DNA of 64,000 bases from Verrucomicrobiia bacterium (GTDB taxonomy: Bacteria > Verrucomicrobiota > Verrucomicrobiia > Limisphaerales > UBA8199), in NCBI GenBank assembly GCA_035946615.1, contig DASYZB010000048.1, positions 1 through 64,000 on the forward strand. The letters are read 5' to 3'. Both the position numbers and the translations under genes were made by a program. The notes under the pieces are model-generated. The model saw only the letters and a list, made by a program, of their open reading frames with translations. It was not told the origin of the DNA and made no database searches. This document shows positions 1 to 64,000 of the stretch, piece after piece (the first letter of the stretch is position 1; every line of letters begins with the position of its first letter).

Positions 1-1
1 C

Positions 2-127
2 GTAACCGAGGGGCTGAACTCGAAAATCCAGAGTCTCAAGTCCGCTGCCCGAGGCTTTCGCAACTTTCACAACTACCGGATTCGTATCCTGTTCTTCTGC
101 GGAAAGCTCAATCTCTACCCACTATGA
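2..127 (+). CDS. ISL3-family transposase, C-terminal end (partial)
   Basis: The window opens inside a gene whose last 41 codons read in frame to the TGA at 125-127. The peptide has the closing pattern of DDE transposases of the ISL3 (IS204/IS1001/IS1165) family: a TEGLNSKIQ motif carrying the catalytic-region Glu, then ARGFRNFHNYRIRIL and a final CGKLNLYP. The rest of the gene lies off the left edge. The family excises and inserts insertion sequences by cut-and-paste chemistry. Its end overlaps the 3' end of the opposite-strand gene by 20 bases, so the element, or a remnant of it, abuts that gene. I could not identify the right terminal inverted repeat, so whether the element is intact is unknown. 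Confidence 0.8.
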   Translation, partial: VTEGLNSKIQSLKSAARGFRNFHNYRIRILFFCGKLNLYPL

Positions 128-830
128 TCCCCGTAGAAACAGTAAGGGGAACACTGTTAATACTGAAGTCTGCGCGGAACACTTCAGCAGTCGTCACGAC
201 AATCGGAACGGAACACATTAAAAACTCTTTGTCAAACCCGATTACCTTAGTGAGCAAACCGGTGTGTCCTTTCATCACCTGATCAAAAGCCTCTTCGACT
301 GTTTCAGTGTAACCGGACCGTTTGTCGCGCTGGATCGCAACTTCGAGATATGAATTGAAAACTAGGCAAGACACATCGCTGGGCCTCGTTATTATTTGAT
401 GATTGGCATTTGTTAAAAACTGCGGTGCATCGAGGCTGGCACTTGGGTTTGATCTTCTTTCGATCACTTTCACGACCTCAAAATGCAATGGCGCTTTCGG
501 GCAATCGCGGTGTTCGTCGAAAAATATCCATCGCTTATAAAGCGGATGGGCGCGCTTGCATTCAATCGCCGCATACGCTCCCTGTTGATAGGCGTTACGA
601 AGCACGATATCAATTCTGGTTTGCGACCCATCGGAAGCGGTGACTGGATACTCTCTTTCAACATATTGCCATTCAGCTGGCGAAATTTTCCACGAAGGTT
701 GAAATTGAAGTGTTGCTTGAACCGCCTGAGAGAATAAGAAACCCTGCTCATTCATTGCGGCGGCGACCATCTCCTCGATGCCTGAAGTGGGAGGCGGTGT
801 TTTAATTGGTTTTGGCTGCTGATTGGACAC
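108..830 (-). CDS. Hypothetical protein with PD-(D/E)XK nuclease-like motif
   Basis: A 240-residue protein. Near residues 70-95 it has an RIDIVL strand, a short spacer and then AAIECKRA. This is the D...(D/E)-x-K arrangement of PD-(D/E)XK nucleases (predicted catalytic Asp, Glu and Lys). No DNA-binding or partner domain is visible and there is no methyltransferase next to it, so restriction activity is not shown. Its last codons run into the end of the opposite-strand transposase gene, so the C-terminus may have been altered by insertion of the element. Start at 830 is the first ATG of the frame. The nuclease fold is inferred from the motif; the biological role is unknown. Confidence 0.6.
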   Translation of the reverse strand: MSNQQPKPIKTPPPTSGIEEMVAAAMNEQGFLFSQAVQATLQFQPSWKISPAEWQYVEREYPVTASDGSQTRIDIVLRNAYQQGAYAAIECKRAHPLYKRWIFFDEHRDCPKAPLHFEVVKVIERRSNPSASLDAPQFLTNANHQIITRPSDVSCLVFNSYLEVAIQRDKRSGYTETVEEAFDQVMKGHTGLLTKVIGFDKEFLMCSVPIVVTTAEVFRADFSINSVPLTVSTGIIVGRD

Positions 831-1220
831 GGGACGATTTAGAATCAGATTATTACAGGGTTTTTAAATCACAACTGCAAACCAAGTTCTCAGTTAAGTT
901 TTTGAGATTATGCTTTCCGATTTCAATCCAAAGACAGACCGGTCTTGAAGAAGCTGGTTCTGGAGTTTTGCATCGGTTCGTTAGCCACCTCGCAGCGAAA
1001 CTCAATGGACGAGAAGCGCGGAAATAGGTGCTGTCGTTCATGGGAAACTCCTGCTTCACGATGTGACTGTCAGACCGACATTCTTCCTCCAAGCACACCA
1101 CCACCCGCAGCCAGCCTGAGCTGACCGCGCAAGATTAGGAAAACCTTTTGGTTAGGGGTCTGGCTACACGGGTTGTGCCAATGGTTGTGCCGAGCCTGCC
1201 GGGGCATATCCTTTGGTAGC
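831..1220. other. Intergenic stretch, no supported gene
   Basis: About 390 bases between the nuclease-like gene and the next small gene. Open frames exist on both strands (for example 853-1104 on the minus strand), but their peptides look compositionally random and lack a good ribosome binding site. A short direct repeat (ggttgtgcc twice, around 1170-1192) lies just ahead of the next gene. I see nothing else in it. Confidence 0.4.
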
Positions 1221-1616
1221 ATGAAAGAACGTCATTCGACAAAGGAGCGAGGTACCATCACAGGCATTGCGGAAACCACGGCTGAGCGCGTGCGTTCGAT
1301 TTGTGAAGATCTTAAAGCGCAGGCTGTTGCGAAGAACGAACAGACCCAACGAAAATTCAGGTATGCTGTTTTGGTAAGGCTATCGAGGATTGAAACCATC
1401 GTGCACATGATCCACGGCGCGCAGATTGTCGAGGCGCAGGGCTTGCGACCTGGATACGAGGAGAGGGCGCGAGAGGCTGTAGGTAATGCCGAAAGGTACG
1501 TTTCGCAGCACACCCATGACCTCTACATGAACATGGTAAGCTTCATTTATGGGAAGGAGGCGGAGCCGGTTGCAAGCCGGGACAGAAGGCAGAAGTGGTC
1601 CGGCTGGGAGATTTGA
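1221..1616 (+). CDS. Hypothetical protein, 131 aa
   Basis: Not recognised. The protein is charged and mostly helical in character, with a basic N-terminus (MKERHSTKERG) and no signal peptide or membrane segment. The frame is open further upstream to 1173, but the peptide before 1221 (MCQWLCRACRG) looks non-coding, so the ATG at 1221 is preferred. Only a weak ribosome binding site (ggtag) precedes it. It may belong to the accessory region that also holds the transposase and nuclease-like gene. Confidence 0.45.
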   Translation: MKERHSTKERGTITGIAETTAERVRSICEDLKAQAVAKNEQTQRKFRYAVLVRLSRIETIVHMIHGAQIVEAQGLRPGYEERAREAVGNAERYVSQHTHDLYMNMVSFIYGKEAEPVASRDRRQKWSGWEI

Positions 1617-2018
1617 TGTCGGCGATCCGCACGGCCTTTGCCGAGTTCGGATCGAACAGCGCCTTCAACAAAAACCCTCTGACAGATTCAGCTCGGAATG
1701 CGATGAAAACGTCCGTCCGTTGCTTCACGTCTGAAAGACCCAATCAGGCTCAACCGCCCGGGACAAACCCCCATCGGCCTGAGCTATTCCTGGTGATGGG
1801 AAAGATTTTGCACACCACCATTTGGTGCCGGCAAGGGGGCCGAAGCGGCCGTTGTGCGGTCAACATACCCGAGCGCCCATATGGGTGCAGTTTGGCCCTG
1901 CGCAACCCGCTGCAACCTGGAAAGTGAGAAAGAAGTGAGAAAGCGCCGAACCGCTTTTGGCGGGCATTTTCGACACTCGATATGCATTCCAGCCCGGCAA
2001 ATAGGCGCTGGAATGAAA
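1617..2018. other. Intergenic stretch upstream of the tRNA pair
   Basis: About 400 bases with no supported gene. Frames on either strand give low-complexity, Arg/Pro-rich peptides. A short perfect hairpin (ggccgaagcggcc, about 1839-1851) is visible. The minus-strand tRNAs are transcribed towards this region, so a 3' processing or termination site is expected here, but I cannot point to one. Confidence 0.35.
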
Positions 2019-2094
2019 TGGTGGGCCCAGAGGGATTTGAACCCCCGACCAAGCGATTATGAGTCGCCTGCTCTAACCACTGAGCTATGGGCCC
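2019..2094 (-). tRNA. tRNA-Ile2 (anticodon CAU, lysidine type)
   Basis: A 76-base cloverleaf on the minus strand with the CCA tail encoded. The acceptor stem is GGGCCCA paired with TGGGCCC. The anticodon arm is GCGA-CTCATAA-TCGC, giving anticodon CAT. The anticodon arm and its surroundings (AGCAGGCGACTCATAATCGC) match the bacterial Ile2 tRNA pattern (E. coli ileX/ileY) rather than initiator or elongator Met. In this class C34 is modified to lysidine by TilS so that AUA is read as isoleucine. The Ile2 call rests on similarity of the arm and is likely but not proven. Confidence 0.9.
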
Positions 2095-2106
2095 CTCTTT
2101 TGAAGA

Positions 2107-2182
2107 TGGAGCCAACGGTCAGAATTGAACTGACGACCCGCGCTTTACGAAAGCGCTGCTCTACCGACTGAGCTACGTTGGC
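2107..2182 (-). tRNA. tRNA-Thr (anticodon CGU)
   Basis: A 76-base cloverleaf on the minus strand with an encoded CCA end. The acceptor stem is GCCAACG/CGTTGGC, the D-arm is AGCTCAGTCGGTAGAGCA, the anticodon arm is GCGCT-TTCGTAA-AGCGC (anticodon CGT), and the T-arm contains GTTCAATTC. It reads ACG threonine codons. It lies 12 bases from tRNA-Ile2 in the same orientation, so the two are probably processed from one transcript. Confidence 0.93.
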
Positions 2183-2321
2183 GCGATATGTTGGGCAACC
2201 AAGAGGCCCAACGACACATGCCTTGCGGCGATGCCCGTACTGATAACAGACCACGCGCGCAGTTGCAAGCGATTGGAGATCGCTGCCAGTACCCTTGCCG
2301 GACGCTTTGCGCGGTAGTTTT

Positions 2322-5300
2322 TCAGTGCACCTGAATGCGGAAGAACCGCGCTGCCTCGGATGGCGTAACCGGGTATGGCGAGGTGGCGCCAACTATGTTG
2401 GTATAGGGCCCCATCACCTGAACAGCGGTTTGGAGCGTGCCTATCGGCCAGGTCAACATCGCCTGGTTTCCCGAAACCGATATTGTAATCGTTACGGGAC
2501 CGGCGTTGGTCACGACGATGTAACCGGCCTCGGTCAGCGTGTTGGTCCCCACCGGTCCGCTGACGGTGAGGGTGACAGTGTTGGTCCCGGTCGCGCCGTA
2601 ACCGTGGGTGAGATTGGTCCCTGTGGTGTTGGTCGTCACTCCATCGCCAAAATTCCAAAAGCGGTTTGTTATCGTGCCTGTCGAGGAATCGGTGAAGCTC
2701 ACCAGCAAGGGCCAGGCGCCGCTCGTCGGTGTTCCTGTGAAAGAGGCCACAGGCGCCACGGCTCCGACTCCCAGCAGCGCATTGGTGCTGCCCCCGCCAC
2801 TGCTGGCGAATACTGCCGCATTGCTGAAGCTCCCGGCGCTGGTGGGCGCAAAGCGCACTACCACATTGCTGCTGCCAAATCCGGGCACTGTAAAGGACGC
2901 GCCCGAGACGACCGCAAATGGCCCAGGCGCCACCGTGACTGTTCCGTTGGTAATCATTAGACCGCCCTCATTGGTGATCACCAGGATGGCTTGCACATTG
3001 CTCCCGACCGCCACCGTCCCGTAATTGATGCTGGCCGGCGATACCACGAGCAGGCCAGGGGTTACAGCCGAACCGGTCACGGTGTTGGTGCTGTTGCCGC
3101 CGTTGCTCCTGAACACCACCACGTTGCTGAAGCTCCCTCCCGTGGTGGGGCTAAAGGCCACCTGCACCAGCCCGGTTTGTCCCGGAGACACAGTGAAGGG
3201 GCTGCCTGCACTAATGCTGAAGGGGGTGGCCGTGGTAGCTGTGCCGTTGAGAGTCTGGCCGCCGTTATTGACGACCTGGAAAATCTTGTTGCTGCTCTGA
3301 CCCGTGATCAGGGAACCGTAAGCCCAACTCGCCGGGCTGAGGGCCAACAAGGCGGGCACATTCGTGACTACAACGTAGCCGGGTCGAGCCAGTGTATTCG
3401 TGCCGACGGGTCCGTTGACCGTCAGGCTGACGGCGTAAGTGCCCACAGCAGCGTACGAATGATTGACGCCGCTTAAGGTTGTGTTGGTTATCCCGCCATC
3501 ACCAAAGTTCCAAAGCCGATTCGTAATAGTACCTGTCGAGGTGTCGGCAAAGCTTACCAGCAACGGAGGCGTGCCGCTGGTCGGGCTGGCTGTGAAAGAG
3601 GCCACAGGCGCCACGGCTCCGACTCCCAGCAGCGCATTGGTGCTGCCCCCGCCACTGCTGGCGAATACCGCCGCATTGCTGAAGCTCCCGGCGCTGGTGG
3701 GCGCAAAGCGCACTACCACATTGCTGCTGCCAAATCCGGGCACTGTAAAGGACGCGCCCGAGACGACCGCAAATGGCCCGGCCGCCACTGTTACGGTTCC
3801 GTTGGTAATCATCAAACCGCCCTCATTGGTGACCACCAGGGTAGCCTGGACATTGCTCCCGACTGCCACCGTCCCGTAATTGACGGTGGCCGGCGATACC
3901 GCGAGCAGGCCCGGGGTCACGGCTGAACCGGTCACCGTGTTGGTGCTGTTGCCGCCGTTGCTTGAGAAAACCACCGCGTTGCTGAAGCTTCCTCCGGTTG
4001 TCGGGCTGAAGGCGACCTGGACGAAACCGGTTTGGCCCGAAGAGAGGCTGAAGGGGCTGCCGCCGCTGATGCTGAATGGGCCCGTAACGGTGGCGGCGCC
4101 ATTAAGAGTCTGGCCCCCATTATTGACTACCCGGAAGGTCTTGTTGCTATTCTGGCCCGTCACCAACGTGCCAAAGCTCAAATTCCCTGGACTAAGCGAG
4201 AGTGCCGGGGGCGTGATGCTGGCCAACAGACCATAGACATTCAAACGATTCGAGAAAGTCGCCAGATACACCTTTCCATTTGCCACGGTGGGCGGCACAA
4301 ATTTCGCGAAATTCCCCACCGCGTCTCGGGCGCTGTTCTGCTGGGAATTCCACAGTTCTCGCGAGACATTTTGCGCGTCGTAGGCGCGCAGAATCCCAGG
4401 TCGTACACTCTGGTTGGCGTCGCCAGTCAACTGATGAGCGGCCCAGACGATGCCGCTGCCGGCGGCTGCGCCGTTGGCGGAGAGGGCGAGCAGGGCGCCG
4501 GGCTGTCCGTTGGGAGCAGCAGTAGGGCTTTGAGCAAAGGCGGGCAAGGTGAACCGCCCCTGTGACCCGTTGAAGACGTATTGCTGAAGGTTGACGGCAG
4601 CGGGCCAGATGTAAGCGCAGGAATTGGCCGGCCCGTCCCACCAAACAGCCCCGCCATGGAGTTCATTGGGTGTGACCGAAAAGTATTGAATAATATTGTC
4701 GTTGGTTGTGGTGGAAGCGGTCAGCCCGCCCATGTTATCGCGGTTGACCAGGTACAGGATGCCTTCCTTGCCGCCTGAGAGCGCCAGCGTCGTGCCTGGG
4801 ATTAACATGAGGCCGCCAGAACCTAGATCGATGTCCCCGTTTTCGAGCGTCTGCCAATTATAAGGCGTGAACCAACTCGTCATCGTCAGATTGGTCCCAC
4901 TGCGCGAGAGCTTCAGAAAGCTCTCGCCGCGATTGGGACCGCCTGAAGTATCCACACTCCCATTGCCCGTCGAGAGGTACAGGTTCCCGTTTGTATCGAT
5001 AGCGGGCGGCTGGCCGCTCATCCAAATCCCGCCGTTGTAACCATTGGGTGTATCATTGAAAACCGCCACCTGTTGCAGTGTGGTTTCGTCATAACCGATG
5101 ACCCAGCCGTGATAGGGCCCATTGTCGCAATGCGATGACCAACTGATATAGACCGTTCCATTAACCAACGCCAGGCCGGGTCGCTGATTCTCCCGGATGG
5201 AATCAAAGGTGACTACCCCTCCGGAACTCCCCGCCCCAGTGCCGGGATAGGTCGCAGTGATAACAACCGGGCTATTGGGCCGATCCAAACCGGTCGCGAC

Positions 5301-7481
5301 ATCCAGCGCATGCAGGCGCTGCACAAAGGTGGTTCCGTTCTCCTTCGTCCTGGCCACCAGATACATTGTGCCAGTCGCCGGATCGATCACCGGCGTGCCC
5401 ACAATCCCCATGTTACCGCTGAAATCCTGATAATTGCCGCCGCAAGCCCCGATGGCGCTTTCGTCTGTATTGGCAGGAGCAACGATGTTGGGCGGGTTGA
5501 TGAAACTGGTGTGCCAATAGGGTGTTGTCACGGTGGAATCGTCGGCATCAAAGGCATACACCGAATCATTGACCGTAACGACAATCACCAGATTATGGAC
5601 CCCTTTGCCCGTTATGAGGACATTGGTCATCACGAGCGGTTGGGCGTAAATCTGATCGTCCACAGGAAGCGTGTAGAGCAACCCGAATTGGTTCGAATTG
5701 ACATTGCTCGTATTCAGAATCGTTTCGTTCAGGTTGCGTCCAGTGCGCTGGTTGTCATTATGGTGCGTGAGCACGGCCACTGCGGATGCTCCCGGAGGAT
5801 TAGTAAGAAGTGTTGTGAATGACTGCGACGGAACGGCCCAGGCGGCCCCAGCCGAGTTGACCGCTGCGGCAGTGAAATAATAGGTCGTATTCGAGGAAAG
5901 GCCGGAGATGGTCTGCGCGAACGAGCCCGATTGCAGCCCAATGCTCACGCTCTGCGCCCAACTCGAGGCGGTGGCGCCGCCGTCGGTCGGCCCATAATAC
6001 AAAGTTACAATGGGCGTATCGTTTCCTGTGGAAAGCACCTGGCCATTGAGGGTGGCCGCATTGGCTTGAATGCCGGAGGCCGGCAGGTTTGTCACGACCG
6101 GCGGGTTGATGGGCAGGGTCTGGAAACTTTGCGATGGGGTGGCCCAGGATGTTCCCGAGGCGTTGACTGCTTTTGCTGCGAAATAATACGTCGTGCCGGG
6201 TGTTAGACCTGCAACTCCTTGGGAAAAGCTCCCCGACTGCGGCCCGAGACCAACGTTATTGGCCCAGGCGGCCGGGGTGGTGCCCCCATCCGAGGGGCCG
6301 TAATAGATTGTGATCGTCGGGGTGGCGCCACCTGTGTTGAGGACCCGGCCGTTCAAAGTAGCGGTGGTCGGTTCAATGGCGCTGGCCGCCAAGTTAGTGA
6401 CCGTGGCTGCGGACGGCACGAAAACAGAAATCGATGCCGAATTGGTGGCCGAGCCGTTGGTGTTGCTGGCCACCACCATCATATTGGTGTAACTGCCTGT
6501 GAGCGGCGGCGTGGTGTAGCTTTGGCCGGAGGCGCCGGCGACGTGCGTGCGGTTGGTGTACCATGAATAGGCGATGGCGCCCGGTCCGTCCGCCAGCGCG
6601 GCAAAGGTCGCAGGTTGGCCCAGGGCCGCGCTCGTGTTGGTCAGGGCCAGGGTAATGACCGGCGGACTCGAGGGCGTATAGACCAGAAAATTGTCCCACG
6701 CATCGATCCCGGCATCCTGAAAGGCTCGGAACGCCGGCCAAACAGGCGAGACCGTCACATCCGTTTGCGCGGTATGACTCAGCACGGTAGAAAAGTTGAT
6801 GAGATTTGTGCCTGGAGTCAGCCCGTCGGAGCCGTAATCGTAAAGTGCGCAACCGGCTGTATAGTTGCCGGAGGCGCCGGAGGTGTTTGTTGCGCTGATT
6901 ACGAACTTATACCATTCGCCTGGAACCACGTTCAGCGTCCCAAGGGTTGTATTGCCCAAGGCATTTGCCGTCCGGTATTGCTCGTATAGGGGCCAAACCC
7001 CTGCCGCGGTCGGGATAAAGCGGTAGCTCTCGAAGGCGACTCCTGCGTTGTTATTGAGCCCGTTGTTATTCACGTTCATGAACCCAAGCTGCACCTTGTT
7101 CACACCGAACTGCGCATTGGCCTTGATGAGCGTCGAGACGACAATCACCGCCCCATTTGTCGAGAAATCCCAACTCCCGGCATTGTAAGCGGCGGTCGTA
7201 TCGGTGCTCTGGAACACACTCACCCCGCGGCTTCCCCCTGCGCCCACGCCATCGCTTTCCATGAAGGAATAACTGCCGCCGTTGCCCCCCACGCCGTTAT
7301 CGTTCCAGGGATTAAAGTTGTTCGTGTACTGGCCGGCGGTGTTGAAGTCCAGAAACGCGGTCTGGCCAGAACAGGCGATGGCGAATCCACACACCAGAGA
7401 AAGAATGGTCAAAAGGCAAGCGCGTTGCGGAAAGTTACACAGGCGAAACGATTGTGAAATCGGGAGGGCTGGCAGGTTCAT
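2322..7481 (-). CDS. Giant secreted multidomain protein (PQQ-like propeller, choice-of-anchor D and PKD repeats)
   Basis: A 1719-residue exported protein. The ATG at 7481 is chosen because it is followed by a basic region and a hydrophobic signal segment ending near CSGQTAF. Approximate order: concanavalin/LamG-like domain (40-280); Ig-like domain (285-355); two fibronectin-III-like repeats (357-560); a PQQ-type beta-propeller (570-1090, with THHNDNQRTG and VYAFDAD motifs); then two copies of a block made of two choice-of-anchor-D (ASH/HYDIN-like) domains and one PKD domain (WNFGDG, about 1095-1370 and 1375-1660). It ends in a short domain with LTWPIGTLQTAVQV typical of verrucomicrobial surface proteins. 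Likely cell-surface or extracellular; the substrate is unknown. The duplicated block is nearly identical at DNA level. No obvious Shine-Dalgarno site precedes the start. Confidence 0.85.
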   Translation of the reverse strand: MNLPALPISQSFRLCNFPQRACLLTILSLVCGFAIACSGQTAFLDFNTAGQYTNNFNPWNDNGVGGNGGSYSFMESDGVGAGGSRGVSVFQSTDTTAAYNAGSWDFSTNGAVIVVSTLIKANAQFGVNKVQLGFMNVNNNGLNNNAGVAFESYRFIPTAAGVWPLYEQYRTANALGNTTLGTLNVVPGEWYKFVISATNTSGASGNYTAGCALYDYGSDGLTPGTNLINFSTVLSHTAQTDVTVSPVWPAFRAFQDAGIDAWDNFLVYTPSSPPVITLALTNTSAALGQPATFAALADGPGAIAYSWYTNRTHVAGASGQSYTTPPLTGSYTNMMVVASNTNGSATNSASISVFVPSAATVTNLAASAIEPTTATLNGRVLNTGGATPTITIYYGPSDGGTTPAAWANNVGLGPQSGSFSQGVAGLTPGTTYYFAAKAVNASGTSWATPSQSFQTLPINPPVVTNLPASGIQANAATLNGQVLSTGNDTPIVTLYYGPTDGGATASSWAQSVSIGLQSGSFAQTISGLSSNTTYYFTAAAVNSAGAAWAVPSQSFTTLLTNPPGASAVAVLTHHNDNQRTGRNLNETILNTSNVNSNQFGLLYTLPVDDQIYAQPLVMTNVLITGKGVHNLVIVVTVNDSVYAFDADDSTVTTPYWHTSFINPPNIVAPANTDESAIGACGGNYQDFSGNMGIVGTPVIDPATGTMYLVARTKENGTTFVQRLHALDVATGLDRPNSPVVITATYPGTGAGSSGGVVTFDSIRENQRPGLALVNGTVYISWSSHCDNGPYHGWVIGYDETTLQQVAVFNDTPNGYNGGIWMSGQPPAIDTNGNLYLSTGNGSVDTSGGPNRGESFLKLSRSGTNLTMTSWFTPYNWQTLENGDIDLGSGGLMLIPGTTLALSGGKEGILYLVNRDNMGGLTASTTTNDNIIQYFSVTPNELHGGAVWWDGPANSCAYIWPAAVNLQQYVFNGSQGRFTLPAFAQSPTAAPNGQPGALLALSANGAAAGSGIVWAAHQLTGDANQSVRPGILRAYDAQNVSRELWNSQQNSARDAVGNFAKFVPPTVANGKVYLATFSNRLNVYGLLASITPPALSLSPGNLSFGTLVTGQNSNKTFRVVNNGGQTLNGAATVTGPFSISGGSPFSLSSGQTGFVQVAFSPTTGGSFSNAVVFSSNGGNSTNTVTGSAVTPGLLAVSPATVNYGTVAVGSNVQATLVVTNEGGLMITNGTVTVAAGPFAVVSGASFTVPGFGSSNVVVRFAPTSAGSFSNAAVFASSGGGSTNALLGVGAVAPVASFTASPTSGTPPLLVSFADTSTGTITNRLWNFGDGGITNTTLSGVNHSYAAVGTYAVSLTVNGPVGTNTLARPGYVVVTNVPALLALSPASWAYGSLITGQSSNKIFQVVNNGGQTLNGTATTATPFSISAGSPFTVSPGQTGLVQVAFSPTTGGSFSNVVVFRSNGGNSTNTVTGSAVTPGLLVVSPASINYGTVAVGSNVQAILVITNEGGLMITNGTVTVAPGPFAVVSGASFTVPGFGSSNVVVRFAPTSAGSFSNAAVFASSGGGSTNALLGVGAVAPVASFTGTPTSGAWPLLVSFTDSSTGTITNRFWNFGDGVTTNTTGTNLTHGYGATGTNTVTLTVSGPVGTNTLTEAGYIVVTNAGPVTITISVSGNQAMLTWPIGTLQTAVQVMGPYTNIVGATSPYPVTPSEAARFFRIQVH
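2610..4200. repeat. Intragenic tandem duplication, about 855-bp period
   Basis: Two copies of a block coding for ASH-ASH-PKD domains, offset by 855 bases (285 codons, so in frame). Similarity is highest at 2737-2931 against 3592-3786, where I count one difference in about 195 bases; the remainder is diverged but alignable. Such identity within one gene points to recent duplication or gene conversion, and the copy number may vary between strains. Confidence 0.85.
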
Positions 7482-7512
7482 TGGGAGGTAGAATGAAGAA
7501 TCTGGTAGTTCT

Positions 7513-7560
7513 TGCTCGTCGGGGGCACGGATGGCAACCGCCACAGTTGCCCGACGAGCA
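7513..7560. promoter_or_regulatory. Nested inverted repeat upstream of the giant gene
   Basis: Perfect 11-base arms TGCTCGTCGGG (7513-7523) and CCCGACGAGCA (7550-7560) enclose a second small palindrome (ggcaac...gttgcc). It ends about 30 bases before the ATG at 7481, so it would lie in the 5' leader of the giant gene's transcript. It could be a regulator site, a leader hairpin or a mobile palindromic repeat; the sequence alone does not decide. Confidence 0.45.
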
Positions 7561-7735
7561 CAAATAGCGTGTCGGGGTTCCGGCGCCGATTTCTCAAGCC
7601 GCAAAGTCAAACAAGTAATGATAATCTATCTTATCACCATGGCTCAAGACGTCAATCTTTTCCGGGGAGTCCTGGGAAATCTGTGAAGACGCGGGAGGAG
7701 AAACTTTTGTTTTAGCTGCGGAAAGCCGCGGATGA

Positions 7736-7783
7736 CCGCGGAAAGGTGCGGAAGAGAGAGGCATGATCCGCGCCTTTCCGCGG
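7736..7783. repeat. Palindromic repeat
   Basis: Perfect 11-base arms CCGCGGAAAGG (7736-7746) and CCTTTCCGCGG (7773-7783) separated by 26 bases. A partial third copy of the motif (gcggaaagccgcgg) lies just to the left at about 7718-7731. There is no T-tract, so a classical intrinsic terminator is unlikely; a REP-like repeat is more probable. Confidence 0.5.
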
Positions 7784-8026
7784 CTATCGGCAGTGAGGTC
7801 CGAGGTTATCCGGGAGTGGAAATCGAACTGAGCCGGAGGGCCGTCGTTTGTTTGGATAAGAATTTTTTTTGGCCGGCATCTGGTTTGGGTCGGCGAGTGG
7901 GGGAGGTGATTTGTGGTTACCATTGGTGACCATTGGTGACAACAGGCGACATCTGGTTACAGAAAGGCTGAGAGGGCCCAAAATGTGGTAGCCAGGGAAG
8001 GGAGAGGGGAGGGGGAGTGTTTAGGT

Positions 8027-8134
8027 GCTACAGGGCGTTACACCGTTACAACCCGCATAAAACCGAGGGGTTTTGAAGATCAGACCGTTACAAGGGCGTT
8101 ACAAATGCGTTACAGGGGGTTACAGGGCGTTACA
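8027..8134. repeat. Array of GTTACA hexamers at helical spacing
   Basis: Seven GTTACA hexamers (starts 8037, 8045, 8087, 8098, 8109, 8119, 8129) and one variant GCTACA (8027). Within the right block the start-to-start spacings are 11, 11, 10 and 10 bases, one DNA turn, and most units are followed by gggcg or a similar sequence. It lies about 240 bases upstream of the SPFH gene. The regular phasing suggests a cooperative protein-binding site, but a degenerate simple repeat cannot be excluded. Confidence 0.5.
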
Positions 8135-8373
8135 GCCGGGTTGTGGATTCATATTGGTGGCGCCTCTTTAAAGAAACGCGAGCCCCCAAAAACGACCTGT
8201 TCGAGGGTGCTGCGATGGCAGATAAGGAGCGCTGGCGAAGGCGGGAAAGAAGAGAAAGGCTGAAGGCTAAGAGGGCGTTTGGAAAGCCTTGTTCAGGTGA
8301 GCAGGATCGGAATTTGTGCTTTCCACCGCCGTTTTGAGGCGCGATGATGCCCTAAAAGCGAAAGGCAAAATCT

Positions 8374-9456
8374 ATGGGTCTGATGGATTACTTGAAAACG
8401 CAGTTCCTGGAGATCATCCAGTGGGAAGATGATTCGCGCGACACGATTTCATTCCGCTACCCGGATATGGACAAGGAGATCAAGCGCGGGGCACAGCTTA
8501 TCGTGAGAGAATCGCAGGTTGCGCAGTTCATTTATCTGGGGCAATTTGGCGACACTTACGGCCCCGGCAAATGGACCCTGACCACCGACAACATCCCCAT
8601 CCTCTCGACGCTCAAGGGCTGGAAGTATGGGCTTGAATCCCCGTTCAAGGCCGACATTTATTACGTCACTACCCGCCTGTTTACGGGCAACAAATGGGGC
8701 ACTGCCAATCCGATCATGATGCGCGACGCGGATTTTGGCGTGGTGCGTGTGCGGGCTTACGGCACCTACGATTTTCATGTCGTGGACCCCAAGCTGTTCC
8801 TCAAAGAAGTCGCCGGCACCGATGACCATTTCCGCCTCGACGAATTTGCCGATACGATGCGCTCGCGCATCGTGAGTGTGTTCAGTGACGCGCTGGCCTC
8901 GGCCAAGCTGCCCGTGCTTGACGTGGCGTCGCGTTACGAAGATTTGGGCGAGGCCCTGCTGCCGCTGATCAATCCGGCCGTGCACGCCAAATACGGTCTG
9001 GAGATACCGAGCTTTATTGTCGAGAACATCTCGGTTCCGCCGGAGGTTGAGCAGGCTATCGACAAGCGATCGAGCATGGCTGCCATTGGGAATCTAAATG
9101 ATTATGTCAAATTCCAGATGGCCGAAGGGATGGGCAAAGGGGAAGGCGGCGGCGTGGCCAGCAGCGCCACCCAGTTGGGAGCGGGTTTGGCTCTCGGCCA
9201 GCAAATGGCTCAGGCATTCACCTCGCCCCAGGCGGGCGCCGTTAGCGTGGCGGCCACGCCCAGGCCGCTTGCAGGCGCATCCTCAGCCGGCGCTGGCTTG
9301 CCGGAATTGCTCAGCCCCGCCGACGCCGCCAAAGCCCTGGGAGTGAGCGAGAGCGATATCATGACGGCCCTGGCGGACGGCTCGCTGAAAGGCAAGAAGA
9401 TAGGGGCTGTCTGGCGCATCACACGAGGCGCGCTTGATGATTTTTTAAAGAGTTGA
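8374..9456 (+). CDS. SPFH-domain protein with C-terminal helix-turn-helix (YdjI-like)
   Basis: A 360-residue soluble protein of the YdjI / virion-core-protein-like group of SPFH (stomatin/prohibitin/flotillin) proteins. The N-terminal part (about 5-240) has the family's opening LKTQFLEIIQWEDDS and the RSSMAAIGNLNDYVKFQMAEGM helix end. A Gly/Ala-rich linker follows, then a short MerR/excisionase-like helix-turn-helix at about 311-360 (LSPADAAKALGVS...AVWRITRGALDDFL). In Bacillus YdjI works with YdjG and YdjH to place the PspA stress protein at the membrane; the adjacent downstream gene here resembles YdjG, which supports a shared envelope role. The start is the ATG at 8374, with aaaggc upstream; a second ATG lies three codons in. 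Confidence 0.85.
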   Translation: MGLMDYLKTQFLEIIQWEDDSRDTISFRYPDMDKEIKRGAQLIVRESQVAQFIYLGQFGDTYGPGKWTLTTDNIPILSTLKGWKYGLESPFKADIYYVTTRLFTGNKWGTANPIMMRDADFGVVRVRAYGTYDFHVVDPKLFLKEVAGTDDHFRLDEFADTMRSRIVSVFSDALASAKLPVLDVASRYEDLGEALLPLINPAVHAKYGLEIPSFIVENISVPPEVEQAIDKRSSMAAIGNLNDYVKFQMAEGMGKGEGGGVASSATQLGAGLALGQQMAQAFTSPQAGAVSVAATPRPLAGASSAGAGLPELLSPADAAKALGVSESDIMTALADGSLKGKKIGAVWRITRGALDDFLKS

Positions 9457-9515
9457 GCCGGGCATCCTTTGCGGCAAATTCCGGATTTACGATTGGCTGA
9501 AACCATTCCCTGACT

Positions 9516-10622
9516 GTGCCTGAAGCCGTTGCTCAGAAAAAGTTCTCCTGCCCTTCCTGTGGCGGCGAGGCGGTGTGGAATCCGGCCAAGAAGGCGCTGG
9601 TCTGCCCCTTCTGCGGAACTATCTCGCCGGCGCAGGTCGAGTTGGCCCCAACCGGCGAAGAAGTCATCGTCGAGCACGACCTGGTGGCCGCCTTGCGCGG
9701 CATCCCGGATGAGCAGCGCGGCTGGCAGGCGAAGAAGATTTCGGTTAAATGCCAAAGTTGCCAGGCCATTTCCGTGTTTGACCCCGAACGCGTCGCGCAA
9801 CGGTGCGATTTCTGCGGTTCCAGCGCCCTGGTGCCTTATGAGGAAACCAAGGATGCCTTCCGCCCAGAGAGCTTGCTGCCAATGAAGCTCAGCGAGGACC
9901 AGGTCCGCGACGCGATCCGCCGCTGGTATGCCAATCGCTGGTTCGCCCCCAATAAACTCAAACGCGCCGCCCTCACCGATACCGTCAAAGGCCTGTACAT
10001 CCCATATTGGACGTTCGACGCCCAGGTCCATGCGGACTGGAGTGCCGAGAGCGGCTATTATTATTACGTAACCGAGACCTATCAAGACGCCAATGGCCAA
10101 ACCCGCACGCGCCAGGTCCAAAGGGTCCGTTGGGAGCCCAGCGCCGGGTCATTAGACCATTTTTTTGACGACGAGCTGGTGCCCGCCTCGAAGGGCGTTC
10201 AGGAACAGATGCTCCGGCGTATCGAGCCCTTCCCGACCAAGGAACTGGTGCCTTACAAACCGGGCTATCTGTCGGGCTGGGTTGTCGAGCGTTATCAGCT
10301 CGATCTGGTGGGGGCTGCCAAGGAGGCCCGCGACGAAATGGATGCCGCGATGGCGAGGCTTTGCGGGCAGCAAGTGCCGGGCGACACCTACCGGAACCTG
10401 CAGGTGAACAGCGATTATTCCGGCCAGACCTTCAAGCATATCCTGACCCCGATCTGGTTGCTCACCTACAATTACGGCACGCGCAATTTCCAGGTAGTCA
10501 TCAATGGCTACACTGGCACAATCGCCGGCAAATACCCCAAGAGTTGGATCAAAATCACACTGGCTGTGCTGGCGATTTTAGCCGCCCTTAGCGTGCTGCT
10601 GTTGCTCTCGCAACACCATTGA
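9516..10622 (+). CDS. Double zinc-ribbon membrane protein (YdjG-like)
   Basis: A 368-residue protein starting at GTG 9516. Two zinc ribbons lie at the N-terminus: Cys12/Cys15 with Cys30/Cys33, and Cys79/Cys82 with Cys97/Cys100. A conserved middle domain follows (TVKGLYIPYWTFDAQ, then HILTPIWLLTYNYG), and one membrane helix sits at the extreme C-terminus (about 347-364). This layout matches Bacillus YdjG and its relatives, which are often mis-annotated as primosomal protein N-like because of the ribbons. It lies 59 bases downstream of the SPFH gene in the same direction. No PspA or YdjH homologue lies next to the pair. Confidence 0.8.
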   Translation: MPEAVAQKKFSCPSCGGEAVWNPAKKALVCPFCGTISPAQVELAPTGEEVIVEHDLVAALRGIPDEQRGWQAKKISVKCQSCQAISVFDPERVAQRCDFCGSSALVPYEETKDAFRPESLLPMKLSEDQVRDAIRRWYANRWFAPNKLKRAALTDTVKGLYIPYWTFDAQVHADWSAESGYYYYVTETYQDANGQTRTRQVQRVRWEPSAGSLDHFFDDELVPASKGVQEQMLRRIEPFPTKELVPYKPGYLSGWVVERYQLDLVGAAKEARDEMDAAMARLCGQQVPGDTYRNLQVNSDYSGQTFKHILTPIWLLTYNYGTRNFQVVINGYTGTIAGKYPKSWIKITLAVLAILAALSVLLLLSQHH

Positions 10623-10637
10623 CCTTCCGAATCCCTG

Positions 10638-11591
10638 ATGTTGAAACGACCTGAACGCCTCAATTATGGCGATGTGATCGGGGTGGTTGCCCCGGCCAGC
10701 GCCCCGCCTGACCCCAAGAACATCGACCGTTCCGTGGAGGTCCTTGAAGGCCTCGGCTTTAAACCCAAACTCGCCACCAATGCGCGCAAACGCTGGGGAT
10801 TTCTGGCCGGCTCAGACCGCGACCGCGCGGGGGATTTGATGAAGATGTTCAAGGAGCGCAAGGTCAAGGCCATCCTCTGCGTGCGCGGGGGTTATGGGAC
10901 AGCGCGCCTGCTGCCCTTGCTGGATTATAGCGTTATCGGCTCGAACGCCAAAATCTTTATTGGCTATAGCGATATCACTTCGCTGCATTGCGCCTTTCTG
11001 GTCAAGGCGGCCTTGATTTCCTTTCACGGGCCGATGTTGAACTCGGATTTTATCAAAGAAGCCATGCCCGAATTCACTCTGCGCAGTTTCCTGCGCACCT
11101 TGATGGAAGATGTTGCTCCGGGGAGCATCTGCGAGGGGTTTAGCAAAAAGGGGGTTGAGGTCCTGCGGCGCGGCCATGTTTCAGGCAGGCTGATTGGCGG
11201 AAACATCTCAATCCTCTGCTCGACCCTTGGCACCCCATTTCAGCCCTCCTTTAAAAACCGCATTCTGTTCTTCGAAGACCTGGACGAGGTCCCTTACCGG
11301 TTCGACCGGATGCTGACTCAATTGCTCAATGCGGGCCTGCTGCAGCAAGTGGCCGGCATCGCCATTGGGAGCAACCGCGCCTGCAGAGACCCGAAAGCAA
11401 AACGGGCCAAGGAATACCGCCAAACTGTCGAGGATGTTTTTAAAGAGCGCCTGCTGCCTTTAAACGTGCCCATCGTCTGCGGCTTGCCATTTGGTCATGT
11501 GCCTCATAACGCCACCATTCCGGTTGGCGCGCGCGCGCACCTCGATGCCCAAACGGGCGACCTGCTCATCACCGAACCGGCGGTCCGTTGA
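10638..11591 (+). CDS. LD-carboxypeptidase, peptidase family S66 (LdcA/MccF)
   Basis: A 317-residue enzyme of usual family length. The predicted Ser-Glu-His triad is visible: Ser111 in IGYSDITSLH, Glu213 in LFFEDLDEVPYRFDRML, and His287 in CGLPFGH. Family members cleave the L,D-bond of murein tetrapeptides during cell-wall recycling, or hydrolyse microcin C-type nucleotides (MccF). The general opening (GDVIGVVAPAS) fits LdcA. There is no signal peptide, so it should act in the cytoplasm. It begins 15 bases after the zinc-ribbon gene, so cotranscription is likely. Confidence 0.92.
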   Translation: MLKRPERLNYGDVIGVVAPASAPPDPKNIDRSVEVLEGLGFKPKLATNARKRWGFLAGSDRDRAGDLMKMFKERKVKAILCVRGGYGTARLLPLLDYSVIGSNAKIFIGYSDITSLHCAFLVKAALISFHGPMLNSDFIKEAMPEFTLRSFLRTLMEDVAPGSICEGFSKKGVEVLRRGHVSGRLIGGNISILCSTLGTPFQPSFKNRILFFEDLDEVPYRFDRMLTQLLNAGLLQQVAGIAIGSNRACRDPKAKRAKEYRQTVEDVFKERLLPLNVPIVCGLPFGHVPHNATIPVGARAHLDAQTGDLLITEPAVR

Positions 11592-12010
11592 ACTGAGATT
11601 TCCTTTTCCACTCGAAAAGACATTCAGCTACGGCGATGACCCGGGTTACATCGAGCTCCCCAATTACGCCTGGTATGACCAGAACAGTTACACCACAAAC
11701 AAACCGGCATGGACCTCGTATTATTTCATGGGCCGCTATTACGCAACCTGGCTGGTTGGTCAAAAACTGCCAACCCCGTGGGGCTTGTATGATATGTATG
11801 GAGAACTCTCCGAGTGGTGCCAGGATTGGTTTGGCTTCTATACGGGCGGAGCCGTCATGGACCCCAAAGGCCCAGCCACGGGGACTGACCGGATTCTGCG
11901 CAGCGGTAGCTGGTTCGATGATCCCTATACGATGCGCTCGGCTTTCCGTTATTTTATTGAACCAGATGACGTCAGTGGCATTTACGGCTTCCGGGTGGCT
12001 TCGCTGTCTG
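11592..12010 (+). pseudogene. Formylglycine-generating-enzyme (FGE-sulfatase) remnant
   Basis: Directly after the S66 gene, one frame reads as the C-terminal third of an FGE/SUMF1-type protein: YAWYDQNS, VGQKLPTPWGLYDMYGELSEWCQDWF, then RSGSWFDDPYTMRSAFRYF and the terminal YGFRVAS. The N-terminal two thirds are missing and the frame runs on past the expected end to a stop at 12204 through unrelated sequence. No start codon with a binding site precedes the conserved part. FGE enzymes oxidise a sulfatase cysteine to formylglycine, or act as generic sulfatase-modifying-factor domains. I read this as a truncated, inactive copy. Confidence 0.8.
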
Positions 12011-12207
12011 CTCTCTGGGTCGTGTTTTGGGTGCGGAGCCTGCCATGGTTTCGCATGACATCCAAATGCGCATGTGCTGGCCCCAGTTCAGTAGGCCAGC
12101 CGGGAGTGGCGAGCCTCCCGCAAGAAAATCAGGGCGTCAGGAACTTGCCCCTCCGGCAGGAAGCCGAAATTGAATTCCCTCTGCCTCACGCTATATTCCA
12201 TTAATTC

Positions 12208-13080
12208 ATGCGGCCGGCCAACCGATTTGTTCTGTCCTCGAGTTACCAGGGTCCACCGGAGGCCTTTACCTTGATCGAGCTGCTGGTGGTCATTGCCATC
12301 ATCGCCATTGTGGCCGCGATGCTCCTGCCGGCGCTGGGCAAGAGCAAACTCAAAGCGCAAGGTCTGCAGTGTCTCTCGAATCATCGCCAGTTGTGCCTCG
12401 CCTGGCGGATGTATTCCGACGATAACCGGGACCGCTTGTTGTATGCCAGCGATGACCCGCGCGACCCCTCCACAATCGCTTCCACGTGGGTGACCGGGTG
12501 GCTGAATTTTAATGACCCCACCGATCCGGCCAATTGGGACCCAAACCATGACATCACCAAAAGCCCGATGTGGCCTTACTGCGGCAAGAATCTCACCATC
12601 TGGAAATGTCCCGCTGACCATTCATTTGTCATGGTCAATGGCCAAGCCTTGCCGCGCGTGCGCAGCATGTCGATGAACTTTTATCTCGGCGGCTTCGGCG
12701 GCTGGGACGCCGCGGGCTATCTCGACACGGGCAATTACCAGTTATACTTCACCCAGGCAGCCCTTTCCAATCCGGGAGCATCGAAGATTTTTGTCTTCCT
12801 CGATATGCGTGCCGACAGCATCGATATCGGCAATTTTGCCACCCGCATGACCGGCTGGCCCGATCAACCGCAGCTTTACGGCTTTTACGATCTCCCTGGC
12901 GATTACCACAACCTCGGCTGCGGCTTTTCCTTCGCCGACGGCCACTCCGAGATGCGCCGTTGGCGCGACGGGCGGACTGTTCCACCCCTTGTAGATGGAG
13001 TTGAAGTCAACGATTGGTTTGACAGCCCAAATGACGCGGATGTCGCCTGGTTGCAAGACCACGCCACGAGACCGAAATGA
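12208..13080 (+). CDS. Prepilin-type protein of the H-X9-DG family
   Basis: A 290-residue exported pseudopilin-like protein. The type III (prepilin) signal is [22 protein letters not shown], with predicted cleavage before Phe20 and the conserved Glu at position 5 of the mature chain (Glu24). Near the C-terminus it has [14 protein letters not shown], the H-X9-DG motif shared by the large prepilin-like families of Verrucomicrobia, Planctomycetes and Lentisphaerae. The N-terminal helix should be cut by a prepilin peptidase and anchor the protein in the inner membrane or in a pseudopilus; the substrate or role of these proteins is generally unknown. ATG at 12208 gives a short basic leader. Confidence 0.92.
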
Positions 13081-13089
13081 CAGCTCCCC

Positions 13090-13457
13090 ATGAAAAAATG
13101 TACCTGGTGCGGTAAGGAATACCCGGACACGGCGGAGCGGTGTATTGTGGATGCGCAACCGCTGACGGGCGGAGAGCCGCCGCTGCCCCCGCCGGCGTCC
13201 AGCAGCCCGCCTCTCAACATTCGGAGGCTTGGACGGAAGGAGCCATCCAATGGGCGCGGCAAGTTGCGATGGACTTGGGCGGCGATTACGCGACCCGCTG
13301 CTCTGAGGGATTCATTTTGCTTTCCGCCTGGGAGCCGCAGGCGGCTGGCGAGCTGTTAATTTTTGCCGAGCAGACGCTTCGACGCATCGAGGAGTCGCTC
13401 CGAGAGGCGGCGTGGCAATCCGGACGCGGCCAACACGTCATCTACGCCTCGTCCTGA
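13090..13457 (+). pseudogene. Small zinc-ribbon protein with probable frameshift
   Basis: The frame from ATG 13090 starts MKKCTWCGKEYPDTAERC, a Cys4-type zinc ribbon common at the start of DUF2007-like proteins. After PLPPPASSS it degenerates into an Arg-rich tail. The other frame, open from about 13185 to the stop at 13455-13457, continues with a sensible amphipathic domain (WARQVAMDLGGDYATRCSEGFILLSAWEP, then FAEQTLRRIEESL). The switch falls near a run of C residues at about 13184-13222. This looks like one gene split by an indel, genuine or a sequencing error. Its end overlaps the convergent transporter gene by 16 bases. Confidence 0.55.
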
Positions 13458-14866
13458 ATATAGGTCTTGCCTTTGTAAAATCGGGCACAAAAGACAAAAA
13501 GAAGAGCCGTCACAAACATGACGGCTGTAAAGAAAAAGAAATAGCTGGCGCCTTTGAGCTTAACGGTATGGTCCGGGTTTTGAATCAGGAAATTGACCGC
13601 GGCGGTGAAGACGTTGCCCACGGATACCGCGCCCAGGTAGGCGCACATCACCAGGGATTTCATCTTCTTAGGGGCCTGGGTGTAGGAGAATTCGAGGTGG
13701 GTGACCGAGACCAGCACCTCGGCCATGGTCAGGACGAGAAAAGCCAATATTTGCCACGTGATATGAGGCGCGGCCCCGGCGTCGATGCGGACCTGAATCC
13801 AACCCACGATGGCAAAGGACAGCGCGGTGACGAATAACCCGATGCCAATCTTCCGCAAAGGCGTTAAACGAAAAACTCGCCCAACCAGCGGATAGACGAC
13901 GTAGGAAAACAGCGGGAGCATGATCAGGATAAAAATGGGATTAACTGTCTGGATTTGCTCCGGTTTCCAATCAATCCCAAACAGGTGGCGGTTCATGTGC
14001 TCGGATTGCAGCACCCACGAGGAAAAGTTTTGCTGCCATAATGCCCAGAAGACCGCCACGAAGGGCACCAGTATCAGGAGATTGCCCAAGGCCTTCAGGT
14101 TCTCGCGTTGAAAAATTTCCCGCACATAAGGCCGCAGCCCCGCCGGCGGGAGGTGAACGAATTTCTTGCGCCCAAGCCAGAAGATGATCGTGGCGACGGC
14201 CATCAACAGCCCCGGTGTCCCAAAGGCGATGTCGGGTCCGTGGATTCTCTGGAGAAACGCAATGAGCCATCCTGGCAGTTTTGCGGCCCATGCCGTGGGC
14301 GCCTGGAAAGGGTCCAGCAGCCAGGGAATCAGGAGGGTGGAAAAGGCGGATCCGAAATTGATGGAAAAGTAGAACCAACTGAACACTCGCGGCAGAAGAT
14401 GTTGGTTAGACGCGCCGAATTGATCCCCTACGTTGGCGCTGACACATGGCTTGATGCCACCCGCGCCGATTGCGATTAATGCCAAGCCAATTGCCAAACC
14501 CAGTCGAGTATGGTTGACCGCCAGCGCCAAGTGGCCGAAGCAGTAAATAATCGAGACATACAGGATGGTGCGGTATTTACCCAGGACAGCATCGGCAAGA
14601 AACGCTCCGAAAAGAGGCAGGAAATAGACGAAAGAGACAAACGTGTGATACCAGGCCTCGGCCTCTGCCCCTGTCATGTGGTCCGGCTGATGTTGCGCAT
14701 TGAGCAGATAATGCGTCATGAAAAACACCAGGATGCTGTTCATCCCGTAATAGCTGAAGCGCTCGGCCGCCTCGTTGCCCACAATATAGGGAACCCCCGG
14801 GGGCATTTTGTCGGTCTTAATGGGGGCGGTGAGGTATTTGGTGTGGGCCATAATAGACGCAGCCAT
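13442..14866 (-). CDS. POT/PTR-family proton-dependent oligopeptide transporter
   Basis: About 474 residues and 12-14 predicted membrane helices, the usual size of bacterial POT carriers. The family's first-helix signature NEAAERFSYYGM gives the proton-coupling E-x-x-E-R-F motif at residues 32-37. The second signature is seen in FGAFLADAVLGKYRTI, and GAGGIKPCVSANVGDQF is the third. The protein imports di- and tripeptides with protons across the inner membrane. The frame is open up to 15010, but that would overlap the divergent ftsK start, so ATG 14866 is preferred (14851 is an alternative). Confidence 0.93.
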   Translation of the reverse strand: MAASIMAHTKYLTAPIKTDKMPPGVPYIVGNEAAERFSYYGMNSILVFFMTHYLLNAQHQPDHMTGAEAEAWYHTFVSFVYFLPLFGAFLADAVLGKYRTILYVSIIYCFGHLALAVNHTRLGLAIGLALIAIGAGGIKPCVSANVGDQFGASNQHLLPRVFSWFYFSINFGSAFSTLLIPWLLDPFQAPTAWAAKLPGWLIAFLQRIHGPDIAFGTPGLLMAVATIIFWLGRKKFVHLPPAGLRPYVREIFQRENLKALGNLLILVPFVAVFWALWQQNFSSWVLQSEHMNRHLFGIDWKPEQIQTVNPIFILIMLPLFSYVVYPLVGRVFRLTPLRKIGIGLFVTALSFAIVGWIQVRIDAGAAPHITWQILAFLVLTMAEVLVSVTHLEFSYTQAPKKMKSLVMCAYLGAVSVGNVFTAAVNFLIQNPDHTVKLKGASYFFFFTAVMFVTALLFVFCARFYKGKTYIQDEA

Positions 14867-14994
14867 CTTCAGGATACGTTCGATTACACGCTCCGAAGCT
14901 CCGGCGCAAGCTGATTCAAGGCCTGGTAAGAGCCGAAACGCGGCCTTGCGCATCCATCTTGTCACCCTTGCGCGCAAGCTGTTACTCTCCGGGC

Positions 14995-17622
14995 ATGGCG
15001 CGCAAAACATCGACCAACTCCGCCCATGGATTCAACGACGTGATCGGCATCGTCCTGATGGGGCTGGCGGTATTATTGCTGGCGTCCCTGCTGTCTTATG
15101 ACCCGCATGATATTGAGGAGAACATCCAGCCCACCAACCCCTCGGTGCATAATTGGATTGGGCCTTTTGGCGCGCGAATGGCCTTTTATTGGGTGCACTG
15201 GGTTGGGGCTGCCGCTTATGAAGTGCCTCCGCTGTTGCTGCTGATTGGGTTTGGTTGCTTTTTCGACACATTCGCTTACCTGCGCAGGCGCTGGGCCTGG
15301 TCCATGGCCTTGTTTCTCTGCTGCATGGGGCTTCTCGATTTATACCGTGATTATCTCGGATTGCTGCAACGCAACCTCAACGAAATCCCAGGCGGATTGC
15401 TGGGCCAGGGTATGAACCAATTCCTATTTGGTTATTTCGGACGTGTCGGGGCAACGATCTTGTTTTTGATGCTCGCATTTATCAGTCTGCTGTACCTGAC
15501 CAATTTCAAGCTCGGCGGATGGATACGCGCCCTGTGGGCTGCGCGTCCGGCAGCGGCCCTGACTCCCCTCGAGGAACAGACCCTGGAACGGCGCGCGCGC
15601 GAACTGCAGAAACAAAAGAAACAGCTCGAAGAGGAAGTCGCCCGGTCCGGTTTAGGCGCCGACATGCAGCCGGTGCCAGAACCCACCGTTCGCGACTTGA
15701 GCGTTCCCCAGAGTAAAGCAGTGCGCGCGAAAAAACCGGGTGTGTCTGAGCCTCCCACAGCTCCTTCTCATTATGAAGGGGACGTCATTCCTGCGCGGGA
15801 AGTCGCGGCTGCCACCACAGGGGACGTCCTTGGCCGAAAGGCTGAACCCGATGGGGCAGCGAGCGATGGCAAGCCCGCGCCGGCCAAAGGCGAACCCGCC
15901 ACGGCTGAGAAAGGCCCTGCGGATGAAAAAGACGGGCAGGCAAAGACCGAGGCGGATGGGTCAGGGCCGGCTGCTGGGGCGCCACCCGCCACGCGCGCCA
16001 AGCCGAAGAAGCCCAAGCCCATTACCGTCGCTTCCACGCCGATGATCGGCAATTACCAGTTGCCGCCAATGGATTTCCTCCAGCACCCGGACCCGAGCGT
16101 TAAGCCGACTGAATCCAAAGAGGAGCTGATGGCCAACGCCCGGCTCATGCAGCAGACTTTGGCGCAATTCGACATCGAGGTCTCCCTGGGCGATATCACC
16201 AAAGGCCCTACCATCACCCGTTACGAATTACACCCTGCCCCGGGGGTGAAATTGGAAAAGATTACCGCCCTCAACAACAACATCGCCGCAGTGCTCAAAG
16301 CCGAACGCATCCACATCCTGGCCCCCGTTCCGGGCAAGAGTTCTGTGGGCGTCGAAGTCCCAAACGCGGTAAAGACCAAGGTCATCATGCGCGACTTGCT
16401 CGAATCGGAAGAGTGGCGCACCACGCGCGCCAAGATTCCGCTGGCCCTGGGCAAGGATGTCTATGGCAATCCCATCGTAGCGGACCTGGCCGAGATGCCC
16501 CACCTGCTCATTGCCGGCAGCACCGGCTCAGGCAAGTCGGTTTGCATCAATGCCATCATCTGTTCCCTGCTTTACCGCTTCTCGCCCGACCAGCTCCGCT
16601 TCGTCATGATCGATCCCAAAGTGGTTGAACTGCAGCATTACAACCGCCTGCCGCACCTGGTTGTGCCGGTGGTGACTGACCCCAAGAAAGTCATCCTGGC
16701 CCTGCGCTGGGTTGTCAACGAAATGGAGAAACGTTACCAGATTTTTGCCCGCGTAGGCGCCCGCAATATCGGCTCGTTTAACTCGCGCCCCAAAAACAAG
16801 CCGCTGCCGCCCAAAGAACTCGAATTGCCGTTGATGGCGAAAAAGGAAAAAGTGGAGCCCGGCTCGGACGGATTTGCCGTCGAGGTTGATGAAGAGATCG
16901 TGGTGCCGCGCGAGGAGGACATCGTCATCCCAGAAAAGCTGAGCTATATTGTAGTTATCATCGATGAATTGGCCGACCTGATGCTCGTCGCCCCGGCGGA
17001 TGTCGAGATGGCCATCGCCCGGATTACCCAGATGGCGCGCGCCGCCGGCATTCACTGCATCGTGGCGACCCAGCGGCCCAGCGTGGATGTCATTACCGGC
17101 GTTATTAAAGCCAATATCCCCGCCCGCATCGCCTTCCAGGTGGCCGCTAAAGTTGATTCGCGCACCATCCTCGATGCCATGGGCGCCGACAAGTTGCTCG
17201 GCAAAGGCGACCTGCTTTACCTGCCGCCGGGTTCGGCAAAATTGATACGCGCCCAAGGCTCGCTGATTACCGACCAGGAAATCCAGGGTGTGGTGGATTT
17301 CATCGCGCACCAGGCAAAGCCGAGTTATGAACTGGAAATTCATCAGCAGCTTTCAAAGCCTTCGAGCAGTTTCGACGACGAAAGCGGGATCGACGAAGAC
17401 GAAGAAATCATTCAGCAATGCATCGAGGTCATCCGCAGCGAGCAGAAGGCCAGCGTCTCGCTCCTGCAACGGCGGTTGCGTCTCGGATACGGCAGGGCCG
17501 CTCGCATCATGGATGAATTGGAAAACCGCGGTATTGTGGGCCCGAGCAAAGGGGCTGAGCCGCGGGACATCCTGATTGATTTGGACGGCACCGGAGCGGA
17601 TGGGCAGGGGGCGGCGGTTTAG
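14995..17622 (+). CDS. ftsK: DNA translocase FtsK/SpoIIIE
   Basis: An 875-residue chromosome-segregation motor at the division septum. Four to five N-terminal membrane helices span about residues 12-200. A charged, Ala/Pro-rich linker (about 220-345) follows, then the alpha/beta RecA-type motor with Walker A GSTGSGKS at 508-515 and Walker B VVIIDE at 653-658. The C-terminal winged-helix gamma domain (about 800-875, [23 protein letters not shown]) reads polarity sequences. An acidic insertion (about 600-645, with repeated EEIVVP/EEDIVIP) lies between the Walker motifs. ATG 14995 (MARKTSTN) is preferred over an upstream start because the preceding peptide is non-conserved and it separates the gene from the divergent transporter. 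Confidence 0.96.
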
Positions 17623-17666
17623 AGCCTGTTTTAGTACGCCGTGGAAAGGCGCACTTAAAACAGGCT
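17623..17666. terminator. Long hairpin downstream of ftsK
   Basis: Immediately after the ftsK stop, AGCCTGTTTTA (17623-17633) pairs perfectly with TAAAACAGGCT (17656-17666). The stem continues inward through GTACGCC/GGCGCAC with one mismatch around a 7-base loop. The stem is long and stable, but no T-tract follows (cctagacgg), so it may be a palindromic repeat, an RNA-end protector or a Rho-independent-like terminator without a U-run. Confidence 0.5.
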
Positions 17667-17876
17667 CCTAGACGGAGCCGCTCGATAAAGGGCCAATTTC
17701 CACGACGCCCTGAAATTGGGGCCTGGCAGGAGTTCCGCAGGAGATTCATCCCGCCGATTGGTCAGGTGAACGAGCCCTTTGGGTACAACACCCCAGCGCA
17801 GGGAGCGCAGCCTGCGGCTACGTTCAACCAGGAAGCAAATAACGGATCGAATACAGAGTTTTATGGAGGCAAACGC

Positions 17877-18050
17877 ATGTTGAGATGGGCTGCCATTTTC
17901 CTAGTCATCGCTATCATCGCGGCAATCCTTGGTTTTGCGGGAATAGCCGGAGCAGCGGCTTCCATCGCGAAGTTCCTTTTTTTCCTGTTCATTGCCGTGT
18001 TTGTCATTCTGCTGCTGGTGGGGATATTTGCGGGGCGGAAGCTCTTTTAA
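17877..18050 (+). CDS. DUF1328 small membrane protein (YtjA-like)
   Basis: A 57-residue protein, the typical size of the DUF1328 family. It starts [19 protein letters not shown], continues with the hallmark [19 protein letters not shown], and has two membrane helices. A good ribosome binding site (tggaggc) lies 6-7 bases before the ATG at 17877. The frame is open further upstream from a GTG at 17766, but that part is low-complexity and the family begins at the MLRW residues. Function unknown; relatives are inner-membrane proteins often linked to stress. Confidence 0.88.
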
Positions 18051-18166
18051 GTTGAGGCCCCCGGACCGAGCTGCTTCGGAGGGGGGGCTGGCACGGGCGT
18101 GGAGAGAGGACTCCGAAGACTCCGCTGGGAGTGGGCGCGGGGGCCAGTCCGAAGGGCTGAATTTTC

Positions 18167-19317
18167 ATGCAGGTGTCTGTTCAATCGGCTGGAGCAGTGG
18201 CCACCGAAATTCAAGAGCATCCGGAAGGCCGCGTCAGTTTGGTGCTGCGTGGACGCTTGGATGTGCGGAGCACTGGGGTTTTATGGAGGGAACTGGAAAA
18301 GCGCCTTGCGCCATTGCGCATCCGCTCTCTGGAGGTGGATGCCACACACCTGGACCTCCAGGGCGGCATTGGTATCGCTCTGCTGCGCTATCTGAGCGAA
18401 GGGGGCATGACCCCCGGCGCGCAGGTCGTGGTGCGCGGCCTCAATGACGGCGCCCGCAAACTCCTGGAAACCTTCACCGCCGAGGATTTCCGCGCTTATC
18501 GCCCGCATCGCCCGCCCAAGGTCAGCCTGCCGGAAGAGGTTGGGCGAGTAACCCGGGCTCTGCTGCAGGATGTACGCGAACAAACCACATTCATCGGAGC
18601 TGTTGCCGCGGCGCTTCCGGACGTTCTGCTGCATCCCAAAAGGCTGCGTTGGGGTGAGATTAAACGGCTCATGGAGACCGCCGGCGCCAATGCCTTGCCG
18701 GTAATTGGTTTGTTCAGTTGGCTCGTTGGCCTGGTCCTGGCTCTCGAGTCCGCCCGGCCCCTCGAGCAGCTTGGCGCCCAGATTTTCATTGCTGACCTGA
18801 TCGGCTTCTCGGCCATTCGCGATACCGGCCCCCTCGTGACCGCTGTGCTGCTGGCGGGACGCTCCGCCTCGGCCTTTGCCGCTGAGTTGGGCACCATGAA
18901 GGTCAACGAGGAACTGGACGCCCTCAAGACAATGGGGCTTGAACCGGTCCGCTTCCTGGTGGTTCAGCGGGTCATCGCTTCGGTGCTCCTCACGCCGCTG
19001 CTGGCCCTTTATGCCATGGTGCTCGGAATCATTGGAGGCGTGATGGTCATGCGTTTCATGGGATTTCCTCCGCTCATGATTTACCACCAGTTAATCGGGC
19101 GCGTCGGGTTGGGCGCATCGTGGTGGGCATCAATAAGAGCCTCATCTTCGGCGTCATTGTTGGCAGCGTCGGATGTTTGCGCGGCTTGCAAACAAAACAC
19201 GGAGCGCAGGCCGTCGGGCATTCGACGACCCGCGCCGTCGTGGCCAGCATGGTTCTTATCATTTTGGCTGATACGCTCTATTCAACCGCAAACTACTTTC
19301 TGGCCTCCCGGGCATGA
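18167..19317 (+). CDS. mlaE: MlaE-family lipid ABC permease with N-terminal STAS domain, apparent frameshift
   Basis: Residues about 10-115 form a STAS-like domain (RVSLVLRGRLDVRSTG...LDLQGGIGIALLRYL). The MlaE permease core follows (FIADLIGFSAIRDTGPLVTAVLLAGRSASAFAAELGTM, then EELDALKTMGLEPVRFLV). After HQLIGRVG the reading frame fails: it runs out through a nonsense tail to 19348. The conserved C-terminal part (NKSLIFGVIVGSVGCLRGLQT, ending NYFLASRA) is in another frame that stops at 19317. Only that restored frame gives the ATGA overlap with the next gene at 19314, so I annotate the gene to 19317 with an indel at about 19098-19122. The permease moves phospholipids between the membranes together with MlaF and MlaD. 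Confidence 0.85.
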
Positions 19318-20090
19318 GCGCCCGAGAGGACATTATCATCGAGGTTAAGGATTTAACTGCCGGGTATGGCGACAGAGCGATTTTGGAGCACCTGAGCTTC
19401 CAGGTCCATTGCGGCGAGGTGCTCGTCATCATCGGGCGCTCCGGTTCAGGCAAAAGCACGCTGTTGAAACATTTGATAGGGCTTTACCCGCCGCTCGCAG
19501 GCGAGGTCTGGATCGAAGGCAAGGACCTTGTTAAAGCCCAGGGCCAGGAACGGCGCGACCTGCTGCGCACCTTCGGAGTGTTGTATCAAAGCGGCGCGTT
19601 GTTCGGTTCGATGACCGTCCTCGAAAACGTCCGCCTGCCTCTGGACGAGTTTACCGACCTGCCCGATCTGGCCAAAGACCTCGTCGCGCTCTCGAAGCTC
19701 AAGTTGGTTGGCCTGGCTGCCGCCGGCCCGATCCTGCCTGCGGAGTTAAGCGGGGGGATGCAGAAGAGGGCCGCCATCGCCCGGGCAATGGCCCTGGACC
19801 CGCGCATTCTCTTTCTGGACGAACCATCTGTTGGGTTGGACCCCATTACGGCGGCCGGGGTGGACAATCTCATCCTGGAATTGGCCCGCTACTTCAGCAT
19901 TACGTTTGTGGTCGTCACCCACGAATTGGCCAGCATCTTCGCCATTGCCTCCCGCGTCGTGATGGTTGATGAAGAGACTCGCACGATTATCACCCAGGGC
20001 AAACCGGCCGATTTGCGCGATCATTCCCCCGACCCGCGCGTGCGGCGGTTTTTTCATCGCGAATCCGATTCGGAACGAGCGGGGGTTTGA
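19314..20090 (+). CDS. mlaF: MlaF-like ABC transporter ATPase
   Basis: A 258-residue ATPase of usual length. Walker A GRSGSGKS is at 41-48, the signature LSGGMQKRAAIARAM starts at 145, and Walker B ILFLDE (165-170) is followed by PSVGLDP; the H-loop is VVVTHE. The LSGGMQKR signature is that of the Mla/retrograde lipid-transport subfamily. The start overlaps the stop of the restored mlaE frame by ATGA, and the stop lies just ahead of the MCE gene, so the three are translationally linked. The protein powers the MlaE permease at the cytoplasmic face. Confidence 0.95.
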   Translation: MSAREDIIIEVKDLTAGYGDRAILEHLSFQVHCGEVLVIIGRSGSGKSTLLKHLIGLYPPLAGEVWIEGKDLVKAQGQERRDLLRTFGVLYQSGALFGSMTVLENVRLPLDEFTDLPDLAKDLVALSKLKLVGLAAAGPILPAELSGGMQKRAAIARAMALDPRILFLDEPSVGLDPITAAGVDNLILELARYFSITFVVVTHELASIFAIASRVVMVDEETRTIITQGKPADLRDHSPDPRVRRFFHRESDSERAGV

Positions 20091-20098
20091 TTCATTTC

Positions 20099-21064
20099 AT
20101 GAGCGCCAAGGCAAACGATTTCAAGCTCGGCCTGTTTGTGCTTGCGGGTGTGGGGATACTGGTGGCGGCCATTTTCATTTTCGGCGCCTCGAAATGGTTT
20201 GAAGGCAAAACCGTCGAGGAGACCTATGTGGCGAGCAACGTCGATGGCCTCAAGACCGGCGCGCCCGTGACGCTGCGAGGCGTGCCCGTCGGCCAGGTTA
20301 CGCGAATCAATTTTACCTGGAACATTTATCACCATACCGAGCCGCGTTATGTGTATGTCGAGTTCGAGGTTAACAATGATGTCGCCCTGGTCCCGCCCGG
20401 CCCTCGTTTCGCCAAGCAGATTCAGGACCAGGTGAACATTGGACTTCGCGCTCGGGTCAAATCCCAAGGCCTGGCCGGCGCCACCATCCTGAGTCTTGAG
20501 TATGTCAACCCTTCCCAGTACCCGCCCCTGCGTGTTCCCTGGAAACCCAGAAACATCTATATCCCATCAGCCCCAAGCCAGTTCAGCGAAATCCTGGCGT
20601 CTCTGGACAAGACCTTGGGCAAGATCAAACAAATCGATTTTGCGAAAATAGCGGGCGCTGTGCAGCAGGACCTCGCTGCGGGCCAGCGGTTGCTCAATCA
20701 TATTGACCAGGCCAACATCGCCGGGGTGGTGACCAACGCAAACCAGTTGCTGGCGAATTTGCAGGGCATCAGCGGGCAAATCCACACCTTTATCGGCGCA
20801 ACCAACTCGGCCCCGCAGGTGACACTCAAGAATGTTTCCAGCAACGCTGACCGCGTTCTGGTCGAATTGCACACGACCGTGGACAAGCTCAACCGCATTG
20901 TAGCCGGTATTGATGCCAGCCCTTTGAGCGATACGCTGGACAACCTACGCCGCGCGTCTGAAGACCTCGAACAAGCCATCGAACGCTTTAAGCAATACCC
21001 TGCCGGGGTTGTTTTTGGCAAACCGCCACCGCCGGCCCGAAGCGTCGAGCCGCCAGGCAAATAA
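20099..21064 (+). CDS. mlaD: MlaD-like MCE-domain substrate-binding protein
   Basis: A 321-residue protein with one N-terminal membrane helix (about 9-30). An MCE domain follows (about 38-125, DGLKTGAPVTLRGVPVGQVTRI and LVPPGPRFAKQIQDQVNIGLRARVKSQGLAGATILS), then a long helical region (about 165-310), as in PqiB/MlaD-type proteins that form periplasmic hexamers or tubes. It binds and passes lipids between the permease and the outer-membrane side. A TTG at 20087 overlapping mlaF could also serve as start; ATG 20099 (MSAKANDFKLGLF) is preferred. Confidence 0.93.
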   Translation: MSAKANDFKLGLFVLAGVGILVAAIFIFGASKWFEGKTVEETYVASNVDGLKTGAPVTLRGVPVGQVTRINFTWNIYHHTEPRYVYVEFEVNNDVALVPPGPRFAKQIQDQVNIGLRARVKSQGLAGATILSLEYVNPSQYPPLRVPWKPRNIYIPSAPSQFSEILASLDKTLGKIKQIDFAKIAGAVQQDLAAGQRLLNHIDQANIAGVVTNANQLLANLQGISGQIHTFIGATNSAPQVTLKNVSSNADRVLVELHTTVDKLNRIVAGIDASPLSDTLDNLRRASEDLEQAIERFKQYPAGVVFGKPPPPARSVEPPGK

Positions 21065-21079
21065 GGAGGTGTTCATAGC

Positions 21080-21865
21080 ATGAATAAATCGTTTACCGCG
21101 GAGTCTGCAACGTGCGCTATAACCATATGTTGCCGAGGTTTCTTCCTCTCCCCTTCGGACTCGCCGCGCTGTCGCGCCATCGCAGCGGAATGGGGGAGAA
21201 CAGGGGAGAGGGGTCCCTCTGTGCGTGGTCCATCCCACGGTCCTCCGAGTATCTCTGCCAACGCAGCAGTCCTGATTGCAGCCTGTGCCCTCATCACCGG
21301 CTGCCTCTCCCGGCCACCCCTTGTGAAACAACATTTCGCCTTCGCAATCCCGCCGCTGACCTCGGCCAAGCCTCCTGCCAACGCGCCGGTGCTGGCGATT
21401 CGGCGTCTAAGCGTCTCCTCACCATTCGATGGGATTTCTTTGGTTTATCGGACCGGCCAGTTCAGTTACGAAACTGATCCTTATGCGGAGTTTCTGGCGC
21501 CGCCCGCCGATGTCCTCAGGGCGCCGCTTCGGCAGTACTTCCAGGCCAGCGGCCTTTTTGGCGATGTGACCCAGCAAGGCAGCGCGCTCCGGCCCAACCT
21601 GCTCGTGGAAATCACCGTCGAGCAACTCTACGGCGATTTTCGCAATCGCGCGGACCCGCAGGCTGTGTTGGAGGTTCGATTGGCTTTCTTCGACGCGCCG
21701 GGGGGACGGCCAGGAAAGGTCATCCTGGACAAGAACTATGTGCGACGCGCCAAGCTGGCCGCGCGGAGTGCTGCCGCCCTGATGGCAAGTTGGAATGACG
21801 CGTTAAAACAGATTATGGCCGAGGCAGTTTCGGATTTGGAAAGAGCCTTATTGAGGAGTCCCTAA
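21080..21865 (+). CDS. ABC-type transport auxiliary lipoprotein (PqiC/DUF330-like)
   Basis: The C-terminal 180 residues have the ABC_trans_aux pattern (FAIPPLTSAKPP, LAIRRLSVSSPFDGISLVYRTG, then WNDALKQIMAEAVSDLERAL). A lipobox LITGC puts the lipidated Cys at residue 75 when counted from ATG 21080, which has a strong binding site (aaggagg, 10 bases upstream). That leaves an odd 60-residue extension ahead of the signal segment, and the extension is coded by a palindromic repeat (21145-21211). A GTG at 21221, preceded by gggagagggg, would give a normal 28-residue lipoprotein signal instead. It is the outer-membrane partner of the preceding MlaEFD-type transporter. Confidence 0.82.
   Translation: MNKSFTAESATCAITICCRGFFLSPSDSPRCRAIAAEWGRTGERGPSVRGPSHGPPSISANAAVLIAACALITGCLSRPPLVKQHFAFAIPPLTSAKPPANAPVLAIRRLSVSSPFDGISLVYRTGQFSYETDPYAEFLAPPADVLRAPLRQYFQASGLFGDVTQQGSALRPNLLVEITVEQLYGDFRNRADPQAVLEVRLAFFDAPGGRPGKVILDKNYVRRAKLAARSAAALMASWNDALKQIMAEAVSDLERALLRSP
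21145..21211. repeat. Palindromic repeat in the 5' part of the lipoprotein gene
   Basis: Arms CCTCTCCCC (21145-21153) and GGGGAGAGG (21203-21211) enclose a second GC-rich inverted segment (cgccgcgctgtcgcgccatcgcagcgg). The sequence lies between the strong ribosome binding site with ATG 21080 and the conserved signal peptide. It keeps the frame open, so it looks like an in-frame insertion of a repeat. Confidence 0.5.
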
Positions 21866-21892
21866 CGTCAAGTACATCTTTAATCTGCCGAT

Positions 21893-21910
21893 GGAAAACC
21901 GAGCTTTTCC
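21893..21910. terminator. Weak bidirectional hairpin between convergent genes
   Basis: GGAAAA (21893-21898) and TTTTCC (21905-21910) flank a 6-base loop between the convergent lipoprotein and moaA genes, in an AT-richer patch. The stem is short, so function as a terminator is only suggested by position. Confidence 0.25.
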
Positions 21911-21962
21911 CTCTTCGTTCCCTTCGTTTGCTTCTGTAAGAAACTTAGAAAATTTTGCACCC

Positions 21963-23033
21963 TCAGCCCCCGATGCAGCTCATCGAGCGTGAAGGCGGCA
22001 CGAAATCAGCCTCCCCGATGTGGTGCCGGGCTTCCTTTTGCCAGACGACCTCCTGAAGCCAGTCGCTAATCTCCTCGTCTCCGGCGCCCCCCCGCAGCAG
22101 CGCCCGCAAATCATGCTCGGTCACGCTGAAAAGGCACGTGCGGATTTTGCCGTCGGCGGTCAGCCGGATGCGGTTGCAATGGCCGCAAAAGGGCTCGCTC
22201 ACCGGGGCAATAATGCCAAGCTCTCCACGCCCGTCCGCAAACACCCACCGCTGCGCAGTCGAGGACGGGTTCTCCGAAGCAGCCGGGCGCAGGTGGAAAC
22301 GGGTTTGAATGCGGGAAAGTATCTCGCGTCCGGGAACGACCATTTCCTTCAGCCACGCCCGGGCGGAATCCAGCGGCATGAACTCGATAAAGCGCATGCT
22401 CAACTGTCGTTCGCGGGCGAATTGGGCCAGGTTCTCCACCTCGTGGTCGTTCAACCCGCGAATCACCACCGCATTGACCTTCACCGGACTGAAACCCAGT
22501 TCCTGGGCCAGGGCGATGCTTTCCAGGACCCCGCTCAGCCCATCACGGCCAGTGATTTTCTTGAAGTTAGCCCGGTCCAGCGAGTCGAGGCTGAAGCTGA
22601 CCCGGCGCAGGCCGGCCTGGCGCAATGCCCGCCCTTTTGAAGGGAACAAAAAGCCGTTGCTCGTCATCGCCAGGTCCGAAATCGAAGGGATACGGGCGAT
22701 CCGCGCGACCACATCCTCGATGCCATTGCGCAGCAGGGGTTCACCCCCGGTGAGCCGGATTTTTTGTATCCCGAGGCGTGCCATCAGCAGCACGACCCGT
22801 TCGATTTCTTCAAAGGTCAGGATGCTGGCCCTGGGCACCCATTGCTGCACAATCGGCGCCGAATCGGGCATGTGCGCCCAGTGGCCGCGGTAGAAGTTTT
22901 GCGCCGCCTCGGTCTCGGGAAGACAATACAGGCAGCGGAAATTGCAGCGGTCCGTCAGGCTGACGCGCAAGTCGCGCAGAGTCCGCCCATGGGAATCGAT
23001 GAGCAGGGCCGGTTTATTTTGCCGGGGCGGCAT
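21963..23033 (-). CDS. moaA: GTP 3',8-cyclase MoaA (molybdenum cofactor biosynthesis)
   Basis: A 356-residue radical SAM enzyme. The N-terminal 4Fe-4S cluster is held by Cys30, Cys34 and Cys37 (DRCNFRCLYC). The C-terminal cluster is held by Cys283, Cys286 and Cys300 (FCGHCNRIRLTADGKIRTC). The chain ends in the conserved GG pair needed for activity (SMSCIGG). LTGGEPLLR and SLDSLD motifs are also present. MoaA converts GTP to 3',8-cyclo-dihydro-GTP, the first step of molybdopterin synthesis. The ATG at 23033 gives a normal length and overlaps the end of the upstream coiled-coil gene by 20 bases. No other moa genes are in the window. Confidence 0.96.
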   Translation of the reverse strand: MPPRQNKPALLIDSHGRTLRDLRVSLTDRCNFRCLYCLPETEAAQNFYRGHWAHMPDSAPIVQQWVPRASILTFEEIERVVLLMARLGIQKIRLTGGEPLLRNGIEDVVARIARIPSISDLAMTSNGFLFPSKGRALRQAGLRRVSFSLDSLDRANFKKITGRDGLSGVLESIALAQELGFSPVKVNAVVIRGLNDHEVENLAQFARERQLSMRFIEFMPLDSARAWLKEMVVPGREILSRIQTRFHLRPAASENPSSTAQRWVFADGRGELGIIAPVSEPFCGHCNRIRLTADGKIRTCLFSVTEHDLRALLRGGAGDEEISDWLQEVVWQKEARHHIGEADFVPPSRSMSCIGG

Positions 23034-23829
23034 TGGTCTCCTGTTGCCGGTTGCCCAGCGGTGGGATGACCTTGACCGACCCGTCGGAGCCAACCTCGAC
23101 ATTCAGATCATAGGCGGGCTTGATCGACTTGGCCGTCATGACGGTAGGCCCCGGGAACCCTTGCATCAGGTGCTGGGCCCCTTTCTGCTCCGCCCGAGCA
23201 AAGAGCCCATCCCGAATCCACTGGATACGCCGGGCGATATTCAACTCGTCCTTCAGCTTGCTGACTTGAGCGCGCAAGACAGTGAGGTCGTTGAACTGCC
23301 GTTCCAGTTCGGACTTCTCAGCCATCATCCGGGTGAGTTCGTTCTGCAAAAAGGCCTTGTCGCCTTCGGATGCGTTGAGCTTCTTTTGGGTATCGGCGAT
23401 TTGAAGGGTCAAATTGGTCAGCGACGCGCTCAAGTCGGCTGCCTGCTTGTCCAGGGCCTGGTTTTGGGTCTCGAGGTCGACGATTTTGGAATCGCGCTGG
23501 GCCACGTCCTGCTGGCTGGCCTTGAGGGCGTCCTCGGTCTTGGCCAGGTTGGAGCTGGTGTCAGCGAGGTTGGCCGAAACGAGAGAAAACTTATTGGTCA
23601 GCTCCGCTATGGCCTTCCTTTGGGCATCGAGGTCCTTTTCGAACATCGCCGCCACCTGCGTTTGCTCTTCGAGCTTGCCCCGGGTTTGGACCCAGCGATT
23701 GGAAAGGTCATCGATCTTTGTCGCGTCTTCACTATGCTGGTCTGAGGCTGCCTTCCGGCTGACGAACAACCCAATCGCCAGCCCCACACACACCAAAACC
23801 AGGATGATAAGGCCAATTCTGTTTTTCAT
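23014..23829 (-). CDS. Membrane-anchored coiled-coil protein
   Basis: A 271-residue protein with one N-terminal membrane helix (about 5-24, IGLIILVLVCVGLAIGLFV). A long heptad-rich coiled coil follows from about 35 to 200, with many Leu/Asp/Gln/Lys repeats and Asn/Thr-rich turns. A short C-terminal segment follows (about 230-271, DLNVEVGSDGSVKVIPPL). No catalytic motif is visible. It could be a periplasmic scaffold or structural protein; relatives are found as hypothetical proteins. It sits between the helicase gene (43-base gap) and moaA (20-base overlap), so the three may be cotranscribed, but no functional link is clear. Confidence 0.75.
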   Translation of the reverse strand: MKNRIGLIILVLVCVGLAIGLFVSRKAASDQHSEDATKIDDLSNRWVQTRGKLEEQTQVAAMFEKDLDAQRKAIAELTNKFSLVSANLADTSSNLAKTEDALKASQQDVAQRDSKIVDLETQNQALDKQAADLSASLTNLTLQIADTQKKLNASEGDKAFLQNELTRMMAEKSELERQFNDLTVLRAQVSKLKDELNIARRIQWIRDGLFARAEQKGAQHLMQGFPGPTVMTAKSIKPAYDLNVEVGSDGSVKVIPPLGNRQQETNAAPAK

Positions 23830-23872
23830 AGCGTGACCCAAAATGCCGGGTCCAAACTCGTTTGGCAAGCGT

Positions 23873-26428
23873 TCAGTCCCTCGGAATTTCCTCGGGCCAT
23901 AAGGCGCCGATGGCAGCCTGGATTTGCCCCGCGCCCCGCACGCGCCGGTATTGCCACCAGCGCGGGAAGAGCCTGCGGTAGCGCGGTTCGGCGAACCGGC
24001 TATCAACCAGGAGCACAACCCCGCGGTCCCTTTCCGAGCGGATGACGCGCCCAGCGGCCTGCAACACCCGGTTCATTCCGGGGAATGTGTAGGCGTAATC
24101 AAACCCTGCGCCCCGGCGCCGCTGGAAGTAATCGCGGATCAAATCGCGCTCGACGCATAGCTGCGGCAACCCCACCCCCACAATGATCGCGCCAATCAAG
24201 CGGTCGCCGACCAGATCGATTCCTTCGCCAAAAATACCGCCCATGACAACAAACCCGGCCAATGCCGCTTGGTTTTGGTGGCTGAACGAGGCCAGGAATT
24301 CGTCGCGTTCCGTTTCGCTCATGCCAGGGCGCTGGCTTAAGACCCGGACCGCCGGGTGAAGGTTTTGAAAGCGTTCGAGGACCGCCCCGAGATATTGATA
24401 CGAGGGGAAAAAGACGAGGTAATTCCCCGGGCGCTCGCGCACCACCGCTGCAATCGATTCGACCACGCCCTCGATGCTTTCGCCGCGCCCCTTGAAATCT
24501 GTGCGGATACGGTCCTGCACCAGCAGGGCCAGGTTTTCCGGCGGGAATGGCGAAGCCAACCGCAGTTCCGGGTCTTCGGGCGCTCCTCCAAGCAAGCTTC
24601 GATAATAATCCAGCGGCGTCAGTGTGGCGGAGAAAAAGATGGCTGCCTTGCCCCTGGCCAGGGCTTGCCGCACCAGGAAGGAAGGGTCCAGACAAAACAG
24701 CCGCACGCGGGCGTTGTCGCCAGGCTCGGCTATCAGCACATACCGTTCATCGAACAACTCCGCCGTGCGCCGGAACGAATAGAGCCGAAAATAGAGTCCC
24801 AGCAGGTTCTCGCGGAATTCTGCCGGGCGGTTTTGCGCCAACCAGCCTTCCGCCTCCTCCAACGCCCGATCGAGCAGGCCAAGCAGGGCAGGGGGGACTT
24901 CAGTGCTTGTAAAGATTTGTGCGCCGTTTTCCTCCGAGGCCCGCCGTGCAGCGAGGGAGGCCGGCGATGAAGGTTCTGCAACCGTCGCCAAGGACTCGAA
25001 GAGAAAAGGGGTCGAGGCGGGAGGCGCCTGAGCCCTTACCGAAAGCCGGGCTGGCTCCATCGTCCTCGTTCTCGAAAGCTCCAGAGAGGTTGTCGAGGAC
25101 GAGAACGAGGAGGAGGACGATGACTCGGACGACCCGTCGCAGAGGTTGCATATTGTCTTTGCCAGCTTGTTCAGCGCCCTGGCGCAGCGTGGGACCGGCT
25201 GCCGGAGCATCCGGCTGACCTCGCGGATTTCATGCGCGCTCAGCTCAGCCGAGAACATCTCGCGCCCGCGGTCCACCAGGTTATGCGCTTCATCGACGAG
25301 GAAAGCGTAATTGGCCCCCTCTTCGGCAAAATGGCGGCGCAGATACACCTTCGGATCGAAGACGTAATTGTAATCGCAGATGACCACATCGACCCAGGAG
25401 GAGAGGTCCAGCGAGAGTTCGAAAGGGCAGACCTGGTGCTCGCGGCTGATCATTTCGAGCGCCGAGCGCGTGATTTGCTCTCGAGCCAGGGCGGCGCGCA
25501 TGGCGGCTTTGCGCCGGTCATAATAGCCGCGCGCCAGCGGGCAGGTCGCCGGGTCGCAAGGCCGGCCATCCTGAACGCAGACCTTCTCCTTGGCCGTGAG
25601 GGTCAGCGTGCGCGCGCGCAGCCCGGCCTGGCGCAGGTCGTTCAAGGCTTGTTCAGCGGCCAATCGGCCCGATGTTCGGGCGGTGAGGTAAAAGATTCGC
25701 TCGAAGCGGCCTTCCCCCATGGCCTTCATGGCCGGAAAAAGGACCGAAACGGTTTTGCCAATGCCAGTGGGGGCCTCGACGAAAAGCCGCCCCGCGCGGG
25801 CGAGCGCGCGGTAAGCCGCAACGGCCAACTCCCGCTGGCCCGGGCGATACTGTCCGAAAGGAAAAGCTAACCCCCGAATGGACTCATCCCGTTGCCGGCG
25901 CCATCGTTGGTTTTCACGCACCCACTCCAAATAAATCGCCGTGGTTGCTTCAAAGAATGCAGACAACTCCGCCGCCGCTAAGGCCTGCTGAAAACCACTG
26001 TTCTTGCCGCTATTGAGGTCGAAATAAGTTAGCAGGAGCGTCAGGGCAGCGCGCCCGTGCGCCTTGGAGTACATAAAACCGTAGAACTTGGCTTGGGCCC
26101 AATGCAACGGATCGGTCACCCCGTCCCAATGGGCTTGAACGGTCTTGATTTCCTCGATGAGCACTTCGTTGCCGTTCACTTGCAGCCCGTCGATACGGCC
26201 CTGAACTCGCAAGATGAACTCCTCGGTTTCGATATCGTGGGAAATCCGCACTTCCCTCTGATACTCCTTTGGCCGCGAATGCTGCACCTGTTGATGGCCA
26301 CGGATGCCGGCCAGGGCCCTGCCCGGCCCGACAAAGTCCCTCCCGCCGCCCAGGTCTCCACCGCGCAGAACGAACTCGACCAGCTCGCGAACCTGCACTG
26401 TAACGACGGGTTTTGAGACCGGGGCCAC
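23873..26428 (-). CDS. XPD/DinG-type Fe-S helicase fused to a Cas4-like PD-(D/E)XK domain
   Basis: An 851-residue protein. An N-terminal nuclease-like module has GRID (Asp80) and IEEIK (Glu93, Lys95), the D...ExK core of Cas4/RecB-type nucleases. The superfamily-2 motor follows: Walker A EAPTGIGKT (218-226), a four-cysteine Fe-S cluster region (Cys284, Cys291, Cys296, Cys334) and DEAH at 379-382. The helicase C2 domain ends with QAAGRVIRSERDRG, the arginine-finger motif. Members unwind DNA 5'-3' in repair. A Ser-rich, low-complexity insertion at 432-500 coincides with a palindromic DNA repeat. The protein begins at ATG 26428. Confidence 0.88.
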   Translation of the reverse strand: MAPVSKPVVTVQVRELVEFVLRGGDLGGGRDFVGPGRALAGIRGHQQVQHSRPKEYQREVRISHDIETEEFILRVQGRIDGLQVNGNEVLIEEIKTVQAHWDGVTDPLHWAQAKFYGFMYSKAHGRAALTLLLTYFDLNSGKNSGFQQALAAAELSAFFEATTAIYLEWVRENQRWRRQRDESIRGLAFPFGQYRPGQRELAVAAYRALARAGRLFVEAPTGIGKTVSVLFPAMKAMGEGRFERIFYLTARTSGRLAAEQALNDLRQAGLRARTLTLTAKEKVCVQDGRPCDPATCPLARGYYDRRKAAMRAALAREQITRSALEMISREHQVCPFELSLDLSSWVDVVICDYNYVFDPKVYLRRHFAEEGANYAFLVDEAHNLVDRGREMFSAELSAHEIREVSRMLRQPVPRCARALNKLAKTICNLCDGSSESSSSSSFSSSTTSLELSRTRTMEPARLSVRAQAPPASTPFLFESLATVAEPSSPASLAARRASEENGAQIFTSTEVPPALLGLLDRALEEAEGWLAQNRPAEFRENLLGLYFRLYSFRRTAELFDERYVLIAEPGDNARVRLFCLDPSFLVRQALARGKAAIFFSATLTPLDYYRSLLGGAPEDPELRLASPFPPENLALLVQDRIRTDFKGRGESIEGVVESIAAVVRERPGNYLVFFPSYQYLGAVLERFQNLHPAVRVLSQRPGMSETERDEFLASFSHQNQAALAGFVVMGGIFGEGIDLVGDRLIGAIIVGVGLPQLCVERDLIRDYFQRRRGAGFDYAYTFPGMNRVLQAAGRVIRSERDRGVVLLVDSRFAEPRYRRLFPRWWQYRRVRGAGQIQAAIGALWPEEIPRD
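24931..25135. repeat. Low-complexity repeat inserted in the helicase gene
   Basis: This stretch codes for residues about 432-500 of the helicase (Ser/Thr/Ala/Pro-rich). It contains a perfect inverted repeat, CCTCGTTCTCG (25064-25074) against CGAGAACGAGG (25100-25110), and several cgagga-type units. It lies in frame between conserved helicase motifs and has no counterpart in the usual family architecture, so it looks like a repeat inserted into the gene. Confidence 0.55.
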
Positions 26429-26531
26429 GCGGCTATTTTCAGGCGACCACAGGGATGCGGCAACCCAATTCTTGGCGTGACTTCACGCCAGGGCGCGAGC
26501 AAGAATGGCACTCATGAACCAAAGGCGGACT

Positions 26532-27809
26532 ATGAGCATTCCCAGGCGGAAATTTCTGCGCACCACGGCGTGGGTCCTGGCAGCCCCCTATTTTATTCCG
26601 GCCTCTGTCCTTGGAGCCGATGCGCCGAGCAAAAAGATCACCATCGGCTTTATCGGCACAGGCGACCACGGAGTGACCTGGAACCTGCACCGCTACCTCG
26701 AATTGCCTGCTGCCCGAGTGTTGATGGTGTGCGATGTCGATGGCTACCGCATGCGCCGGGCCAAGGCGATGGTCGATGCCGCCTACGATAACGAGGACTG
26801 CACGATGTCGAAGGATTTCCGCGACGTGCTCGCGCGCAAGGATATTGATGCCGTCATGATTTCCACCCCGGACCATTGGCATACCCTCATCAGTGTCATG
26901 GCCGCGAAGGTGGGCAAAGATGTCCAATGCGAGAAACCCACCCTCACGATTGGCGAGGGCAAAATCCTCATCGACGTTATCCGCAAAGAGGGCAGGGTTT
27001 TCCAAACCAGCACCGAAGACCGTGCCGTGCCGGAATATCATCGGATGGCGGAATTGGTGCGCAATGGGCGGATTGGCAAGCTGCAGCGCATCGAGGTCAT
27101 TCTTCCGCGCCAACCGACCGTGCCGGGCGACCCCACACCTCAGCCGGTTCCGCCCGACCTCGATTATGACTTGTGGCTCGGCCCAGCCCCTTTTGCGCCC
27201 TATACCAAGGACCGCCTCCATTTCAATTTCTGTTGGATTTGCGATTACTCGGGGGGGATCATCTGCGACTGGGGCGCGCACCTGTTTGATACGGCACAAT
27301 GGGCAAACAACACGGAGCGCACCGGGCCGGTGGAGGTCGAGGGCACCGGCACGCATTGGCACGAGGGCCTGTACAACACTGTCAAAGACTACAACGTCAC
27401 CTATCGCTACGCCAACGGCGTGGTCATGACCTGCACACCCGGCAATCCCAGCATCAAATTCATCGGAACCGAGGGTTGGGTAGGTAACCGCGGCTGGCGC
27501 GCCAAGGTCGAAGCCAGCTCCCCGGCAATTCTCAATTCAAAGATCGGCCCTGACGAAATCCACCTCTACACCAACATCGAGGGAGAACACGACGATTTCC
27601 TCAAATGCGTCAAGAGCCGCAAAGAGCCTTATTTCCCGGTCGATATCGGCCACCGGGTCTCGACGGTCTGCCACATGGCCAATATCTGCTTGCGTTTGGG
27701 TCACAAGCTCAAATGGGACCCGGAGAAGGAACGCTTCGAGAACGACGAGGCAGCCAACGCCATGCTCACGCGCCCAATGCGCCCCCCGTGGAAACTGCCG
27801 GAGACGTAA
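26532..27809 (+). CDS. Tat-exported Gfo/Idh/MocA-family oxidoreductase
   Basis: About 425 residues. A twin-arginine signal (PRRKFLRTTAWVLAAPYFIP) is followed by the NAD(P)-binding motif GFIGTGDHG (39-47) and the EKP motif (134-136) that holds the catalytic Lys. A conserved C-terminal domain contains CDYSGGIICDWGAHLFDTAQW. In this secreted subgroup, common in Verrucomicrobia and Planctomycetes, members act on sugars or glycosides in the periplasm, probably with a tightly bound cofactor. In-frame ATGs at 26505 and 26514 are alternative starts; 26532 is preceded by ggcgg. Confidence 0.88.
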   Translation: MSIPRRKFLRTTAWVLAAPYFIPASVLGADAPSKKITIGFIGTGDHGVTWNLHRYLELPAARVLMVCDVDGYRMRRAKAMVDAAYDNEDCTMSKDFRDVLARKDIDAVMISTPDHWHTLISVMAAKVGKDVQCEKPTLTIGEGKILIDVIRKEGRVFQTSTEDRAVPEYHRMAELVRNGRIGKLQRIEVILPRQPTVPGDPTPQPVPPDLDYDLWLGPAPFAPYTKDRLHFNFCWICDYSGGIICDWGAHLFDTAQWANNTERTGPVEVEGTGTHWHEGLYNTVKDYNVTYRYANGVVMTCTPGNPSIKFIGTEGWVGNRGWRAKVEASSPAILNSKIGPDEIHLYTNIEGEHDDFLKCVKSRKEPYFPVDIGHRVSTVCHMANICLRLGHKLKWDPEKERFENDEAANAMLTRPMRPPWKLPET

Positions 27810-27852
27810 AAAGATTTTGAGCCTTGCCCTCTCCCGGCTATGGTGCGCTCCG

Positions 27853-28914
27853 ATGAGTGCGCGCCTGCTTTGTTGCCTGAATGCGGTCCTGCTCGTTCAT
27901 TTTGCCCGAGCCGATCGGGTGGATGATTACGTGATTCAGCAAATGAAGGAGCATCGGATTCCCGGGCTCTGCCTGAGCGTCGTCACCAATGGAATCCCGA
28001 TGAAAACAGCATCCTACGGGTTTGCCAATCTGGAATTGAAGACGCCGGTTAAGCCGGAAACAGTTTTCGAGATTGGGTCCCTGACCAAGCAATTCACGGC
28101 CGCTTGCATTCTGTTGCTCGTTGATGAGGGAAAACTTTCGCTGGATGATCCGATCAGCCATTTTCTCGAAGGCGCGCCTGGTTCCTGGAGCAGGATCACC
28201 GTGCGTCATTTGCTCACTCATACCTCGGGAATCAAGAGCTACACCGGCTTGGACGGATTCGAGTTGCGCCGGCATCTTTCGCAAGCCCAGTTCATCCACG
28301 CCATTGGTGCGTTGCCTGTGGAATTTGCCCCAGGCGACTCCTGGAAGTACTGCAATACCGGTTATAATCTTCTGGGCTACATCATCGAGAATGTCACCCA
28401 TAAAAGTTACTGGGACTTTCTTTCCGAGGGGATTCTGGAGCCCCTGGGAATGACGGCGACGACGAATCGGCTACCGGCACTGGTCATTCCCAATCGCGCC
28501 GCCGGTTATGAGCAAACCAACCATGTCTGGATCAACCGCGATTCAGACATTACGGATGTCTTCTCAGCAGGGGCGATTGCTTCCAGCGTGGCTGATCTGA
28601 TTAAATGGAACGCCGCCCTGGACCGGGATGACCTGCTAAGCCCCGCAAGCAAGCGCCTGATGTGGACCCCTATGAACCTCAGCAACGGCCAATCCACCCA
28701 TTACGGTTTTGGCTGGAATATCGGTTCGTTTGAACGCCATCTGAACATCGGCCACGGCGGCGCCACTTCAGGCTTTTCCGCCTCCCTCCAGCGGTTTCCA
28801 GATGATAAACTGGCCGTCATCGTTTTGACCAATACCGATGAGGCTATCGCGACAATTCTGGCCAGAAAAATAGCCTCTCTGGAATTCGACATAGTCGCCG
28901 CCAAACCGTTGTAG
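27853..28914 (+). CDS. Secreted serine hydrolase, class C beta-lactamase/DD-peptidase family
   Basis: A 353-residue protein with a signal peptide (about 1-20, ending ARADRVDD). The active-site motifs are S76-L-T-K79 (catalytic Ser and general base Lys) and Y166-C-N168, with a later HGG in NIGHGGATSGF in place of the KTG motif. This places it in the broad AmpC/EstB/PBP4* group, whose members range from peptidoglycan DD-peptidases to esterases; true beta-lactamase activity is not indicated. ATG 27853 is chosen over an upstream TTG at 27817 because the signal peptide begins there. Confidence 0.88.
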   Translation: MSARLLCCLNAVLLVHFARADRVDDYVIQQMKEHRIPGLCLSVVTNGIPMKTASYGFANLELKTPVKPETVFEIGSLTKQFTAACILLLVDEGKLSLDDPISHFLEGAPGSWSRITVRHLLTHTSGIKSYTGLDGFELRRHLSQAQFIHAIGALPVEFAPGDSWKYCNTGYNLLGYIIENVTHKSYWDFLSEGILEPLGMTATTNRLPALVIPNRAAGYEQTNHVWINRDSDITDVFSAGAIASSVADLIKWNAALDRDDLLSPASKRLMWTPMNLSNGQSTHYGFGWNIGSFERHLNIGHGGATSGFSASLQRFPDDKLAVIVLTNTDEAIATILARKIASLEFDIVAAKPL

Positions 28915-28916
28915 CG

Positions 28917-29067
28917 GCCGACGCCAGGAGGCTCTGATCCTTCTTCTGTTGGTCAGGCCGCTGGCTTGGCCCGGTGAAACTCAGAGCTGAGATCAGAGCC
29001 TCCTGGGCGTCGGCTGGTACGGAGGAAGGACCAGGACGAGAGGGGGCCGACTCCTTACGTGGTCTCC
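28917..29067. repeat. Palindromic repeat element A
   Basis: Long inverted repeat: GCCGACGCCAGGAGGCTCTGATC (28917-28939; only one base bulge against) and its complement at 28991-29014, separated by 51 bases. It shares the AGGAGNCTCTGATC core with element B near 43.1 kb (one mismatch in 14). It is followed at 29050-29067 by ACTCCTTACGTGGTCTCC, which matches the outer arm of element B with one mismatch. It fills most of the gap between the serine hydrolase and GH43 genes. Confidence 0.75.
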
Positions 29068-29170
29068 CAACATCAGGGGTTTGTGGCTCGTTGGTTCGGC
29101 TTTGTCATTTCCCCCAGGGTAGAGGGTTATGCCCGATTGATTCGGCGCGGGGTCGAGCGAGGATAAATGC

Positions 29171-30166
29171 ATGACAGTTGCGCTGCCGAAACGGATTCAT
29201 ATCAATCCCGTCTATGGCAGCTATTTTGCCGACCCGTTCGTTTGGAAGTATCAGGAACATTATTACGCAATTGGAACCGGCGCTCTCGAAGCCACGGGCC
29301 AACCTGTTGGCAAGGTCTTTCCCCTATTGCAATCCGACGATTTCTTTCAGTGGCGCTTTGCCAGCAGCGCCCTGGTGCGGCCCGACCCCGAGCTGGGGGA
29401 GAATTTCTGGGCGCCCGCAGTGGCCTGTGCAGAGGAGAAGTTCTACCTCTATTACTCGGTCGGGCACGGCGACAAGAACCATCAACTGCGAGTGGCGATC
29501 AGCGATGCGCCTCAAGGGCCCTATAAAGATTCAGGCCGGCCTCTGCTGGACCCTGGCCTGTGCCCCTTTGCCATCGATCCTCATCCGTTCCTGGACGATG
29601 ATGGGCAATGGTATCTCTTCTTCGCACGGGATTTCCTGGATTCCTCCGATTCAGTTCGCGCCGGCACGGCTTTGGCCGTTGCGCCGATGAAATCGATGAC
29701 TCAATTGGCCGGCCCGGAACGCGTCGTGCTGCGGGCTCGCTCGGATTGGCAGCGCTTCCAGGGACAGCGGCTAACGTACGGCCAGGTGCGGGATTGGCAC
29801 ACTTTGGAAGGGCCCTCGGTATGGAAGCGTGAAGGCCGCTATTTCTGCTTTTATAGCGGGGGCTGTTGGGAGAATGAAAGTTACGGGGTGGATTACGGCA
29901 CCGCAGAGAGCGTGCTGGGTCCGTATTCGGACAGCGGAAACGAACATGGTCCCCGGGTGCTGAGGACAGTGCCGGGTTGCCTCATCGGGCCGGGGCACAA
30001 TTGTGTGGTTGGGGGGCCCGATGGTGAGACCGATTATATTGCGTATCATGCGTGGGACCCGGGGATGAAGGCGCGCCATATGTTTATCGATAAAATCGAC
30101 TGGACTTCGGAAGGCCCCCGTTGCGCCGGACCGACGTGGGGACCAGGGTTCGAAACAAAAACGTGA
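29171..30166 (+). CDS. Glycoside hydrolase family 43-type enzyme
   Basis: A 331-residue five-bladed-propeller hydrolase. The family triad is visible: Asp21 in SYFADPF (general base), Asp136 in FAIDPHPFLDDDG (pKa modulator) and Glu213 in HTLEGPSVWKREGRY (general acid). GH43 enzymes remove arabinose or xylose units from hemicellulose and pectin side chains. There is no signal peptide, so it should act on imported oligosaccharides in the cytoplasm, or be exported by another route. ATG 29171 is nine bases downstream of a gaggata-like site. Confidence 0.88.
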   Translation: MTVALPKRIHINPVYGSYFADPFVWKYQEHYYAIGTGALEATGQPVGKVFPLLQSDDFFQWRFASSALVRPDPELGENFWAPAVACAEEKFYLYYSVGHGDKNHQLRVAISDAPQGPYKDSGRPLLDPGLCPFAIDPHPFLDDDGQWYLFFARDFLDSSDSVRAGTALAVAPMKSMTQLAGPERVVLRARSDWQRFQGQRLTYGQVRDWHTLEGPSVWKREGRYFCFYSGGCWENESYGVDYGTAESVLGPYSDSGNEHGPRVLRTVPGCLIGPGHNCVVGGPDGETDYIAYHAWDPGMKARHMFIDKIDWTSEGPRCAGPTWGPGFETKT

Positions 30167-30237
30167 TGGCGTAAAGAGATTTTTCGCATTTTGGCAATAG
30201 GCCATTGCCTGAAAGCGAAGCGGGCTTAGGTTTAATT

Positions 30238-30630
30238 ATGAAGGAGAATCGAATAAAGGAGGGCCGATTCAGCCAACACGCCAGGGGCCTTGGAACGGTG
30301 ACGCGGCAGATGGTCTTGAAACGCGCCCGGGAACTGGCGTTCATCAACGGGCATCCGGAGAGGATATTGGACACCGACTTCGTCCAGGCGCGCCGGGAGT
30401 TGACCGGCGAGGAGCGGCTGAATCCAGAAACGACAGCGGCCGAATTGGTGCCCGAACAGGACAGGTGGAAACCTGTGGCCGAATCAGAAGGTCACCAGGC
30501 CCCGACCGTCGCCACTCCGGATGAGCAGACTTTTGCGGAAAAGCTGGTCGAAGAGGGGGTGGAAGACGCCGAGCAAGACCAGATGGTGAATGCGACACGG
30601 GAGGATTTGAAACGGCAAAGACGCGGGTAA
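30238..30630 (+). CDS. Hypothetical protein, DUF2934-like N-terminal half
   Basis: A 130-residue, highly charged soluble protein. The segment KRARELAFINGHPERILDTDFVQARRELTG (about residues 28-57) resembles the DUF2934 pattern of a helix, a Gly-x-Pro turn and a second amphipathic helix. The acidic, Gln/Glu-rich C-terminal half is probably disordered. ATG 30238 is taken as start because the residues before it in the open frame (MPESEAGLGLI) lie in a non-conserved stretch. Function unknown. Confidence 0.6.
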   Translation: MKENRIKEGRFSQHARGLGTVTRQMVLKRARELAFINGHPERILDTDFVQARRELTGEERLNPETTAAELVPEQDRWKPVAESEGHQAPTVATPDEQTFAEKLVEEGVEDAEQDQMVNATREDLKRQRRG

Positions 30631-30677
30631 AGGCTGAGGTAAAAGGTTCGAACATTTTGTCTAGAAAGGAAAAGAAT

Positions 30678-30911
30678 ATGAATCGATGTGAAGTATGCGG
30701 TAACGAATATGACAAACCCATAGAGATGGTGGTGACGGGCATCTCGCATTATTTCGATTGCTTCGAGTGCGCCATCCACGCCTTGGCGCCTGAGTGCGAA
30801 CATTGTGGGTGTAAAATAATCGGGCATGGGGTCGAGGCCAGCAGCAGTATTTATTGCTGTGCTCATTGTGCCCACGAGGAAGGCGTTCAAGCAGTTCATG
30901 ATCGAGCGTAA
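30678..30911 (+). CDS. Cysteine-rich zinc-binding protein, metallothionein-like
   Basis: A 77-residue protein with nine or more Cys arranged as CEVCGNEYDK, FDCFECAIHALAPECEHCGCKIIGHG and YCCAHCAHEEG. This arrangement is found in a widespread family of short bacterial proteins often labelled as metallothionein-like or hypothetical. Two zinc sites are likely. ATG 30678 has a good purine-rich site (aaaggaaaag) upstream; a start at 30657 would place that site inside the gene. The metal-binding role is inferred from the cysteine pattern. Confidence 0.75.
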   Translation: MNRCEVCGNEYDKPIEMVVTGISHYFDCFECAIHALAPECEHCGCKIIGHGVEASSSIYCCAHCAHEEGVQAVHDRA

Positions 30912-30954
30912 TCCTTACGGCTGCGGGCTTTCGGCCCTGTCGTAGGTTCATCCC

Positions 30955-31806
30955 ATGGCGCTAATTAGAAGCTCGCGTCGCGCCGCCCGCAAGTCCCGCC
31001 CGGTTCGGCGCGGGAACGGTTCCAATCCAAACCGCTCCCGGCTCGACCTCGCCATTGCGAGCGCGCCCTTCCAATTCCGTTGGGCTTCCGCCATCTCAAA
31101 GGAAGAGTGGGCGTTTTATCAAAGAGCCATCGAAGCGATGCAAAAATCGGATGTTCCTTTTCTGCTGGGAGGCGGTTTTGCCCTGGCCGTCTTCACGGGG
31201 CATTGGCGCGATACCAAAGACATCGATTTTTATATTGCACCGGAACACCGCGACAGGTTTGTGGCCGCCCTGTCCGATGCCGGTTTCCTGGATTATTATT
31301 CGCGCCTGCCCTACGACCGGAAATGGATTTATCGCAGCGTCCAATCAGACGTTATCGTCGATATCATCTGGTCCATGGCAAACCAGCGCGCCCAGGTCGA
31401 TGACCTCTGGTTTCAGCGCGCCAGGTCGGTTTCGATACGCCGCCAAGAGATGCGGGTTGTCCCTCCCGAGGAGTTGCTTTGGTGCAAGCTCTACATTCTC
31501 CAACGCGATCATTGCGACTGGACGGATGTCTTTAACCTGATTTATGCAAAAGGGGCGCAGTTGGACTGGCAGCATCTCATCTGGCGTCTCGAGGATGATA
31601 CCCCCCTCTTGCGGGCGGTACTGACCGTTTATGCGTGGCTTTGCCCTGGCGCCGCGCGCAAACTGCCCGCCTCGTTGTGGCGCCGTTTGAACATGGCCAA
31701 ACCTGCGGCAACCTCGGGCGCGCTCCCTCGAGAGAGAATTCGCCTGCTGGATTCGCGCCGTTGGTTCGCCGCTCTTCAACCGTTGAGTGAGAAACTGGAG
31801 ATTTGA
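30955..31806 (+). CDS. Nucleotidyltransferase-fold protein (AbiEii/DUF6036-like)
   Basis: A 283-residue protein with a basic N-terminus. The nucleotidyltransferase hallmark GGG (72-74) is followed by D89-I-D91 (WRDTKDIDFYI), which would bind the metal ion and NTP. A third acidic residue is expected in VIVDIIW. A helical C-terminal domain follows. Members include the AbiEii toxin and many stand-alone proteins of unknown target. No AbiEi-type antitoxin gene lies alongside. Its stop is 6 bases before the start of the sugar isomerase gene, so the two share a transcript. Confidence 0.75.
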   Translation: MALIRSSRRAARKSRPVRRGNGSNPNRSRLDLAIASAPFQFRWASAISKEEWAFYQRAIEAMQKSDVPFLLGGGFALAVFTGHWRDTKDIDFYIAPEHRDRFVAALSDAGFLDYYSRLPYDRKWIYRSVQSDVIVDIIWSMANQRAQVDDLWFQRARSVSIRRQEMRVVPPEELLWCKLYILQRDHCDWTDVFNLIYAKGAQLDWQHLIWRLEDDTPLLRAVLTVYAWLCPGAARKLPASLWRRLNMAKPAATSGALPRERIRLLDSRRWFAALQPLSEKLEI

Positions 31807-31812
31807 TGCGTC

Positions 31813-32646
31813 ATGCAAATTGGGACCATGAATCATCCAGGCCGTGACGTGCTCAAGGAAATCGAGTGGATGGCCGATGCGCGCTTCGATTTCCTCGATC
31901 TGACCCTTGAACCACCAATGGCTGCCGCCCGCCGCGTGGACCCCCACGCAATTCGCGCCGCTCTCCAGGATGCCAACCTCGGCGTGGTGGGACACACCGC
32001 TTATTACCTCCCCCTCTGCAGCCCCTTCGAGTCCCTTCGCCGCGCGGCTGTCGATGAACTCAAGGTCTGCCTCGAGGTCTTCGCCGCCGTGGGCGCCGAA
32101 TGGATGAACCTGCATCCCGACCGCCAGGCGCCTCTCCACGAAAGGCGCTTTGTCATCGAGCGCAATCTGGAAACCATTCGCGACATCGAAGACACCGCTC
32201 GGGAAATGGGCGTGGGTTTGATGATCGAGAATCTCCCGGGCAGCTTTAACACCGCACGACAGCTCGGCGAATTACTCGAACCGCTGCCGGAATTGGGTCT
32301 GCACCTGGACATCGGGCATGCTAACTTGTTGGTCGAGTATAACACGACGGACGAAATCCTGGGCGCTTATGGCCAAAGGCTCCGGCACGTGCATCTCCAC
32401 GATAACAAGGGGGGCAGCGCGGACCTTCATCTGCCCTTGGGCGCCGGAACCCTGGAAACGCCCCACTACATTCGCGCCCTTCAGGCCAACGGCTACGACG
32501 CCACCATCACCCTGGAAGTCTTCACCCCCGATCGCCACCATCTGACTTACAGCCGCGACGTCCTTCGCCGCCTCTGGGATGAAGCCCTCCATGACAAAAA
32601 GGCGCCCAAAACTTCACCGCCACTAAATCCAGCCGCAACCGCCTGA
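31813..32646 (+). CDS. Sugar phosphate isomerase/epimerase (xylose-isomerase-like TIM barrel)
   Basis: A 277-residue TIM-barrel protein of the AP-endonuclease-2 / IolE-like family. Probable divalent-metal ligands lie in LMIENLPG (Glu), LHLDIGHANL (Asp, His), RHVHLHDNKG (His) and TITLEVF (Glu), as in the family. Members isomerise or epimerise sugars and inositols; the exact substrate cannot be read from sequence. A short Pro-rich tail follows the barrel. It starts 6 bases after the nucleotidyltransferase gene. Confidence 0.85.
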   Translation: MQIGTMNHPGRDVLKEIEWMADARFDFLDLTLEPPMAAARRVDPHAIRAALQDANLGVVGHTAYYLPLCSPFESLRRAAVDELKVCLEVFAAVGAEWMNLHPDRQAPLHERRFVIERNLETIRDIEDTAREMGVGLMIENLPGSFNTARQLGELLEPLPELGLHLDIGHANLLVEYNTTDEILGAYGQRLRHVHLHDNKGGSADLHLPLGAGTLETPHYIRALQANGYDATITLEVFTPDRHHLTYSRDVLRRLWDEALHDKKAPKTSPPLNPAATA

Positions 32647-32708
32647 GACACCATTTCAGCCTTCAGCCCTTCTTTGTGTTCTTTGCGTTCTCTCGCGGCT
32701 ACAGTCCC

Positions 32709-33086
32709 CTACGCCCCCTTGCTCTGCGTGGCGACCTTGGCAGTCTCGATCAGCTCCCAAAATTTCGGATTTTGCTGTAACGCTTCATCCTCCTCCATCT
32801 TGAGCCCGGACCTGAAAAAGAAGTCCTTAAGCGTATGGCGGTTGAGGATGCGGTGGACCACCAGGCCCAATTCGTGCCGCTCGAAATAGACCCGGTAATC
32901 CGCCACACGAAACCGGTGCAGCGTGCGCCCGGCCCGTTCGAGCTTGCCGAACTCGCCCATCTCGGTCTGCATCACCTGCTGCGGCAGCCCGCGAAACTCC
33001 CCCAGAATCTGCAACTGCAATTCCCTCGGCATCCGGGCTAACTCAGCCGCGCTCGTGGGATTAAAGATAATTTGAAAGGGGCGCAT
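32709..33086 (-). CDS. Stand-alone RelE/ParE-type toxin-like protein
   Basis: About 125 residues. The N-terminal 85 show the RelE/ParE fold pattern: IIFNPTSAAELARMPREL, a central KLERAGRTLHRFRVADYRVYFE and the closing VVHRILNRHTLKDFFFR. A helical tail of about 40 residues is added (to KGA). RelE proteins cut mRNA in the ribosome; ParE proteins poison gyrase. No antitoxin gene flanks it: upstream is tRNA-Glu, downstream a convergent isomerase gene. It may be inert, or controlled from elsewhere. ATG 33086 (MRPFQ) is preferred over 33098. Confidence 0.7.
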   Translation of the reverse strand: MRPFQIIFNPTSAAELARMPRELQLQILGEFRGLPQQVMQTEMGEFGKLERAGRTLHRFRVADYRVYFERHELGLVVHRILNRHTLKDFFFRSGLKMEEDEALQQNPKFWELIETAKVATQSKGA

Positions 33087-33130
33087 TGTAAGGCGCATGT
33101 TGGCAAATCGTTCAATGTCGTATTACTCAG

Positions 33131-33205
33131 TGGTAGCGCGTACGGGAATCGAACCCGTCTTTCAGCCTTGAGAGGGCCGTGTCCTAACCGATAGACGAAC
33201 GCGCC
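33131..33205 (-). tRNA. tRNA-Glu (anticodon CUC)
   Basis: A 75-base cloverleaf on the minus strand with encoded CCA. The acceptor is GGCGCGT/ACGCGCT with a G-T first pair, the D-arm is TCGTCTATCGGTTAGGACA, the anticodon loop is CTCTCAA (anticodon CTC) and the T-arm contains GGTTCGATTCC. The D-arm (GTCTA...TTAGGACA) is characteristic of tRNA-Glu. It reads GAG codons. Confidence 0.93.
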
Positions 33206-33270
33206 GCCCAGCATCGTTTTAGGCTAATCCGGCCTCGCGTCAATTGCCATACAATTATTGCCGCGGCGGG

Positions 33271-34056
33271 CTAAGCCGCTGCTCTTTGAGGCCGGCTTTC
33301 CGTCAGGGTGCGGTAGATCAGGTCCACAATATTGCGAACGAATTGCTCGTCGGTAATACCTTCGATGGTTTCTTCGGGAAAATCTGTTTTGGCCCGGAAA
33401 TGGGCGGCCAGCCCGGCGAACAGCTCGAGGCGAGCCAGCGGGTCGAATTGTTCGCGGCGCAGCAATGCCTGCAGCGCAAGGGCGCTTTCAGCGGGGGAAA
33501 CACTCTGGCGCAGCCGCGCCGCCAGCCGCGGATATTGCCGCAGCGAATTATATTTGCCGGCCAACAACTGGTCCAGGTCAGGTTGGGCCAGGCGCGGATG
33601 GCGCACGACGATCGTATTGGCCGCGAGGTCCCCCAGACGCTGGCATTTGGGGCTCAACCAGCACACAACCCCACCGACGAAATAAAACAAGGGCAACGAA
33701 TCGACGAACCGCAGCAGGTTCCGGGTGACGATTTGATTGAACTGCAGCCGCAACCCCTCGGCATCTACCACGCGCAGTCTGAGGAGCTTCTTGCCAACCG
33801 TCTGGCCACGCCAGCCCCACTCGCAGGCGATGCCGTAACCGATGCTGATAAAGAAATAGCCCAGTGTGGCCACAGCCCCTCCCAGATTGGCGCTGAGCAG
33901 TTGAAGCAGGCCGATGAGGACGCCAAAACCGATGAACAACACCGCGATGCAGCACAGATCGACCAGCCACGCCAGAAACCGCGTTACCGGCGCAGCCAGC
34001 AGTTGCGAGAAGGCTATCCCCTCCGGCGTGCGGATTTGCAGCGCGCTGGTTCTCAT
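33271..34056 (-). CDS. RDD-family membrane protein
   Basis: A 261-residue inner-membrane protein. The RDD domain covers about 15-165: VTRFLAWLVDLCCIAVLFIG (Arg and two Asp motif), GQTVGKKLLRLRVVDAEG and RFVDSLPLFYFVGGVVCWLSPKCQRLGDLAANTIVV. A soluble helical tail of about 90 residues follows. It is the last gene of the leftward MoxR operon and its start overlaps the SpoIIM-like gene by ATGA. RDD proteins are proposed transport or structural membrane proteins; in this context they are standard partners of MoxR/DUF58 genes. Confidence 0.9.
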   Translation of the reverse strand: MRTSALQIRTPEGIAFSQLLAAPVTRFLAWLVDLCCIAVLFIGFGVLIGLLQLLSANLGGAVATLGYFFISIGYGIACEWGWRGQTVGKKLLRLRVVDAEGLRLQFNQIVTRNLLRFVDSLPLFYFVGGVVCWLSPKCQRLGDLAANTIVVRHPRLAQPDLDQLLAGKYNSLRQYPRLAARLRQSVSPAESALALQALLRREQFDPLARLELFAGLAAHFRAKTDFPEETIEGITDEQFVRNIVDLIYRTLTESRPQRAAA

Positions 34057-35084
34057 TGCACTTTTTGTTCCGGCCTGAAGCGTTTGGCCTTTTCGCTTGC
34101 ACCCGAGCCGGATTTCCCCAGAAACAGGATGAGCAACGCCAACTCGATTAAACCGAACGCAATTTTAACCGAATAAGGGATAACCGGCTCATGATACTGT
34201 GACAAAAAGGCCTCGACGAACCCAGCCCAAACCAGCAGCAGGCCCACACCGAAAATCAGCGTGACCAGGTCACGCGACACCTCGCGCAGCCGCTGGGTTA
34301 GCGAAACGCGCCGGCCCCAGCCTATCAGCGCGAGCGCCAGCATCAGGCCCGCCTGGCCCGCGATCAGAATGGCGGGAATCTCAATTACCCCGTGAGGCAG
34401 CAGCCAGCCCAGCAGGAATTTGGTTTCCCCGGCCCGGACATAATCCACAGCCACGGCGCCCAGCAGAATCCCGTTGTAAAGGAGCATGATGATCGTCCCG
34501 ATCCCCCAAGTCATCCCCAGGGCCAGGGTAAAAATGGAAACGCGCGTATTATGCGTCATCAAAAAGGCCGAGAACGAAGTCTTGTACCCCGCCAACCGGT
34601 CGGTAGAGGCCTTTTCCTCCTCGGCGACGCGTTTAGCCGGGTCTTCGCGCAGATGCGGGTAAGGCATAAGGACCGGCTTGGATTCAGGGTCAAAGGCGAG
34701 CGCCAGGCCCCCGAAGGCGCACCCGGCCAGAGTGATGGCCAGCGAGAAATAAAACGCGCGCACGTGCCGCCGGAATGTTTGGGGCAGGGTTTGAAAAAAC
34801 CATTCGAGCGGGCGCAGCCGGCCATGGCGTGAGCGCGTTTCATGAATTTCTCCATAGGCGCGGCCCACCAGGTGCTCGAGATACCGCCGCATCTCGGGCT
34901 CTGCGGAAAAAGTCGTGATTTTTGCCAGGTCCGCCGCCGTGCGTTCATACAGCAGATGAAAATGCCGGAGTTCCTCGAGGCTCATCCGCTGGTTGGGGTG
35001 AGTTTCGAGCTTATCCAGCGCTCGATCCAGTTCGATCCAGGAGGGACGCTCGGCGGCCACAAAGCGTTCCAGGTCGATGATCAC
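34053..35084 (-). CDS. SpoIIM/DUF95-family membrane protein
   Basis: A 343-residue protein. The N-terminal cytoplasmic helical part has a FHLLYERTAADLAKI motif typical of this family (about 40-65). About six membrane helices follow, with the conserved FLMTHNTRVSIFTLALGMTWGIGTIIMLLYNGILLGA segment and WLLPHGVIEIPAILIAGQAG. It is related to stage II sporulation protein M, but most homologues are in non-sporulating bacteria next to MoxR genes. It overlaps the DUF58 gene at its 5' end and the RDD gene at its 3' end by four bases each. Confidence 0.9.
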   Translation of the reverse strand: MIIDLERFVAAERPSWIELDRALDKLETHPNQRMSLEELRHFHLLYERTAADLAKITTFSAEPEMRRYLEHLVGRAYGEIHETRSRHGRLRPLEWFFQTLPQTFRRHVRAFYFSLAITLAGCAFGGLALAFDPESKPVLMPYPHLREDPAKRVAEEEKASTDRLAGYKTSFSAFLMTHNTRVSIFTLALGMTWGIGTIIMLLYNGILLGAVAVDYVRAGETKFLLGWLLPHGVIEIPAILIAGQAGLMLALALIGWGRRVSLTQRLREVSRDLVTLIFGVGLLLVWAGFVEAFLSQYHEPVIPYSVKIAFGLIELALLILFLGKSGSGASEKAKRFRPEQKVQ

Positions 35085-36487
35085 AGGGCCTGCCTCCGTT
35101 TGACGTTCAGGTACTGGCTGACCAGTTCCACGCTTAGCCGCTCGTCCGGTAGCAGTGAAAAACGCACCCCGCGCCGATTCAGGACTTTCTCCAACTCACG
35201 CAGGTTCTGCCAGAGCAAATGACCGCCCAACTGTTCATATAGATCATCAACAAATTCCACCTCCGCGTTGGAAAATGCAGGCGCCACGCCCGGCGTCTGA
35301 AGCATATTGACGACAACCAAATGTTGGCGGCGAATCAGGTCCATGTTGCGGACAAAACTCGACGCCAGGACCGGGTCGTCCAGGGCGGTCAAAAAGATAA
35401 CCAGGGCGCGCCGGCGCAGGCGCAGCCGGACAAAACTGCAGACTTCGTCGAAATCGGGTGAGACGCTGCGGGGTGCGAGCGCATAGAGGGCTTCGCGGCA
35501 GGCGCCGTAATGGGCTTGGCCATTTTGAGCGCGCAGGAATTTCTCGACCTTATCGCTGAAAGCAAGCAGCCCAAACAAATCGCCCTGCTGCTGCGCGGCC
35601 AACCCGAGGACCAGGGTGGCCGTGACGAACCGCTCGAGAGCGGTCGTCGAAGGCAGCGGTTCAACAATCGCCGAACCCGAGGCGGCATGAAGCTCGGGTC
35701 CATTTCCACGCTCGCGTTTTTCGAGCGTGGAGTTGTTCGTTGCGCGAGCCGAAAGGCGCGAGGCGTCCAACACGACATACACCTCCTGCGTTCGTTCGAT
35801 TTGAAACACCTTGGTAATCGGGCGCCCATGCTTTGCCGTCGCCTTCCAATGAATCTCATCAAAACTGTCGCCTGGCAGATATTCCCGGAGTTTCTCGAAC
35901 TCGCGCCCTTTTCCCACCTGCCGCTGCGCATGCAGGCCGAATGCGCCCCGATGCAGAAAGAGCGCCGCCAGATTCTTGCGCTCGAAAAGCAGGTTGGGAT
36001 AAACACGGATTTCTGCTTTTGCCGGCAGAACCTTGCGAACGGCCCAGAATCCTAAAGGCGAGCGGATTTCCACACGCGCCGTCTCGAGCCGGTACTGGCC
36101 GCGTTTGAGCGGCAGACATTCCCAATACGTGCGCGACCACTCGGTTCCCGCCGGCAATTGCACAAAGAGATCTTCGACCGGGGCGTGGAACTCGCGCGGC
36201 CAGCCCAAAGCCAGGCGCAGGGTCGCAGCCTTTTTCGATTCATTTCCTATCCGCACCTCGATCCGGGTCTTGCGGTCCTTGGACATTCGGGCAAGAGGCG
36301 GCAACTGCACACTGATGCCTGCCAGGCTGCGCCCCGTGAGCGCCGCGTCTGCCAAAACCAAGACCGCCAGCGTCCCAATGGCGCACCAGGAAACTAGCGC
36401 CGCCGCCGGTTCGAGCGCGCCAAGAACCGAAAACGGCAGCACGACGAAGCCGGTCCAAAAAAGAAGACGATTATCGGGAACGATCAC
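35081..36487 (-). CDS. DUF58 domain protein
   Basis: A 468-residue protein with two N-terminal membrane helices (about 10-50) and the DUF58 signature GKGREFEKLREYLPGDSFDEIHWKATAKHGRPITKVFQIE, then VYVVLDAS, which begins a von Willebrand factor A-like fold with an incomplete metal site. In known MoxR systems the DUF58 protein is the partner acted on by the MoxR ATPase. It starts four bases after the moxR stop and overlaps the next gene by ATGA. Confidence 0.92.
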   Translation of the reverse strand: MIVPDNRLLFWTGFVVLPFSVLGALEPAAALVSWCAIGTLAVLVLADAALTGRSLAGISVQLPPLARMSKDRKTRIEVRIGNESKKAATLRLALGWPREFHAPVEDLFVQLPAGTEWSRTYWECLPLKRGQYRLETARVEIRSPLGFWAVRKVLPAKAEIRVYPNLLFERKNLAALFLHRGAFGLHAQRQVGKGREFEKLREYLPGDSFDEIHWKATAKHGRPITKVFQIERTQEVYVVLDASRLSARATNNSTLEKRERGNGPELHAASGSAIVEPLPSTTALERFVTATLVLGLAAQQQGDLFGLLAFSDKVEKFLRAQNGQAHYGACREALYALAPRSVSPDFDEVCSFVRLRLRRRALVIFLTALDDPVLASSFVRNMDLIRRQHLVVVNMLQTPGVAPAFSNAEVEFVDDLYEQLGGHLLWQNLRELEKVLNRRGVRFSLLPDERLSVELVSQYLNVKRRQAL

Positions 36488-36491
36488 GCGA

Positions 36492-37451
36492 TTATCTGGG
36501 CACAGCGATTTGCTGCATGATTTGTTGAATGACCTCGGGCACGGTCAAGCCCTCGATCTCGAACTCGGGCCGCAGGATGAGGCGATGCTCCAGCACGGGA
36601 AGCGCCATGGCCTTGATATCGTCAGGGGTAACAAAATCGCGCCCCTCCAGGGCGGCGCAAGCGCGTGAGGCCATAATCAAGGATTGGGTGGCGCGTGGCC
36701 CAGCCCCGACCAGCACGCTCTCGTGCTGCCGCGTCGCCCGCACGATATCCACCAGGTAACCCATCAAATCCTCTCGCACCACGATCGCGCCCAGTTGCTC
36801 GCGCAAGACCGGCAGTTCTTCGCTCTGGATGACCGCTTGCACGGCGCCATTGGTCAGCACCGTTTCCGGGGTTTCACGGGTCATCGTGCGCTGGGCTAAA
36901 GTCAGCTCTTCGGCGCGCTCGGGCGCGGTCATGGTTATCTTGAGCATGAACCGGTCTTTTTGCGCTTCGGGAAGGGGATAGGTTCCTTCATATTCAATCG
37001 GGTTCTGTGTGGCGAACACGGTGAAGCTCGATGGAAGCGCATGCGTCATGCGATCAATGGTCACCAGGCGCTCCTGCATCGCCTGCAACAACGCCGATTG
37101 CGTTTTGGCCGGCGCCCGATTGATTTCGTCAGCTAAAAGAAACGAGGTGAAGATCGGCCCTTTAATGAGCAAGAACTCGTTGCGCTGCAGGTTGAACACG
37201 TTGGTCCCGGTAATGTCCGAAGGCATCAGGTCGGGTGTAAACTGGATGCGAGCAAAATCACACCCCAGCACATGGGCCAGGGTCCGCACCAGGAGGGTCT
37301 TGGCCACGCCCGGGACTCCTTCAATGAGCGCGTGGTTGCCGGTCAGGATGGCTATCAACGCCCGGTCGATCACTTGGTGCTGGCCGATGATGACTTTGCC
37401 CGTTTCATGCCGGGCCTGCCCCAGCACCTCCTTCAATCTCTCCAGGTTCAT
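36492..37451 (-). CDS. MoxR-family AAA+ ATPase
   Basis: A 319-residue AAA+ ATPase of usual size. Walker A is GVPGVAKT (45-52), Walker B with sensor residues is LLADEINRAPAKTQSALLQAMQE (DEINR at 108-112), and a sensor 1 VFATQNPIEYEGTYPLPEAQ motif is followed by an AAA lid. MoxR proteins act as chaperone-like ATPases that help mature or regulate membrane or secreted complexes with DUF58/vWA partners. It is the central gene of a seven-gene leftward operon (40715 to 33271). Confidence 0.95.
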   Translation of the reverse strand: MNLERLKEVLGQARHETGKVIIGQHQVIDRALIAILTGNHALIEGVPGVAKTLLVRTLAHVLGCDFARIQFTPDLMPSDITGTNVFNLQRNEFLLIKGPIFTSFLLADEINRAPAKTQSALLQAMQERLVTIDRMTHALPSSFTVFATQNPIEYEGTYPLPEAQKDRFMLKITMTAPERAEELTLAQRTMTRETPETVLTNGAVQAVIQSEELPVLREQLGAIVVREDLMGYLVDIVRATRQHESVLVGAGPRATQSLIMASRACAALEGRDFVTPDDIKAMALPVLEHRLILRPEFEIEGLTVPEVIQQIMQQIAVPR

Positions 37452-37465
37452 GCTTTAGTGTAGGT

Positions 37466-38656
37466 TCATTGCTTCCGTTTGGCCCCTTTCAGGACACCGC
37501 ATATCTCACGATACGCGCGGACAGGGTCTTTTTCCTTCTGGGCCCTTGCGTTCTCGGTTTCCAGGATGGCCTGCGCCTGATCGACCCGCGCAATGGACTG
37601 CGCGCGCCCCTGCAACAGTGATTTGATCCATTCCTCAAAGCACACCCGGAGCACCTCCCGTCGCGGGATGTTGCGCCGCAAAAGGTTGATGAAACCGGCG
37701 ACGGCATTCTTTCCCAGGACCTGGGCCTGCTGTGGTGGGGCAGGGTAGAGGGGCACGAAGCTTATCGAGCTTTTCCAAATGAACAAGCCGGCCAACAGCA
37801 GCAATCCCGCCCCCAGGGCTTGAAGGTGGTATTTGGTCATGAGCGCGGCCACACCCGGAGTATCAGTGATTCCCAGATGGGCCTCATCAAAAACAATGAG
37901 TTTGGCCGGCCCAATCAGCCAGGCCAGCAACTCCGGTTGGGCCTGTTTTTGCAGCGCTTCATTGCTGAGGAAATAGGTATCGCTGGCCAGCACCACCGAG
38001 CCTGGGCCGAACTGGCGCTGGATAACGACAGCATTCGAGCCGCGGGCATAGACCGTTTGCCACTCGTCGTCCAGGTTGGTAAACACCATCGCGCTGTGCC
38101 AATCGAGCGCCGGCGCTAAAGGAAGCCCTGATTGATTGAGCACCCGCGCCGGTTTGTAGGCGCCTACCTTGCCCAATTCCAACGGGACGGTGCCGAACTC
38201 GATTCCCCATCTTTCTTTCAGTGTATCTGCCCGCATCGAGCGCCCTTTCCTGGAAGTCGGCGGAGGTCCTTTCGAGAATGGCCGCGATACCTGGCCGCCT
38301 TCTGGAAAGAAGGTAATTACCAGACGCCCTCCCCGAGCGAGGAACTCATCAATTTGGACGGCCACCTCCGCCGGCAGCGAAGTCCAATCCCATCGCGAGG
38401 CCGCCAGGTGCAGGTAAGTCGCATGATGCTCGTCCGGGAGTTGGTTTTGCGCGTTAAAATCACGGCGAACCGACAGCCCCTGCAACGATTCCAGGCTCTC
38501 GTAGAGGCCCATCGTTCCGAGCGGGTCGGAGCGCAGCGAAGAGTACTGCGGGTAAACATCGCCTACGGCATAGCGGAGTTTGAACAGGTGCAGCAAGCTC
38601 AACGCGAAAAGCGCCACGCACAGCAGCAGGATGAAATGGGGCAGGCGCCGGTTCAT
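37466..38656 (-). CDS. DUF4350-domain membrane protein
   Basis: A 396-residue protein with an N-terminal membrane helix (about 8-24) and a DUF4350 region (YPQYSSLRSDPLGTMGLYESLE, then LVITFFPEG and GSVVLASDTYFLSNEALQ). A second membrane helix (about 275-300, preceded by VFDEAHLGITDTPG) and a basic cytoplasmic tail follow. The fold is related to the glutamine-amidotransferase-like ThuA/ABC-type GldG group. It is a common member of MoxR operons. It starts inside the previous gene's end (ATGA overlap) and ends 14 bases before moxR. Confidence 0.88.
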   Translation of the reverse strand: MNRRLPHFILLLCVALFALSLLHLFKLRYAVGDVYPQYSSLRSDPLGTMGLYESLESLQGLSVRRDFNAQNQLPDEHHATYLHLAASRWDWTSLPAEVAVQIDEFLARGGRLVITFFPEGGQVSRPFSKGPPPTSRKGRSMRADTLKERWGIEFGTVPLELGKVGAYKPARVLNQSGLPLAPALDWHSAMVFTNLDDEWQTVYARGSNAVVIQRQFGPGSVVLASDTYFLSNEALQKQAQPELLAWLIGPAKLIVFDEAHLGITDTPGVAALMTKYHLQALGAGLLLLAGLFIWKSSISFVPLYPAPPQQAQVLGKNAVAGFINLLRRNIPRREVLRVCFEEWIKSLLQGRAQSIARVDQAQAILETENARAQKEKDPVRAYREICGVLKGAKRKQ

Positions 38657-40392
38657 GGCTTGGCCTGGCTCAGCGCCTGGACTCGAATCCGTTCCACGTT
38701 CGAGGTAAATTCCGAGATGAGGCCGCTATCCATTTCGTGCATTCCGTACCAAACCCGTTCAAAGATCGATACGTTTTGACCAAACAACACCGGTACTTCC
38801 GGGTATGCATGGCCGCGGCGGCGCAGTTCGCGCTCGTAGTCGCGGTTGGACTTGAATTTGGCCAACTGGATGAGGTTGCGCCCGGCCAGGTTGGCCAGGC
38901 TCGCCAGGTAAAAAGCCCGCATCGCAAGACGCAACTCACCCCGCGCCAATAACTCCTGACCCAGCCGTATCCAGCCTTCATCAGGCAACTGGTCCGCCTT
39001 AAGATTCTCCTCGGTCAGGTCCGGAGCGGATTGGAGCGGCTCGCTCATCATAGTCTGCGCCGCAGGCCGTCCGTATCGCATTGAACGCAATGTGAGTAGT
39101 GCCAGCCCTGCCAACGCGGCCGCTAACAGCCCATACAACAGGAATTCCTTGCTCAGAATCCAGCCATGGCCCGAGATCGGCGGTTGGATTGGCCTACGGT
39201 GCGAAAACAATTTGCGCAGGAAATTATCCAGCCAGTTTCCGATGGCCTTGGTCCATTCCTTCATCAGCTTGCCCGCTCGCTCCAGAAAGCGCCCCAGAAT
39301 CCCCAGGCCCGCCGGTTCGTCGGGTTCAACCACCTTCTCGCGCGGCATGCGCCAGGTGTATTTGCGCTGCTGCATGGTCTTGCGAATCGCCTGATTTAGA
39401 TCCGAAGGCGAAATCGCCGGCGTGTAGCCCTGAGAATGGGCCGGAGGCCGGCTCACTCCGGAGGCTTCGCGCGATTCGGTTGCGCTTTTGGCCCCTTCTG
39501 ATTCCAGCGGCTGTCCAGCGGGCATTCCCGAGCCTCGAAACGGCCAGACCGTCAGGGCCAAAATGCAAATAAGCGCCGGCGCGATGGACGCATTGCACAG
39601 CCGCAGCTCGGCTTTGAGGTCCTCACCCGAGTGGAGCGATTGGCCATAAAAACACCGCAATGCGTACACGGCTTTGACGATCGGATCAACCGAGAGGTAC
39701 GTCAGCCCGGCCATGGCGGCAAAAAATGTCGTGTTCAACAAGCTCATCGTGCTTCGCGTGAAAATCGATTCAATCCCAAACAACATCTTCACCAGCCCAG
39801 GCAACAGAAAACAAACCATCGACCAATTCAAGAATACAAAAAAACCGAAGCCTGTGAGGATGGCCAACAGCGCGCAATTCGGCCGGGGCCACAAAGATGC
39901 CTGCCGCCCGGCTTCTTTGATGAGCGGGCCGGTTGCGGCGCCGGTATCGTCATTCAGGGCGTTGAGATTCTGGTAGAAGGCGCATGTCCATGGCAGAAAG
40001 ACCACGGTAACAAAAGCCAGCGGCAACAGGAACAAGCCGGTCGATTGCAGGGTGCTCTGTGCAACGAAAAGGCGCGCGCCCCTGCCGATGGACAGCGGGC
40101 GGCTGGGCGTTCCGGACAGCGCGCTGCGCAACCGCTGAACGAATAAGGCCTGCCAAAACTTCATCCAGACGAACAGCCCCGCCAACCTCAGCGCCGAGCC
40201 CGCCAAATGACGGCTGGCGAACGGGCTGCGGGCCATGTCCGCCCAGAAATAGAGTCCGGCGGCGACGAACGGGAGAGTGCCTGCAAAATAACTGGCCAAC
40301 GCCCATGCCGGCGCGGCACGCAATAAGTGGATCGCTTCCTCGATCAATTCCGTGGCGGCTTTGCCCTCAGACCGATGCTTCGGGCGGCTCAT
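38653..40392 (-). CDS. Multi-helix membrane protein with C-terminal DUF4129
   Basis: A 579-residue protein with several membrane helices in residues about 15-270. A Pro/Ser-rich periplasmic or cytoplasmic loop with ISPSDLNQAIRKTMQQRKYTWRMPRE follows, then another membrane helix (about 425-445). The DUF4129 C-terminus has DEGWIRLGQELLARGELRLAMRAFYLASLANLAGRNLI and ends at Pro579. ATG 40392 overlaps the upstream stop by ATGA; it is preferred to an earlier ATG at 40419. DUF4129 proteins are regular partners of MoxR/DUF58/DUF4350 and are thought to act in envelope biogenesis or export. Confidence 0.85.
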   Translation of the reverse strand: MSRPKHRSEGKAATELIEEAIHLLRAAPAWALASYFAGTLPFVAAGLYFWADMARSPFASRHLAGSALRLAGLFVWMKFWQALFVQRLRSALSGTPSRPLSIGRGARLFVAQSTLQSTGLFLLPLAFVTVVFLPWTCAFYQNLNALNDDTGAATGPLIKEAGRQASLWPRPNCALLAILTGFGFFVFLNWSMVCFLLPGLVKMLFGIESIFTRSTMSLLNTTFFAAMAGLTYLSVDPIVKAVYALRCFYGQSLHSGEDLKAELRLCNASIAPALICILALTVWPFRGSGMPAGQPLESEGAKSATESREASGVSRPPAHSQGYTPAISPSDLNQAIRKTMQQRKYTWRMPREKVVEPDEPAGLGILGRFLERAGKLMKEWTKAIGNWLDNFLRKLFSHRRPIQPPISGHGWILSKEFLLYGLLAAALAGLALLTLRSMRYGRPAAQTMMSEPLQSAPDLTEENLKADQLPDEGWIRLGQELLARGELRLAMRAFYLASLANLAGRNLIQLAKFKSNRDYERELRRRGHAYPEVPVLFGQNVSIFERVWYGMHEMDSGLISEFTSNVERIRVQALSQAKP

Positions 40393-40715
40393 GGGTTGTC
40401 CAGCCATTGGCTTTGCCAAAGCGTGCCTTCATGAAAGGAATCCGGCACCGCCAGCAGACTCTCTCCAACCAGATAAAAAAAGAACCACGCCAGCAACAAA
40501 CCCAGAAGGCATTGAATGAACCGTATGACCCCGGCAAAGCCGCGGCCTTGGGTCAAGGGCTGGCGCGCCAAGCGCCTCAGGCAAGCCGCGCAAAGCACCC
40601 GCTCATCATGCTCCGTCACGCATTCGCGGCAGAAATATTGGGCGCACTCTGGACAGCGCGCGACCGCTTCGCGCTCGGCATGGTTCAGGCACCGTTGTTG
40701 CGTCAGATTTGGCAT
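40389..40715 (-). CDS. B-box-type zinc-finger protein with one membrane helix
   Basis: A 108-residue protein. The zinc-binding N-terminus is CLNHAEREAVARCPECAQYFCRECVTEHDERVLCAACL, seven cysteines plus histidines in a B-box/LIM-like order. One membrane helix follows (about 60-85, VIRFIQCLLGLLLAWFFFYLV). It leads the MoxR operon and overlaps the next gene by ATGA. Similar short B-box zinc proteins accompany MoxR genes in several Verrucomicrobia. The role of the finger is not known. Confidence 0.75.
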   Translation of the reverse strand: MPNLTQQRCLNHAEREAVARCPECAQYFCRECVTEHDERVLCAACLRRLARQPLTQGRGFAGVIRFIQCLLGLLLAWFFFYLVGESLLAVPDSFHEGTLWQSQWLDNP

Positions 40716-40949
40716 CCCGCTTGTTGAAGCCTGTTGCCCCGCCCGTTGCGAAACCTTCTCGCGTTCCTTTGTGGCCTCCTAACCCATGGCCCACAGGATG
40801 ACAAAGCCTTCGCGCCGGCTGGTTACGGCCTTCAACTGCTCAAAACAATAGCAACCCCGCTGCGCTGAGTCACGGAGAAGAACAACGGGTATTTCCGCCA
40901 GACGCGAATTTCAACGGAATCCCACGGTCCTAAACTACAGTAAAGGTCA

Positions 40950-41699
40950 CTATTCAATCCCTGGCTCATTCTCTGAGTCGCTCTGGAACTTGGTTAACTC
41001 CCGTGCCACGTCGGCATTAATTGCGCGTAACTCCTCAAGGAATGTTGTCAACTCGTTGCTTGCAAGGCCCTCGCAGGGGAGTTCGCGAGCCCCCTTCCGA
41101 AATTCCTCTTCGAGCAGTCGGAGCCGGTCATCGAGTTCGACCGGGCTGTAATCGTTTAACGGATTCTTGGAGGCCCTGACTAATAGCCGGCGCCAGTCAA
41201 GGCGCCTCTGGCCGTGAGCCGTGTAGAGGTCCACGAAATCCCGCGCGAACTCCCGCGTGGACAAAGCGCTGATCTTGGCATCGATAAGGTCTGCAAACTG
41301 CGTGACCTTGAGACCAGGAATGTGCGCAAAGGCGTTCTTGACCATGCCCCAATTAAGGGGCGTTTCTCCAGTTGGGTGTATTCTGACTTTCATGGTTCGC
41401 TTGGGAAGCCTAATTGAGGCAGCTTCAGAGCTCTGGAAAAACGTAGCGAATGCCTGCTTGGTCTTGATCTGCCCGTGTTGCAGGATGAAGGAGAGGTCAA
41501 CCCAGCCCGGTGGCAACAGCCTCCAGTGCCAGGCACGGCCTTTTTCGATTGCGTTCAGCGCCAAAGAGCGCCGAGCAAAGGCCGTGTCCAAGGAACGCAG
41601 GTTCCAAGCAAAAACCCGCAGCTCCTGGCGTATTTGGGCGTTTGTCCCTCGGGCGGTCCCACTTGGATGAGATATTCCCATTCTTTCAAAATCGAGCAC
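40950..41699 (-). CDS. AbiEii-like nucleotidyltransferase, apparently N-terminally truncated
   Basis: A 249-residue frame. Its middle (about 130-175) reads FADLIDAKISALSTREFARDFVDLYTAHG, close to the AbiEii pattern of a Lys/Arg pair followed by RDFxDLY, and SIRLPKRTMKVRIHPTGETPLNWG precedes it. The nucleotide-binding GG...DxD motif that should start the domain is missing, so the 5' part seems lost or displaced. The C-terminal helices are intact. The start is uncertain. It lies in the short accessory stretch that includes the ankyrin gene and palindromic repeats; no AbiEi-like antitoxin is adjacent. Confidence 0.45.
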   Translation of the reverse strand: MLDFERMGISHPSGTARGTNAQIRQELRVFAWNLRSLDTAFARRSLALNAIEKGRAWHWRLLPPGWVDLSFILQHGQIKTKQAFATFFQSSEAASIRLPKRTMKVRIHPTGETPLNWGMVKNAFAHIPGLKVTQFADLIDAKISALSTREFARDFVDLYTAHGQRRLDWRRLLVRASKNPLNDYSPVELDDRLRLLEEEFRKGARELPCEGLASNELTTFLEELRAINADVARELTKFQSDSENEPGIE

Positions 41700-42041
41700 T
41701 CGGCAGCTTCAAATGTTTCTGTCTGGTCACAGGTTCCGCTGGCGAGGCTGCGCCGATGGCGTGACACCTGGCTTATTTTCATTGATTTGTGCGCATAGCG
41801 CAACTTCGGAAACGGACCTGATGAAGGGTTGCAAGGGTTGCAGTCCAGCGAGAGACCAAAACGGGTGTTCTAAGGCAATTCATTCGATAGAGCCAAGTGC
41901 GGAGGGCGCTCCGTGGCGCTCCGTCCGGCGAACGTGCTCAATTTTGTCACTGCCTTAATTATATATAGAATTTGTTTTGATAATGTGATTCATGGTCTAT
42001 TGCCCTTTGGATTCCGGACTCCATTGGCCACGGACTCCATT
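41700..42041. other. Intergenic stretch between the AbiEii-like and ankyrin genes
   Basis: About 340 bases with no supported gene. A locally AT-rich patch (about 41955-42000, tatatatagaatttgttttgataatg) stands out against the GC-rich surroundings and could hold promoter elements or mark foreign DNA. Frames crossing it look random. Confidence 0.35.
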
Positions 42042-42806
42042 TCACGCCGGTCTGGCTGAAGCTTGCGCGCCCTTTTCCCGAAGCCAATTCACCAGAGCCT
42101 CCCTCCCAGTATCCATGCCTGCGCTGCTGGCGATCGCCAGCGGCTTCTCCTTGGCATAGTCGGGCATCCAATTCAGGTCCACACCCCGCCCAAAGAGATA
42201 TTCAGCCGTGCGGCGATAGCCACCACGACAGGCGTGCCAGAAAGCATGGTTGACCTCTTCGCTCGATGGCGGTGAGGGCTCCCGGAGAAACTTCTCCACT
42301 ACGGAAGTCATTCCCAACGCTGCTGCGTGCCATAGCTTCTCGACCTTGGCACCATGCTGGAGCAGCAGCCGCGCCACCCGCCAGCACCCGTAGCCAATCG
42401 CGTTTTCCAAGGCTGTGCCGCCGGCAATGGAGCCGCCCCTGGCCTCAATGTCCGCGCCTCCAAGGACCAGTGCTTCGGCGACCTCGACATCGTCGTTGCT
42501 GGCCGCATATTGAAGCGGGGTTTCTCCCGGTTCGTTTTTGGCTCCTCCGGTTCGGACATTGGGATCTGCGCCGGCTGCGATGAGCAGCTTCACGATCGCC
42601 GGACCGTTAGGGAAGAACCCAGGCCAATCGGTGACTACGTGCAAGAGCGCTTTCGATCCACGTTCATCCGTGATTCGTGCTAGTGCAAGTCCGGCACGGG
42701 CACCAACCATTCTATGGAGGGCATCCAGGTCGCCGCCCTTAACCGCACTAACCACTTCGCGTGCCAATGGGTCATCTGCTCGCAGGATCATATCGGTTTG
42801 GTTCAT
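42042..42806 (-). CDS. Ankyrin-repeat protein
   Basis: A 254-residue soluble protein of about five ankyrin repeats between residues 20 and 240. Examples are IVKLLIAAGADPNVRTG, GETPLQYAASNDDVEVAEALVLGGADIEAR, TALENAIGYGCWRVARLLLQHGAKVEK and RTAEYLFGRGVDLNW. No signal peptide or enzymatic domain is visible, so it is probably a cytoplasmic protein-interaction scaffold. Start ATG 42806 gives MNQTDMILRADDPLAREVV. It lies in an accessory region with repeats; partner unknown. Confidence 0.85.
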   Translation of the reverse strand: MNQTDMILRADDPLAREVVSAVKGGDLDALHRMVGARAGLALARITDERGSKALLHVVTDWPGFFPNGPAIVKLLIAAGADPNVRTGGAKNEPGETPLQYAASNDDVEVAEALVLGGADIEARGGSIAGGTALENAIGYGCWRVARLLLQHGAKVEKLWHAAALGMTSVVEKFLREPSPPSSEEVNHAFWHACRGGYRRTAEYLFGRGVDLNWMPDYAKEKPLAIASSAGMDTGREALVNWLREKGAQASARPA

Positions 42807-42909
42807 CTTGCAACTGCGTGCCCTCGGGTGCCCGTGCCTCGAAATTTTCTTACCATCGGCCTCGCACTTCGCCCAGTCAAGTGCACAAGCCCTGTCCCAG
42901 TAATGCCGC

Positions 42910-42990
42910 AGTGACTACGGGGCTGCCGGCTGAAGCCGGCGTTCCGGACGCGCGGAACGCCGCCTTTAGGCGGCAGCGCCCGCCGTCACT
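42910..42990. repeat. Nested-hairpin repeat element
   Basis: Outer arms (agtgac at 42910-42915, gtcact at 42985-42990) and inner arms at 42922-42946 and 42953-42977 form a long imperfect palindrome around a 6-base centre. Each inner arm also folds on itself: CCGGCTGAAGCCGG on the left and GCCGCCTTTAGGCGGC on the right. The whole could form a cross or a three-stem structure. Confidence 0.65.
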
Positions 42991-43056
42991 AACCGATTAC
43001 CTGTCCCAAGGGGCTTCACACCGCCAATGCCAAAGTCTTCCGTAAGTCATTGTAGT

Positions 43057-43136
43057 AGAAGACGTAAGGAGTCTCTGATCAAATTCGGCCTCCGCCCCTC
43101 CAGAACCCGGTTGATCAGAGACTCCTTACGTCGTCT
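43057..43136. repeat. Palindromic repeat element B
   Basis: Arms of 26 bases at 43057-43082 and 43111-43136, of which 22 bases (GACGTAAGGAGTCTCTGATCAA) are perfectly complementary, separated by 28 bases. The core and outer arm match element A near 29 kb. It lies downstream of the beta-helix gene, 60 bases before the end of the operon, in a stretch without genes (42807-43195). Confidence 0.75.
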
Positions 43137-43195
43137 CCTAAATGGATTTCTCATCGGAGGGGGGGTTCACAAGACGCTAAATCGATCTCTCTTGC

Positions 43196-45037
43196 TCACC
43201 AGATTCTTAAGATCCGTTCACCAGGGCTGCTGTTTTCGAACGGGCCGGGGATGGGATGGGTTCTGTTCCGTTTGCTGCCAAAATAATCCGTGCCAATTTC
43301 CAGCGGTGAACGATCGGGATTGTCGTAGGGCAGTCCGGGAACCGTTGCCTTGCCGAGCAGCGCAGATGTCACCAAAGATGTCCTTGCTTGCTTTGGTTCA
43401 GGACCCCATTTGAGCTGAAGCAGGACCCGCCCGTTGTCTTGCAGAATTTTTGCGATAGGATTGAATTGGGCCAGTGAAAGGCAGTTCGATTCGTTGTTGT
43501 AACCTTGCGCGCCGTTGTAGAAGACATTCCCACCGGTGTGGAGCTGGAACTCGCCCTGGGTATAGGTCCTGAGGCCGAAATTCGGCTCAGACGGGCCCCG
43601 GCCAATGAAGATATTATTGTAAAAACGGTCGTCCCCACCCCGGACGTTGACCAGGCCCGAGATGGCCGTCGAGTGTGCGACGAGGAACGGTGTGGAACGG
43701 TTAGGCTCAGGCCGGTTCATGATTCTGCCGGCAAATAGATTATGCGCGTACGCCCCGCCCTCCGACATGTCCGAGAGGCTGGTAGCGGACAGGAACAGGT
43801 TGTTATCCACGACAAAAGGCCCGTGATCCACCTCGACGAACAGGTCTTCGGCGGCGTTGTCCTGAAAGAGGTTGCCCGAGACGCGCGTGCCTTGGGCCAT
43901 CCAATCCAGCCACAGACCCCGGCAGGTGTGGGAGATGTGATTGCCGCGGATAAGGGCATCTATCGCTGCGTGAAATTTAATACCGGCCATCTCGGCGCCG
44001 GAGAAGAGGCTGCGGACGTGAATCTCATGAATGTTGTTGCCCGTAATGGTGCTGAATGCAGCGCCCAGGCTTCCGACGATGCCCGCTTGTTCGCAGTGCG
44101 AGATATCGTTGTTGCGAATTAAATGATGGCCGATGGTTTCTTTGTTCCAGCCGTTTTGAAGGGCGCGTTCGATGGTTTTCACGTAGCCCTGCGCCGTGTT
44201 GGCCGATGTGTTGTCCCATTGATCGCCGTATTTTCCGAGCGAGATGCCGCAGCAGACCGAATAGCTGATTATATTGTGTTCGATAATCCAACCTTTGCTC
44301 CAATGCGTGCCAATCAATCCGATCTGCTCGGCTGTCGGGGGCGCCCAAGGTGTGGCAGCCTGGCTCAGTGTCAGACCGCGCACTGTGATAAAGTTGAGAC
44401 CGGGCTGGTCCGGGTAGAAGACGGCGCGTCGCACGTTGATTTCGACGAGCGCTTCGTTGGGATTACTAACTCCCTTGAACTGGGCCCACAGGGTGGTGTT
44501 CTCGTGGTCCACGCGTCCGAACCAGAGCGGTTGATTGCCGGGGGGCTTGAAGAGGTCCTGGAGGCTGGCGGCCTCGGTCAACCAATCGCCATTGAGATAA
44601 ACTGCACCCGTGTGATGCTCGCGGCTTTTTGGGTCGAACCAATCCCCATGAATGACGTCGCTATAAGGGTTAAAATCGCCAAAGAAGGAGTTTGGCAGCG
44701 TGACTTTCCAGACCTCTTCCTGAACCTTGACCCATTGTTTGATAACTTCCGAGCCTTTAATCTCAACGTGCTCGCCCGGGGCTGCCTGAAAAACGATTCG
44801 CTTGGCATCTGAGATGCCGCCGCGCGGCGGATTGACACGCTCGCGATAAACTCCCGCGTGTATGGTGACCACGTCCCCCGGTTGGGTCAACTGCGCGGCA
44901 CGCTGGATGGTGCGGAGCGGCGCTTTTTTAGTGCCGGGACTGGCGTCATTACCGTTCTGCGCAACATGCAACTGGGTAGCAGAGACGCCAGACGCAACGA
45001 GCCCGATCAGCAGGATGGAGTAAATACTTTGATTCAT
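43196..45037 (-). CDS. Secreted right-handed parallel beta-helix protein, carbohydrate-active
   Basis: A 613-residue exported protein with a signal peptide (about 1-20, ending GVSATQL). DUF1565-like opening: VAQNGNDASPGTKKAPLRTIQRAAQLTQPGDVVTIHAGVYRERV. Many right-handed beta-helix turns follow (NNDISHC, GNNIHEI, GNHISHT, GNLFQDN, DNNLFLS). Similar proteins include polysaccharide lyases and GH141-type enzymes, but no catalytic residues can be assigned here. As last gene of the operon it may take part in breaking down the same polysaccharide as the GH38 and GH2 enzymes. Confidence 0.82.
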   Translation of the reverse strand: MNQSIYSILLIGLVASGVSATQLHVAQNGNDASPGTKKAPLRTIQRAAQLTQPGDVVTIHAGVYRERVNPPRGGISDAKRIVFQAAPGEHVEIKGSEVIKQWVKVQEEVWKVTLPNSFFGDFNPYSDVIHGDWFDPKSREHHTGAVYLNGDWLTEAASLQDLFKPPGNQPLWFGRVDHENTTLWAQFKGVSNPNEALVEINVRRAVFYPDQPGLNFITVRGLTLSQAATPWAPPTAEQIGLIGTHWSKGWIIEHNIISYSVCCGISLGKYGDQWDNTSANTAQGYVKTIERALQNGWNKETIGHHLIRNNDISHCEQAGIVGSLGAAFSTITGNNIHEIHVRSLFSGAEMAGIKFHAAIDALIRGNHISHTCRGLWLDWMAQGTRVSGNLFQDNAAEDLFVEVDHGPFVVDNNLFLSATSLSDMSEGGAYAHNLFAGRIMNRPEPNRSTPFLVAHSTAISGLVNVRGGDDRFYNNIFIGRGPSEPNFGLRTYTQGEFQLHTGGNVFYNGAQGYNNESNCLSLAQFNPIAKILQDNGRVLLQLKWGPEPKQARTSLVTSALLGKATVPGLPYDNPDRSPLEIGTDYFGSKRNRTHPIPGPFENSSPGERILRIW

Positions 45038-45125
45038 TTACCAAAGCTTTGTTGGCCCAAGACGACTTCGAGTTATCGCGCTGCCACTGCATCCAGCGGC
45101 TCTTGTTTTCCACATCCAGAAAGCA

Positions 45126-48100
45126 TCAAATCTGTCCTTTAACTTTAACCATCAATTTCATTGTTAAAATCTGGTGCGGATGAATGTGGAACCGGACGCT
45201 GTTTTGGCCGATTTCCAATTTCTTTCCCGGCGTCTCGACGGCATTGGCTTCTCTGGCTGAAACAATGGTCATCCGGGGAAGTTTCAAGATTCCGTCAGCT
45301 TCCAATCCGGCTATTTCAAGGATGCGCACGACCAGTCCTTGGCCATCCTCGGCGCATTTAAACGCCGTCATTGCAAGGCCCGCCGGCGAAAGGGAAGCGA
45401 AACTGGCTTTCCCGGGCGGCAGGGTTCCGCGAAGACCGGGCAATTTGTCACTCTTTTTAAGCTCGGCCACTTCCAAGGGGCAACGCGTCTCGATGCCAAA
45501 CCGTTCGGCCTGGGCCGGGTCAAAGGGCGGCCCGCTGGTGATCACGTAACGATACGACAGTTCCGCGGAATTCTTGCCGGCCCACTTGGGCGACCAGTAG
45601 TTGTTCAGCGCGTAAGAAAAGACGACGGGAGTGTGGTTGGTGAACTGCGGGGCCCAGCGGCCACGATTGATGTCGCCCAGGCACACCAGCGGCGCGTCCA
45701 CCGCCGCAAGGTCCACCGAAGCACTGCCATCCTCGACATTCACCACACTTTGGATCGCAAACCAATCACTACAGCCGCCTTCGAGCAAGTCCTTGGCGGG
45801 ATTCACGAAACCGTCGGCAATATCGTAGCGGAACGTCGGCTTCGGCATTGCCCAAGGAAAGGCGAAATAACAAGCCTGCTTGGAATAGAGCAAGTCCACC
45901 TGAATGTGATCGCTTATTTCAATCTCCTTCACGTCGTCGGGCAGCAAAATATCCGTTGAGATCCGGGGCGTGTGCGTGGCCGAAGCGGTCATGCGAATTT
46001 TCGGGCCCCATGGGGTTTTTTCAATACCAATCAGAACCCCACGCTCCGCCGGGTGAATGACCAGTTGAGGCTCGGGCAGCCAGTGAAAGGGGTGCAGCAA
46101 CCGCGACTGTTCTCCGCCGCTGACGAAAAGATATTCATTGGCCAAGTACGGACTGGCGGAATCTACGAGCTCTCGTTCCAGTTGCTTGTCATAAATGCTC
46201 TTGATGGCGGCGTGCTCGGCATCCAGGGTGATCCTGTAAAAGCGATTCTCCACGACGTTACTGGCCGTTTGCTCGGCGGGACTGGACTGGAGGGTGGGGC
46301 CGTGCCCGAGATGATAGACCTTGTAACCGGCTGGTGGAACGTCCCGCGCCCAAAAGCGGATGGCCTGGTAGCCATTGGTCCCATCGAGCATCTCGTAGCC
46401 CACCGGATGTCCGGTGGCCACGTCGGTCAGGGTTGCCCCGTCATTCAATTGGAAACCGACCAGCCCGCTTCGCTGCCAACTCAGGGGATTGAACACAATC
46501 AGGTCTTGGCCTTCGGTTTGTATCTGGTCGGCGAGTTGGCTCATGCTGTGACGCATCCACTTGTCGATCTCCTCTGCTGCCCGGAGGGTGTAATTCTGTT
46601 TCTCATTGACCACGCCGATCACCTCGTCGCGAGCCGGTTGAGTCGCGGTGTTGCCCGTGCCGAAGTTATGTTCGCCATAGAGGAGCAAATTCCGCCAGAT
46701 GTCGTGATCCAATTCGCGCGCAAAACGCAGGTTGGGGTCCGTGGTGGTGGTGAGGGTGGCCAGCGTTTCCGCGCTGAGGGCGCGCGTTTGGTTGGCGCGG
46801 TCGCGCGCGGTGGCTGCGGCGAGAATGCCAAAGTTATCGGCCCAGTAAGCGCCCCCGGTGCCGCGCACCACCGGGAGGCTCTCGCCGTAATGTTTTTCAA
46901 TGTATTGAAAGAACTCCGAAAAGCGGCAGGTGATAAGCCTGGGATAGGCAAAGTGTGCGTTCCAGCGTTCCACGAAAGCCGCGTCATCATAGTCCGTGGG
47001 CAGGTTTTCGACCTGGGTGCCATAAACCAGCACGGCGTCGGGCTTGTAATCGGCCAGTTCGTAGGCGCGAAGGAACCGCGCTACACCGCCCCTGCCCGAT
47101 TCAATGGTGGGCGGCAGGCCGCAAAGGGCTTTGAGTTGATGGTAATGGGCGGAGAACCAAGCGAGCACGCGCTGCCCATCCGGCCCTTCCCACCAAAAAG
47201 GCGAGCGCACATTCCAATGTCCACTCGCGAGCAACGGGCCGCGGTCCTGGTTGCCACCATCGGCAAAGTACCGGATGCCAGCCGACGCCAGAATCGAAGG
47301 GATCGACCAGGAAACCGAAGGAACATCCGAAATGAGCGCGAAATCAAATGGAATGCCAAAGCGTTTTTGCAGCTCCCTGCCGTAGTAGAGATTGCGAATG
47401 TTTCCTTCGAGCGAGGGATACGCGGTGGCGGGACAATCGTAAAAGCCATTCACCGCAATTTGCCCCGCGCGGACGTGGGGCTCGATTCGGGCGATATCGC
47501 GAGGTGAACGCCAGTCCAGCCATTGGTCCATCACCCAGCCGCCATCGAAGTTGAAACGATAATCCGGATGCTGCTCCAAAACGTTCAGTAACTGATCTGC
47601 GTTGCGCGCATGCAACTCGGCTACCTTGGCGCGATAATCCGTGTAGCCGACGTCCATGTGCTCGTGCGGCGCGTAGTAAAGTTTCCACTTTCGCGCCGGG
47701 ACGAAATTCACAGCGAAAGTGTGTTCATTGGCGGCTGAATTATGGTCTGGCAAATTGTCCGACAACACAATTTGGGCGGTGCATGCCGGCTCTTGGCCGG
47801 GAACTAGCATCGTGTAGCGTGCTTCGCCAAATTCAGCGGGCTTTGGGACTTTGAATTGCGTGGTGAACCTGCCAATGGTCACGCGCGCCTCACCGCCGGG
47901 CCACTCGCTTGGAAAGCTGATGGTCAACGGGCATTCTTCCTCGACACTTTTCGCGGTCTTGCGATAGAAAACGGACGGCGTCAGGCGGACCTGCACCTTT
48001 GCATCCCATGTGGCATTCGGGTCGTGTGTGAGCGCGAGAGAATCGTAATAGAAGCCGGAATCGCCATCGCCGCCCACATTTTGGTTGGTGACGACTACCG

Positions 48101-48635
48101 GCGGGTCATCCACGCCCGCAAATGTGATGCGATTTTTCCCCGCGCGAAAACAGGACGCGGGCAGGGCAATCTTGCGCCCTGCCACCGAACGGATGGGATT
48201 GAATTCGTCGCTGATGGCGCCAAGGGCGAACATCGGCTCTGGCTCGAAGTAATAGCGGCCGCGCTGGCCGTTGACTTCCAATTCCAAGGCCGGCGTGCGC
48301 GGTTGGCGAAACAACAGATTCAAGTCCAAATAAAAAATCCCGCGCAGGGCGGGGGCTGGAAGATTGAAATCCAACGAATAGCGATAGAGATGTTGCCCAA
48401 AGGCGCCGTTGCCCGAAGCGGGTTGGAAATGCGGCCATTGCCCGGCTTCGTTCCCGGTTCCGATTTGCACCACGACTGAAGGGTGGGCGCGAATGTTCAT
48501 GGCCGTGTTGAATTCATGGTCAGAGCGATCCGGCTCGCCCAAATTCCAAATCCGCTCTTCGGTTGCGAACAAAGGCATCGCCGAGAGCAACACGACCGAG
48601 GCAAGCGCAGGGAATAATTTATATGGCGCGCGCAC
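45126..48635 (-). CDS. Glycoside hydrolase family 38-type alpha-mannosidase
   Basis: An 1169-residue exported enzyme (signal peptide about 1-25). An N-terminal beta-sandwich region (about 30-310) includes a carbohydrate-binding-like fold. The GH38 catalytic domain follows with H324-E-H-M-D328 (YYAPHEHMDVGYTDY, zinc ligands), a FNFDGGWVMDQWL segment and FALISDVPSVSWSI with the probable nucleophile Asp. The middle and C-terminal beta domains follow. GH38 enzymes hydrolyse alpha-mannosides with a bound zinc. It sits between the GH2 and beta-helix genes in the same direction. Confidence 0.9.
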   Translation of the reverse strand: MRAPYKLFPALASVVLLSAMPLFATEERIWNLGEPDRSDHEFNTAMNIRAHPSVVVQIGTGNEAGQWPHFQPASGNGAFGQHLYRYSLDFNLPAPALRGIFYLDLNLLFRQPRTPALELEVNGQRGRYYFEPEPMFALGAISDEFNPIRSVAGRKIALPASCFRAGKNRITFAGVDDPPVVVTNQNVGGDGDSGFYYDSLALTHDPNATWDAKVQVRLTPSVFYRKTAKSVEEECPLTISFPSEWPGGEARVTIGRFTTQFKVPKPAEFGEARYTMLVPGQEPACTAQIVLSDNLPDHNSAANEHTFAVNFVPARKWKLYYAPHEHMDVGYTDYRAKVAELHARNADQLLNVLEQHPDYRFNFDGGWVMDQWLDWRSPRDIARIEPHVRAGQIAVNGFYDCPATAYPSLEGNIRNLYYGRELQKRFGIPFDFALISDVPSVSWSIPSILASAGIRYFADGGNQDRGPLLASGHWNVRSPFWWEGPDGQRVLAWFSAHYHQLKALCGLPPTIESGRGGVARFLRAYELADYKPDAVLVYGTQVENLPTDYDDAAFVERWNAHFAYPRLITCRFSEFFQYIEKHYGESLPVVRGTGGAYWADNFGILAAATARDRANQTRALSAETLATLTTTTDPNLRFARELDHDIWRNLLLYGEHNFGTGNTATQPARDEVIGVVNEKQNYTLRAAEEIDKWMRHSMSQLADQIQTEGQDLIVFNPLSWQRSGLVGFQLNDGATLTDVATGHPVGYEMLDGTNGYQAIRFWARDVPPAGYKVYHLGHGPTLQSSPAEQTASNVVENRFYRITLDAEHAAIKSIYDKQLERELVDSASPYLANEYLFVSGGEQSRLLHPFHWLPEPQLVIHPAERGVLIGIEKTPWGPKIRMTASATHTPRISTDILLPDDVKEIEISDHIQVDLLYSKQACYFAFPWAMPKPTFRYDIADGFVNPAKDLLEGGCSDWFAIQSVVNVEDGSASVDLAAVDAPLVCLGDINRGRWAPQFTNHTPVVFSYALNNYWSPKWAGKNSAELSYRYVITSGPPFDPAQAERFGIETRCPLEVAELKKSDKLPGLRGTLPPGKASFASLSPAGLAMTAFKCAEDGQGLVVRILEIAGLEADGILKLPRMTIVSAREANAVETPGKKLEIGQNSVRFHIHPHQILTMKLMVKVKGQI

Positions 48636-48693
48636 AATGGGATTTCGAGTGAGGGCTAATCAACACGAATTTTCTTCTTTTCCTCACGCTGAG

Positions 48694-51237
48694 CTATGAG
48701 AAGACCTCAAGTTCGCGAATTGCATGGCCCCATTGCGTCGCTCGCTTGACGCACCAGATGCGGACATGCCGCGCCCTGAGGGGAGCAAGTTTAATTTCGC
48801 TGACACCGCCTTTGCAGTTTTTCTCCGTGAACACGCCAATCCAGTTCTGGCCGTCAGACGAGACTTGGACCTCAAATTCCCTCGAGTAGGCCCGTTCCCA
48901 AGTGATGCGAACACGGCTAATCGTGGAAAGCTCGCCCAAGTCCACCGCGAGCCAGGCAGGATCAGCAAAGGTCGAAGACCAGTAGGTGGCTGTATCGCCG
49001 TCCACCGCGTTGGCCGGCAAGTATTCTTTGGCTTGACTCGAGGACGCTGAGGCCGGTTTGCGATAAGCCAAGCCCAACGCCCTCGGGCCGATCGTCTCCA
49101 ATTCGCGCACACTATGGACGGTTTGACCATCCACGCCGCGCAATGCGGCATCGAGCACATATTGGCCCGGCGATTTGGGCCAAGTCACCTCGAACTCTAT
49201 TGTCGCCTGGCCGAAAGCTCCAACACTTGCTTCCTGCTTCATCTCGAAAATCGAGACTGCCTCCTGAGCCTTGTAGAGCCGCAGACTGACAGAGCCGCCC
49301 CAAGGCCGGTCGAGATCGTCGATAAGGATGATCGGCACGCGCGATTGGGTCTTGCAAATGTTCCTGTCCTTCCAGAAATCCACCATCAGCCCCACGGGAG
49401 CGAACGCGTCGCGTACGTAACGGTAAAACTCAGGCTCCCATTGGAGCTCCTCGACGCCGCCCGGTTTCCAATGGTCGCAGGTCTGCCCGTCCGGCCTCGA
49501 ATAACCCAGCATGGTGAAATGAAGCACTGCGGCCGCTTTACGATGAGCACGCCAAAATTCGGTGTCCGCGGCCAGCCAGGTGGCCTGCATATGGAAGCGT
49601 TGCGCGGCGGTGGCCCGTTCGCCCAGCACAACGCGGTACAGCTCGCGCGTTAGAGTCGTCGGTGTGCCGTCCCGGTTGACCCAATGCCAGCCGTATTCAT
49701 TGATAATGACGGCGTGTTTGCCATCGTTATGAACTTGATTGCCTTGGGGGACAGGGTCGGTCGTAGCCAGGTCAGATAGCCGGAAATTAGGATTAAAGTG
49801 GTAGGGATGAGACTCGAATACGTCGCCTGGCTCCATCGGATCAGAGTAACTATTGTCCCAGGGCCGATGAGACAGGTCGAGGTCCCGGACCTTTTTGATG
49901 GCCAGGCCCGTTTCGGGACTGGCCGTTTCGTTGCTGGCGTCCCACACGACGACGCAGGGATGGTTCCACCGCTCTCTCATCCACTCGGCATATTCGAGGG
50001 CCAGTTCGCCGCTCTTCAATTCCTTGGGCCAGGTGCTCCAGCCCGAACCGCCATACCAGACCGGAAACTCGTCCTGGATGAGGATGCCAAGCTCGTCGGC
50101 GGCGTCATACCACGCCTCGGGCGGAAAACCGATGCAGCAACGGAGGCTATTCCAGTGCATCTGCTTAACCCGCTGAAGGAGCAGCCGCACCCACGCGTTG
50201 CGCCAGGGCAAGTCCTTGCACTGGCTGTCCTCGAAAAACCGGTAAAGCGTGATGTTACTCCCGCGCATGAAATACGGTTTGCCATTCAGCCTCGCATGGC
50301 CTGTTGCAGGATCGAACCTGAGTTCCCGCATCCCGAAGCGGGTCTGGAATCGATCAGCGCCGTTTTCGGCCTCCAGCGTGTAGAGGAATGGCTCCTCCGG
50401 CGACCATAGGTGGCAGCCAGCGACGGGAATACGCACATCAACGGTTGTCTCCGCGCCTTTCTCAATGCTCAAGGACTCGGTGCTCAGGCGTCCAGCTTCA
50501 CGGCCCGATTTGGCCTCGCGCACGGTGAAATTAACCACGGTGCGTACCGCCTCCCCATCGTTGCGCAGGACCGCTTGCACGCGCACGGCGCCCGTGGCGA
50601 TGTCCGGCGCAGCCTGCACCTGCGTGAAGTGGGGCGTGCCGGAGAGGATCAGCTCCACGGAATCGAAGATGCCGGGAATGTACCGCTCTTTCTCGTAGTC
50701 GAATCCGTTTGGAAAGCGTGGTCCCACCGCATCGCGATCCGCCCCGACCCGGATCAGCAACTCGTTCTGACCGGCTTTCAAGGCAGCCTTCGCGTCGAAA
50801 CAGCCCGCGGTGAAGCTTGGCAAATGATCACCAAGCACTTGGCCATTCAGGATCACTCGCGTGCCGAACATGGCCTTGCGGACCTTCAGCAAAGCAACGG
50901 CGCGCAGCGGTTGATCGAGTCGGAATGTGCGCCGGTACCAAAACGCGTCACGCTTGGGGTCTTTCTGGTTAATTTTGTTCCGCTCGGTGACCTTCGGCCC
51001 TGGTGGGTTGGCAAACTCCGGGGTGGCCAGCGCGACCAAGCCAGGCACCGGCACTGTGCGTTCAAAGGAGACGGGAACCTGGTCCATTTTTCCTTCGGCA
51101 ATCTGCCAGGTTCCATCGAGCGAAAGGACGTTGCGCAGCCGTTCTGGCGCGCTATTCACAGCCTGCAACCCAAGGCATAAGAGGGCCACGGAGGCCAGGC
51201 CGGTCAGCCCTCGGGATGGGTGCCGTTGTGTTCTCAT
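48694..51237 (-). CDS. Glycoside hydrolase family 2 enzyme with C-terminal F5/8 type C domain
   Basis: An 847-residue exported enzyme (signal about 1-30). A jelly-roll GH2N domain (RNVLSLDGTWQIAEG), an Ig-like domain and a TIM barrel carry acid/base Glu437 (VVWDASNETASP) and nucleophile Glu514 (VIINEYGWHWVN). A C-terminal discoidin-like (CBM32-type) domain spans about 720-847 (AVDGDTATYWSSTFADPAWLAVDLGE). GH2 includes beta-galactosidases and beta-mannosidases; the mannose-oriented neighbours suggest beta-mannosidase, but this is inference. ATG 51237 overlaps the stop of the previous gene (TAATG). An earlier in-frame ATG at 51336 lies inside that gene. Confidence 0.9.
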   Translation of the reverse strand: MRTQRHPSRGLTGLASVALLCLGLQAVNSAPERLRNVLSLDGTWQIAEGKMDQVPVSFERTVPVPGLVALATPEFANPPGPKVTERNKINQKDPKRDAFWYRRTFRLDQPLRAVALLKVRKAMFGTRVILNGQVLGDHLPSFTAGCFDAKAALKAGQNELLIRVGADRDAVGPRFPNGFDYEKERYIPGIFDSVELILSGTPHFTQVQAAPDIATGAVRVQAVLRNDGEAVRTVVNFTVREAKSGREAGRLSTESLSIEKGAETTVDVRIPVAGCHLWSPEEPFLYTLEAENGADRFQTRFGMRELRFDPATGHARLNGKPYFMRGSNITLYRFFEDSQCKDLPWRNAWVRLLLQRVKQMHWNSLRCCIGFPPEAWYDAADELGILIQDEFPVWYGGSGWSTWPKELKSGELALEYAEWMRERWNHPCVVVWDASNETASPETGLAIKKVRDLDLSHRPWDNSYSDPMEPGDVFESHPYHFNPNFRLSDLATTDPVPQGNQVHNDGKHAVIINEYGWHWVNRDGTPTTLTRELYRVVLGERATAAQRFHMQATWLAADTEFWRAHRKAAAVLHFTMLGYSRPDGQTCDHWKPGGVEELQWEPEFYRYVRDAFAPVGLMVDFWKDRNICKTQSRVPIILIDDLDRPWGGSVSLRLYKAQEAVSIFEMKQEASVGAFGQATIEFEVTWPKSPGQYVLDAALRGVDGQTVHSVRELETIGPRALGLAYRKPASASSSQAKEYLPANAVDGDTATYWSSTFADPAWLAVDLGELSTISRVRITWERAYSREFEVQVSSDGQNWIGVFTEKNCKGGVSEIKLAPLRARHVRIWCVKRATQWGHAIRELEVFS

Positions 51238-51620
51238 TAGGCCCTTGCGTAATCGTCCGAGTACCGGGTGATGTCCTCCTGTTGCCAATTGCCAAAGGCT
51301 ACCTCCAAGACGCGCACCGGTTCGGCCCCAACACAAGACAGACGGTGCTTTTCCCCGACGGCAATCCAGATTTCATCGCCGGCGCGATAATCTCTCTCGG
51401 CGTCGCCGACCTGCACTCGCGCGCCATCGTCCATGATAATCCATAACTCGGCGCGACCGGTGTGGGATTGCAGGCTGAGCCGCTGGCCGGGGCTTACCGT
51501 CATCAAGCTCACGGTGCAGTCCTGGTTAAGAGCATATTGTTTGAAACAGCCCCAAGGACGCTCGACAAGACCGACTCGATGTTTTTCGTCGGGAATAGGC
51601 TTTGAGACATGGTTCTTCAT
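51237..51620 (-). CDS. Mannose-6-phosphate isomerase-like cupin
   Basis: A 127-residue single-domain cupin, like the C-terminal half of type II phosphomannose isomerases. Evidence: VERPWGCFKQY, QRLSLQSHTGRAELWIIMDDGARVQVGD, then GDEIWIAVGEKHRLSCVG. Metal ligands should be the His of QSHTGRAE, the Glu of RAELW and the His of EKHRL. ATG 51620 overlaps the upstream cupin isomerase stop by ATGA. Its probable role is isomerisation of a hexose phosphate (mannose-6-P to fructose-6-P) or binding of a related sugar phosphate. Confidence 0.82.
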   Translation of the reverse strand: MKNHVSKPIPDEKHRVGLVERPWGCFKQYALNQDCTVSLMTVSPGQRLSLQSHTGRAELWIIMDDGARVQVGDAERDYRAGDEIWIAVGEKHRLSCVGAEPVRVLEVAFGNWQQEDITRYSDDYARA

Positions 51621-52189
51621 AAGACGCCTTTTCTTTCGACCATGATGGGCCGGCCATCGTGCTCGATGACAACGCACCGAAAATTCCTGCTGGCAATCGC
51701 ATCGTAGTCATGCCCGGCTTTTGCGGGATAAATGCCCAGATAGCTCAATGGCGCCTGGCCCGTATTCATCGTGCGATGCGCAGTTTTGCCTGGGACATAC
51801 ACCACTTGGTTGGAGCGCAAAGGCGCCATTTGGCTCTCGCCGGTGGCCTCATCCTCCAACAGCATCACGCCTTGGCCGCTCAGGCCAATATAAATCTCCG
51901 CCGCCTCGCGCCACGCATGCAGGTGGCCCTTGGTCATGAAGTACTCGTCCCCCACCCTTCCGGGCATAATCAGGCCAACGGCATAATTCAAATCACCCGG
52001 GCCACTCCCCAGCTCAGCCGCGGCAACGCTGTACAGCACAGGATTGCCCAGCGCCAGCGTGCGCTCATAAGCGGCCAGGTCAACGAAGCAGCCCCGCAAG
52101 TCGCTTAAATGGCGCTCGACTTTGACCAAACCCGAAATCGTTCCGTTTGCGGGATCAAAGCTGGAAAGGATTTGCTTGGAGTTGAACAT
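51617..52189 (-). CDS. Cupin-type phosphoglucose isomerase (archaeal-type PGI)
   Basis: A 190-residue enzyme of the PF06560 family, best known from Thermococcales and Archaeoglobus. The metal ligands fit the archaeal enzyme: His89, His91, Glu98 and His138 (TKGHLHAWREAAEIYIGL, then TAHRT). This family interconverts glucose-6-P and fructose-6-P using a metal ion, unrelated in fold to the usual bacterial Pgi. It begins 6 bases after the ROK kinase stop and overlaps the next cupin by ATGA, so the three phosphate-sugar genes form one translational block. Confidence 0.9.
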   Translation of the reverse strand: MFNSKQILSSFDPANGTISGLVKVERHLSDLRGCFVDLAAYERTLALGNPVLYSVAAAELGSGPGDLNYAVGLIMPGRVGDEYFMTKGHLHAWREAAEIYIGLSGQGVMLLEDEATGESQMAPLRSNQVVYVPGKTAHRTMNTGQAPLSYLGIYPAKAGHDYDAIASRNFRCVVIEHDGRPIMVERKGVL

Positions 52190-52195
52190 TCGTAG

Positions 52196-53206
52196 TTACT
52201 GAGGCGTTCGGGTCGGATGGTTAGGTGCTCCTGCGAGGGTACAGTCGGACTGGCGCTCCGGCGTGAGGCCCAATTGCTCTTGGACCAACCATTCGGCGGC
52301 AACGAGCCCTGCCAGGTCGCCCAACTGGGACGCCACCACTCGCACCTTGCCCCAGGTGGTGTGCGCATGGCGTGAAACGTAGCTCGCCACCGCAGGCAGG
52401 ATGACATCCGCGCTGGCCATGATGCCGCCGCCCAAGATCAACATCTCCGGATCGTAAGCGTGGATAAGATTGACCGCCAGCGCACTCCATACCTGAATGC
52501 TGTGATCGCGCAAAGCGACGGCGCACTCATCGCCAGAGGCGGAGTGCTTAAAGATCAACTCGTAATCGAGCGTTGTGGCATTGCGCATGGAGCTGTGCTC
52601 GAAATCGCGCAAACCGCTTGCCATCTCCAGGAGAAACGCCGTGGAGGCTTCGGCCTCCGCGCAGCCGATATTGCCGCAATTGCAGGCGCGTCCACCGTAG
52701 CGCACAGTCGAATGGCCGCAGAGCACACCGGCCTGCCCGTGTTTTCCTCGGAGTACATTGCCCTCAATTATAGCGGCCGTGCCGAGACCGGTTCCAAGGG
52801 TAATCATCGCCAGATTATCCACGCCCCGGCCCGCCCCAGCGCGCCATTCGCCGATCAGCGCCATGCGCGCATCGTTTTCAATTGCCAATGGCAGCCCCAA
52901 TTCCTTCAATGCCCAAGACCGCAGGTCTATATGAGGCGCGTCGGTAAACTTTCCGTATTCGGCCAGCACGCGGCCACTGCCCGTATCCACCAGACTTGGA
53001 AACGCAACGCTGATGCCGCCGCAATTCGCCAGCGAGATGTTCTGTTTCTCTAAAAGGCGCAGCCAGACAGCCTTGAGCATCGGCAGTTGCGGCCTCAGGC
53101 CCTGCTGCGACTTCGCCGGCTTCAGTGCCTGCGCCAACACCTGGGCCTGACGCACCAGGCCAATCTTCAACCGCGTTCCGCCCAAATCGCATGCCAGCAC
53201 GGTCAT
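52196..53206 (-). CDS. ROK-family sugar kinase
   Basis: A 336-residue kinase. The ATP-binding DLGGT (7-11) precedes IENDARMALIGEW, LGTGLGTAAII and a ROK zinc site ACNCGNIGCAE. ROK proteins phosphorylate glucose, mannose, fructose or N-acetyl sugars, and this one lacks the N-terminal HTH of ROK repressors. A good ribosome binding site (AAAGGTGA) precedes ATG 53206, and the gene heads the leftward operon. In context a mannose or glucose kinase is likely, giving hexose-6-phosphate to the following isomerase genes. Confidence 0.9.
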   Translation of the reverse strand: MTVLACDLGGTRLKIGLVRQAQVLAQALKPAKSQQGLRPQLPMLKAVWLRLLEKQNISLANCGGISVAFPSLVDTGSGRVLAEYGKFTDAPHIDLRSWALKELGLPLAIENDARMALIGEWRAGAGRGVDNLAMITLGTGLGTAAIIEGNVLRGKHGQAGVLCGHSTVRYGGRACNCGNIGCAEAEASTAFLLEMASGLRDFEHSSMRNATTLDYELIFKHSASGDECAVALRDHSIQVWSALAVNLIHAYDPEMLILGGGIMASADVILPAVASYVSRHAHTTWGKVRVVASQLGDLAGLVAAEWLVQEQLGLTPERQSDCTLAGAPNHPTRTPQ

Positions 53207-53463
53207 ACATTCACCTTTGCGGCGAAGGTCAAGCCGTGCTTCCATGTCCACACCACCTTGGCAACCAAGGAAGGGGCGCTGAAGGCGATCTCAGAAGGAA
53301 GTATCCTGTAAGCGGGCGCTTTCATAGATAGAATTTCAGTCCCGAAACCTAACGGCATCAATCGTGACAACCTGGGGAGAATACGTCAATGAATATGCCT
53401 GACCAGCCCACCCGGGGCGGGTTTGGCTTTCTACAACGCGAGGAAAACACAAGGCCTATTAAT

Positions 53464-55845
53464 CTACTCGCCGGCGGCAGCCTTGAATCTCTTTATCCAT
53501 TCCTCCGCGCTATGCCCTTCGGAAAGTGAGGTGATGTTGAATCGCGCGAGGTCGGCGATGAACGAATTGAGTTTGGTTCGATACGCGCCGCGTTGGTCCG
53601 GAGCGGTGTTAGAGTCGGGAATGTGTGTCGCAAGGTAGATATAACGAAGACCCATGCGGGTTTCCTGAACGCGATTACGGATTGTTTCGTTTTCTGCGTC
53701 CGCTTCAGCGCGCTCGACGAGTGCGTTAGCGGATTTGAGCAAGTCCGCGCTGAATAGCGAAGAGGTTGGCGGATCATAAAGATGAAGGTGAACGCCGGGT
53801 TGCTGGAGGCGCTCATGAAACAGCCGTTGATAGGCGTACATCTCCGCGCCGGCTTTCCCGAAGTAGCCGTTGCAAAAATCCCGCACCAAAGACCAGACGT
53901 CCTGACGCGGATTCCAGAAGAGGTGCGCCATCACCCAAGTATGCATCGGCTGGAAATCGCAACCAGAGGCCGAATCGCCCTCGCAATACATTCCAGAAAC
54001 GCCATTGTCCCGATAGTATTCCATGTCAGCGCCGATTTCATCCCAATCTGGATAAGGCTGGAGATAATGGGCGAAATTCACGACGTAATGCCAGATTTGA
54101 AGATGGCCGGGGGCGACCTTTTCCCAATCGAGCAATGCCTGGTTGGAGGCTTTGTTTTGAGGATCAGCAGCGAGAGAATGTCCGTCGCAAGCATAAATGG
54201 GAGCAAGGCAGACGAGGACGTTATCAGCAGGAGCGATGGCTTCGGGCGTTGGGGCTTTTTGGGTGTACTGATACGCGAGGGTTTCGACCCAAATTTTTCG
54301 ATCCGGGAACGAGGCCTGCACTGCGGCGGCGACTTTGTTGACGAAATCGAGCAATGTTCCGCCCGGGGAACCAAATTTTGCATCAGCGGCCTTGCAGGCA
54401 TCGCACTGGCAATTGCCATGCGTGGCGTCATTGGGTGAAAGGCCGAGTGTCAGTTCTTGTGGACTGGCTTTCGCTTCGGCAATTAGCGCGGCTACAACCA
54501 ATTTGAAAACGTCGGGATTGCTGAGACAGAGTTGAGAATCGGGCGAGGATTTTCGTTTGCCCTTAACCAAGCTGAAATATTCCGGATGGCCGGCGAAATA
54601 ACGGCTGGGCGGGACGAGGTCGTAGAAATTCTCCGCACCGTTGAAGAGCCTGTTGATGCCGCCGAGGTCCGGTTCGTCAGGAACACTCATGCCGTTGAGT
54701 TTGAGGTGCGCATCCCATTGGGCGTGGCCGGGAATGTGAACGATTGTTTCATCGGTGTTGCGGTAGCTAAAGGCGGGGATTTGAGTTTCACTCAGGCTGG
54801 CGAGGCGGATGGTGTCGCGATGGGGAAAAAAGGTTGCATCGGGCGCGTACCAGCGGGCGCCGAGTTTGTCTTCGACGAAACTATAGACCGCGTACAGCGT
54901 GCCGCGATCACCGTGCCCTGCCAAAAGAAGATTGCGCCCCGATGAACGAATGACGAATGCTTCGTCCGTTAAGTCATCCAGGCGCACTTTGTTGAATGCG
55001 GACGGAAGCCAGGGGCATGCGCCGACGAAAATTGATGGGCCGTGGCGTTTCTCGGTTAGGACTGGAAAATCTGCGCCGGAGATTTCCTTAAGATCATCGG
55101 AAAGTTCCTGCGCCGCGTGTTTAACGGTGGTGGTGGCGTCGGGCGCGACGATGATTGAGTATTTTGTTTGGCCGTGTTCCGCCAAGTTTAAGCCTGCGGT
55201 TTCGACCAATTCTTTGAGGACCAGTTTCCGATATTGCACTTTTGTATATGCGCCGCCGTGGATTTGCAGCGCGATGATTCCGTGGCGCGGGATTGACGCG
55301 TCGGGTTCCATGTAATCGACCGTTTTAACGCCATTCAACCACAATTGAATATGCGAACCTTCGGCGCGAATCCGGTAATCGTTCCAGGCGCCGGGTTTGA
55401 GGGCTTTTTCGAGGATGTCCCTCGGAACTTCGACGAGGTTTTTGTTCCGGCGGCTTTCGTCATATAGGTTTCCATCGGTAGCGGCGCCAAGATCGGCCTG
55501 GTATCCTGAAACTTCGAAATTGTTCGGCACGCGCTGGGACCAAAACTGAACACCGCCATTCACGAAGCCGTTGGAGCCTTCGATTTTGTATTGCAAGCGG
55601 AGCTCAAAATCTCCGAATTCCTTGGTTGTGGCTAGAAATTCGTTGTGGGGTTGTTTTCTATCTAATTCGCCGCCGACAATCGCGCCGCGCTCGACGCGCC
55701 AGTTCGTGATGTTGCCCTCCCAGCCGTTCAGCGATTTGCCGTCAAAAATCGGGACCGCCTCAGCCGCGTGAAGTTCAAGAGATTGAAGAATCCCGAAGGT
55801 GAGAATGGAGACGAGTGAAAACAGCATTTTTTCTTTTGTTTTCAT
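53464..55845 (-). CDS. Secreted DUF1080-DUF4838 fusion protein
   Basis: A 793-residue exported protein with signal peptide (about 1-28). DUF1080 (3-keto-disaccharide hydrolase-like, PF06439) occupies about 30-210 (FDGKSLNGWEG, FVNGGVQFWSQRVPNNFEVSGYQADLG). DUF4838, about 215-790, follows and resembles alpha-glucuronidase-like GH enzymes with LSPNDATHGNCQCDACK and LDWEKVAPGHLQIWHYVVNF motifs. DUF4838 proteins are common in polysaccharide-using Bacteroidetes and Verrucomicrobia. ATG 55845 begins MKTKEKML, the signal. It may be independently transcribed, as 257 bases lie between it and the ROK operon. Confidence 0.85.
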   Translation of the reverse strand: MKTKEKMLFSLVSILTFGILQSLELHAAEAVPIFDGKSLNGWEGNITNWRVERGAIVGGELDRKQPHNEFLATTKEFGDFELRLQYKIEGSNGFVNGGVQFWSQRVPNNFEVSGYQADLGAATDGNLYDESRRNKNLVEVPRDILEKALKPGAWNDYRIRAEGSHIQLWLNGVKTVDYMEPDASIPRHGIIALQIHGGAYTKVQYRKLVLKELVETAGLNLAEHGQTKYSIIVAPDATTTVKHAAQELSDDLKEISGADFPVLTEKRHGPSIFVGACPWLPSAFNKVRLDDLTDEAFVIRSSGRNLLLAGHGDRGTLYAVYSFVEDKLGARWYAPDATFFPHRDTIRLASLSETQIPAFSYRNTDETIVHIPGHAQWDAHLKLNGMSVPDEPDLGGINRLFNGAENFYDLVPPSRYFAGHPEYFSLVKGKRKSSPDSQLCLSNPDVFKLVVAALIAEAKASPQELTLGLSPNDATHGNCQCDACKAADAKFGSPGGTLLDFVNKVAAAVQASFPDRKIWVETLAYQYTQKAPTPEAIAPADNVLVCLAPIYACDGHSLAADPQNKASNQALLDWEKVAPGHLQIWHYVVNFAHYLQPYPDWDEIGADMEYYRDNGVSGMYCEGDSASGCDFQPMHTWVMAHLFWNPRQDVWSLVRDFCNGYFGKAGAEMYAYQRLFHERLQQPGVHLHLYDPPTSSLFSADLLKSANALVERAEADAENETIRNRVQETRMGLRYIYLATHIPDSNTAPDQRGAYRTKLNSFIADLARFNITSLSEGHSAEEWIKRFKAAAGE

Positions 55846-56094
55846 GCAAAAAATTGAACCTGGCGCGTCTGCCGATTCCGCAACATCGGCCACTGGGTAC
55901 TCACGAACGAGCAGGTGACAATGTATCGCCCGGGTTTGGGATGTGGCAAGTTGAATGCGGACTTGAACTTCAACCTGCCGAACAGGGCCGAATTGTCGAT
56001 GTTGCTGCTCTTCGTTGCTGCACCGGTGCGCCAAAGGGGCTATATTGGTTCGTAGCCGCTAGGGCGGCTGGTTCAAGGTCGAAAGGACCGTTTT

Positions 56095-56757
56095 ATGAGC
56101 GCACAAGAAGTTGTCATTCCGCTGAGAGGCGTCCAACTCGAAGCCCAAATCGATTTGCCTGGTGAAGCGTTGGGCTTGGTCGTCTTCGCTCACGGCAGCG
56201 GCAGCAGTCGGCATAGCTCCCGCAACCAGTTTGTCGCCCGCACCTTGCAAAAGGCAGGTCTGGGCACATTGTTAATGGACCTGCTGACCCCCGCCGAAGA
56301 GCAAGCAGAGGCCCAAACCCGGCATTTGCGATTCGATATACCGCTTCTGGCCAAACGCCTGGCTGGGGCGACCCGTTGGGCTTTGGACCAATGCACCACC
56401 CGCGATCTGGCCGTCGGCTTCTTTGGGTCGAGCACGGGGGCTGCCGCCGCGCTGGTGGCAGCCGCCGAACTGCGTGAACTCATCCGAGCGGTTGTCTCCC
56501 GCGGTGGCCGGCCCGACCTGGCCGGCGCTGCCCTCGAACGCGTTTTGGCCCCAACCCTTCTGCTCGTGGGTGGAGATGATATACCCGTTCTCCCATTGAA
56601 TGAAGAGGCCTATGACAAGCTAAAGTGTGAAAAGGCCCTGCGCATTATCCCCGGCGCTTCGCACCTCTTCGAGGAACCGGGGGCGCTGGAAATCGTCGCC
56701 AAAATGGCCTCCGAATGGTTCGCCAACCATCTCCAACCGATGGCCCGAAGGCTCTAA
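56095..56757 (+). CDS. Alpha/beta hydrolase, dienelactone-hydrolase-like
   Basis: A 220-residue cytoplasmic hydrolase. The oxyanion motif HGSGSSRHS (33-41), nucleophile elbow GSSTG (Ser113), acid region LVGGDDIPVLP and the catalytic His in PGASHLFEE are all present. The substrate is not evident; relatives cleave esters or lactones, including phosphoribosyl-type and dienelactone substrates. Its stop overlaps the end of the convergent small gene by four bases. It is divergent from the DUF1080-DUF4838 gene, sharing a 249-base promoter region. Confidence 0.88.
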   Translation: MSAQEVVIPLRGVQLEAQIDLPGEALGLVVFAHGSGSSRHSSRNQFVARTLQKAGLGTLLMDLLTPAEEQAEAQTRHLRFDIPLLAKRLAGATRWALDQCTTRDLAVGFFGSSTGAAAALVAAAELRELIRAVVSRGGRPDLAGAALERVLAPTLLLVGGDDIPVLPLNEEAYDKLKCEKALRIIPGASHLFEEPGALEIVAKMASEWFANHLQPMARRL

Positions 56758-57071
56758 ATCCCAGGGTCGCCGGGGCCGGCGGCGCTCTCATCAACGTCGA
56801 AGGTGCGGCCCGCCTTTTCCAGAATCTTTTTAAGCTCGGGTGACATAAACACCTTTCTCTTCTTCTCAGGCGGCTTAAGCCGATAGCGATTGTAGGCATC
56901 GCACTCGACGACCTTCTTGTCGAGCATGGTCGCCAGCAAGGGCACCGCCCAGTTCGGGTTCTCCTGAAACTGCCGCCGGTTGCCAGCTCGCCGGCAGATT
57001 TGGACCACGGACACAAATTGCCCGGGCCAACTCTTCAAATAAGCGCAAATTTCTCTCTCACCGGCTTCCAT
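56754..57071 (-). CDS. Hypothetical protein, winged-helix-like (105 aa)
   Basis: A 105-residue protein with a pattern seen in many verrucomicrobial hypotheticals: EREICAYLKSWPGQFVSVVQICRRAGNRRQFQENPNWAVPLLATMLDKKVVECDAYNRYRL. It resembles a winged-helix domain with a basic C-terminal tail (EKKRKVFMSPELKKILE). It may bind DNA, but nothing in the sequence fixes a target. ATG 57071 is preferred over 57188 because the upstream residues overlap the divergent kinase start. It is convergent with the hydrolase (4-base overlap). Confidence 0.65.
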   Translation of the reverse strand: MEAGEREICAYLKSWPGQFVSVVQICRRAGNRRQFQENPNWAVPLLATMLDKKVVECDAYNRYRLKPPEKKRKVFMSPELKKILEKAGRTFDVDESAAGPGDPGI

Positions 57072-57155
57072 GCGGGGCAGACGATAGCTAAAAGCGGGCC
57101 AAAGCGCAATGGTTGGACTTTTGTTTGATTGCGTCCTTTGGCCTGCGGAGAGATA

Positions 57156-60100
57156 ATGGAGACGCGATTCTCCGCGAGAATCCCTCAACGGATGATGTTC
57201 AGGCGAAGGTCGGTATTAGTCGTCGCCGTGGTGCTGGCGATGTTGCCCTTGTGCTGGGGTCAGAAGGGCTCGAATTGGCGCGTGTACCGGGTTACCGATG
57301 GGCTGCCGGAGTCGGCCTGCGTCTCGGTGACTGTCTCGGCGCTGGGCAAAGTCGTTGCCCGCCATTACAACCTTCCTCTGCTGACGGTCCTGGACGGTTA
57401 CGAGGTGAGCGAGATCCCGGCGCCCGAGATGGTTCAAAGCCGCGCTTACCAAAGCCCCGGCGGACAACTTTGGTCGGTTGTCCCCGGCGGCCTTCAGGAG
57501 TACCGCGACGGTAACTGGGCATTTTACCCGGTTCCCGAGATTGCCGCGCAAACTAACCGGCCAATGGCCGGCGTCATCGACCCGGTCCCTTTATGCCCCG
57601 TTCGCCATGGGCTGGTGATTCTACTGCTGTCGGACCGGCTGCTCGAACTCAATTGTGACCGCCCCGAGCAACCCCGGACGCGAGTTTTGCGCTGGGCGCG
57701 GGACACCTCTTTGCGACGGTTCCTGGGTCTGGCCCCGGCGCACGATGGCGGGCTGTGGGTCTCCGGGGCAAGCGGTCTGGCTAGAATCCCGGGACCGCTG
57801 CGAATGCTCACGCCGACGACCGAGTGGCACGAGTACCCGGTCCCTGAGAATGAGCGGCTGCACGACCTGCTCAATCCTCGGGAAGATGTGGATGGGGGTG
57901 TCGTGGCGATGGCCGAATCATCCACGAATCGTCAAAAACTGCTCGTCTATTTTGATTCTCAACGTTGGCTGGTCAGTCCTCCTGTGTTGGAGCGCCTGCG
58001 GCAGGCCTGGCGCGGCCCCGACCAGAACGGTTGGGCTACCACCATGAACGCTCTCTGGCAATGGGAGCCCGGCAGCGCTGAGTTAACTGAGAACGATGAA
58101 ATCTTTGCCCGGCAGTACTTTGATGTGGCCATCGAGCCCAGCGGGGCTTTCTGGTTAGCCACCTCAGACGGCTTGTTTCGCTATGCGCAACTGAGCTGGG
58201 GCGGTCCACGGTCTGTGCGCAAGTTGGCCGGCTCTGTGCATTGCCTGGCGTCGGATACGCCTGACCGTTTGTGGTTCGTCGCAGGGGGCAAACTGTATTC
58301 TCTGAGCGAGCAGGAGCTGAAGGAATTCTCCTTGCCGGTTCTAAACAGGTTCCGGCTTCAACCCCGGGCCATATTCGCATTGGGCAATGGCACCCTGGTG
58401 CTGGACGCCGGCGACGCCGAGTCCGGGATGCGCGATCAACTTTTCGGATTCCAACCGCTCGAAGGCCGTTTTTATCCTGTGCCGCAGGGAACTCCTACCC
58501 GGCATTTCAGGGCTTTAGGATTGTTGCGCGACGGCACTCTCTGCGTCTCGGCTTTGGACACTAAGGGCAATTGCGCGCTGGAAAAGTACGATGGCCTCGC
58601 TTTTGAGCCGCTCGCCAGCCCTCCTCCCGCCCAACTTGGCACTAACCTTTCAACCGCTTTGGCCGCGCAGAACGGTGATTTATGGATTAGCGGCGAGTTT
58701 GGGACGGCGTATCTTCATGAAAAGTTGTGGCGGGTTTTTGCATCCGCTGACAAAACGACCCCGGCGGCTGTCGTGGGGTTTGTTGAGATGCCCGAGGGAA
58801 AGGTCTGGTGCGCCACACAAGAGCAGATTTGGGAATTCGACGGTCATGCCTGGGCGGTTGTGCGCGGGGATTTTGATCGGATCAACGCCTTTGTGCGCAC
58901 GCGCGATGGCACGATCTGGGTTGCCTCGAACAATGGCCTGCACCGCTATTTTCAGGGTGGCTGGATAGAAAACGGAATCGAAGAGGGGCTTCCCACCACC
59001 ACCGTGCGGGAGGTCTTCGAGCAGGGCGACCAGCTTTGGGCCGCCACCACGCACGGCTTGCGCCTTTACAATCCAAAAGCCGACCGTGACCCGCCAGAGG
59101 CCTTCGTTCAGAAGCTGGGCGGGGAGAAGAACAGCTCCGCCGAAGGCAGCACCATTACCATGCTCTTTAGCGGCATCGATAAATGGAAGTTCACCCCACC
59201 CGAGCGGCTCCTTTACTCCTACCGCCTGGACGAACGAGAATGGTCTCCCTTCCAGGAGGCTACCCGCGTCTCGTTCGCCGAACTCCCGGCCGGCATGCAT
59301 TACTTTCAGGTCCGCGCCATGGACCGCAATTGCAACATCGGCAAACCGGCGCGGCTCGATTTTACCGTGGTCCTACCGTGGTACAAAGAGGGGCGGCTGG
59401 TGGCCATATCGGTAGCCGGCCTGGTCGGCGCGCTCTTCTTTGCGGGCCTTGCGTTCAACCGGCACCGGCGCCTTTTGCACAGCTACGCGGATATCGAGAA
59501 GAAGGTCAATGAGCGGACAGCCCAGCTCGACCTGGCCAATCGCCAATTGTTACAAAGCCAAAAAATGACCGCCCTGGGAACGCTTGCTGCAGGCATTGCG
59601 CATGATTTCAACAATATTCTCTCGATTGTCAAAGGCTCCGCCCAAATCATAGAAGACAACCTCGATAACCCGGACAAGGTCCGCACGCGCGCCGACCGCA
59701 TCAAGCTGGTAGTCGAGCAGGGGGCCGGCATGGTCAAAGCCATGTTGGGATTCAGCCGCGAGTCCGGGCAACAAGCCGAGCCTTGCGAAATCAACGCGGT
59801 GGTCGAGGACACCCTCAAATTGCTCGGTGACCGCTTTCTGCGCGAAGTCCAGGTACGCTTCGAGCCGGCGGCTGGTCTGCCTGCGGTATCCGCCTCGAAG
59901 GACATTATCCAGCAAATCCTGCTTAACTTCATCTTTAACGCGGCTGAGGCGCAGGCCCAAAACAAGCAAGTGGTTATCCGCACGTCCCCATTGGAGAAGG
60001 CCCCTGCCGACGCGGTCCTGGCGCCATCGACCGCCTCGCGCTATGTCTGGATTGAGGTGAAAGATTACGGCTGCGGCATTCCCTCGGAAAACCTGACCCG

Positions 60101-60305
60101 AATTTTCGAGCCGTTTTTTACTACCAAAGCCCTTTCGACCCACCGCGGCACCGGCTTGGGCCTGTCGATGGCTTATGAACTGGCGCGCAAATTGGGGGCT
60201 GGTCTTGCCGTGAAATCCCGGTTGGACCATGGCAGCACCTTTAGCCTCATCCTGCCGGTGAATGAAAAAACACCGGAGCCGCCTCGCCAATCCCCCTTAT
60301 TATGA
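57156..60305 (+). CDS. Propeller-type sensor histidine kinase (Y_Y_Y sensor)
   Basis: A 1049-residue inner-membrane kinase. A signal/anchor segment (about 22-40) is followed by two-component-regulator propeller repeats in the periplasm (about 45-640), a Y_Y_Y domain (about 660-745) and a membrane helix (about 748-768). The kinase core has phospho-acceptor His816 (LAAGIAHDFNNILS), N-box Asn928, G1 DYGCGI (970-975), F-box FEPFFTTK and G2 GTGLGLSMAYEL. Propeller/Y_Y_Y kinases are typical sensors of sugars released from polysaccharides. ATG 57156 has a good site (ggagagata). Confidence 0.9.
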   Translation: METRFSARIPQRMMFRRRSVLVVAVVLAMLPLCWGQKGSNWRVYRVTDGLPESACVSVTVSALGKVVARHYNLPLLTVLDGYEVSEIPAPEMVQSRAYQSPGGQLWSVVPGGLQEYRDGNWAFYPVPEIAAQTNRPMAGVIDPVPLCPVRHGLVILLLSDRLLELNCDRPEQPRTRVLRWARDTSLRRFLGLAPAHDGGLWVSGASGLARIPGPLRMLTPTTEWHEYPVPENERLHDLLNPREDVDGGVVAMAESSTNRQKLLVYFDSQRWLVSPPVLERLRQAWRGPDQNGWATTMNALWQWEPGSAELTENDEIFARQYFDVAIEPSGAFWLATSDGLFRYAQLSWGGPRSVRKLAGSVHCLASDTPDRLWFVAGGKLYSLSEQELKEFSLPVLNRFRLQPRAIFALGNGTLVLDAGDAESGMRDQLFGFQPLEGRFYPVPQGTPTRHFRALGLLRDGTLCVSALDTKGNCALEKYDGLAFEPLASPPPAQLGTNLSTALAAQNGDLWISGEFGTAYLHEKLWRVFASADKTTPAAVVGFVEMPEGKVWCATQEQIWEFDGHAWAVVRGDFDRINAFVRTRDGTIWVASNNGLHRYFQGGWIENGIEEGLPTTTVREVFEQGDQLWAATTHGLRLYNPKADRDPPEAFVQKLGGEKNSSAEGSTITMLFSGIDKWKFTPPERLLYSYRLDEREWSPFQEATRVSFAELPAGMHYFQVRAMDRNCNIGKPARLDFTVVLPWYKEGRLVAISVAGLVGALFFAGLAFNRHRRLLHSYADIEKKVNERTAQLDLANRQLLQSQKMTALGTLAAGIAHDFNNILSIVKGSAQIIEDNLDNPDKVRTRADRIKLVVEQGAGMVKAMLGFSRESGQQAEPCEINAVVEDTLKLLGDRFLREVQVRFEPAAGLPAVSASKDIIQQILLNFIFNAAEAQAQNKQVVIRTSPLEKAPADAVLAPSTASRYVWIEVKDYGCGIPSENLTRIFEPFFTTKALSTHRGTGLGLSMAYELARKLGAGLAVKSRLDHGSTFSLILPVNEKTPEPPRQSPLL

Positions 60306-60952
60306 ATCCTCCACTCATTCTCATCATCGAAGACGACGATCTCCAATACGAGATTTACGAAGAGGCCCTCACTAAATATCAACTCCTTCGCGTCCGAAGC
60401 GGAAGCGAGGCCTTGGCTCTCATCCCAATCCGCCCACCCGACGTGCTCATCCTGGACCATGTCCTGGATAAAGGCGAACTGGGGCTGGATTTTCTTCCCG
60501 AATTCAAGGAACTGTTGCCGTTTGTCCCGATTATTGTCGTCTCAGGCGCACTCGAAGTTCACGAGCAATTGCAGGCACTGCAAGGACCGCGCCGGGCGCA
60601 TTACTGTCTGACCAAGCCGGTCGATATCCGCGTCCTTCAGCGCACCGTCCAGACCGCCCTGAAGGAATGTGGCGAGCACGAAGTGGTGCGCCAATTCGAG
60701 GCCCTCGAACGGGTCCATCGCGTCGATGCCCTCGATCTCTTTAGCCGCTCGACAGACCGGTTGAACCGGCAGAATCATATCCGCGAGAGCCTGGCCAAAT
60801 CCCGCGCGCGTCCGAACATCTCCGCCTTGGCGCGCCAGTTCGGCGTGGCGCGCCGGACCATCATTCGCGACCTGCAGGAACTCATTCGGCGCGGCCAGCT
60901 CAAGCCCGAAGTCTATCCGGAGTGGGAGAATCCGCCTGAAGACAACGCCTGA
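60302..60952 (+). CDS. Response regulator with C-terminal helix-turn-helix
   Basis: A 216-residue regulator. The receiver domain has acidic Glu10/Asp11/Asp12, phosphoacceptor Asp52 (DVLILDHVL), Ser81 and Lys105 (CLTKPVD). A DeoR-like HTH follows at about 165-205 (NISALARQFGVARRTIIRDLQELIRRGQL). The start overlaps the kinase stop by ATGA, so the two form a cotranslated pair. Most propeller kinases are hybrids with AraC-type effector domains; here the regulator is a separate protein with a different HTH. Confidence 0.9.
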   Translation: MNPPLILIIEDDDLQYEIYEEALTKYQLLRVRSGSEALALIPIRPPDVLILDHVLDKGELGLDFLPEFKELLPFVPIIVVSGALEVHEQLQALQGPRRAHYCLTKPVDIRVLQRTVQTALKECGEHEVVRQFEALERVHRVDALDLFSRSTDRLNRQNHIRESLAKSRARPNISALARQFGVARRTIIRDLQELIRRGQLKPEVYPEWENPPEDNA

Positions 60953-61040
60953 ACGCGTTTCCAAAAGAGCAGGGCGGGACCTGGTGGCGGACAGTCGAAT
61001 CAAGCCTTTTAACTGTCGAACGCCTCACCCGTGTCGTGGC

Positions 61041-62075
61041 TCACTTCCGGGTCCATGAGTCGAACACAGTAATGACCGGCAAAGCATCATACCCGGCGTC
61101 GAACATCCCGCGGTTCTTCGGCCCGGTGGCCACCGCCGGTTCCCACCAGAACAATCCTTTGCCACGTTGATTGGGAGTTGCCAGAACGACTCGATTGAGC
61201 GCTTCCAAAAACGCCTTTTGACCTTCAGCAGTCTCTGGAAATGGGGCCGGTTTGCCCATGTATTCGGCGGGCCGCCAATTGTAGGCGGTCTCCACCACGA
61301 TGATGTCCTTCTGGTATTTCCGCGCCATGAAAGCGAGATTCTCGCGCAGGTCCAGCAGGCTGCCCTGCCACCAGGGATAATAGGATTGGCCAATAACATC
61401 GTAAGCCACTCCATAGGAATTCAGCTTGTCAAAGAACCGCTCCGTGCTGGCACGGTCCCCGCCGCGGTCAATGTGAATCATGATTCTTGGTTGCGGCCCG
61501 GGACCACAGCTGGCCTGGACTCCCTGGATGCCCGCGTTGATCAATTGCGCGAGGTTATCCCAGTTCTCCGGCAGCTTGCCGTCCGGCCAGAGCATACCGT
61601 GGCTGATTTCGTTGCCGATCTGGACCATGTCCGGCAGCACGCCCGCAGCACGTAGTGCCTCAATGGAATCTCGCGAATAATCCAACACCGCCGTCACCAG
61701 GTTGGAATGGGAGAACTGCTGCCAGGCTCTTGGAATGAATTGCTTGCCCGGATCGGCCCACGTATCCGAGTAATGAAAATCCAGCAGAAATTTGAACCCG
61801 AGCTTTTTTGCGGCCTGCGCCGAAGCGATGGTGTATTGGAGATTATTGGGCAAGCGCGTTGGGGTGTGAAATAACCTCAGGCGAATCCAGTTATAACCGT
61901 GGTCCTTAAGAATTTGAAGACCCGCCTCGGGCTGGCCGCCGTCCTTAAAAACCGTGCCACCATCCTCTGCCTGTTTAAGAAAGGAGACATCCGCGCCGAT
62001 CGCGTAGTCATACGCAAGAGCCCTCGATGCAAGGTTCACCGCCACTCCCAGCACCAATAAAATATGCCCTCTCAT
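61041..62075 (-). CDS. Endo-beta-1,4-galactanase, glycoside hydrolase family 53
   Basis: A 344-residue exported enzyme (signal about 1-21, RALAYDY). The TIM barrel opens with IGADVSFLKQAEDGG and LFHTPTR. Acid/base Glu156 is in VQIGNEISHG and nucleophile Glu262 in VVETAYNW, the clan GH-A arrangement. GH53 cuts beta-1,4-galactan side chains of pectin. It lies 55 bases downstream of the PL22-type gene in the same leftward direction, consistent with a pectic role. Confidence 0.95.
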   Translation of the reverse strand: MRGHILLVLGVAVNLASRALAYDYAIGADVSFLKQAEDGGTVFKDGGQPEAGLQILKDHGYNWIRLRLFHTPTRLPNNLQYTIASAQAAKKLGFKFLLDFHYSDTWADPGKQFIPRAWQQFSHSNLVTAVLDYSRDSIEALRAAGVLPDMVQIGNEISHGMLWPDGKLPENWDNLAQLINAGIQGVQASCGPGPQPRIMIHIDRGGDRASTERFFDKLNSYGVAYDVIGQSYYPWWQGSLLDLRENLAFMARKYQKDIIVVETAYNWRPAEYMGKPAPFPETAEGQKAFLEALNRVVLATPNQRGKGLFWWEPAVATGPKNRGMFDAGYDALPVITVFDSWTRK

Positions 62076-62130
62076 GTTATTAAAGTTACACGATATTTGA
62101 AGCCCTAGCCAACCTTATTAAAGCGGCCTT

Positions 62131-63363
62131 TTACCCCTCTCCCGCTCCATGTCGATCGGGGCCTCGTGGGAACTCGGCCCTCCTGCCCCCCTTCACCTCA
62201 ACCGCATACACTTGGGGTGACCCATCGAAATTCCCCCTGAAAACAATCCATTTGCCATCGGGCGTGAAATTCACGTTGGGCTCGAGGGAATAGTTATGGG
62301 CATGCATATTGACGAGCCGCTCGGCTTTGAGAGTCGTGCTCGGTTCTGGCGTGAAGAGCCAAATCCATTTCCCATCCTTGGCGCGGGCGACCATGTTGGG
62401 GGCGCCGCCGTCGCCGGCAAAACGGGCGCCATCGCGCGAGATATTAAAATGCACAGACCATTGATCGCGCTCGATGGGGTAGCGCGTCTCTTTTCCCGAG
62501 GCCAACTCGACGCCCGCCAGGAAAAAGACCTGCCCACGCGGCACCTGCAGATCAAACCAGATGCTCTGTCCGTCCGCCGCCCAAAACTCGTGTCCGGCGA
62601 TTTCCATCGGAACGCTGCGCCGATGCACCAGCCGCAGGCCGCTGCCATCGGTGCGGATCGTCCAGATGCGATCCACCTTATGCCAGGGGCCCTCGTGGCA
62701 GAACATCAGCAGACCGGGGTCAACCGGCGAGAATTGGAGATGATTCAACCAGCCGGCGTAGCGATAGAAGGCGTTGGTTTTGCCCGAAGCCAGGTCCAGC
62801 GTGTAAAGCCATTGCGGTTGTTTGGCCTCGTAAATCTTGTCGAACCAGGCCGACTTGGGACCGCTCCGATCGATTGGCGGCCCGCCCGGCTCGGTAAAGC
62901 TGCCCGCTGCGAGCGTCTCGTCCGCGTTGACCGTTCCGATGCCCGCGCCTGCCGTTAATGAGGCAATCAGGCGGGTGTGATGGGTATCCAGGTCGGTGGC
63001 ATAAAACCCTCCGCGCCGCTGGTAATAAACGGTGCGGCGGTGGCGTCCGACAAACGGATTCCGGACGCTGGGTTCGGTGAGCGGTTCGAGGTGTTTTGTG
63101 GCCCAGTCAAGAACGATCAACCGCGCGGGGCTTCCGGGTTGAGTATTGGCGAAGACCATCTTGTCACCGCCCGGCGTGAAGGCATTTTGGTGGAAATAAA
63201 AGCTCTCGCTCCTGCCCGGCAGGCGCGAGAGGCGGATAATGCGATGTCCCGTATCGGCATCCACCCACTCATCCCGGAGTCCCTCTGCGCCAGCCGCGCT
63301 GGCCGGCCATATCCGCCCGAGCAGCGCCACCGCAATGAGAACCGCTGAGATGCCGTTGTTCAT
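62131..63363 (-). CDS. Oligogalacturonate lyase-like protein (PL22, TolB-type propeller)
   Basis: A 410-residue exported protein (signal about 1-24, ASAAGAEG). A seven-bladed propeller carries the PL22 motifs [31 protein letters not shown] and [25 protein letters not shown]; the His cluster of the latter would bind the metal ion used in catalysis. PL22 enzymes split unsaturated oligogalacturonides. Export is unusual, as well-known family members are cytoplasmic. Start ATG 63363 overlaps the transaldolase stop by ATGA. Confidence 0.88.
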
Positions 63364-64000
63364 ACCATGGTTTCCAGATACTGCTCGAGCTTCATGGCGT
63401 CCGCGTTGAATGTTCGGATGCCTTCGGCGAGCTTCTCGGTAGCCATGGCGTTCTCATTGAAGAACCAACGGAATTTCTTTTCGTCCATGGGAATCTTTGC
63501 GATTGATCTGGCGCGGGCCTGCTCGGGACTGAGCTTGCGCTCGACTGGCTCCGTGCTTGCTTTGAGCTCCGCCAACAAATGGGGGCTGATGGTCAGCAGG
63601 TCGCATCCGGCCAACTCAAGAATCTCGCCTTTATTGCGAAAACTGGCGCCCATTACTTCCGTCGAGTAACCGAATTTCTTGTAGTAAGAATAAATCTCTC
63701 CGACCGAAAGGACCCCCGGGTCCTCGGCGGGCGCGAAATCTCTTCCCTCTTTGGCCTTATACCAATCGAGGATGCGCCCCACAAAAGGCGAGATGAGCCT
63801 GGCCTTGGCCTCCGCGCATGCAATCGCCTGGGGCAGCGAGAATAACAGAGTCATGTTGCAGTTGATGCCTTCCTTTTGCAGCACTTCGGCGGCCCGGACG
63901 CCTTCCCACGTGGATGCAATCTTGATCAACACCCGCTCCCGGGTGATGCCCCTCTCTTGATAGAGCGCGATAAATTTGTGCGCCTTCGCAATCAGGCCCT
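63360..64000 (-). CDS. tal: Transaldolase (partial, 5' end beyond the window)
   Basis: The last 213 codons of a TalB-type transaldolase. The Schiff-base Lys is in [32 protein letters not shown], followed by [11 protein letters not shown] and [11 protein letters not shown]. Frame continues off the right edge ([21 protein letters not shown]). The enzyme moves a dihydroxyacetone unit from sedoheptulose-7-P to glyceraldehyde-3-P in the pentose phosphate pathway. Overlap with the PL22 gene (ATGA) suggests that pentoses from pectin are fed into this route. Confidence 0.94.

Follow-up and report, generated by a model that had tools for sequence, protein, structure and literature searches.

A predicted hexose-use cassette, split between two contigs, with its kinase and cupin genes beside three secreted glycosidase genes in a Verrucomicrobiia bacterium

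The window, which is the whole analysed stretch of 64,000 nucleotides (contig DASYZB010000048.1, here C48) from a Verrucomicrobiia bacterium, carries the kinase and cupin half of a predicted hexose-use cassette. This cassette recurs in other genomes and is split in the window genome. A long isomerase-like protein, ManA590, and a sugar porter of the major facilitator superfamily (MFS) were found on contig C17. On balance, we favour a reading in which the split cassette serves three secreted glycosidases: a hexose, most likely mannose, would pass through the C17 porter, the ROK kinase and ManA590, and the two cupins would be accessory. In outline this is an ordinary glycan-use operon. The part that stands out is a pair of remodelled cupins tied to ManA590. 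The literature searched did not describe the cassette.

Organization of the locus

The preliminary description placed six genes in one direction at 43196-53206, and all six open reading frames do lie on the minus strand. The ROK sugar kinase (52196-53206, -) matches PF00480 with 145 bits and contains both the DLGGT phosphate motif and the zinc motif CNCGNIGC (CxCGxxGC). Its start is the ATG at 53206, which agrees with the end given previously and with the conserved start of its relatives. The kinase is followed by a GPI-family cupin (51617-52189, -; PF06560, 95 bits) and a standalone cupin of the PMI C-terminal type (51237-51620, -; MannoseP_isomer, PF01050, 73 bits). Next come a GH2 enzyme with an F5/8 C domain (48694-51237, -; Pfam), a GH38 enzyme with a GTG start (45126-48635, -; PF01074, 84 bits) and a GH120 enzyme (43196-45037, -). 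Signal-like hydrophobic N-terminal stretches were present in the GH2, GH38 and GH120 proteins and absent from the kinase and both cupins.

Three joins had been called overlapping or nearly so, and they are: a 6-bp gap separates the ROK stop from the GPI-cupin start, the two cupins overlap by 4 nt (ATGA), and the PMI-type cupin overlaps GH2 by 1 nt (TAATG). Because of these tight joins, the ROK, cupin, cupin and GH2 genes very likely form one predicted operon. The gaps from GH2 to GH38 and from GH38 to GH120 are 58 and 88 bp. Upstream, at a distance of 257 bp from the start of ROK, is a seventh gene of the same strand (53464-55845, -). It encodes a secreted fusion of DUF1080 (3-keto-disaccharide hydrolase), GH67N and DUF4838 (Pfam), and may belong to the locus. 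In the promoter scan, shuffled sequences yielded more sites than the real sequence. A sensor kinase with a two-component propeller (Reg_prop, Y_Y_Y, HisKA, HATPase) is encoded at 57129-60952 on the plus strand, and the gene immediately behind it, of 216 aa, probably encodes its response regulator. Glycan loci are often under the control of sensors of this kind, and these two genes may regulate the operon.

The best NCBIfam model for the kinase was ROK_glcA_fam, below its cut-off, and no subfamily model reached cut-off. Sequence comparison would place it in the neighbourhood of glucokinase, allose kinase and ManNAc kinase. Its orthologues in the cassettes of G520, L014, G452 and G110 are 60-69% identical. 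In some cassettes, a BadF-type kinase replaces ROK.

The secreted hydrolases

The protein at 43196-45037 had been described as a beta-helix protein. It does have a Pfam Beta_helix match, but its identity is that of a GH120 (beta-xylosidase family) enzyme: it matches XylC (3vst) over nearly the full length with 510 bits, Asp382 and Glu405 (3vst numbering) are both conserved, and Pfam adds the GH120 insertion domain (PF21258). The GH2 protein is closer to other enzymes than to beta-mannosidases. Its nearest solved relatives are beta-glucuronidases and beta-galactosidases, and the best beta-glucuronidase scored 79 bits against 37 bits for the beta-mannosidase among the matches listed. Its acid/base and nucleophile glutamates are present and are shared with an orthologue in the cassette of G520 (46% identity over 726 aa). 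The GH38 protein is divergent, but its alignment to 3lvt shows that it keeps the metal site and the nucleophile Asp. The view that all the hydrolases are mannosidases is not supported, given the GH120 enzyme and the glucuronidase/galactosidase-like GH2. Taken together, the three families make a mixed glycan a likelier target than a pure mannan, and the enzymes would cut this heteroglycan outside the cytoplasm.

Distribution of the cassette

In relatives, the run consists of a regulator (GntR or DeoR-like), an MFS porter, a kinase, ManA590, two cupins and sometimes GH2, in varying order. G520 has the full single-strand run GntR-MFS-ROK-ManA590-cupin-cupin-GH2, and the cassette was also found in L014, G110, G295, G309, G335 and others. 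Beyond Verrucomicrobiota, it forms a compact unit in Chloroflexota and Deinococcota, and in related form in Bacteroidota. This gene order gives good support to the earlier proposal that cleavage, phosphorylation and isomerisation are coupled.

The cassette-clade cupin occurs in 13 of 388 Verrucomicrobiota genomes, and all 13 have ManA590, which has like genes in 32 of the 388 overall. None of the four Verrucomicrobiota genomes with an ordinary cupin PGI has ManA590. The HTG-type cupin (at least 61% identity) occurs in 9 of the 388 genomes, all of them among the 13. The cupin and ManA590 genes are adjacent in 12 of the 13, and the Fisher values for their association, which ignore shared ancestry, are below 1e-14. 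In other lineages, the cupin-bearing cassettes adjoin GH2, sulfatase-like genes or unknown proteins, not alpha-mannosidases, which counts against the favoured reading, as does the BadF-type kinase of some cassettes.

Several other genes were seen near cassettes. A family of 735-833 aa in Mucilaginibacter and Caldilineaceae (L071:14302-16803, L015:12317-14524) has no Pfam match; it resembles alpha/alpha-toroid glycosidases, with a poor structure model (pLDDT 40). In some Verrucomicrobia, uroporphyrinogen-decarboxylase-like genes, named by sequence look and mutual similarity only, lie in or beside the cassette (L094:2980-4089, L014:2622-5066).

ManA590, the porter and the released sugar

ManA590 is a long class I PMI-like protein of 590 aa that matches no Pfam or NCBIfam model. 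In the window genome, it is not adjacent to the cupins; it lies on the other contig (G000:C17:36408-38165), right behind an MFS sugar porter (Sugar_tr, 405 bits). C17 and C48 were assigned to one genome by binning only, and C17 matches the window in base composition and tetranucleotides (correlation 0.97). No transporter is present in the locus, and the preliminary description expected uptake from elsewhere. The C17 porter fits this expectation: it is a candidate for the missing uptake gene and stands next to the missing isomerase. The predicted structure of ManA590 has a pLDDT of 91, and its top 17 PDB matches are all mannose-6-phosphate isomerases. It appears to be a better isomerase candidate than the cupins. 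However, at the Arg of the class I PMI motif TYRxxDW (TYRVYDW), the ManA590 family carries Lys, so that even the substrate of ManA590 is not certain. In the same phylum, the partners of a more distant ManA590 group (L126-L135, approximately 29-36% identity) are a different ROK protein, a conserved regulator and, in some cases, a GH42-like enzyme.

Both GH92 and GH38 are families of alpha-mannosidases. Where ManA590 occurs without cupins, it has GH92 genes on its flanks in G195 (three of them), G229 and G471, as recognized by Pfam, and a pair of GH38 genes in G241; in G425 and G376, a GH92-like neighbour is recognized by sequence similarity only. ManA590 beside GH92 or GH38 can serve as a marker for mannose use. 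In Streptococcus pneumoniae, a GH38-ROK operon is known, and ManA belongs to the same N-glycan regulon (PMC7075642). These neighbours, the position of the window GH38 after the kinase and cupins, and the pneumococcal pairing make mannose our best guess for the released sugar, and we hold it to be reasonably probable. The earlier choice of mannose thus stays plausible, but GH120 and GH2 do not point to it. The guess is also held back by the Lys/Arg change and by the ordinary PGI and ordinary ManA (C109) of the window genome, which could do the same chemistry. In the favoured route, the freed hexose, most likely mannose, would enter via the C17 porter. ROK, judged by its family, would make the hexose-6-phosphate. 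ManA590 would convert this to fructose-6-phosphate, as suggested by its fold, zinc-site residues and alpha-mannosidase neighbours, and the cupin pair would act as an accessory on the same sugar route.

Alternatively, the cassette could serve a different hexose from mannose, such as a modified one or an uncommon aldohexose, with the kinase, ManA590 and both cupins as successive steps to fructose-6-phosphate. Three isomerase-like proteins exceed what mannose needs, active-site positions are altered in all three, and the genome already has the ordinary enzymes; moreover, GH2, the glycosidase with the closest link to the cupin cassette, is not of the beta-mannosidase type. Nevertheless, cupin-less ManA590 with the same Lys sits with alpha-mannosidases of GH92 and GH38 in several families, and a GH38 gene is in the window operon. 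We regard this explanation as rather unlikely.

The two cupins

The GPI-family cupin was said to have all four archaeal metal ligands, and it has them (H89, H91, E98 and H138). It matches the cupin PGIs of the PDB at 1e-44. The cupin PGI of Pyrococcus furiosus (Pfu) binds its metal with His88, His90, Glu97 and His136 (PMC6627849). The window cupin had also been called archaeal-type and unusual in bacteria, and this is not supported. A single scan across bacterial and archaeal genomes found 157 confirmed cupin GPI relatives, and the best 80 of the 157 were mostly bacterial and from many phyla, so that such homologues cannot be called rare in bacteria. A tree of 101 sequences puts the window cupin in a separate clade of 21 (support 99, stem 0.71), with the archaeal PGIs on the other side of the tree among ordinary bacterial cupin PGIs. 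At the position of Pfu Thr71 (72 in the window cupin), all 21 clade members have Gly, whereas all 78 other locus sequences have Ser or Thr. Thr71 presumably touches the substrate phosphate in the Pyrococcus structures. Position 169 is Asn in the clade and Gly in the other 78 without exception, and positions 96, 136, 150 and 152 differ almost completely. Pfu Tyr133 was rejected as a specificity site, being in a peripheral loop where mutation is tolerated (PMC6627849). The sulfoquinovose isomerase SqvD was likewise rejected as a relative, since it belongs to the FucI family (PMC9594981). Ordinary-type cupin PGIs of Verrucomicrobiota adjoin other genes: in L099 and L163, the cupin PGI, an FGGY-like kinase and a protein of approximately 315 aa form a different recurring context (L099:1119-4158, L163:6610-9775).

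The PMI-type cupin has HTG where the metal motif is HxH, and the second His is absent. Nearly all cassette PMI-type cupins have LSLQSHTGRAELW, with the variants HAG, HEN and HEK, whereas the phylum's own bifunctional GMP/PMI proteins have H-x-H-R at that site and the canonical L158-L161 have HxH. The protein, of 127 aa, has no GDP-mannose pyrophosphorylase domain. The loss of one metal ligand makes a plain PMI function doubtful. The two cupins are one reading frame of 326 aa (L096:9217-10197) in G004, a member of the family to which the window genome belongs, and this suggests that they act together. A 92-codon stretch after the fused cupins (L096:10318-10593) is 62% identical to the window GH2 and is apparently a GH2 remnant.

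Both cupins are probably an accessory pair on the same sugar route, not a plain PGI and PMI. Family models name the clade proteins glucose-6-phosphate isomerase, but the active-site changes and the strict tie to ManA590 suggest another role. We tentatively propose, at rather less than even chances, that the GPI-family cupin of the clade, working as a pair with the HTG cupin, is a new sugar isomerase or epimerase no longer acting on glucose-6-phosphate. It may take an unphosphorylated hexose or another phosphosugar, and would provide several phyla with a route devoted to a single released sugar. The D-lyxose/mannose isomerases are a precedent only, as cupins acting on free sugars (PMC8378251).

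In the preliminary description, ROK supplies the hexose-6-phosphate, and the PGI and PMI steps fall to the two cupins alone. The Pfam names agree with this, and so do the metal ligands of the GPI cupin, all four of which are present. The Gly at the Thr71 position, the missing second His and the presence of ManA590 in every sampled genome of the phylum with the cassette cupin do not, nor do the ordinary PGI and ManA of the genome, and we consider it improbable. It is very improbable that the ROK-cupin genes beside GH38 and GH120 were left over by chance from an incomplete cassette, with the cupins out of use. The split and the fused cupins of G004, with only approximately 92 GH2 codons left, might imply this, but the window reading frames are all intact with tight joins and the genome keeps both halves.

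Comparison with known systems

The GPI-family cupin shares with PfPGI (PF06560) the fold family, the metal ligands and the near-invariant T86, Y100 and Y162, and differs from it by its separate clade, its Gly and the differently fixed positions 96, 136, 150, 152 and 169. Unlike ordinary bacterial cupin PGIs, its clade is tied to ManA590. The PMI-type cupin resembles the C-terminal domain of type II PMIs (PF01050, TIGR01479) in its RPWG, LSLQ-H, RAE-W and C-terminal motifs, but it is standalone, has HTG for HxH, lacks the nucleotidyltransferase domain and in G004 forms one frame with the GPI cupin. In its C-terminal half, ManA590 has the fold of class I mannose-6-phosphate isomerases (ManA; 1qwr, Salmonella PMI), with TM 0.83 to 1qwr by target length, and it shares their zinc-site residues, but carries approximately 240 extra N-terminal residues and Lys for the motif Arg. 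The GH120 enzyme equals XylC (3vst) in its nearly full-length match and both catalytic residues, and differs in sharing an operon with a mannosidase-family enzyme. The gh125-gh38-ROK-gh20 N-glycan operon of S. pneumoniae likewise has GH38 and ROK in one operon, and mannose is converted to fructose-6-phosphate by ManA. The pneumococcal system differs in having neither cupins nor ManA590, in its set of hydrolases, and in taking up oligosaccharides by an ABC transporter.
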